Positions 1 to 28,833 of a DNA stretch of 28,833 nucleotides are shown piece after piece. The number at the start of each line of letters is the position of its first letter. Position 1 is the stretch's first letter. Origin of the DNA: a virus. The stretch lies in the IMG/VR virus record IMGVR_UViG_3300020469_000187, positions 1 through 28,833 of that record; one strand, given 5' to 3'. The notes below the pieces were generated by a model that ran no database searches, was not told the DNA's origin, and saw nothing but the letters and a program-made list of their open reading frames with translations. Position numbers and translations under genes: made by a program.

Positions 1-374
1 ACACTTAGTGTAAAAGTTAAGTTGTATGGTGCTGGGTTGTATTGATATGAACGATTCACTCCGTCTGTATCTAAATTAGATTTAGAATGTCTTATCAATT
101 TATTTTGTTGTCTTGTTGGGTCATACTCAAAACCATTCAGTTCGAATGCAAGTCTTGGTAAAGAAATTGCACTTCTATTATTATCTGAAAGATTTGGTTC
201 TTCCTGTAGTCTTGCAAGGAATTTTTGTTTTGGGCCGTATGAAATTGGAACCTTTATTATACTTAACACAGTTCCGTCTTCTTTTGTTTTCTTTAATGTG
301 ATATTATTAAACAGTGTTCCGAAGATTGATACTGCTCTTTTAATTGTCTCATTATAAAAATGTGTCCCAAACAT
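1..374 (-). CDS. 15: Tail completion and sheath stabiliser gp15, N-terminal part (cut by window edge)
   Basis: This gene is not a closed reading frame in the window; it runs off the left edge with about 124 codons visible. The ATG at 374-372 overlaps the gp14 stop as TAATG, so the two genes are translationally coupled. The protein begins MFGTHFYNETIKRAVSIFG and continues with LFNNI, KVPISYGPKQKF, LPRLAFEL, YDP and YNPAPYNLTF. This matches the start of T4 gp15 in layout: MFG.FYN, LF.NI, VPI.Y..K..F, LPR, then QYNPSP. T4 gp15 forms a hexameric ring closing the top of the tail tube and sheath and joins the tail to the neck. The position directly after gp13 and gp14 repeats T4 order. Identification is by recalled family resemblance, not by a search. 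Confidence 0.9.
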   Translation of the reverse strand, partial: MFGTHFYNETIKRAVSIFGTLFNNITLKKTKEDGTVLSIIKVPISYGPKQKFLARLQEEPNLSDNNRSAISLPRLAFELNGFEYDPTRQQNKLIRHSKSNLDTDGVNRSYQYNPAPYNLTFTLS

Positions 375-1216
375 TATGTGACCTCACCAAATGGGTTTGT
401 TTCTGAGAAATCTAAGTAGTTATCTGCTTTGTCTTCAAAGTCTTTATTTTGTGCAGAACCATCATTGTTCATAGTCAATACGTCATTGATAGCTGCAATT
501 GTATCTGATACACCCGAATCTACACCAACAAGTGTATCTCCAACTGTAAGTGTTGCAGTGTTATGAATAATTGTTGTTGCATTACCCAGTGAAGTCTGAA
601 CCTCACCAACAACAACTCCGTTCTTAGTTATATTTTCACCAATAGAATATGCATTTTGGTTGGTCATTGTTAATCCTATTGAATATGCTTGGTCTAATTC
701 TATTAAGTCTGCATATGAACCAGTATCGAAATCTTCTCCACTGTATTCGAACAACTCACATTGTAATTTAAATACAAATAGTTTTCCGACTTGATAGAAT
801 GGATTCTCATGTTCTACGAATTTGATTTCAAACATTGAACCACTGAGAGGGAAATAAAGTAAATCTCCTTCGTTAGGTCTCATTGAAGTTGCAAGGTTTG
901 AATCTAAGGATATAAATCTTTCCCAACTTCTAAGTGATATGATAAATGTTGCTTGGTCTCTTACTTGGACACCAAACTTAGACATGAGGTCTCCTTCTCC
1001 TTCAAAACCTTCTGTATTTTCTAAATACATTTCTACAGAATATGCATCACCGAATGTTGACTGCACGTCTTCACCAAGTATAGTGTCTTCCTCTACAATT
1101 TCTCTTGGTAGATAATATGTTTCGTGACCATATATTCGTAATGACTCAACAACTAAATCCTCATAGAGGTGTTGTTCAGTCGATACTGCATGGTTAAAAA
1201 ATACGTTTGTAGGCAT
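374..1216 (-). CDS. 14: Neck protein gp14
   Basis: A 280-residue protein of the T4-like gp14 neck family, close to the T4 length. In T4, gp13 and gp14 assemble on the portal after packaging to seal the head and dock the tail. The N-terminus begins MPTNVFFNHAVSTEQHLYED followed by IYGHETYYLPREIV, GDAYSVEMYLEN and FGVQVRDQATFIISLRSWERF, which is the conserved N-terminal half of this family. A later segment (about residues 180-250, with AYSIGE, VVGEV and TLVG) looks like a small beta insertion and is less familiar. The start lies 3 nt after the gp13 stop, with only a GGGG stretch as a possible Shine-Dalgarno, so translation is probably coupled. It is likely transcribed from the late promoter upstream of gp13. 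Confidence 0.9.
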   Translation of the reverse strand: MPTNVFFNHAVSTEQHLYEDLVVESLRIYGHETYYLPREIVEEDTILGEDVQSTFGDAYSVEMYLENTEGFEGEGDLMSKFGVQVRDQATFIISLRSWERFISLDSNLATSMRPNEGDLLYFPLSGSMFEIKFVEHENPFYQVGKLFVFKLQCELFEYSGEDFDTGSYADLIELDQAYSIGLTMTNQNAYSIGENITKNGVVVGEVQTSLGNATTIIHNTATLTVGDTLVGVDSGVSDTIAAINDVLTMNNDGSAQNKDFEDKADNYLDFSETNPFGEVT

Positions 1217-1219
1217 TTA

Positions 1220-2035
1220 TTACCCCATTAAGTCCATGACTGGCATTTCAAAGTTCAGTCTAGACTCTTCTTCTAATTTTGTAATTTCTTCTTGTGCTTC
1301 TTGTTTCATTGCAGAACCATCGAGTGTCACCCCGCCTGGAAGTGCAATACCTTGGAACTTGGATAGGTTTTCACCCCATTGATACTTAACTAATGCAGTT
1401 GCATATTTTTTCAACCACATATCATTGTAGATATCAGTCATGTCTGTAGGGTCTAATTTTCTATAACATTCAATAATGATATACTCTCCAGCACTTAATT
1501 TACTTGCACTGTAGTCCATGTAGAGTCTGTTAGAGTGCATATTATATCTTATAGGTATCTGACCCACTAAGATATCATTTAAAAGTGATAAGTGTGATTG
1601 AACTTGTGAATAATATAAAACACTGGTTGAAGTTAAATCATACAAGTCATTAAGTCTTAATTGGTATTGAATATCAAACATACTTGAAGTCTGACCCGAA
1701 TTGAAAGGGAATATCTGCAATACACTTAACACATGTTCGGGTAGTGTAATGTAGTTTTGACCTTCACCAAACGTCTGACCTGAAATTGCATGTGTTCCAC
1801 TTGTCGCTGCATTGTGAGTTTCATTCGTTTTAAATGAATCAATCTCTTGTTGTGTAATTTGGTGTTTAAGGTATGTTTTTATAGAACCATCGTAATGATA
1901 TTCACGGAAATATTGAAGTGCCTCGTCCATTCTGTCATCAAATTGGTCATCGTCCACATTGATTTCTAAAACTGGAGCTCCAAGTTTTCTCTTTATATAC
2001 TCTTTAAAGGTTGCTTTTGAATTTGGTTCTGCCAT
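1220..2035 (-). CDS. 13: Neck protein gp13
   Basis: A 271-residue protein of the T4-like gp13 family. In T4, gp13 binds the portal vertex together with gp14 and lets the tail attach to the filled head. The start MAEPNSKATFKEYIKRKLG followed by APVLEINVDDDQFDDRMDEALQYF is the hallmark N-terminus of this family in marine T4-like phages. Further family-like stretches are YITLPEHVLSVLQIFPF, NRLYMDY, EYIIIECYRKLDP and DMWLKKYATALVKYQWGENL. The start is preceded by AGGA about 8 nt before the ATG. A perfect late promoter (TATAAATA on the minus strand) lies 21 nt upstream at 2057-2064. It is the first gene of a gp13-gp14-gp15 operon. Confidence 0.95.
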   Translation of the reverse strand: MAEPNSKATFKEYIKRKLGAPVLEINVDDDQFDDRMDEALQYFREYHYDGSIKTYLKHQITQQEIDSFKTNETHNAATSGTHAISGQTFGEGQNYITLPEHVLSVLQIFPFNSGQTSSMFDIQYQLRLNDLYDLTSTSVLYYSQVQSHLSLLNDILVGQIPIRYNMHSNRLYMDYSASKLSAGEYIIIECYRKLDPTDMTDIYNDMWLKKYATALVKYQWGENLSKFQGIALPGGVTLDGSAMKQEAQEEITKLEEESRLNFEMPVMDLMG

Positions 2036-2056
2036 AGTAGTTTCCTGTTATACTAC

Positions 2057-2064
2057 TATTTATA
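2057..2064 (-). promoter_or_regulatory. T4-type late promoter for the gp13-14-15 operon
   Basis: The plus strand reads TATTTATA, so the minus strand is TATAAATA, the T4 late-promoter octamer recognised by the phage late sigma factor (gp55) with the sliding clamp. It sits between the small membrane-protein gene and gp13 and leaves a leader of about 15 nt containing the gp13 Shine-Dalgarno. Confidence 0.75.
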
Positions 2065-2070
2065 ACGAAT

Positions 2071-2331
2071 TTAATCTTGGAAATAGGTTTTACTTTGAAG
2101 TCTGTCTATCTTTGTATCTATATTACTAATTGAATCCATAATTCTTTGAAAGTCAGCTTCAATTTGTTCTCTAGTAGCATAATCCCTAGCAATCTCTTCT
2201 CTTGTTTTATTGATTAGAATATCAATTCGTTTTTGTTCTGATAGAACATTTCTAACTAAGAAACCTATGGGTAGGATAACAACTGTCATTACGACATTCC
2301 ATAAGATATAAGGTGATACGACTATTTCCAT
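2071..2331 (-). CDS. Small membrane-anchored coiled-coil protein, unknown function
   Basis: An 86-residue protein. Residues about 5-28 (SPYILWNVVMTVVILPIGFL) form one hydrophobic segment, followed by a charged, probably helical and coiled-coil tail with REEIARDYATREQIEADF and NIDTKIDRLQ. The layout is an N-terminal anchor with the tail in cytoplasm or periplasm. Similar short proteins occur in marine T4-like phages, but I know no assigned role; a lysis accessory protein (holin-like or inner spanin-like) is possible, though no spanin partner or lipobox is visible nearby. There is no Shine-Dalgarno before the ATG. A late-promoter-like GATAAATA ends 5 nt before the ATG, so its mRNA may be leaderless. 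Confidence 0.7.
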   Translation of the reverse strand: MEIVVSPYILWNVVMTVVILPIGFLVRNVLSEQKRIDILINKTREEIARDYATREQIEADFQRIMDSISNIDTKIDRLQSKTYFQD

Positions 2332-2336
2332 ACCAT

Positions 2337-2344
2337 TATTTATC
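2337..2344 (-). promoter_or_regulatory. Late-promoter-like octamer abutting a start codon
   Basis: The minus strand reads GATAAATA, one mismatch from TATAAATA. Exactly 5 nt separate it from the ATG at 2331, which lacks a Shine-Dalgarno. A T4-type late promoter usually starts transcription about 6 nt after the octamer, which would fall on the A of the ATG. The same geometry occurs at 15350-15357. Confidence 0.4.
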
Positions 2345-2348
2345 TATT

Positions 2349-3056
2349 CTACTCGTCTGTAGTGGTTTGGTTTTGTATTAGTTTTCCATTTTCATCAGTA
2401 TGAAAAGTAAGTTCATCAGGGTGGAACCCTTGCAACTGAGAATGTCTTGCATTGTCTGAAAGGAAATTCATATTCATATTGAATGATATACTATATCTAT
2501 CTTTTTGAGTAAGATTGGGTTCAACCATATGCATTAATGCACTTGGAAATAGAAATAAATGACCAGTTCTTGGTGCAAGTTTCCAGTTCTGTGCATCTCT
2601 AGGAGAATATGGAAAGTCTGAAACTACTTTACAGTCTGTATCAATAGCCATAAAATTACCTTCATCACCATCTGCTTTTATATAAAACACACCACTATAC
2701 CAACAACCATTATGTAAGTGTGGTGCATTCCATGCTGTATTATCATTAATGTTTGCCCATGCATTACCTATTGATAATTGAAGTTCTGTTGGACTGTGTC
2801 CTGTATAACTCAATAATTCAGTATCAAAAGTATTCTTAATTGTTCTTATTGCTTTAGAGAAGGTTGGATTTCTTTCTACACCATCATTAGACTGCCAACC
2901 AGTATACTGATTAGAGACTTGTCTACCCTTCGGGTCTTTCTTTCTCATACTATCCATAGTATTTGCTAACATATCCATATAATCTTGTGTTAATACACCT
3001 TCGTCTACAAGGTTTCTTTCAATACATGCATATGGAAATAGTAATCTAATCGCCAT
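2349..3056 (-). CDS. 2OG-Fe(II) oxygenase, TIGR02466-like
   Basis: A 235-residue member of the 2-oxoglutarate and Fe(II)-dependent dioxygenase superfamily. These enzymes hydroxylate a substrate while converting 2-oxoglutarate to succinate. The double-stranded beta-helix core is visible: NAPHLHNGCWYSGVFYIKA (about residues 110-128, with H113 and H115), TGHLFLFPSALMHMVEPN (164-181, distal iron ligand H176) and RYSISFNMN (187-195, R187 as the likely 2-oxoglutarate anchor). This H.H, FPS..H.V.PN, R.SISFN pattern fits the TIGR02466 type common in marine T4-like phages. The substrate is not evident. The start overlaps the end of the preceding gene by 11 nt, and a second oxygenase lies one gene upstream, so the three are coupled. 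Confidence 0.85.
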   Translation of the reverse strand: MAIRLLFPYACIERNLVDEGVLTQDYMDMLANTMDSMRKKDPKGRQVSNQYTGWQSNDGVERNPTFSKAIRTIKNTFDTELLSYTGHSPTELQLSIGNAWANINDNTAWNAPHLHNGCWYSGVFYIKADGDEGNFMAIDTDCKVVSDFPYSPRDAQNWKLAPRTGHLFLFPSALMHMVEPNLTQKDRYSISFNMNMNFLSDNARHSQLQGFHPDELTFHTDENGKLIQNQTTTDE

Positions 3057-3948
3057 CTTTATCTCCTATAGGTAATTCTAGTTGTATTTCGGGTGAGTCT
3101 TCACTGACATGATAAGGACACTCGGGTGGTGGACTCTCTTCTTTAAAGTTTTTACCCTTACCTGTATGTAGTTTCCCACCTCTATATCCACCTAATGCAA
3201 ATTCTTCACTTCTTGCTTCATTAGAAGTTGCTGGGTCTCTTGAAAACTCGTCCATAGTTTTTTGACGACCTTCATTTGCAGTTAGATAACTTCTATTCTT
3301 TGTCCAGTCTTCACTTCCGTTTACTACGTAAGTTGCATTCCATTCCTCTCTTTTAAATGGTATTACTTGAACTAAAGGAGTTCCTTTCTTTATAACAAAC
3401 GAATGACTGACACGTGGATAAAATATAATTTGTGCATTGTCATAGTTTGCATTAAATTTATCCGTGTCAATAATTCCCTGCCATGTTGCAAAGTATTTAT
3501 TTTGAAATAAAAATGGGTCTAGATACATAGTGGAATATCCAGGCGGTGTAGTTATGTTCCATGCATTTCTAAACTTAAATGCACTCCTTACGGGTGCTTC
3601 ATCATCAGGAAGATATTGAAATGCATATCCCATCTGCCATGAGGGGTGATGAGGAGAAGGAGTTTCCCAACCATCTCCAAATTCTTGTGAACCAACATAT
3701 TGACTGTCATCATTATCATCTATGTGACCATTTTTTACAATCATATCTCGATTTGCACACAAATACCAACCACTTTTTAACCAATCGTCCATGGCTGGAC
3801 ATGCACGTATAGTAGTTCCCATGATTCCACGAGTATATTCATTGAACTTCATATTTTTCCACCAATCGGGTGTGACAGATTTTGCTAATACAGGTTTAGT
3901 GTCTCTTAAAGTCTGTTCATTAAATGTGTTGAATTCTATTGTGGGCAT
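3046..3948 (-). CDS. DUF6065-like protein between two oxygenases
   Basis: A 300-residue protein that I recognise only as a recurring phage type resembling DUF6065. Visible landmarks are SVTPDWWKNM (residues 25-34), IRACPAMDDWLKSGWYL (47-63), TPPGYSTMYLDPF, WQGIIDTDKF, IIFYPRVSHSFVIKKGTPL and VQVIPFKREEW. The PGYS, DTD and IKKGTPL.QVIPF pattern suggests a jelly-roll (cupin-like) beta fold, but I see no clear iron-binding HxD pair. The C-terminal 50 residues are rich in charge, Pro and Gly and look disordered. Its two ends overlap the flanking oxygenase genes by 11 and 13 nt, which implies coupled translation and a shared task. Function is unknown. Confidence 0.75.
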   Translation of the reverse strand: MPTIEFNTFNEQTLRDTKPVLAKSVTPDWWKNMKFNEYTRGIMGTTIRACPAMDDWLKSGWYLCANRDMIVKNGHIDDNDDSQYVGSQEFGDGWETPSPHHPSWQMGYAFQYLPDDEAPVRSAFKFRNAWNITTPPGYSTMYLDPFLFQNKYFATWQGIIDTDKFNANYDNAQIIFYPRVSHSFVIKKGTPLVQVIPFKREEWNATYVVNGSEDWTKNRSYLTANEGRQKTMDEFSRDPATSNEARSEEFALGGYRGGKLHTGKGKNFKEESPPPECPYHVSEDSPEIQLELPIGDKDGD

Positions 3949-4673
3949 TGTTTAAACCATTCCTTATCTTCTACAAGTCTAATTTCATCACCTCTGATTA
4001 CTATTGACTTCCTATCTATATATCGTGCTTCATGTGTGGGTGCATCTGCACCATGTGGTATTCTTCCGTCAAATACAACAAGTCTATTTGGAACAAATTC
4101 TATTTCTGCAATTTGGTGGTTCTTAATATGGTCGTTCCTTCCATGTAAACCCTGTTGCATTTCGTCATATATTCTCAAAGGGCCTCCCCAATGTTTTGAC
4201 CAAAACGTATTAGTGTAATACAGAAATGATAGATTCCATTCATCTTCATCTGAACAATCTGAGTGTGTTGTTCCATGTAATCCTTGTGTCTGAGAGTTTA
4301 AACCCATATATTGAAATCTTTCCCATGCAAAACCAAAATCAGTTTGTAGTTTTTTATCTAAAAATCTTGCTACTAGTTTGGGTGCAGAATTGTGATAATC
4401 TGCAATGTCACCTGCGAAATTAGGATATGTATATTTTGGACTTCTTTCAAGTGCAGAGAGTAGTGTTCCACCCCAAAATTGATGATGTGATAAACCTGTA
4501 GGACTTGTCCCTCTTACCTCATTCCTTTTCGCCCAAATGTTAGAATTACCAATTGATTTATCGACCCAATGATGTAGTTGGACTGGCAACCAATTATCAA
4601 TTATGTGAATGTCTTTAAGGGGGAATCCTATATCTTTTAACTTAAAGGACTCATCATGATAAATGAGTTCCAT
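3936..4673 (-). CDS. Prolyl-4-hydroxylase-like 2OG-Fe(II) oxygenase
   Basis: A 245-residue 2OG-Fe(II) dioxygenase of the prolyl-hydroxylase-like class. Iron ligands are visible as GTTHSDCSDEDEWNLSFLYY (H137 and D139, the HxD motif) and VVFDGRIPHGADAP (distal H207). R217 or R221 in ARYIDRKSIVIRG is the likely 2-oxoglutarate anchor. HWGGPLRIYD (161-170) is the GG.L strand between the ligand motifs, as in P4H-like enzymes. The predicted reaction is hydroxylation of a protein side chain or small molecule; the substrate cannot be read from sequence. The gene is 3 nt from its upstream neighbour and overlaps the DUF6065-like gene by 13 nt. It differs from the other oxygenase in this window in core motifs, so the two are not a recent duplication. 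Confidence 0.87.
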   Translation of the reverse strand: MELIYHDESFKLKDIGFPLKDIHIIDNWLPVQLHHWVDKSIGNSNIWAKRNEVRGTSPTGLSHHQFWGGTLLSALERSPKYTYPNFAGDIADYHNSAPKLVARFLDKKLQTDFGFAWERFQYMGLNSQTQGLHGTTHSDCSDEDEWNLSFLYYTNTFWSKHWGGPLRIYDEMQQGLHGRNDHIKNHQIAEIEFVPNRLVVFDGRIPHGADAPTHEARYIDRKSIVIRGDEIRLVEDKEWFKQCPQ

Positions 4674-4676
4674 ACA

Positions 4677-5240
4677 TTAACCTGTTCTAGAGTCGGGAAG
4701 AACTAGTGGTTCGGGAATTACAGATAAGTATTCTTCGTATTGTTTTAGAGTATCTTCTCTTGTGGACATTATCTCTTGAGCAATCTGACTAAAACATGAG
4801 TATGCAGTATCACAATATTCTAAAACTCTTCTTGCATCTGCACGTCTAGGGTGATTTGAACCTTCTCTTCCAGCGTATGTTGCATAATATAAATCAATCA
4901 TACCATACAACTCTGAAGTTGCTTGAGTATATTGACTAATTGTATGTTCTAGTCTGTTAACATATTGTGTATTTAAGTTATATCCTAAAGGTGGTTCTGA
5001 ATTTTCTATGTATAATTCAATACTACGTTTATCTTCATCAGTTAGTGTGGATTTTTCTTGACCTTCGAAATCTATAATTTCGTCATTCCATTTTAATATT
5101 TTAACTTCAATATCATCATAGACAAGAACCTCATAATCAAATCCTAGTTCGGGTTGGTCTACATTTTCATATTCCCATTCCAAACCATTTGGTTTTCTAA
5201 TTATTAGTTTTCCGCTTTCTGTGTAAATTAATGCATTCAT
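4677..5240 (-). CDS. Hypothetical protein, 187 residues
   Basis: I do not recognise this protein. The first 70 residues look like a small beta domain (MNALIYTESGKLIIRKPNGL, then YEVLVYDDIEVKILKWNDEI). Residues about 95-175 are helical and Tyr-rich, with YVNRLEHTISQYTQATSELY and DLYYATYAGREGSNHPRR. The tail VIPEPLVLPDSRTG is Pro-rich. There is no signal peptide or membrane segment. A strong Shine-Dalgarno (GGAGAGAGGAAC) precedes the ATG. It lies in the enzyme block between the glycosyltransferase and the oxygenase trio, with a 3 nt gap to the latter. A beta domain plus helical tail near fibre genes would suit a fibre-assembly chaperone, but that is a guess. Confidence 0.65.
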   Translation of the reverse strand: MNALIYTESGKLIIRKPNGLEWEYENVDQPELGFDYEVLVYDDIEVKILKWNDEIIDFEGQEKSTLTDEDKRSIELYIENSEPPLGYNLNTQYVNRLEHTISQYTQATSELYGMIDLYYATYAGREGSNHPRRADARRVLEYCDTAYSCFSQIAQEIMSTREDTLKQYEEYLSVIPEPLVLPDSRTG

Positions 5241-5275
5241 TTATTTGTTCCTCTCTCCATTATATAATAGAATTG

Positions 5276-6838
5276 TTATTTTTGCAAGATGTTTTTTGCT
5301 TTTATCCAATCATCTAGATTATTTATGTTGGAATAATCCATGTCTTTTACCCATGGGCCTCCCCTTGTATAGTGAATACCATGGTAATCCCATTTTTCAT
5401 CAGGGTTATCATACCCTTCGGTAAATACATACTTTTCGGGTATCGGACTAATCTTATCAGTCCATTCGAATTGGTGTAGTTGTTTTCCTGTCCATGTATT
5501 GACAGCTTCGGGTGTTAACTTTTTACAGTCTTCATGACCATTATTAAAAATCATAAGACTTGACCATAGTTTCTTAGGATAATCTATATTGACCTCACCA
5601 TTAAACTTAGTTGTATCATGTTCTATTTGTTTATACTGAATACATGCAACTGCATCATCTAAATTCAGATAATAGAATAAAGGTAGAATATTGTTTCTCC
5701 ATATGAAATCATTATCAATAAAGATACTATATCCTTCATAGTTTTCTAAATGTGGTATTAGGAATCTACTGTAAGTAAATTCAGTAGACTGATTTGCATA
5801 CTCCCTATTATAGTCGGGAAGTTTAGAAATGTCAAGGAATTTGATTTCGGGTTCCCAATGAAGTTCTTTTTGGTATTGACCCATACTTTTAGATAATGAA
5901 TTTAGTATTGAATTTTTGTTGACCTCATGTAGGTCTCCGTGATTAGAATCATATCCTATGTAAATGTTAAGGGGTTTACCTTTTGATTGAAGTGTTGCCT
6001 TTTTACTATGTGCATAAACCTCTTTTCTAAAACCCAACTCCATTAAGTCATGGTTGTATTCTAAATTTCCATTACAGAAAGTTATTGATAGACTAGGGTG
6101 ACTTACATGTTCTTTTTTATCTTCTAGTTTTTTTCTCCAAAACTCTAACACTTCGTCACAAGTCAAGGGTGGTGTATCAAAAATATCATGTATATCTGTT
6201 GCAAATATTTCAAAGTTGGGGTCTTCCAATTCTTCAAAAACTTTAGACCTAATAGAGCCTGGGTGTATTCTAAAACCAAATCTATTATCAACTTTATATG
6301 TAGTCCCTTGTATTGGGTGTCTTAAACCTTCTTCTTGAATACTCTGAATTAACCAATGTGCTTTTGCACTATGATAATACATAGAGTTTATTTGGATTTC
6401 AGACCACATATCTGATTTCTGTTCTTCTGTAAGTTCTACATAATCTCTTATATCTGCATATTCACCATCTGCAGTCTTACAATCCATTTGACCTACTTGT
6501 CTATCCTCTCTTTCTATTGCTGTATATACGTCAGGCAAAAACTTGTGATAGTGAACGGATTCTAGTCCAGCACCTTGGAAACCTAAAAAGGTTTTATTCT
6601 TTCGAAGTTCTAGTATATCACCCCATTTTATAATTTTTGTGGGTGGAATAATGTTCTCAAAAATATATTTGAATGATTTGTATGCATCTGATTCTTTATC
6701 TATATTGTAGATATCTTGGAAAACACCAATATTGTAATCTTCCTTTGCAATAAGGTCTCGGAAATCCATTTCCTTTAAGTTCCAATCTTCGGGTTTAATT
6801 TCGTTGATAACGTCTGAATAGTATTTCAAGTATTTCAT
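5276..6838 (-). CDS. Bipartite protein with C-terminal GT-A glycosyltransferase
   Basis: A 520-residue two-part protein. Residues about 288-500 look like a GT-A glycosyltransferase related to family 8: LNIYIGYDSN (290-299) as the nucleotide-binding strand, SIFIDNDFIW with the metal-binding D-N-D at 375-377, then YHGIHYTRGGPW (485-496), which matches the C-terminal H...G.PW motif of such enzymes. It probably moves a sugar from a nucleotide-sugar to a protein, glycan or nucleotide. The first 285 residues are a separate unit; LIQSIQEEGLRHPIQ (163-177) and FGFRIHPGSIRSKVF (187-201) resemble the ParB N-terminal pattern, but this is uncertain. No Shine-Dalgarno precedes the ATG, and a CCTAAATA motif lies 6 nt upstream, just past a terminator. 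It may start the operon containing the oxygenases. Confidence 0.75.
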   Translation of the reverse strand: MKYLKYYSDVINEIKPEDWNLKEMDFRDLIAKEDYNIGVFQDIYNIDKESDAYKSFKYIFENIIPPTKIIKWGDILELRKNKTFLGFQGAGLESVHYHKFLPDVYTAIEREDRQVGQMDCKTADGEYADIRDYVELTEEQKSDMWSEIQINSMYYHSAKAHWLIQSIQEEGLRHPIQGTTYKVDNRFGFRIHPGSIRSKVFEELEDPNFEIFATDIHDIFDTPPLTCDEVLEFWRKKLEDKKEHVSHPSLSITFCNGNLEYNHDLMELGFRKEVYAHSKKATLQSKGKPLNIYIGYDSNHGDLHEVNKNSILNSLSKSMGQYQKELHWEPEIKFLDISKLPDYNREYANQSTEFTYSRFLIPHLENYEGYSIFIDNDFIWRNNILPLFYYLNLDDAVACIQYKQIEHDTTKFNGEVNIDYPKKLWSSLMIFNNGHEDCKKLTPEAVNTWTGKQLHQFEWTDKISPIPEKYVFTEGYDNPDEKWDYHGIHYTRGGPWVKDMDYSNINNLDDWIKAKNILQK

Positions 6839-6857
6839 AGTATATATTTAGGACATA

Positions 6858-6886
6858 AAAAAAGGGGTCTGCAGAACCCCTTTTTT
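6858..6886 (-). terminator. Rho-independent terminator after the repeat-protein pair
   Basis: A perfect stem AAAAAAGGGGT/ACCCCTTTTTT (6858-6868 with 6876-6886) encloses a 7 nt loop CTGCAGA. Read on the minus strand it ends in a run of U after a GC-rich stem, just past the stop of the 291-residue repeat protein. The A/T arms make it look usable in both directions, but no gene converges on it. Confidence 0.85.
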
Positions 6887-6906
6887 GTTGTAATATGTTT
6901 CCAGTA

Positions 6907-7782
6907 TTAGTAGATACCTGCTTTATCATCTAAACCGCCAGGGCCGAAGACTGGAACAAATGAACCACCACCACCACCAGCTTGGAAGAAGTAAACTCCA
7001 GGCTGTCTATGGTTATATGTGAACGGATTCCTTGCTGGAACTGGTTGTCTAGCATTAGCAATATAAGGCACACGATATGTAAACGGATTCCTTGCTGGAA
7101 GTGGTTGTCTAGCATTAGCAATATATGGAACCCTATATGTAAATGGGTTTCTTGCTGGAACTGGTTGTCTTATATTCGCAGGATACCTTGCACTGTATGT
7201 GAAAGGTGACTGTTTATTACTAGGACTCTGAGCATTCGCAGGATACCTAGCATCATATGTAAATGGAGACTGTCTATTCCTTTGGTTAGGTTGTTGAGCA
7301 TTTACAGGACTTCTGTATGTAAATGGAGACCTATATTGGTATGTTGAAGGTTGTCTAGCATTACTAGGGTTCTGATAAGTGAACGGACTTCTATGTTGAT
7401 AAGTAGAAGGTTGTCTAGCATTACTAGGGTTCTGATAAGTGAACGGACTTCTATGTTGATAAGTAGAAGGTTGTCTAGCATTCGCTTGATAAGATGTCTG
7501 AGCATTCGCAATATAAGGTGTCTGTGCATTCCTAATAGAAGGATTCTGTGCATTCGCAGTATAAGGTGTTTGTGCATTTGCAATATAAGGTGTTTGTGCA
7601 TTTGCAATATAAGGATAAGGAATTTGAGTTAATTCTTGTCCTGATGCATTATTCCACCCCGAAGGTGTCTTAACATAAATTTGGTCAACTGCACTCCATG
7701 AAGAAGAACCAGTTTTGACCCATGCACCTTGAGTTGAATTCCAACCTGAAGGTGTTTTTACTTTTTGATTTCCTGTTGCCAT
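6907..7782 (-). CDS. Pro/Tyr/Gln-rich repeat protein, probable virion fibre (291 residues)
   Basis: A probable structural protein in three parts. Residues 1-53 hold two copies of a KTPSGWN motif around AWVKTGSSSWSAVDQIYVK, a type seen in phage tail proteins. Residues about 54-262 are tandem units of 8 or 6 residues, each with Pro near the start: six of the type TPYIANAQ, then QPSTYQHR + SPFTYQ + NPSNAR repeated as 20-residue blocks, then SPFTYDAR/YPANAQ and QPVPAR/NPFTYR/VPYIANAR blocks. The last 30 residues are Gly-rich (QAGGGGGSF) and end DDKAGIY. Cys is absent. A Shine-Dalgarno (AAGGAAT) precedes the ATG, and the gene follows its 233-residue paralogue by 10 nt. I know of no assigned function; a fibre, spike or adhesive surface protein fits the context. 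Confidence 0.75.
   Translation of the reverse strand: MATGNQKVKTPSGWNSTQGAWVKTGSSSWSAVDQIYVKTPSGWNNASGQELTQIPYPYIANAQTPYIANAQTPYTANAQNPSIRNAQTPYIANAQTSYQANARQPSTYQHRSPFTYQNPSNARQPSTYQHRSPFTYQNPSNARQPSTYQYRSPFTYRSPVNAQQPNQRNRQSPFTYDARYPANAQSPSNKQSPFTYSARYPANIRQPVPARNPFTYRVPYIANARQPLPARNPFTYRVPYIANARQPVPARNPFTYNHRQPGVYFFQAGGGGGSFVPVFGPGGLDDKAGIY
7346..7482. repeat. Perfect 60-nt tandem repeat within the 291-residue repeat protein
   Basis: Positions 7346-7422 are identical to 7406-7482, a direct repeat with a 60-nt period (77 nt of identity, about 2.3 copies). It encodes two consecutive 20-residue blocks of QPSTYQHR, SPFTYQ and NPSNAR. Identity extends over third codon positions, which points to a recent duplication. 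Confidence 0.9.
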
Positions 7783-7792
7783 ATCTTATTCC

Positions 7793-8494
7793 TTAACTAA
7801 TTGGGGTTGCAGGCCATTGTTGTGATACAACTCCGTCCCATCTAGCTTCGGGTGTTTGTCCCTGTCTTGCATATGTAGAAGGTTGTTGATTAGTATACGT
7901 TGACGGCTGTTGGTTAATATAAGTTGACGGACTTCTATGTTGATAAGTAGAAGGCTGTCTATTCTGATATGTAGAAGGCTGTTGATTAGTATACGTAAAT
8001 GGAGTCTGTCTATTCCTAATGTTAGGTTCTTGACCATTAACTGGATTTCTATACGTAAATGGTGTTTGTGCATTCCTAATATTAGGTTCTTGACCATTAA
8101 CTGGATTTCTATACGTAAATGGTGTTTGTGCATTCCTAATGTTAGGTTCTTGTGCAGAAACAGGATTTCTATACGTAAATGGAGACCTATGTGAATAAAT
8201 TATAGGTTGTCTAGCATTAGCAATATATGGAACCCTATATGTGAATGGGTTTCTATAGATTAATGGTTGTCTTGCATTAGCAATATATGGAACCCTATAT
8301 GTGAACGGACTCTGATACGTAAAAGGTTGCTGAGCATTTGCTGGATATCTTGCATTATACGTAAAAGGATTCTGATACGTAAATGGTTGTTGACCATTCG
8401 CTGGATACCTAGCCGAATACGTAAATGGACTCTGAAACGTAAAAGGTTGCTGAGCATTTGATATATAGGGATATTGTCTATAACCTGTTGCCAT
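7793..8494 (-). CDS. Pro/Tyr/Gln-rich repeat protein, probable virion fibre (233 residues)
   Basis: This protein is almost entirely repeats. After MATGYRQYPYISNAQ come seven 20-residue blocks, each made of 6-, 6- and 8-residue units in changing order: QPFTFQ/SPFTYSAR/YPANGQ twice in variants, QPFTYQ/SPFTYR/VPYIANAR twice in variants, QPIIYSHR/SPFTYR/NPVSAQ, and EPNIRNAQ/TPFTYR/NPVNGQ twice. A run of 8-residue units follows (EPNIRNRQ, TPFTYTNQ, QPSTYQNR, QPSTYQHR, SPSTYINQ, QPSTYTNQ, QPSTYARQ), then a unique tail ending SQQWPATPIS. Nearly every unit has Pro at position 2, and many have Tyr at 5. Cys and Lys are absent. A Shine-Dalgarno (GGAG) and a late promoter precede it. Function is unknown; location among fibre genes suggests a virion surface component. 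Confidence 0.75.
   Translation of the reverse strand: MATGYRQYPYISNAQQPFTFQSPFTYSARYPANGQQPFTYQNPFTYNARYPANAQQPFTYQSPFTYRVPYIANARQPLIYRNPFTYRVPYIANARQPIIYSHRSPFTYRNPVSAQEPNIRNAQTPFTYRNPVNGQEPNIRNAQTPFTYRNPVNGQEPNIRNRQTPFTYTNQQPSTYQNRQPSTYQHRSPSTYINQQPSTYTNQQPSTYARQGQTPEARWDGVVSQQWPATPIS
8022..8150. repeat. Near-identical 60-nt tandem repeat within the 233-residue repeat protein
   Basis: A 60-nt unit repeats here with few differences: the stretches around 8041-8100 and 8101-8150 match except for an A/G difference at 8081/8141 and divergence after about 8152. The preceding copy at 7981-8040 is more diverged. It encodes the EPNIRNAQ/TPFTYR/NPVNGQ blocks. Confidence 0.8.
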
Positions 8495-8524
8495 TTATTC
8501 TATCTCCACTGAATATTAATATTA

Positions 8525-8532
8525 TATTTATG
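8525..8532 (-). promoter_or_regulatory. Late promoter for the two short repeat-protein genes
   Basis: The minus strand reads CATAAATA, one mismatch from the T4 late octamer, in the only gap upstream of the 233-residue repeat gene. The 30 nt between it and the ATG contain the Shine-Dalgarno GGAG. With the terminator at 6858-6886 it would delimit a two-gene transcript. Confidence 0.55.
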
Positions 8533-8550
8533 CAATTCTAAACCCCTGTA

Positions 8551-10116
8551 TTAGGAGTATAGAACCCATAAATCACCAACTGCACCATCACTACCTGTAG
8601 GAGCTGAAGTTGATTGATAAACGTTTCTTGCAGTTCCACCACCATTTGTTGCATTAGTGATTGTTATCGCACCTGATGCAATAGTTCCTAATGACACGTT
8701 GTCTGATGCTTTATAGTATCCACTGTCGTTTGTTAGGACTGAGATATTGTGACCACTGATAGAAGAAACTGTTCCAGCACTACCTGAAGTATTTCCAGTG
8801 ACATTACCAGTTAAGTTCCCTTCAAAAGTTCCAGCAACAAAAGTTTCTGAACCTACTGTCCATTTGTCATTTGTCTCGTCCCAAAGAAGAGTTTTAGCAG
8901 TAGAACCACCTCTAGTGATACTAAGACCTGAATCTTCTGTTGGTGAACCTGAAGTGAAATTACTGTTTAATGCAATAATGTTATCTGCAAGTGAAATTGT
9001 TTCTGAATTTACAGTTGTTGTAGTTCCTGAAACTGTTAAGTCACCTGTAATTGCAACGTTGTCGTTTAATGTGACATTACCTGTTCCATTACCACTTAAC
9101 ACTAAGTTAGTGTCTGTTGATTTTGAAGCAATTTGGTCAACTACTATGTTATTACTGAATGATACTGCGTTTCCAGCACTGTTAGTAATGTTTTGTCCGT
9201 CTTCAATTTGAAAAGGGCCTTTAACAGCAATTACACCACTTCCAGTTGGGTCTAATTCTAAATCACCCGAACCACTTGGTTGTATTGACATATTTTGGTT
9301 GGCATCTGCACTAAAAACAATAGTTCCTGATTCTTCTTCAATAACTTTTTGTCCGTTAACATATAATGACCCTGGCCCGATATACACGTCCTTCCACATC
9401 TTGGAAGATGAACCTAAGTCATAAGTGTTATCTGCACTTGGGATTATATTCCCGTCAAAACTTCCACCACCTAAGTAAGATTTAACTCTTGCTTCTGTAA
9501 AATAAAGGTTTGTTGACCCCTCTGCAGTTTCGTCTGTTGTTTGAGCATCAACATATGCTTTTGTTGATTCTGAAGAAGGAACACTAGTTGCACTTGCACC
9601 TGCGAAAGTATCTGAATCTACGATTGCATTCTGAACTCTTGCGTCTGCTCTTGCATCTGTATAATAAAGGTTTGAACTTCCTTCTGATAATGCATCTGTA
9701 TCTGCAGCTGCGATTCTTGCGTCTGCTCTTGCATCTGTATAATAAAGGTTTGAACTTCCTTCTGATAATGCATCTGTATCGAATGAAGAAAGACTTACTG
9801 TAAAGTCTACAGTTCCGTCACTGTCTTCGTATGCAACTGTAATACCTGCTTCGGTATTACCTGACATCATTCCACCAACAATGTCTTGTATTTCTTCTGT
9901 TGTTTTTCCTGTTGAAGAGATTGTGATTGTATCAGCAGCGTCATCATAAGTCACAGTCGTTGAACCTGACCCCTGAATTATTCCACCGATTTTATCTGCG
10001 ATTGCTTCTTGAACCGCTGCACCTACTCCACCTGCGGCAATATTACCACTGGAGTCGATTACCTCTACACCACCAACGGATAAACCATTTTTGATATTAA
10101 AATTCTTTGCTGTCAT
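8551..10116 (-). CDS. Tail fibre protein, 521 residues
   Basis: A modular fibre protein. The N-terminus (FNIKNGLSVGGVEVIDSSGNIA, here split as residues about 6-27) is a recurring marine-phage fibre start. Three copies follow of a module resembling DALSEGSSNLYYTDARADAR. Then come DNTYDLGSSSKMWKDVYIG, long degenerate beta-repeats (DLELDPTGSG, LVLSGNGTGNVTLND) and, at about 350-392, a TVSGTTTTVNSETISLADN module shared with two other fibres. TLLWDETNDKWTVG and an LTGNVTGNTSGSAGTVSS tract precede the end. The C-terminus is unusual: it stops at SDGAVGDLWVLYS. It is probably an elongated beta-structured trimeric fibre. The ATG overlaps the preceding stop as TAATG, with a strong GGAGGAAC Shine-Dalgarno inside the upstream gene. 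Confidence 0.82.
   Translation of the reverse strand: MTAKNFNIKNGLSVGGVEVIDSSGNIAAGGVGAAVQEAIADKIGGIIQGSGSTTVTYDDAADTITISSTGKTTEEIQDIVGGMMSGNTEAGITVAYEDSDGTVDFTVSLSSFDTDALSEGSSNLYYTDARADARIAAADTDALSEGSSNLYYTDARADARVQNAIVDSDTFAGASATSVPSSESTKAYVDAQTTDETAEGSTNLYFTEARVKSYLGGGSFDGNIIPSADNTYDLGSSSKMWKDVYIGPGSLYVNGQKVIEEESGTIVFSADANQNMSIQPSGSGDLELDPTGSGVIAVKGPFQIEDGQNITNSAGNAVSFSNNIVVDQIASKSTDTNLVLSGNGTGNVTLNDNVAITGDLTVSGTTTTVNSETISLADNIIALNSNFTSGSPTEDSGLSITRGGSTAKTLLWDETNDKWTVGSETFVAGTFEGNLTGNVTGNTSGSAGTVSSISGHNISVLTNDSGYYKASDNVSLGTIASGAITITNATNGGGTARNVYQSTSAPTGSDGAVGDLWVLYS
9637..9780. repeat. 66-nt direct repeat, period 78, in the 521-residue fibre gene
   Basis: Positions 9637-9702 and 9715-9780 are identical over 66 nt and separated by 12 nt. 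They encode two copies of the module around EGSSNLYYTDARADAR. Full nucleotide identity implies recent duplication or gene conversion. Confidence 0.85.
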
Positions 10117-10376
10117 TAGAATGTTCCTCCATCTAATTGTGGTAATGATAACTCACCATTTGATGAGTTATAGTTTAAATTTGTTTCCCCACTTGCAAGA
10201 CTTATAGCACCCCTTGCAAGAGAGTTTGAAAAGTATTGATTCACCGAACCTTCTGCAAGATTATCAGTGTCTAGTAATGATAATGCACTAGCTGCTAATT
10301 TACCAGCACTAGATATGATTTCAGTAGTTCCTACTGTTAAACCATACTCAATTACGAATGTATTTTGTGTTGCCAT
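10116..10376 (-). CDS. Short fibre-like protein ending in DGGTF (86 residues)
   Basis: An 86-residue protein that looks like a minimal fibre unit. Residues 7-30 (FVIEYGLTVGTTEIISSAGK) parallel the N-terminus of the 521-residue fibre just downstream. Residues about 39-56 (NLAEGSVNQYFSNSLARG) are one copy of the SEGSSNLYYTDAR-type module, followed by NLNYNSSNGELSLP. It ends LDGGTF, a C-terminus shared with two other fibre-region proteins here. The codons for that ending (GGA GGA ACA) also form the Shine-Dalgarno of the next gene, whose ATG overlaps this stop. A Shine-Dalgarno (AAGGGG) and a perfect late promoter precede it. It could be a truncated relic or an adaptor; I favour a functional small protein because the ending is conserved. 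Confidence 0.75.
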   Translation of the reverse strand: MATQNTFVIEYGLTVGTTEIISSAGKLAASALSLLDTDNLAEGSVNQYFSNSLARGAISLASGETNLNYNSSNGELSLPQLDGGTF

Positions 10377-10411
10377 TGAGTTGAATCCCCTTCCTTTGAT
10401 ATTTACCTGAA

Positions 10412-10419
10412 TATTTATA
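10412..10419 (-). promoter_or_regulatory. T4-type late promoter for the 86- and 521-residue fibre genes
   Basis: The minus strand reads TATAAATA, a perfect octamer, 35 nt before the ATG at 10376. It lies just downstream of the hairpin at 10424-10442, so one cassette ends and the next begins within about 100 nt. Confidence 0.75.
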
Positions 10420-10423
10420 AACT

Positions 10424-10442
10424 CTCTCTCCCTAAAAGAGAG
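10424..10442 (-). terminator. Possible weak terminator after the 276-residue fibre gene
   Basis: On the minus strand a CTCTC arm is followed by a loop near TTTTAGG and a GAGAG arm, then more GAG and TTTATA. The stem is only about 5 bp with alternative registers, and the U tract is short and overlaps the next promoter. It is placed correctly to end the upstream fibre transcript, but the evidence is modest. Confidence 0.35.
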
Positions 10443-10478
10443 GTATATGGTTAATAAATGAAATTAAATGAAATTAAT

Positions 10479-11309
10479 TTATACAGAGTGGTCAATTCTT
10501 TTAAACTTGTAAACTGTAGAGTTAGTCGAGAGACTTGCAACTCTTAATCTCAAGTTTCCACTATTGATATCTACTGTAAATGTTCCAAGTTCACTTGAAC
10601 CACCTTGCAATACTGTTCCAAATTGTGTTATACTAGCGTTAGTTCCGTCATGAATCACATGACATTCAGTAATTTGATACACTCCACTAGTAGAATCTGA
10701 TATTGTTATTGAGTATTTTGCACCTCTATACGATGCAATTGCAATACTGTCTAAATTTGTTGCACTTGTTGAAGTTGTCGTAATTGTTCCTGATGATAAC
10801 GCACCTGAATCTCCGAATGATAAAACACCACTTCCATTTGTTTTTAAAACTTGTCCGTTTGTTCCGTCTGAAGTAGGATAGGTGATAGAAGACCCTGTAA
10901 GGGCATTGGTTGCAGTCAAAGTGGTTGCAGTTAAGTCACCCACCTGTAAGTCTGCAAGTGTATAACCTGACCCACCAATATTGACTGTAGTCGTTGGTTC
11001 TGATTCTAATCCGTCAAATAATTTCCAAGTTGAATCTGATGCATCTCTAAAAAATCCAGTATATTCTGATACTCCGTCACCCAATCCATCATCATAGTTT
11101 CCGTATATACCAATATCAATTATATCAGAAGATATATTTGCATTTGCCAACTCCAACATAGAATCTTCCACTGAAGTTGTAGAAGAATTTACAGTTGTTT
11201 GTGTTCCACTGACTGTTAGGTTTCCCGATACAGTGACGTTTCCGTCTACTTGTAGGTCTGCATCAGTTGTTATACCTAAATCTGCACTGAATTTTGAATT
11301 AGTTGCCAT
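10479..11309 (-). CDS. Tail fibre protein, 276 residues
   Basis: A modular fibre. Residues 20-60 carry VDGNVTVSGNLTVSGTQTTV followed by NSSTTSVEDSMLELAN, the TVNS module shared with the 521- and 526-residue fibres. Residues 65-115 hold IGIYGNYDDG and EYTGFFRDASDSTWKLFDGL, a common continuation of that module. At 145-166, YPTSDGTNGQVLKTNGSG and VLSFGDSG form a short motif also found in two upstream fibres. The last 100 residues (IASYRGAKYSITISD, ECHVIHDGTNASITQFGT, FTVDINSGNLRLRV) are a compact beta domain related to the 136- and 373-residue proteins. The Shine-Dalgarno is weak (TGGTAA). A late promoter and an upstream terminator isolate it as a single-gene cassette. Confidence 0.8.
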   Translation of the reverse strand: MATNSKFSADLGITTDADLQVDGNVTVSGNLTVSGTQTTVNSSTTSVEDSMLELANANISSDIIDIGIYGNYDDGLGDGVSEYTGFFRDASDSTWKLFDGLESEPTTTVNIGGSGYTLADLQVGDLTATTLTATNALTGSSITYPTSDGTNGQVLKTNGSGVLSFGDSGALSSGTITTTSTSATNLDSIAIASYRGAKYSITISDSTSGVYQITECHVIHDGTNASITQFGTVLQGGSSELGTFTVDINSGNLRLRVASLSTNSTVYKFKRIDHSV

Positions 11310-11336
11310 AAATTACCATTTATATTTGTCTAAATC

Positions 11337-11344
11337 TATTTATG
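11337..11344 (-). promoter_or_regulatory. Late promoter for the 276-residue fibre gene
   Basis: The minus strand reads CATAAATA, one mismatch from TATAAATA, 27 nt before the ATG at 11309 and just downstream of the terminator at 11359-11384. The same CATAAATA variant occurs at 8525-8532. Confidence 0.55.
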
Positions 11345-11358
11345 GTTTTTTTCAAGCT

Positions 11359-11384
11359 AAAAAAAGGGGAACCGAAGTTCCCCT
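11359..11384 (-). terminator. UUCG-tetraloop rho-independent terminator
   Basis: A perfect 7-bp stem GGGGAAC/GTTCCCC (11366-11372 with 11377-11383) has loop CGAA on the plus strand. On the transcribed minus strand this reads C(UUCG)G, the extra-stable tetraloop favoured by T4 terminators, followed by a run of U. It lies just past the stop of the 136-residue protein and should end the operon started at 14740-14747. Confidence 0.93.
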
Positions 11385-11410
11385 AAAAAGAATTTTTTAT
11401 AAAGTTGATG

Positions 11411-11821
11411 TTAAGCGTCTACCACTGTTCTATCAAATTTGACGATTGTGCTATTAGCACTCGCAGGTGTAATAAGTAATCTAACGTCAGTTCCACTAAT
11501 ATCTGCATCAAAAGTTGCAAGATTAGTATCTTTCAATGTTCCATATGAAGTCATTGTCACTGTAGAACCATCGTGAACTAACATAATTTCGGTTGAATGG
11601 AAGTTTGTTCCTTCGTCCATTGCAATAACATACCTTGCAGCTCTATACGATGCATGGGCAAATGTATCGAGTGCAACTTCTGTTGTTGCTGTATATGTTG
11701 TTCCACCAGTCTGTTTATTCTTAGACTGTATGGCTTTAGTTGTGACTATTTCATCATTCGCAACATCAAAAGTGATAGCACGGATTAACTCAGCAATTTT
11801 AAAAGCATTTGTTTTAGCCAT
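11411..11821 (-). CDS. Small fibre-associated protein with shared beta domain (136 residues)
   Basis: A 136-residue protein made mostly of one domain. After a short N-terminus (MAKTNAFKIAELIRAITFD) comes a linker (TTKAIQSKNKQTGG), and then residues about 41-134 form the domain also seen in its neighbours: FAHASYRAARYVIAMDEG, HSTEIMLVHDGSTVTMTSYG, FDADISGTDVRLLITPASAN and STIVKFDRT. The same domain ends the 276-residue fibre downstream and occurs twice in the 373-residue protein upstream. Alternating hydrophobic residues indicate a beta sandwich, probably a fibre tip or a fibre-bound protein. A strong Shine-Dalgarno (AAGGAGAT) precedes the ATG. It is the last gene before the UUCG terminator. 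Confidence 0.78.
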   Translation of the reverse strand: MAKTNAFKIAELIRAITFDVANDEIVTTKAIQSKNKQTGGTTYTATTEVALDTFAHASYRAARYVIAMDEGTNFHSTEIMLVHDGSTVTMTSYGTLKDTNLATFDADISGTDVRLLITPASANSTIVKFDRTVVDA

Positions 11822-11832
11822 TTCTTATCTCC

Positions 11833-12954
11833 TTACAATGTTGTTTTCTTTACAGAAACAGTTGTGTTAGTATTAACAGGTGTTATTAGAAGTCTCTGTG
11901 AACTTCCTGAAACATCTGCACTTAATGTAAACAACGATGCATTGGTGAATACATCACCGAATTGGACAAAGTATGCGTCCGAACCATCGTTTGTTAAAGT
12001 CACCTCTGCATAATGTGAACCAGCACTAGCATGTGTTGCTACAAGTTCATATTTAATACCTTTAACTCCTGTTGAAACACTAGACAACACTTGGTCTGCT
12101 GTAGTAGCAGAGAATGTTGTAGAATTTCCTTGAGCAGGAAGTTTGATATATGAACTACTTACTGATGTGTCTGTATTAACTGGTGTGATTAATAATCTCA
12201 TGTCTGAACCACTGATATCAGTGGACAAACTAAACAAACTTGCATTCGTAAATGTGTCTGCAAATTGAGATATGAATGAATCAGAACCATCGTTAACAAG
12301 GACTACTTCTGCAAAGTGATTACCTGCTGAAGCATGAGTTGCAACTAAATTTACTTTAATTGCTTTCGTGCTTGTTGGCACCACTATCAATGACTGGTTC
12401 GCTGTAGTTGCTGAGAAACTACTACTTCCTGTGGAAGCAGAAGAAGCTGCAGAACTAGGCGTTCTAACTACCAGTGTATCACCACTTACTGCATTTGCAG
12501 ATAGAGTAATAACTGATGTGCTTGTCGTTGTATAGTCGGCACCACCATCTACTAATAAAACACCATTTAAGTATACTTGTTCGTCACCAATTGAGTAGGA
12601 CAATGTTTGTCCGTCATCATCGTTTCCTGAGAAAGCTGTGGTGTTTGAAGAAACAGTAAAAGTAAATAAGTTATCTCCTGCTGACGCTGAGTCTGCAAAA
12701 GAAAGTGAACCACTTCCGTCTGTTTGTAATACTTGTCCTGATGTCCCATCACTAGTTGGGAAAGTAATAGCATCATTAATTGTCAAAGAGGCTGGGACTG
12801 ACCCGACCTCAACAATAGCAGCTGAACCATCATTCTTCTCTGTATAAACCCTACCATGGTAGGTGTTTAACGCGAGTTCTCCTACTACTATATCACTAGT
12901 AGTCGGGACTGCGTTCTGAGTAGAACTCTTTTTAAATGTAATTACAGTTGCCAT
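11833..12954 (-). CDS. Tail fibre protein with a duplicated C-terminal beta domain (373 residues)
   Basis: A modular fibre. Residues 1-50 (MATVITFKKSSTQNAVPTTS, then VVGELALNTYHGRVYTEKND) resemble the Mtd_N-type start found in many phage fibres. FPTSDGTSGQVLQTDGSGSL (65-84) is a shared short motif. Residues 95-166 (FTFTVSSNTTAFSGNDDDG, VYLNGVLLVDGGADYT, GDTLVVRT) form a beta module also found in the 399-residue fibre. Two tandem copies of the neighbours' beta domain follow at about 180-267 and 281-368, each with SATTA.Q, VATHASAG.H.AEV, NDGSD, FTNASLF.LS and RLLITPVNT. The two copies sit 101 residues apart and have diverged. A Shine-Dalgarno (AGGAGAG) precedes the ATG. It lies mid-operon between the 526- and 136-residue proteins. 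Confidence 0.82.
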   Translation of the reverse strand: MATVITFKKSSTQNAVPTTSDIVVGELALNTYHGRVYTEKNDGSAAIVEVGSVPASLTINDAITFPTSDGTSGQVLQTDGSGSLSFADSASAGDNLFTFTVSSNTTAFSGNDDDGQTLSYSIGDEQVYLNGVLLVDGGADYTTTSTSVITLSANAVSGDTLVVRTPSSAASSASTGSSSFSATTANQSLIVVPTSTKAIKVNLVATHASAGNHFAEVVLVNDGSDSFISQFADTFTNASLFSLSTDISGSDMRLLITPVNTDTSVSSSYIKLPAQGNSTTFSATTADQVLSSVSTGVKGIKYELVATHASAGSHYAEVTLTNDGSDAYFVQFGDVFTNASLFTLSADVSGSSQRLLITPVNTNTTVSVKKTTL

Positions 12955-12992
12955 TTGACTCTCCTAAAGTTATTGATTAAACGAATTATTAA

Positions 12993-14573
12993 TTAAAATG
13001 TCCCGCCGTCAATAGCTGTAATTGCAACATCACCTGAAGTGAGTGTGAAATTACTTGAGTCGAATGAAGCTATACCTTTACTTGATGTTGTTGCATCATT
13101 GATTGCTACATCACCTGAAGTCACTGTGAAATAACTTGCACCAAAAGAAGCAATACCTTTGTTGGCATCTGTTGCGTCTTCTGCAGAAAGTGTAATACTT
13201 CCGTCTGCATTTGCTATATCAAGTCCTTCACCAGCAGTAATTGTTCCTAATTGCATGTCTCCATTAGAGCCATTACCAATTAAGACTTGACCTGCTGTTG
13301 GAGCAGCTCCGTCTACTGAAGTGATTGAACCACTTAATGCTAATCCACTAGCTGCAATACCACCGAATTTAACGTCACCAGCTGTTCCTGAGAAAGTTGA
13401 TGAAGAATCAGTTGCGTCTGCAAAGAATGTGAATTTACCATCTGTATCGTCCATACCGAAGAAACCAATTTTAGCTCCACCTGAATTATACTTAAATTTA
13501 ATACCTCTATCTAAGTTATCATCTGATGAATCGTCACCGATTTCAAATACTGGGTCAGCTACTGAAGTAGTAGTTGAATTTACAGTTGTAGTAGTTCCAT
13601 TAACTGTTAAGTCTCCTGTCACAACAACGTTTCCACTTGCAGTCATTGTTGATGCAGTGATATCGTCTGATTGTAATTGACCTGAAACAATTAAGTTATT
13701 TGTGACTGTTAAGTCGTTTCCAACTGTCACGTCATTAGGTAAACCTACTGTTAAAGTTTGTCCTGAAGCAGAAGTTTCGATTTCGTTAGCTGTTCCAGCA
13801 ATCGTTAATGATTGTGAATCTAGGTCTACTGACCCTGTTCCTGAACCACCTGCGAAGTCTAAGTCTTCTAAAGTTGCAGTTGCTTGGATTTTGTCCAAGA
13901 TAGCTGCAGATGTCATTAATGATACGTCATCATCAGAGAATGATTCCCCTGAAGTTTGGACTACCGCACCATCTAACATTGCGAATTCTACAGTTCCAGC
14001 ACCTATTACAGTGACACCTGCTGAATTCATTGTTATATCACCACTCATTGATACGTTGTCAAATGAATCACTTCCGTCATGAACAAGTATTTGTCCAGTG
14101 CTTGGATTTGAGATATCTGTATCAGACGCACCTTCTAGTGAAGATGTTGTTGAGACAAAAGAAAGGTTTCCTGAACCATCTGTTGCCATAACTTGGTTTG
14201 CACTACCATCTGCTGAAGGTAATGTAAAGGATACATCAGAAGCTAGTGTATCGGGAGATTTAAGAGCAACAGAGTTTGTTCCGTTGTCTGAATCTTCCAT
14301 TAACTTTAATGAACCACCTGAAGTAGAACCATTACCAACTTTTAAGTTAGCAGGGGTTGCACTTGAACCAGCCAACATGTCCGTGTAATACTTACCACCG
14401 ATGGCTTGTATTAATGGAGTTGAGTTGTCTGAGTCTACGGATTCAATAAAAAGTTTTGCACTATTTCCTGAGTTAGCCCTATCTTGCACATACGCTAATT
14501 CACCTTCCGATAAGTCTGAGACTGTTGGAGCTGATAAGCCAGTGCTTCTTTTGATTTGAATAACTGTTGCCAT
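12993..14573 (-). CDS. Large tail fibre protein ending in DGGTF (526 residues)
   Basis: A long fibre protein. Residues 1-60 (MATVIQIKRSTGLSAPTVSD, LSEGELAYVQD, KLFIES) are an Mtd_N-type N-terminus, typical of fibres that attach to the baseplate or to another fibre. The middle consists of low-complexity beta repeats rich in Ser, Thr, Gly, Asp and Ala. Near 317-400 is the DLTVNGTTTTVNSTTTSVAD module with its continuation GIKFKYNSGGAKIGFFGMDD. Towards the end, KGIASFGASYFTVTSGDVAI and KGIASFDSSNFTLTSGDVAI are two tandem 22- to 24-residue units. The protein ends AIDGGTF. No receptor-binding or enzymatic domain is recognisable. A Shine-Dalgarno (AGGAAAT) precedes the ATG, and an unusual leader of about 160 nt separates it from its late promoter. 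Confidence 0.85.
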   Translation of the reverse strand: MATVIQIKRSTGLSAPTVSDLSEGELAYVQDRANSGNSAKLFIESVDSDNSTPLIQAIGGKYYTDMLAGSSATPANLKVGNGSTSGGSLKLMEDSDNGTNSVALKSPDTLASDVSFTLPSADGSANQVMATDGSGNLSFVSTTSSLEGASDTDISNPSTGQILVHDGSDSFDNVSMSGDITMNSAGVTVIGAGTVEFAMLDGAVVQTSGESFSDDDVSLMTSAAILDKIQATATLEDLDFAGGSGTGSVDLDSQSLTIAGTANEIETSASGQTLTVGLPNDVTVGNDLTVTNNLIVSGQLQSDDITASTMTASGNVVVTGDLTVNGTTTTVNSTTTSVADPVFEIGDDSSDDNLDRGIKFKYNSGGAKIGFFGMDDTDGKFTFFADATDSSSTFSGTAGDVKFGGIAASGLALSGSITSVDGAAPTAGQVLIGNGSNGDMQLGTITAGEGLDIANADGSITLSAEDATDANKGIASFGASYFTVTSGDVAINDATTSSKGIASFDSSNFTLTSGDVAITAIDGGTF

Positions 14574-14764
14574 TTTTATTTCCTAGTTTTTTAAAAAAAT
14601 TAAAATTGTTAATATTAATTCTCGTTCACTATCCCGAGAGATACATTATATATAAAACTATCCTCTCACTATGAGGGTCGATACCTCACTGGTTGGTATC
14701 CTTGATTGAAGTGTGTCTATCTTTGTGTGTTCTGTATTTTATTTATAACATTGAAACGTCTAAC
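14574..14764 (-). promoter_or_regulatory. Long structured leader with three AGTGA-loop hairpins
   Basis: This 191-nt gap contains no gene. It holds the late promoter at 14740-14747 and then, in transcription order, three small hairpins: 14680-14700 (stem GATACC/GGTATC), 14662-14676 (CCTC/GAGG) and 14620-14639 (TCTCG/CGAGA). On the transcribed strand their loops are AACCAGTGA, ATAGTGA and GGATAGTGAA, all carrying AGTGA near the 3' side. Stems differ in sequence while the loop motif is kept, which is the pattern expected for a loop-recognising protein or RNA. The A/T-rich remainder includes a self-complementary TTTTTTAAAAAA just before the Shine-Dalgarno. Role is inferred, possibly translational control. 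Confidence 0.5.
14740..14747 (-). promoter_or_regulatory. T4-type late promoter for the 526-373-136 fibre operon
   Basis: The minus strand reads TATAAATA, a perfect octamer, 18 nt past the stop of the 80-residue gene. The next ATG is 166 nt downstream, far longer than the 21-35 nt seen at the other late promoters here. Confidence 0.75.
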
Positions 14765-15007
14765 TTAGAACGTTCCACCATCTAAAATTGTTGTAGTAGT
14801 CCATTTATCTGTTGTTGCATCATAAGATAAAAGTCCGTCATCTGTTTCACTTGCATCTACATCTGATAATTCGTTGATTGATTTTGCAGATAGATTTACA
14901 TTTGAAGATGAATTACCGATTGCAACTTGTTTTGCACGGATATTACCTTGTCCTTGGACTTTACCACCAATAGTTGCAACTCTACTTAATGTTCCTTTAA
15001 TTGTCAT
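14765..15007 (-). CDS. Short fibre-region protein ending in DGGTF (80 residues)
   Basis: I place the start at the ATG at 15007, giving MTIKGTLSRVATIGGKVQGQ. It has a good Shine-Dalgarno (GAGG, 8 nt spacing) lying at the stop of the upstream gene, whereas the longer reading from 15037 would overlap that gene by 26 nt. Residues 40-70 (KSINELSDVDASETDDGLLS followed by YDATTDKWT) are a widespread phage-fibre motif. The protein ends ILDGGTF, the same C-terminus as two other fibre-region proteins, but with different synonymous codons. It looks like a minimal fibre module or adaptor. It follows the 110-residue gene by a few nucleotides and precedes the late promoter of the next operon. Confidence 0.75.
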   Translation of the reverse strand: MTIKGTLSRVATIGGKVQGQGNIRAKQVAIGNSSSNVNLSAKSINELSDVDASETDDGLLSYDATTDKWTTTTILDGGTF

Positions 15008-15011
15008 ATCA

Positions 15012-15344
15012 TTACCTCGTGACGCCTGGTGTGACAATAGCTTGACCTTCTACCACACGAGTAGTCTGTCCACCACCACTTGTCACATTTAAATCATAAA
15101 CATATCTACCCGATTCCAAAGCAGTTGTTTGAGTATCAGTAAGTGATAAGGTGACTTGACCTGTATTTTCTGCAATAGAAGTAGAAAACGTTGAACTGAC
15201 ACTAGAAGAACCATAGGTCTTTCTGATTTGTGCAGCTGCAGAATAACCACTCATATTTAATGCACCACCACTAGTGTCCGTGACATCTACAGTGATACTG
15301 AAATCTGTTCCTTGGTCGATAAATATATTTGCAATAATAGCCAT
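15012..15344 (-). CDS. Small BppU-like beta-domain protein (110 residues)
   Basis: A 110-residue protein starting MAIIANIFIDQGTDFSITVD and continuing LNMSGYSAAAQIRKTYGSSS, GQVTLSLTDTQTTALESGRY, VYDLNVT and ends TRVVEGQAIVTPGVTR. The pattern DQG..F...V.V.D..G....L.GY.A..QIRK, then LT...T..L..GRYVYD and a closing G...V.PGVT, is a recurring marine-phage protein that resembles the N-terminal domain of BppU-type baseplate proteins, probably an immunoglobulin-like beta sandwich. It is probably virion-associated. There is no Shine-Dalgarno, and a perfect late promoter ends 5 nt before the ATG, so the mRNA may begin on the ATG itself. No alternative start is attractive, because the conserved motif begins at residue 1. 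Confidence 0.75.
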   Translation of the reverse strand: MAIIANIFIDQGTDFSITVDVTDTSGGALNMSGYSAAAQIRKTYGSSSVSSTFSTSIAENTGQVTLSLTDTQTTALESGRYVYDLNVTSGGGQTTRVVEGQAIVTPGVTR

Positions 15345-15349
15345 ATAAC

Positions 15350-15357
15350 TATTTATA
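15350..15357 (-). promoter_or_regulatory. T4-type late promoter abutting a start codon
   Basis: The minus strand reads TATAAATA then GTTAT then ATG. With the usual start site about 6 nt after the octamer, transcription would begin at the A of the ATG at 15344. It lies in the 18-nt gap between the 541-residue repeat gene and the 110-residue gene. Confidence 0.65.
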
Positions 15358-15362
15358 CAAAA

Positions 15363-16988
15363 TTATTGTTGAGTGTTTGAAGGGTTTTTAGAGAATCTTG
15401 CAGTTGGAACTGTTTGGTGTATTTTCTCTGCAGTATTTTGGTTATTAACATACATTTCCTCTAGTTTTTCGGGTGTTGCTTGAGCACCATCTTTATTCAC
15501 ATATACTGCTTTCACCTTTGCAATAGGGCCGATACTTCTAGTTGTTGTGTATGGTGTCTGATAAATGAAAGGAGACCTATGTTGATAGGAAACCTGATAA
15601 GGTGCTTGATATATTGAAGGTTGTTGAACAATATTTTGTGTTGCAACTTGTTTATTTACAGGATTTTGATATGTAAATGGAGACCTATACTGAATTGTAA
15701 GTTGTTGTTGTGCATTTGCAATATAAGGACTTGACGCTTGTCCGTCTCCCCTTGCTTGAATCGTTGTTTGTTGATTTGCAATAACAGGGTCGTTTACCTG
15801 TTGTTGATTCTGAAACGTAAATGGTTGCTGGAATGCACCTATAGGTGTTGTAAATGCAGCCACTGGTTGTTGAGATGCAGCTATAGGACTCTGATATGCA
15901 GCTATAGGACTTCGATATGCATCTGTTGGTTGTCTATATGCAGCTATAGGACTCTGATATGTAAACGCTGCTACTGCAACTGGTTGTCTACTTGCAGCTT
16001 GTGGTTGTCTTGCTGGGTTTGGTTGTTGCAATAATTGTTGAGCATTGGCTGGATTTTGTGAGACCAATGTAATCATTGGAGACTGATATGAACCATTTTG
16101 ATATGTCGTAGGTAATTGATACGGGTAGTCTTCACCATTATATGGATTAAAATAAAAATTGGTGGTCTGTCTGTTTGCTGGATAAGCTGAAACAGGTTGT
16201 TGCGCAGACACATATGCACCTTGAACACTAGTTGCAACTGGAGTTCTTTGTTCTTGAGGATTCGCAAACTGCATGTTTCCTGCTACCTCGCCAGGAATTC
16301 CTGTAGGAGGTCTAGGGAATTCTTTAGGTTCAATGTTTGCTTGAAATACCTGATAATAATAAATTGCAGGCTGTCTATTATTAGCAAAGTTAACCGATTG
16401 GGCATTAATAATAATAGGGGCGACATTTTGATATGTAAATGGACTTCGATAAGAACTTCGGGATATAAATGGTGACTGGTCTGCAGCTATAGGACTCTGA
16501 TATGTAAATGCAGCTACTGGAACTGGTTGTCTACTTGCACCAATAGGTGTTTGAACAGCAGCTACTGGTTGTTGAACTGCAGCTACTGGTTGTCTAGAGG
16601 CATCTGTAGGACTTCGATATGCAGCTGTTGGTTGTTGAAATGCATCTACAGGTTGTCTCCCTTGGTCGATAAACGGACTACTTCTTTGATTTTGATGATT
16701 ATATATCGCAGGCTGTTGATATGTAAACGGACTTTGAAATGGATTCTGTTGTTGGTTCTGATAAGTGAACGGACTAGGTTGTCGTGCATCTTGCACCAAT
16801 AACTGACCATTAACTGGATTTCTGTATGTAGTAGGAGTCTGACTCGGACTTCTATATGTTGTCTGAGCATTTACTGATATCTGTCTAACTGCTTGCTTTA
16901 CTTCATTACTTTGAGCATTAGCAGGCACTTGACCTTGATATGGTTGTTGTAAGGTTGTTCCTATATTAATGTATATTTCGTCTGACAT
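15363..16988 (-). CDS. Large Pro/Gln/Tyr/Ala-rich repeat protein (541 residues)
   Basis: The largest of three related repeat proteins. After MSDEIYINIGTTLQQPYQGQ it uses the same SPFTYQ, NPVNGQ, QPAIY and SPYIANAQ units as the two shorter ones, plus two heptapeptide tracts: RQPVDAF QQPTAAY, RSPTDAS, RQPVAAV, QQPVAAV, QTPIGAS (about residues 111-152) and RQPTDAY, RSPIAAY, QSPIAAS, QQPVAAF, TTPIGAF (about 350-387). A less repetitive middle (about 210-270) includes FPRPPTGIPGEVAGNMQFAN. The last 65 residues lose the repeats (AKVKAVYVNKDG, PEKLEEMYVNNQNTAEKI) and look like a folded or helical end domain. Cys is absent. Only a weak Shine-Dalgarno (GAGATGAA) is visible. Role is unknown; a virion fibre or surface sheath fits its place among fibre genes. 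Confidence 0.72.
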   Translation of the reverse strand: MSDEIYINIGTTLQQPYQGQVPANAQSNEVKQAVRQISVNAQTTYRSPSQTPTTYRNPVNGQLLVQDARQPSPFTYQNQQQNPFQSPFTYQQPAIYNHQNQRSSPFIDQGRQPVDAFQQPTAAYRSPTDASRQPVAAVQQPVAAVQTPIGASRQPVPVAAFTYQSPIAADQSPFISRSSYRSPFTYQNVAPIIINAQSVNFANNRQPAIYYYQVFQANIEPKEFPRPPTGIPGEVAGNMQFANPQEQRTPVATSVQGAYVSAQQPVSAYPANRQTTNFYFNPYNGEDYPYQLPTTYQNGSYQSPMITLVSQNPANAQQLLQQPNPARQPQAASRQPVAVAAFTYQSPIAAYRQPTDAYRSPIAAYQSPIAASQQPVAAFTTPIGAFQQPFTFQNQQQVNDPVIANQQTTIQARGDGQASSPYIANAQQQLTIQYRSPFTYQNPVNKQVATQNIVQQPSIYQAPYQVSYQHRSPFIYQTPYTTTRSIGPIAKVKAVYVNKDGAQATPEKLEEMYVNNQNTAEKIHQTVPTARFSKNPSNTQQ

Positions 16989-16997
16989 TTCATCTCA

Positions 16998-18197
16998 TTA
17001 TATAACAAACCACAAGTGTCCCACTGAGGTTCCACTTGCAGTTGAAGGTGCTGAATTAACTATTTCGTAATCTAATTCTATACTATCACTATTTATCTCA
17101 ATTCCATTAGAGGTATTTGCACCGAACTCACCAGTTGTTGAGTTGTAATTAAGTCCAGCACCACCTTGAAGGGCACCTCTTGCATCTGAATCTGAATATG
17201 TTGCACCAGCAGTAAAGGTAAGTGTTCCCAATCCATCATCATATGCAACTGATATATTACTATGTGTTGCACTTGTAATCATTGATGCAGCTGCATCTTG
17301 AATTCTTTCTGTAGTTGAAAACAGATTTGTTGTTCCTTCAGTAATATCGTCTGAATCACCACTTAATGATGACATATCTTGGTTAGTTGCTGGTTCCCAA
17401 TATCCATTTGCATTATCCCATACTAAAATTTGACCATTTGTTGGGGTTGTGGTATAATTAATGTCTGATAAACCACTTGCAGAATGTGTAGATATACTTG
17501 AAACTGTTCCTGAACTACCTGAAGTTCCCGAAACATTTCCAGTCACATTTCCAGTGACATTTCCAGTTAGATTCCCAACAAAATTCTTACCATTTGCAAG
17601 TGTAATATCTTCTTGTGAATATACACCAGTTCCATTAGAATCAAATTCTATTTTTGCACTTGTTGATAAAGAAGTAGTTCTTCCAGTTGAAGAACCATTT
17701 AGGATAACACCATTTGCATTTTTATTGTAAATTGTGTTTATTGCTGTTTCAGTGAACTGACCAGCTTCTCCACCACCAGCACCAATAGAACTACCAATAT
17801 ATGAACCAGTGTATGCAAAAATTGATACAACATCACCAACACTTGCACCTGTGTTAAGTGTAATCTCTGTATGTTTGTTTCCGTCTACACCACCGATTGA
17901 ATAGTCTGTTCCTAATATTAAAAGGTTTGTATTTTTGAATACTTGAATTCTTCCACTTCTAAAAACAAGTGAGTTATTGTCTGAATCATTACCCGTAAAT
18001 ACTGTTTGATTTGCTGTTGCAACGTATTGGAATTCTTGAAAAAAGAATGACTTATCTTCAAGGCTGTTAAGTGCATCAACCACATTTGTAGTTGATTCAG
18101 TTCTTAAACCCGATAACTCACCAACATCAACTGCAAGTTCATTATACTTCGTCCTAAAGTTTTCAATAGTGCTAAATTGGTCTACTGTTTTTGCCAT
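16998..18197 (-). CDS. Tail fibre protein, 399 residues
   Basis: A modular fibre. Residues 1-50 (MAKTVDQFSTIENFRTKYNE, LAVDVGELSG, VDALNSLEDK) are helical, a typical attachment segment. Residues about 56-135 (FQYVATANQTVFTGND, RIQVFKNTNLLILGTDYSIG, GDVVSIFAYTGSYIG) form the same beta module as in the 373-residue fibre. LTGNVTGNVTGNVSGTSGSS is a low-complexity tract, then NGQILVWDNANGYWEPA, DITEGTTNLFSTTERIQDA and GAGLNYNSTTGEFGA are known fibre motifs. It ends GTSVGHLWFVI, a stop inside a GDLWF-type motif, as in the 521-residue fibre. The Shine-Dalgarno is GAGAG. It lies 1 nt from its upstream neighbour and 9 nt from the 541-residue repeat gene, so all are cotranscribed. Confidence 0.82.
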   Translation of the reverse strand: MAKTVDQFSTIENFRTKYNELAVDVGELSGLRTESTTNVVDALNSLEDKSFFFQEFQYVATANQTVFTGNDSDNNSLVFRSGRIQVFKNTNLLILGTDYSIGGVDGNKHTEITLNTGASVGDVVSIFAYTGSYIGSSIGAGGGEAGQFTETAINTIYNKNANGVILNGSSTGRTTSLSTSAKIEFDSNGTGVYSQEDITLANGKNFVGNLTGNVTGNVTGNVSGTSGSSGTVSSISTHSASGLSDINYTTTPTNGQILVWDNANGYWEPATNQDMSSLSGDSDDITEGTTNLFSTTERIQDAAASMITSATHSNISVAYDDGLGTLTFTAGATYSDSDARGALQGGAGLNYNSTTGEFGANTSNGIEINSDSIELDYEIVNSAPSTASGTSVGHLWFVI

Positions 18198-18198
18198 T

Positions 18199-18408
18199 CT
18201 ATCTCTCTATAAGTTTGGTTAATAAGGATTTAATTTCGTCCATATCACCTTTTAATGTATTTATCTCTTCACGAGTTGTTTTCATAAGTTCTCTACGTTT
18301 CATTGTTAATTTAAAGTTTTCTATATCTGTATTAACAATTCCGTGTGAACTATCGTCTCTTACTAAATGTGAGTGACCTTCAACTTTTATATATTCAATA
18401 TCTTTCAT
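18199..18408 (-). CDS. Small conserved coiled-coil protein (69 residues)
   Basis: I place the start at the ATG at 18408, which overlaps the stop of the 2237-residue gene as TAATG and gives MKDIEYIKVEGHSHLVRDDS. An in-frame ATG 18 nt earlier lies inside the upstream gene and would add six unlikely residues. The first 30 residues (VEGHSHLVRD, then GIVNTDIENFK) match a small-protein type often found beside fibre genes in marine T4-like phages. Residues 35-69 (MKTTREEINTLKGDMDEIKS, LLTKLIER) have leucine/isoleucine heptads and should form a coiled coil. It may be an oligomerisation factor for the adjacent fibre or baseplate protein. Function is not established. Confidence 0.72.
   Translation of the reverse strand: MKDIEYIKVEGHSHLVRDDSSHGIVNTDIENFKLTMKRRELMKTTREEINTLKGDMDEIKSLLTKLIER
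18258..18265 (-). promoter_or_regulatory. Possible internal late promoter (GATAAATA)
   Basis: The minus strand reads GATAAATA within the small coiled-coil gene, 60 nt before the ATG of the 399-residue fibre. It is the same variant as at 2337-2344. One such match in coding DNA this AT-rich could be chance, so this is tentative. Confidence 0.25.
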
Positions 18409-21400
18409 TATGCAAGTGCCATACACCTAAGTGCAGTCACTAATGGGACTACGGAAGTGTTTGTTCCTTGACCCACAATTTTCACTGCAAAGGCACTGAA
18501 TTCGGGTAAGTCGTTTGCAGTAAATTCGTATTCTTTAAAGTTTCTACCATCGTTCTCAACAGAAGTATCGGGAACACCACTAGTATTGAAATATTCAAAT
18601 CCAATATCGTCTAATGGTATGTCTTCGTCATTTTTAATTATCTTATACATGACTTTTAAATCTGTAGTAGGTGGTCTAAAGAAATCTGCAATTACTTTAA
18701 TACTTGTAGCAGGTGTTTTAAGGTTCACTTTACGTGTCACATATACCATTGCATTAGAATCCCCTTCGGGTTCATTAGAATCAATGTATGTGGTTCCTGT
18801 AGGGACATCTGAACTACTGTCAATGTCATTTAATCTGTTTGCAATACCAATACAACCAACTGTTCCCACATCAATTACTGGTGAAATATTTTGGTTAAAT
18901 GATGCAAGTTGTAGTTGACACTGAAATGATTTTGAAGAAGACATTTCACTTGTTTCATTTATCGAACTTGCAACCACACTTGGTGAACCAAAGAATGCAT
19001 TATCATTCAATGTTATAAAATTACTTGTTGTGTTTCTTATATATGAAGTTCCGTTTACATATCCTTCGGGTGAACTCATTGGAGTTGTTAAAACACTTGC
19101 AAGAATCTGAGTGTTTTTAACTGCAGTAGAAGGAATCATTGTGTGAATTGCATCAAAGTAATAGTTTCTTGTTGACACTGCAACACTTCCACCACCAACT
19201 GTATCTACTAATGCAGTATATCCTGATTTTAAATCGTATGCAGATATATCGGGTATTACTGTATATGAATCAATCCCTCTATTTGCAATTTGTGTGAATG
19301 TTGCATTCAATGACCCAACTGGAATACCACCAATTGTCTCTCCAACTGTTCCAACTTCTACTGATATATTTGTTCCTTGTCCATCAAAACTTGATATAAC
19401 AAGGGTCTCTGTTGAAAGATATCCACCGCCTGGATTGCTAATCAACACACTAGACACTGCACCACTTGAAACTACTATGTCAAATGTTGCATCAACCCCT
19501 GAAAGTGAACCTGAACTAATCGATTTATTGAGATATGTTCCGTCTGTTGGAGTCTGATTGACTGTATTACTACCTAAAGTTAAAACACTTCCAGTCTTAT
19601 CACCAGTTAAACCTGACATTACAACATTATCTTTATTACTTACTGAATCATACATTCCATGTAAGTAGTTATATACTTTAACATAATTTTGTCCACTATA
19701 TGTTTCTATTGGATTTGTTTGTAATTTTGATGAAGGTAATGCATCATTTTCAAATTTTAAGTTTGATATTTTTGAAGTATCAAATTTACAAGTTTTGATT
19801 TTGATTTTCATATCATCAGTTTGTTCTGCAGTCCATGTAGAAGCATTTTGTGATAAGAATAGTGAACCAGCGTATGGTTGACCTGCGATTGTTTGTCCTG
19901 ATGCAAGGTCTTTCTCACCCATTCTTGAAATGAACATATTGTATTCATTTGAATTTGAATATACAACTAATGCATACTCTACGTTTTCTTCTACGTATAC
20001 TGGTGAATCAAAAGTAAATGTTGTTGCAACTGACCCGTCTGAAGAAGTATTAACTGCAGAAGGGTTGTGTGTGACTGTAGAGAATGGTAATACTGTTTGG
20101 CCAGGATATCCATTAACCATAGTTCTAACTTCTACTGAAACAGGCATAGAGGCATCTTTAGTTTCAAAGAATGTATCTACTGAAGATAAGAACATACCTC
20201 CGTCTGCTTCACATAAGAATGATTGTGCAAGTGGGTCTCCCCAACCTCTGTCTAATCTTGAACCTCTTCCAAATCTCTCACCTTCAAACCTGTCTCTTGC
20301 ATCATCAATAATGATTGGAAGTTCCATTGGTGGGTCTGGCCACGATACTACTGGTGGGTCAAACACTATTGGTGACACAACTGGAATAGGTGGTAATGGG
20401 TCGGGAACCGCTGGAGTTGGGTCGGGTGCTGGTTCAGGCACTTGGTCAACTGGTGGGTCATTAACTCTCACTATATCTGCTGGTGCATCAGGTAGTGCTG
20501 GTGCTGTAGAATCGAATGGTGCAGAGTTTAAATTCTCACCCCTTCTAGACATTGACCTTGAACCTTGTAATCTTTCCATAATCACTCTACCATTTCTTGT
20601 AGAGACAACTTCAGTTTGTGAAGACTGTAATAATCCTTGTGCTTGATAAACTGCACTACCATTTGAGGCAGGATTACTTAAGTTGTATGCAGAAGATGTT
20701 ATTCTCAATTCTCTCTGTCCTGTTGGGAATTTGTGAATTGAATTGTTTGGTAATTCAAAGAATGCACGTAATCTTCCGTTTCCGTCTGTTTTACAACCTG
20801 AAGAAACTGTTGTTCCTCCGTCTTGTGAGAAACTTCCACTATGAGGTCTAACAAATTTGTTTACGTCTAGATTATCAAAATAGAAATAATGGTTTGAACC
20901 AGGCTTTAAGTTAGTTGCATCAACTTCGATTGTTCTTGCACGCATGAAAGGAACAATTGATACTGATACGACTCTATCGTTTCTTGTTTCTACGAAATCT
21001 TCTACTACACTTGTTGTCACACCTGTTCTTGTTTGAATTTCAGGTGTCTCTGTAATTTCTCTAGTAATTTCTAAACCAGCAACCCATTCACCACCTTGTG
21101 CTGGGTCTCCTGACCATGAACCATTTGAAGTTGCTTGAACTTCTGAAGACACTACACTAGGTTCTCCTGCCCATGTGGTCTGCCATGAGTTCCACACTGT
21201 TCCAAGTGCATTTGTGTTATCTGATAATACTGCATCAAAATTACCCTCTCTGTTGATTCTAACTTCGGGTAGTTGTTCTGTATCTTGCCATATATCTGTT
21301 TCGGGTGTCAACTTGACATTACCTACGAATGCAAACACATGGTATGGGTTAACATTGATTGAACGAGATGCTTTACTTTGGTCTACGTATGCAATTTCAC

Positions 21401-24400
21401 TATATGGAAGTGTTATTAAGTCTCCAGTTTTTTGATAGTTTGTTGAAGCAGCATCATTTAAAGATATATCAAAGAACTGTTGATAAGACTGAGGTCTTAA
21501 CATACCCATTTTAGTATCGATAGAACACTTATAGTCGGGGTGATTTACGTCACCAATCTTATGACCTCTAAAGTTATCTACTAAGAAACCTGACTTATAT
21601 CTGTCGAATCCGTCTGCATCTAAAATCTGTTTTGACTGAGTATCTTTCTCAAGTAATGATAGTGAAGTGATTCTTTCTAAGTTAGTGACCCTGTTGTTAA
21701 TCTTTCCGATATCTTTCATAGTATATCGTCTATGGTCTTGTGACCTTACTCTGATTTGGTTTAACTTATTAGTATAAGGTGGTATTGACAATTCAAACAT
21801 TTCGATTGCTTCGTCAATAGCTTTAGGTTTAGTTGGTGATATTGAAGGATTTCCAGTTGATACTTGGAACATTCCTGATTTATGTAAGAATATTTTATCT
21901 ATTCTACCAACATAGAATGATATATCACCCACAACACTTGAACCTGATACTGGTGTGTCTGTTGCACTTGCAAAAGTGGTTGCAATACCTGTTCTACTAC
22001 TTTCAAAAGAACGTCCAGTTGCATAGGCAAAAGGTGCGTATTTTGCACCTACACCTGATGCATCTGATAAGTCTACAACACTAGTTGCATCAGTTGGGTC
22101 TTGACTCACATTTGTTGCAAAGGTAGTAGACCCTATTATCTGACCAACTTGTGGTCTGAAATCAACTGAATCTGATAATTCAAAAGTTCCATCGGGTTCT
22201 AATCCACCTAAGTCTATTTTATTTGGTGAATAGACTGGTATATCTTTGTAAGGTATTGAGGAATATGATTCCACATCAAAGTAGTCTCCACCACCTGAAG
22301 ATTGGAAGTAATCAAATATTATTATGATTTTATTGTTTGGTGTTGGTTCACCTGGCTTTAAAACTAATTTTGATAAATCGTAAAAACCATCTCTCTGACC
22401 ATTGTCAAAGAAGTATCTGTTTGTTATGTTCGGTGAACCTGCTGTGACCGATGCAATTGTTCCTACTGCACCTGAAGTCTGACCAATAATATTTTCATTA
22501 TCTGTAAATACATTATTATTTGTGTAATAAAAATATGATACATTGGTGTCTCCACTAAAGGTGACAATGTTTGCACGTGCATCTGAAGTTTGTCCTACAA
22601 CTTCTTCATTAACAACGAAGGTTCCAGTTGTAGTTGTTGTAATAAATGAAGGTGGTAATGCATCACCACTAACTCCTTCATAAATTCCACGAATTTTGTA
22701 TGCATCAGGAACACCCAATGTAATTTCTTTATGGTCGTATGCAGTTCCATACATATATGAAGATGTTTTTGAACCTGTGACCTTCAACATTCTTCCAGCT
22801 CTTAATGTCTTATCTCTATTAACGGGGTCTGTTATTGTAATTGTATAAGATACTCTTACAACTGCAGTATCGTTATTTGCATTAATACCACTGAATGTTA
22901 TTTGTTGACCTGAACCTGAAGAAGTCACTGAATTTGAGATTGAATCGGGGTCAATTAAATCTCCTGCTGATAAACTTCCACCACCAGCAGCTTCAATCAC
23001 TGCAATTGTAAAGTTATCTTTGTTCACTGGTGCAAAGGTTCCGTTTGAACCTGAATCTACTGAGAATGAACCACCACTTAACTGAGCTGTAAATTGTCTT
23101 CGTATTTGAATTGATTCACCAGTATGTGTCTTAACCCAGTTCCTTGGCCATGCAAATATGTTTGCAGTTTGGTTTTGGTCATAAAGTGTTGCACGTAATC
23201 TAGAAACTCCACCTTGATATGCTACTGATGAAGCAACTGTAAGTGTTGCAGATATGTCACTAGCAACTGAACTAATAACTAAATCTTGACCTGAAGCAGG
23301 GTTATGAACAACGTCTCCTTCTTTAAGTTCTGTAGTAAACTTAGTTCCAAAACCAGTCATACCAGTTGTAGTATCATATATAGCAGTTCCAGTTAAATTA
23401 AATGCAGAATCTAAAACTGTATGTGCAGTAAACACTTCTCTGTTTGAGTTATTTGAATCTTGAGAAACACCTCTAACTCTATCAATATTGTATGTTCTAA
23501 CTGCAGTAATTCCATTGACTATTGTTGTTGCAGTGATACCTTCACTTACAATACCACTGGAAACTTGGAATGTTCCTACTACGTCATGTAATAATACTGA
23601 CTTACTTGGTAAATCAATCTCTGCAATAATACCTGTTGCACCTGTTGCGAGGTCTGTTAACTTATCACTAACTGCAACTTGTCCACTGGATAGTGCAGAA
23701 AATGTGACTCTAGTAAACATTTTAATATCGAATAGATATAAATTGTAAACACCTGTTGTGTGTTCGTCAATGTTTCTAATTCTAGAATATCCTATAAGAT
23801 TTCCAGTTCCTTTTACTCCTGCGACTGCTGGTGCAGTATCCCACAATTCTGTTAATTGATATGGGTCTAATGTATCTATACCACCCTCATTACCAAACTC
23901 GGGTAATGAATGAATATTTGTGACTCTTAATTTGTTCCCCAATCTTATTGGAGTGTTTGCATTATCTAATGATATTGCTGTTCTTGCTTTTTTCAGTGGA
24001 ATTGAGGTTGTTCCTATTTTATCAATTTCATATCCTTTGACATATGCTTTACCTGGCGATACTTGCATAACAAAATTACTCTCAACTCCACCATTTGTAG
24101 AAGTGTATACACCACCATTAGTTGAGTCGTCTAAGTGTTCTTTTAAAGTTGGAACGAATTGTCTTACAACGAAATCACCATTTGCATCGAAAGTTCTTCG
24201 TGCCATTGTGTGTTCTATTTCATTGTATATTGGTTTATCTACTTTGAGTTCGATTAAACCTTTATTAACTCTAACTAACTCTACGAAATCTGTATCAGTA
24301 GTTGTAGTAAGAGTATACTTACTTAAGACTAAATTGAATTTAAGTCTATCAGCACCAGCTGCATTTTCGTTTGTTGTTCCTTGTGAGTTATCTAATAAAC

Positions 24401-25121
24401 TTGAGTCTTCAGAAGAAGATATTAAATTCTCTGTGACTGTTATACCAACTCTGTATGAAGGAGCACCTGAATATTTTTCTAAAATAAGTTCTTGTGCTGG
24501 AACCTTTACAAAGAATCCTCTGATAAAGAGAACACCTTCAGAGATATTTGCAATTGAACCTCTTCCAGTTGGATTTGAACTAACTGTTAATGCATCTACT
24601 GTAAATTCATTATTGTTTGATGAATTGGCTGAAATTGCACCATTTTCGTCTACAGTGACTTCTTGTAGTTCTTCTCCTGCTGAGAAAGTAAATGAATTAC
24701 TTGAGTTGGTTCCTTGTGATTGATATCTGACAAACAATGTAAGTTTGTCGTCTGTTGTTTCTGCAGTTGATGTGACTACTTTACCAACAACACCTGTTGT
24801 TTTACCTTGTATTATTTTTCCGTGGAAAGATTCTCTATATGTTTCAACTGAAGTATCACCATTGATATTTGGATTGGAAGACTTTACTTTAACATAGTAA
24901 AGTTCCATATCAATATCAGTTTGAGCACCAGTGACGATTGACCCTTCTTCAAATATATGATTACCAAATCTTTCGATTTGATTTTGAAGGATTGATTGTG
25001 ATTGAGTTAATTCTCTTGCTTGTAGTGGTCTACTTGCACGGAATAAAACTTTTTGAAAGTTTTTACTCTCACTGTAGTCGTCATAATAGGGTGATATATT
25101 TAAATCAGTTTTCTCTGCCAT
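18408..25121 (-). CDS. Giant baseplate/tail structural protein, DUF4815-like N-terminus (2237 residues)
   Basis: The largest gene here, at 2237 residues. The N-terminus (DLNISPYYDDYSESKNFQKV, LFRASRPLQARELTQSQSIL, QNQIERFGNHIFEEGSIV) is the conserved start of DUF4815-type phage structural proteins. Further family-like stretches are GFYDLSKLVLKPG, DYFDVESYSSIPYKDIPVYS and a middle section near LNQIRVRSQDHRRYTMKDI with a helical segment. Around residues 1535-1605 is a Pro-rich linker (PEPAPDPTPAVPDPLPPIP). After it, DPLAQSFLCEADGGMFLSSV, DTFFETKD and VEVRTMVNGYPG are a module common in large marine-phage tail proteins. The C-terminus is beta-rich. In T4 order this slot holds gp9-gp10-type baseplate and fibre-attachment proteins, so it probably anchors fibres to the baseplate. 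The Shine-Dalgarno (AGAGAG) adjoins a strong hairpin. Confidence 0.85.
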   Translation of the reverse strand: MAEKTDLNISPYYDDYSESKNFQKVLFRASRPLQARELTQSQSILQNQIERFGNHIFEEGSIVTGAQTDIDMELYYVKVKSSNPNINGDTSVETYRESFHGKIIQGKTTGVVGKVVTSTAETTDDKLTLFVRYQSQGTNSSNSFTFSAGEELQEVTVDENGAISANSSNNNEFTVDALTVSSNPTGRGSIANISEGVLFIRGFFVKVPAQELILEKYSGAPSYRVGITVTENLISSSEDSSLLDNSQGTTNENAAGADRLKFNLVLSKYTLTTTTDTDFVELVRVNKGLIELKVDKPIYNEIEHTMARRTFDANGDFVVRQFVPTLKEHLDDSTNGGVYTSTNGGVESNFVMQVSPGKAYVKGYEIDKIGTTSIPLKKARTAISLDNANTPIRLGNKLRVTNIHSLPEFGNEGGIDTLDPYQLTELWDTAPAVAGVKGTGNLIGYSRIRNIDEHTTGVYNLYLFDIKMFTRVTFSALSSGQVAVSDKLTDLATGATGIIAEIDLPSKSVLLHDVVGTFQVSSGIVSEGITATTIVNGITAVRTYNIDRVRGVSQDSNNSNREVFTAHTVLDSAFNLTGTAIYDTTTGMTGFGTKFTTELKEGDVVHNPASGQDLVISSVASDISATLTVASSVAYQGGVSRLRATLYDQNQTANIFAWPRNWVKTHTGESIQIRRQFTAQLSGGSFSVDSGSNGTFAPVNKDNFTIAVIEAAGGGSLSAGDLIDPDSISNSVTSSGSGQQITFSGINANNDTAVVRVSYTITITDPVNRDKTLRAGRMLKVTGSKTSSYMYGTAYDHKEITLGVPDAYKIRGIYEGVSGDALPPSFITTTTTGTFVVNEEVVGQTSDARANIVTFSGDTNVSYFYYTNNNVFTDNENIIGQTSGAVGTIASVTAGSPNITNRYFFDNGQRDGFYDLSKLVLKPGEPTPNNKIIIIFDYFQSSGGGDYFDVESYSSIPYKDIPVYSPNKIDLGGLEPDGTFELSDSVDFRPQVGQIIGSTTFATNVSQDPTDATSVVDLSDASGVGAKYAPFAYATGRSFESSRTGIATTFASATDTPVSGSSVVGDISFYVGRIDKIFLHKSGMFQVSTGNPSISPTKPKAIDEAIEMFELSIPPYTNKLNQIRVRSQDHRRYTMKDIGKINNRVTNLERITSLSLLEKDTQSKQILDADGFDRYKSGFLVDNFRGHKIGDVNHPDYKCSIDTKMGMLRPQSYQQFFDISLNDAASTNYQKTGDLITLPYSEIAYVDQSKASRSINVNPYHVFAFVGNVKLTPETDIWQDTEQLPEVRINREGNFDAVLSDNTNALGTVWNSWQTTWAGEPSVVSSEVQATSNGSWSGDPAQGGEWVAGLEITREITETPEIQTRTGVTTSVVEDFVETRNDRVVSVSIVPFMRARTIEVDATNLKPGSNHYFYFDNLDVNKFVRPHSGSFSQDGGTTVSSGCKTDGNGRLRAFFELPNNSIHKFPTGQRELRITSSAYNLSNPASNGSAVYQAQGLLQSSQTEVVSTRNGRVIMERLQGSRSMSRRGENLNSAPFDSTAPALPDAPADIVRVNDPPVDQVPEPAPDPTPAVPDPLPPIPVVSPIVFDPPVVSWPDPPMELPIIIDDARDRFEGERFGRGSRLDRGWGDPLAQSFLCEADGGMFLSSVDTFFETKDASMPVSVEVRTMVNGYPGQTVLPFSTVTHNPSAVNTSSDGSVATTFTFDSPVYVEENVEYALVVYSNSNEYNMFISRMGEKDLASGQTIAGQPYAGSLFLSQNASTWTAEQTDDMKIKIKTCKFDTSKISNLKFENDALPSSKLQTNPIETYSGQNYVKVYNYLHGMYDSVSNKDNVVMSGLTGDKTGSVLTLGSNTVNQTPTDGTYLNKSISSGSLSGVDATFDIVVSSGAVSSVLISNPGGGYLSTETLVISSFDGQGTNISVEVGTVGETIGGIPVGSLNATFTQIANRGIDSYTVIPDISAYDLKSGYTALVDTVGGGSVAVSTRNYYFDAIHTMIPSTAVKNTQILASVLTTPMSSPEGYVNGTSYIRNTTSNFITLNDNAFFGSPSVVASSINETSEMSSSKSFQCQLQLASFNQNISPVIDVGTVGCIGIANRLNDIDSSSDVPTGTTYIDSNEPEGDSNAMVYVTRKVNLKTPATSIKVIADFFRPPTTDLKVMYKIIKNDEDIPLDDIGFEYFNTSGVPDTSVENDGRNFKEYEFTANDLPEFSAFAVKIVGQGTNTSVVPLVTALRCMALA

Positions 25122-25136
25122 TTTAACTCTCTTGTA

Positions 25137-25153
25137 GGGGACTTTGTGTCCCC
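25137..25153 (-). other. GC-rich hairpin in the gap before the giant structural gene
   Basis: A perfect 6-bp stem GGGGAC/GTCCCC encloses a 5-nt loop (TTTGT on the plus strand, ACAAA in the transcript). It follows the gp8 stop by 6 nt and lies just before the Shine-Dalgarno of the next gene. No U tract follows on the minus strand, so it is not a standard terminator. It may protect the mRNA 3' end, mark a processing site or modulate translation. Confidence 0.55.
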
Positions 25154-25159
25154 ATTAAA

Positions 25160-26620
25160 TTACATTTCGATTATCAGTTTGATATCTTCGATTTGGTCTG
25201 CAGCTCTTGTCACTGCACCTCTGTTTTCAACATACATGATTTGACCTGAATATCTTTCTACTTCGGGGAATGTTCCGTTTACTGAATTTACATTTCCTAC
25301 TGAAGAACCACCAACATAAACTGAATCAGAACTAGTGAAGTCTACATAACCACCAGCACTATTTGCAACTGGGACATGTGAAACAACTAAACCACTGATT
25401 GATACAACTCTAGAAACTGCAACACCAGTTCCATCTGCAGTTGCAGATAGTATTAGGTTGTCTACTGAAAGACCCGTCACACTTGAAAGTGTCATTTGTG
25501 AATATGCAGCTAGTGAAGTTGCAGTTGCAACTGTTGTTGTTCCTACAGTGAATGGGTCTTGTATTAATCCAATCCTTCTGAAGTCGTTGTCAATTGGGAA
25601 ATCTCCAGCACCTTCTGCAAACTCTAATCTTGCATTAACACAAACAAAGTTTCCACCAAGTTCTTGAACTGGGTCTGCACCATGTCCATAGAATGGTGAA
25701 ATAATTGGTTTTAAGATTCCACCTGAACCACCACCGATTCCTGAAATACCATCAACATTAATTGAAGCACGTTTATAACCTGACCCAACTGCTGTGATAT
25801 CTACGTGAACCACTGCACCTGATGATACGATAACACTACATGTTGCACCTGAACCATCTCCTGCTAATGGAACACTAGCATACGTTCCGTCTGTATAACC
25901 TGAACCACCTGCTGTGATTGATACGTGGTGAATACCTCCGTTTACTGCAGAGTTTTCTACGTCCCATTGTCCTGTTCCGTCATCTGTTGCAGTTGAACCA
26001 ATTGCACCACCCGAACCTGTTCCGTCTACTGAGGCAACTGCACCAATTGTTTTAACTGGTATAAAGTCGTTAGTCACGAATTTAATTGTTTCTGAGGCAG
26101 AAATAGTATACATATACTTCCATACATAACCACGACCTGAGGCAGCGTTTGAATCGGCAGTTGTTATCAAAGTAGTTGCACTTGTTCCTGTTGGTTTTAC
26201 ATCTGATACAACGACTGCACCTGATGAATCTCTTCCAGTTCTAATACACTTATACACATGGTATTCATCTGTAATTACAAAGAATCTTGAATCATATAAG
26301 TTATTACTTGTAGAAGCTGGTGAAGTATTCGTTGCACTATAATCGTGTGAATACTCATCATATGAAGTTCCTGAAGTCCAATCATGTCTTGTTAGACCAT
26401 GTGATACGTCTGATGTAGAAACCTTTTTCATTGCAATCATGTCTGCATATGAATCTATTTCCTCACCAACTGCATTCGCAGGTGCTGGTGGGTTGTTCTC
26501 ATCAGTCCAATCGAATGAACGTCCTATGAATATATAACTTGATGAGGCACTCTCACCAAAGTCTTCCTTAAATTGTTTCGCATTATGGATTCGAAACTTT
26601 TCCGTTATTATTGCTGCCAT
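25160..26620 (-). CDS. 8: Baseplate wedge protein gp8
   Basis: A 486-residue protein of the T4 gp8 family, longer than T4 gp8 (about 334). The N-terminus (AIITEKFRIHNAKQFKEDFG, then YIFIGRSFDWTDENNPP) parallels the T4 motifs IVTSKFR and IYITFGRSEPW. Later stretches follow the same order: GLTRHDW, FFVITDEYHVYKCIRT, GYVWKYMYTI and NDFIPV. The C-terminus YSGQIMYVENRGAVTRAADQ followed by IEDIKLIIEM matches the T4 ending HSGEMIYMENR...DQTEEINI. The extra length lies mainly in Gly/Ser/Thr-rich beta insertions (about residues 230-310 and 360-440). T4 gp8 is part of the baseplate wedge, where a dimer helps join wedge arms. A strong Shine-Dalgarno (TGAGGAG) and a perfect late promoter precede it. Confidence 0.92.
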   Translation of the reverse strand: MAAIITEKFRIHNAKQFKEDFGESASSSYIFIGRSFDWTDENNPPAPANAVGEEIDSYADMIAMKKVSTSDVSHGLTRHDWTSGTSYDEYSHDYSATNTSPASTSNNLYDSRFFVITDEYHVYKCIRTGRDSSGAVVVSDVKPTGTSATTLITTADSNAASGRGYVWKYMYTISASETIKFVTNDFIPVKTIGAVASVDGTGSGGAIGSTATDDGTGQWDVENSAVNGGIHHVSITAGGSGYTDGTYASVPLAGDGSGATCSVIVSSGAVVHVDITAVGSGYKRASINVDGISGIGGGSGGILKPIISPFYGHGADPVQELGGNFVCVNARLEFAEGAGDFPIDNDFRRIGLIQDPFTVGTTTVATATSLAAYSQMTLSSVTGLSVDNLILSATADGTGVAVSRVVSISGLVVSHVPVANSAGGYVDFTSSDSVYVGGSSVGNVNSVNGTFPEVERYSGQIMYVENRGAVTRAADQIEDIKLIIEM

Positions 26621-26650
26621 TTTTTTAATCTCCTCAGACTATATTAATAC

Positions 26651-26658
26651 TATTTATA
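26651..26658 (-). promoter_or_regulatory. T4-type late promoter for gp8 and the downstream baseplate/fibre genes
   Basis: The minus strand reads TATAAATA, a perfect octamer, 30 nt before the gp8 ATG and immediately past the stop of the preceding gene. No terminator is visible until well past the 541-residue repeat gene, so one transcript could cover gp8, the giant protein, the small coiled-coil gene, the 399-residue fibre and the repeat gene. Confidence 0.75.
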
Positions 26659-26661
26659 ACA

Positions 26662-28833
26662 CTATGCAGACTTAATGTAAGAACTAAATGCAATATTAGT
26701 CCTTAAATTTGGAACGTCTGAATAATAGTTAACTGTGTGTTTAGGGAAATAGGTGTCAAGGTCTGAAATACTAATACCCTCGGGTTTAGATTCTTCACTC
26801 ATTATATTACCTGTTCCATCTTCTAATGTAAAATCATCACCATCTGTTTCTTCTTTTAGATAGTAAGATATGTTATAAACTTGTTGTCCTGTTATGGTAT
26901 TTAGACTTCTTAAAGAACCACCTAATGGTGCAGATGATACTAAGGTATGAGCTCTTTCTGTAAAGAATCTCTCTATATAAGTGTCATCAAAAGTCTCGTC
27001 TTCCATAATCACCTTACTATTATCTTCTAGTAAGAATGAATCACCTACGATATCACCTGATTGCATCTCTGCATCTGTTGGTTCAAGTGCAAAAGTGTAA
27101 ACGATTTCTTCGTTCTCAATCCTACCACCATCTTCTAATATCAATAGTTCTTCTTGTGAACTTCCAACTGATACTACTTTACCTTTATCAGAAGGTCTTC
27201 TTTCATTACTTCTTACTACGTAATCGTGGTCTGCAGAATCTAATGCAAGAACTGTTTGCATTGCATCTGAACTGTCTTTAGTAATACTTCCACCCATTCC
27301 ACTATGGAACTGACAATAGTAATATAAATTTGTTGGTGTAGTTGTAGTAATTCTTATCTCAACTATGTTATTACCAATAACTCTGACACCTGTTGTATAC
27401 TCTGAACCACTGTTATGTGTTCCGTCTGCAGTTGTTGAAAACTTGAATGGGTGTCCAGTAGAGTGTGTGAAGTGATATATGTGACCATTCTTTAAAGTTA
27501 AAGGTGCATTGTTCACCCCGTCTATTTGGTATACGTTTTGAGAACCATTATTGACAACTGACACATTTTTTGTTTGTATATCGTTTCGTTGTTCTGTTCT
27601 TCTTGTTTGATATGAACTTGCAAGTGCAACCGATTTGATTCTGAAAATATTTAAATGTCTACTTCTCATTTCCGAATCACCATATTCAGTGTTCGGTGCT
27701 GTTATTGCACCACCAGTTCTTGGGTCTGTATCGGGTGAAGGTATTGATTCGGTTTGTAAAACGACCAATGGGTCATTCATTTCTGCATCAGTAGTCCAAA
27801 GAAGTATCTGTCTCATTGAATTTGCAAAGGCAGTTGGATTGGTTAAGACGGGGTCTCCATTCATTACAATTGTAGGTCTAAATTTAATTTGTTCTTCTAC
27901 AGTTGTATCAACTGTTTGTTTGATTGCAACTTCACCAAAGAATACGTGTCCAGCAGGGTGTAATAAATCCTTGACAACTGACCTATATTTGTTTATACTT
28001 TCTCCAACCTTAATAACATATGAATGTGTTTGGTAGTATAAACTATCTTGTATATTAGATGCACTTGCATCAAGTGTAGATTTATCTCCAAGTAATTGTT
28101 CTTGTATTACACCTTCACCTGAAACCAAACCTCTAGCTTGATAAGGATTTGATTTTAAAATCTTAAATGTATCAACTGAATTGAAGTCTACTGTTTCATT
28201 AGATAAGAATAATCCGTCTAAATCTGTATATGTTAAAATGTGTCGGTCTGCATCATACGATACAACCTTTGCAGTTGTTCCTGATATTCTTCCCACCAAT
28301 GCTACATCTTTGTTTAGATTTGCACTAGGTGTAGTAATCAACATAGGGAAGTCTGAAGTTGAATTTAAAACAGCATCTTCTGTAAACTTATGTCCTTGTT
28401 CTGTAATATTAAGTGAACCAACACCCCCAATGGTATCAGAATATGCAAATATTTTTGCACCTTCACCACTAGACACTGTTGATTGTGTGTTCAGTCTTAC
28501 TGTTAAAGAAGTTCCACCAGTGATTTCTTCACCATTTTGGAATGCACCCGTATCACTTGGTAATCTTTTTATAACCAGTCGTTTGTTTTCTTCTTCAACT
28601 TTTAAAACAGTTCCCGTTGCACTTGAATTTGTTCCAGTGACAACTTCACCTTCTATGAAACCTGTCGTTTCTTTAAAGTAAAGATAACCACCAGCAAATA
28701 CTTTAGGAACTTCTGTATAACCAACACCACCTGACTTAACAAAGACACTTCTTACCATAGAGTTAGTAGTTTCTAATTGAACTGGTTGTTCGTCTTCACT
28801 AAGTAATCTCATTTTCTTCGTGTAGATTTCAAC
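26662..28833 (-). CDS. Baseplate-region structural protein with a cupredoxin-like domain, 5' end cut
   Basis: The frame stays open for seven codons upstream of its first Met (VEIYTKK before MRLLSEDE) to the window edge, so this is the C-terminal 723 residues or so of a longer protein. By T4 order the gene before gp8 is gp7, the baseplate wedge initiator, but I cannot confirm that from sequence. SLYYQTHSYVIKVGESINKY and LLHPAGHVFFGEV (about residues 255-295 from the Met) recur in marine-phage tail proteins. Residues about 415-515 look like a cupredoxin: FTHSTGHPFKFST supplies a His and YYYCQFHSGMGGSI a Cys, His and Met. Three degenerate motifs follow (LLILEDGGRIENEE, FLLEDNSKVIMEDE, FTLEDGTGNIMSEE). 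The end is IAFSSYIKSA. Confidence 0.75.
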   Translation of the reverse strand, partial: VEIYTKKMRLLSEDEQPVQLETTNSMVRSVFVKSGGVGYTEVPKVFAGGYLYFKETTGFIEGEVVTGTNSSATGTVLKVEEENKRLVIKRLPSDTGAFQNGEEITGGTSLTVRLNTQSTVSSGEGAKIFAYSDTIGGVGSLNITEQGHKFTEDAVLNSTSDFPMLITTPSANLNKDVALVGRISGTTAKVVSYDADRHILTYTDLDGLFLSNETVDFNSVDTFKILKSNPYQARGLVSGEGVIQEQLLGDKSTLDASASNIQDSLYYQTHSYVIKVGESINKYRSVVKDLLHPAGHVFFGEVAIKQTVDTTVEEQIKFRPTIVMNGDPVLTNPTAFANSMRQILLWTTDAEMNDPLVVLQTESIPSPDTDPRTGGAITAPNTEYGDSEMRSRHLNIFRIKSVALASSYQTRRTEQRNDIQTKNVSVVNNGSQNVYQIDGVNNAPLTLKNGHIYHFTHSTGHPFKFSTTADGTHNSGSEYTTGVRVIGNNIVEIRITTTTPTNLYYYCQFHSGMGGSITKDSSDAMQTVLALDSADHDYVVRSNERRPSDKGKVVSVGSSQEELLILEDGGRIENEEIVYTFALEPTDAEMQSGDIVGDSFLLEDNSKVIMEDETFDDTYIERFFTERAHTLVSSAPLGGSLRSLNTITGQQVYNISYYLKEETDGDDFTLEDGTGNIMSEESKPEGISISDLDTYFPKHTVNYYSDVPNLRTNIAFSSYIKSA

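Follow-up and report, generated by a model that had tools for sequence, protein, structure and literature searches.

Organisation of the locus

The window, which is the whole 28,833-base stretch of a virus record analysed here, contains a neck gene, neighbouring structural genes and upstream fibre genes that mark it as part of a T4-like marine phage. The nearest cultured counterparts of the neck protein are found in the Pelagibacter phages HTVC008M and Mosig and the Methylophilales phages Melnitz, at approximately 51-52% identity. The genes of the block under study are all located on the minus strand between positions 8494 and 2349, and in the order of that strand consist of two repeat protein genes (REP1 and REP2), a hairpin terminator, and the genes of a glycosyltransferase (GT), the conserved protein U187, a P4H-like 2OG oxygenase, a DUF6065-like protein and a second 2OG oxygenase (OXY5) (Table 1). 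The repeat genes are located with tail-fibre genes, adjoining the neck gene, and the end of the block is nearly always formed by the small H86 gene, which is missing in the relative L173. A previous reading of this DNA from the sequence alone had the coordinates and the gene order correct, and the minus strand is confirmed for all of the genes. Both of the repeat proteins that it described are real, but the count was incomplete, as a third one (REP0) had been overlooked.

Table 1 Features of the repeat protein locus and its surroundings in the window.
Feature	Position	Strand	Basis
REP0, third Pro/Gln/Tyr-rich repeat protein, 541 aa	15363..16988	-	ORF, Pro spacings, repeat proteins at homologous position in relatives
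REP1, Pro/Tyr/Gln repeat protein, 233 aa	7793..8494	-	ORF, Tandem Repeats Finder, Pro spacings
REP2, Pro/Tyr/Gln repeat protein, 291 aa	6907..7782	-	ORF, Tandem Repeats Finder
Rho-independent-type terminator between REP2 and GT	6853..6885	-	Folding energy
GT, GT8/GT24-like glycosyltransferase (predicted), 520 aa	5276..6838	-	Conserved motifs, AlphaFold model, Foldseek, Pfam in relatives
U187, conserved 187-aa protein, motif GREGSxHPxR	4677..5240	-	ORF, conservation
P4H-like 2OG-Fe(II) oxygenase (PF13640; phrog_274)	3936..4673	-	Pfam, invariant iron ligands
DUF6065-like protein, dUTPase-resembling model	3046..3948	-	Halovirus relative, structure model
OXY5, second 2OG-Fe(II) oxygenase (PF13759; phrog_81)	2349..3056	-	Pfam, invariant residues
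H86, small protein with N-terminal hydrophobic stretch	2071..2331	-	ORF, relatives
T4 gp13-like neck / head-tail adaptor gene	1220..2035	-	Anchor for phylogenetic profile

The terminator postulated between REP2 and GT is borne out by folding, with the hairpin and its T-run reaching a minimum free energy of -17 kcal/mol (z = -3.6; none of 200 shuffled sequences was equally good), and was overlooked by a simple consensus scan. Of 57 distinct intergenic regions homologous to this one, 17 contain a comparable hairpin and T-run. The separation of the repeats from the enzymes by a terminator in some loci, the window included, is a point against a common fibre module.

The repeat proteins

REP1 is composed of units of six and eight residues, such as QPFTYQ and SPFTYSAR, and has the sequence RWDGVVSQQWP at its C-terminus. 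In REP2, N-terminal VKTPSGW motifs are followed by the repeats, a poly-Gly stretch and a short tail, and REP0 contains many seven-residue units. At the DNA level, Tandem Repeats Finder detects 24- and 60-nt arrays in the REP1 and REP2 genes with scores of up to 316. Neither the cultured phages nor the sequences of the PDB yielded a match to the repeat proteins, to which the low-complexity filter of BLAST may contribute. A match of REP1 to the Pfam family Cementoin (32.5 bits, above its cut-off) was judged to be compositional and was dropped.

The composition of the repeats was determined from 205 distinct repeat proteins of the relatives, including fragments cut by contig ends, using the portion before the poly-Gly stretch. 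Proline (12.9%) and glutamine (12.3%) are the most abundant, followed by threonine (9.6%), tyrosine (9.4%), alanine (9.0%), asparagine (8.9%) and arginine (8.0%), while lysine accounts for about 1% and cysteine is essentially missing. The distance from one proline to the next is even in 93% of the cases (8,504 against 644 odd), and that between successive tyrosines in 97%, compared to 46-47% in shuffled sequences; the commonest gaps are 8, 6, 10, 2 and 4, and the same even gaps still predominate once the set is thinned to 82 sequences of lower similarity. One parity is preferred by Pro, Gln, Arg, Thr and Ile, and the opposite one by Tyr, Ala and Phe. In the window, the ratio of even to odd proline gaps is 29/2 in REP1 and 32/2 in REP2, and REP0 is mixed (36/24). 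Since the Pro and Tyr spacings are even, the alternation of residues suggests β-strands rather than polyproline helices, although part of the pattern would be inherited via repeat duplication. The composition of the repeats did not differ clearly in contigs carrying an additional ATP-grasp-like gene, for which only three unique sequences were available.

These properties bear on the analogy by which the sequence-only reading had explained the block, namely that of extensins and mussel glue, in which Hyp or DOPA is formed in flexible polyproline-like repeats and Hyp-O-glycosylation follows. The high proline and tyrosine contents, the PSTYQ and PFTYQ motifs and the presence of a P4H-like oxygenase together with a glycosyltransferase are all in line with such a mechanism. 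However, Pro-Pro is almost absent from the relatives' repeat proteins (21 pairs among 9,353 prolines) and the even Pro/Tyr spacing suggests extended β-strands, so that the analogy is not supported; the low lysine content is likewise unlike that of the mussel decapeptides. An extensin- or mussel-type system therefore appears very improbable.

The enzymes of the block

The GT protein consists of an N-terminal domain (residues ~1-285) without assignment and a C-terminal GT8/GT24-like GT-A domain. Its AlphaFold model (pLDDT 88, pTM 0.89) was matched by Foldseek in the PDB to UGGT, LgtC, glycogenin and the PBCV-1 capsid glycosyltransferase, the first three with E-values of ~5e-6 to 2e-4 and a probability of 1.00; the TM-scores are modest because the glycosyltransferase domain makes up only the C-terminal half of the protein. 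Residues D375, D377, H489 and G493-W496 (H489..GGPW) are invariant across 42 GT sequences, and include the DxD motif and the downstream His motif of GT8/GT24-like enzymes. The Pfam family Glyco_transf_8 is matched by 30 of the 42 sequences at E-values up to 0.1 (best 5e-6), the GT of the window itself being without a match. By its predicted structure, the protein is thus confirmed as a GT8/GT24-like enzyme of the GT-A fold.

The P4H-like protein matches 2OG-FeII_Oxy_3 (PF13640) with 35.5 bits against a cut-off of 27, and its iron ligands H137xD139...H207 are invariant in 39 sequences. In the PDB its best sequence match is to a protein designated prolyl 4-hydroxylase subunit alpha (E 6e-4, over 55 residues), and as judged by sequence the enzyme is only P4H-like, its action on proline being putative. 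The PHROG name of phrog_274, "DNA endonuclease V", looks like a mislabel, as the same protein matches 2OG-FeII_Oxy_3. OXY5 matches 2OG-FeII_Oxy_5 (PF13759) with 67.9 bits against a cut-off of 27, has residues H113, H115, H176 and R187 invariant in 45 sequences and shows sequence similarity to two uncharacterised proteins of solved structure.

The DUF6065 model (PF19541) gave no match to the DUF6065-like protein of the window, but a halovirus relative of the protein scores 35.7 bits against a cut-off of 26.6. GxxDxD and GTxxxQ motifs are conserved. All 50 listed Foldseek matches of its structure model in the PDB are dUTPases, but the best E-value is 1.3e-3 and the model is of moderate quality (pLDDT 73); the protein may have a dUTPase-like fold. 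Among the bacterial DUF6065 genes, which served as an independent test, no non-phage locus had a neighbouring oxygenase or glycosyltransferase of the block type, and a Pfam scan of the neighbours at three loci found no oxygenase. For U187 no family was found; a likeness to tail-fibre chaperones, and a role as one, is only a guess. The previous assignment of the enzyme families is thus upheld for the GT-A glycosyltransferase and for both of the 2OG oxygenases, whereas the DUF6065-like label holds through the halovirus relative and not through the window protein itself.

The dUTPase resemblance also raises the question of nucleotide or DNA modification, in which an oxygenase would hydroxylate a base, the GT would glucosylate it and the dUTPase-like protein would act on nucleotides; base J and the glucosylation of hydroxymethylcytosine are known comparisons. 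The halovirus homologue of the DUF6065-like protein adjoins a thymidylate synthase and is close to a DNA polymerase, and one relative has a Tet_JBP match above the cut-off elsewhere in its genome. The block oxygenases, however, match PF13640/PF13661 and PF13759/PF13640, with no match to Tet_JBP in the Pfam scan, and neither thymidylate synthase (PF00303) nor a typical dUTPase was matched in five large relatives. The block furthermore sits in the tail-fibre and neck region beside repeat proteins, and the GT resembles families GT8/GT24, which include protein glycosyltransferases. DNA modification is accordingly given only a slim chance.

Conservation of the block among relatives

Related loci were gathered by searches with the P4H-like protein, the repeat proteins and the DUF6065-like protein (the latter covering the best 80 of more than 580 matches), and the counts given here are pooled from the three. 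These searches and a scan for repeat peptides all converge on one arrangement. In 135 of the 138 loci that have five or more genes upstream, the order REP-REP-GT-U187-P4H-DUF is kept exactly; in the other three, either a single ORF is inserted or a single repeat gene was left uncalled. All five genes of the enzyme block precede the neck gene in each of the 146 loci where the neck gene is far enough in. The numbers refer to loci and not to independent phages, as some of the loci are overlapping parts of a single contig and 42 non-redundant GT sequences are represented. The five genes keep their order down to ~42-47% protein identity, with repeats adjoining wherever the contig reaches, and the peptide scan, made over the viral collection with the repeat peptide RQPYIANARQP, retrieved only this kind of phage, again with the block present wherever the contig reached. 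The repeat genes and the five genes downstream of them thus behave as a single conserved unit within the tail-fibre region, and the block is all-or-none.

A survey by the neck gene was launched from a divergent first sequence to leave the clade, and covered the best 80 of more than 590 matches. At 60-70% identity (L245-L258) the block is present as far as the contig allows, with one repeat protein each in L253, L254 and L257. Among the 64 contigs at 47-54% identity (L259-L322) neither the block nor such repeats were found, and a general Pro/Tyr screen of this outgroup found none either; L290 has a single weak match to the P4H profile, at a distance from its neck gene. The survey thus crosses a sharp boundary, with the block carried by relatives from about 60% identity upwards. 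Fibre genes related to TF521 nevertheless stand directly before the neck gene in the block-less L259, L260, L263 and L266. As nearby fibre genes persist without the enzymes, it is the repeats that track them, and the joint coming and going of repeats and enzymes favours the repeats as the candidate substrate. Co-occurrence had been proposed as a check of the fibre hypothesis and independent occurrence as its refutation; the linkage proved to be strict, within a single phage clade, and the hypothesis was not refuted. Because a single clade is involved, the block was probably gained once, and the linkage may reflect this one acquisition followed by descent.

Oxygenases as such are not special to the block, since several are present per genome: the five large relatives (121-154 kb) have each ~4-8 matches to PF13640 and 4-6 to PF13759, some proteins hitting both models. 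Beside the neck gene, HTVC008M carries four oxygenases and a ferrochelatase-like gene, and Mosig four oxygenases, a haem oxygenase and a ferrochelatase, with no P/Y repeats in the neck-adjacent regions read; oxygenases are found at this place also in the outgroup contigs L276, L280, L293 and L295. The position upstream of the neck gene could therefore be a habitual home of oxygenases in marine T4-like phages, and the enzymes might modify another virion or host molecule. The sets in HTVC008M and Mosig are different, though, whereas here the same five genes recur in a fixed order with the repeats adjoining, and the occurrence of the adjacent TF521 without the enzymes indicates that this fibre gene is not a sufficient reason for them. 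A target other than the repeats seems somewhat unlikely.

Discussion

We tentatively propose that the fibre is modified by at least one of the enzymes, which would make the block a virion-fibre maturation module of a large clade of uncultured marine T4-like phages; the chance of this we place slightly short of even. Of the original fibre-modification hypothesis, the enzyme families and the strict linkage of repeats and enzymes have stood, and the extensin and mussel comparison has not. In such a module the repeat proteins would be subunits of a tail fibre or spike, and one or both of the oxygenases would hydroxylate side chains of the repeats, with Pro, Tyr, Asn and Arg all conceivable targets, either ahead of folding or while it proceeds. 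The GT could next transfer a sugar from a nucleotide-sugar donor onto the hydroxyl group, possibly with the assistance of U187 and the dUTPase-like protein, and the fibre might be stiffened, shielded or made more adhesive as a result. That all of this applies in full, with a β-structured repeat fibre both hydroxylated and glycosylated by the two oxygenases and the GT8-like enzyme of the phage, is rather unlikely, and glycosylation linked specifically to Hyp in the repeats appears improbable.

The nearest working analogy is the collagen system of mimivirus, where collagen-like proteins occur with the lysyl hydroxylase/glucosyltransferase L230 and with R699, the activity having been proven biochemically (PMC9546862). 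Both cases combine virus-encoded repetitive fibrous proteins with a 2OG hydroxylase and glycosyltransferases, and the phage block would work alike without being a member of that system: the substrate in mimivirus is collagen and its lysines, in contrast to Pro/Tyr/Gln repeats with almost no lysine, and the hydroxylases and the GT of this T4-like phage are separate proteins. The Chlorella virus PBCV-1 enzyme (PDB 2p73), which acts in glycosylation of the major capsid protein, is likewise a virus-encoded glycosyltransferase for a virion protein, but its similarity to the GT of the window is in the fold only (8% identity) and its substrate is a capsid protein and not a repeat fibre.

Marine phages very commonly carry 2OG oxygenases, and the proposals made for them in the portions of the literature available to us concern 2OG balance, DNA repair and host metabolism. 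For the cyanophage enzymes, the accessible part of one account suggests 2OG balance or DNA repair and proposes no protein substrate (PMC3037559). The cyanophage and pelagiphage 2OG-Fe(II) oxygenases belong to the same superfamilies as the block enzymes (PMC3037559, PMC11561400; phrog_274, phrog_81), and those of HTVC008M and Mosig share the neck-adjacent position, but in the block two such oxygenases are firmly tied to a GT and to repeat proteins. The block thereby offers a concrete and testable protein substrate for the 2OG oxygenases of marine phages and is a candidate case of virion-protein hydroxylation and glycosylation by a bacterial virus; if true, part of the orphan 2OG oxygenases in marine phages would gain a physiological protein substrate. 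Open-licence papers on phage prolyl hydroxylases with tail fibres, virion-protein hydroxylation and DUF6065 gave no account of such a block.

The even spacing of the repeats points to a β-structured type of fibre; sequence comparison turned up no relative of known structure for it. In many relatives, proteins of the REP2 type carry after the poly-Gly stretch and a cysteine a Hint-looking domain (CFVAGTPIL...VAHN), the match of which to the Pfam family Hom_end_hint is under the cut-off (20.3 against 32.1 bits). REP2 of the window stops shortly past the poly-Gly stretch, without this domain, and Hint cleavage at that site, if real, would give the mature REP2-type proteins alike ends.

Gene content of the block and related loci

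The oxygenase–glycosyltransferase block of some relatives holds additional genes. Read by eye, the 430-aa protein inserted between the DUF6065-like protein and the second oxygenase resembles an ATP-grasp ligase, while the shorter ORF of L170, a contig in which the repeats also differ in type, looks by its motif like a third 2OG oxygenase; neither protein has a Pfam match. The ABC transporter ATPase gene within the L146 block could be an assembly artefact; such a gene is unusual in phage.

Features of the window and of related loci
Feature	Location	Length	Remark
DUF6065-like protein	3046-3948 (-)		
P4H-like 2OG oxygenase	3936-4673 (-)		phrog_274
REP0, Pro/Gln/Tyr-rich repeat protein	15363-16988 (-)	541 aa	within tail-fibre cluster
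REP2-type proteins, likely Hint domain	L015:6618-7820; L017:6587-7807		also L042, L134, L148, others
Inserted protein, some relatives	L107:13965-15257; L164:10894-12186	430 aa	
Inserted ORF	L170:9438-10001	187 aa	
ABC transporter ATPase	L146:8115-8744		PF00005, 92.6 bits

The P4H-like protein matches 2OG-FeII_Oxy_3, and the name "DNA endonuclease V" carried by phrog_274 in PHROGs is probably a mislabel. Each of the five large relatives (G001-G005, 121-154 kb) has approximately 4-8 PF13640 and 4-6 PF13759 matches, several of them clustered well away from the block. A dUTPase fold is possible for the DUF6065-like family, of which many proteobacterial genomes also hold relatives. The block is present in two contigs (L337, L338) binned to Sphingobacteriales and Flavobacteriaceae MAGs, which weakly hints at Bacteroidota as hosts.

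In the REP2-type poly-Gly repeat proteins of many relatives, the domain that follows the poly-Gly-Cys stretch and ends in a C-terminal VAHN or LAHN is likely a Hint (hedgehog/intein) domain, with a sub-threshold Pfam match. REP0, the third repeat protein of the window, contains numerous 7-residue units, and its position is occupied by one or two repeat proteins in relatives.
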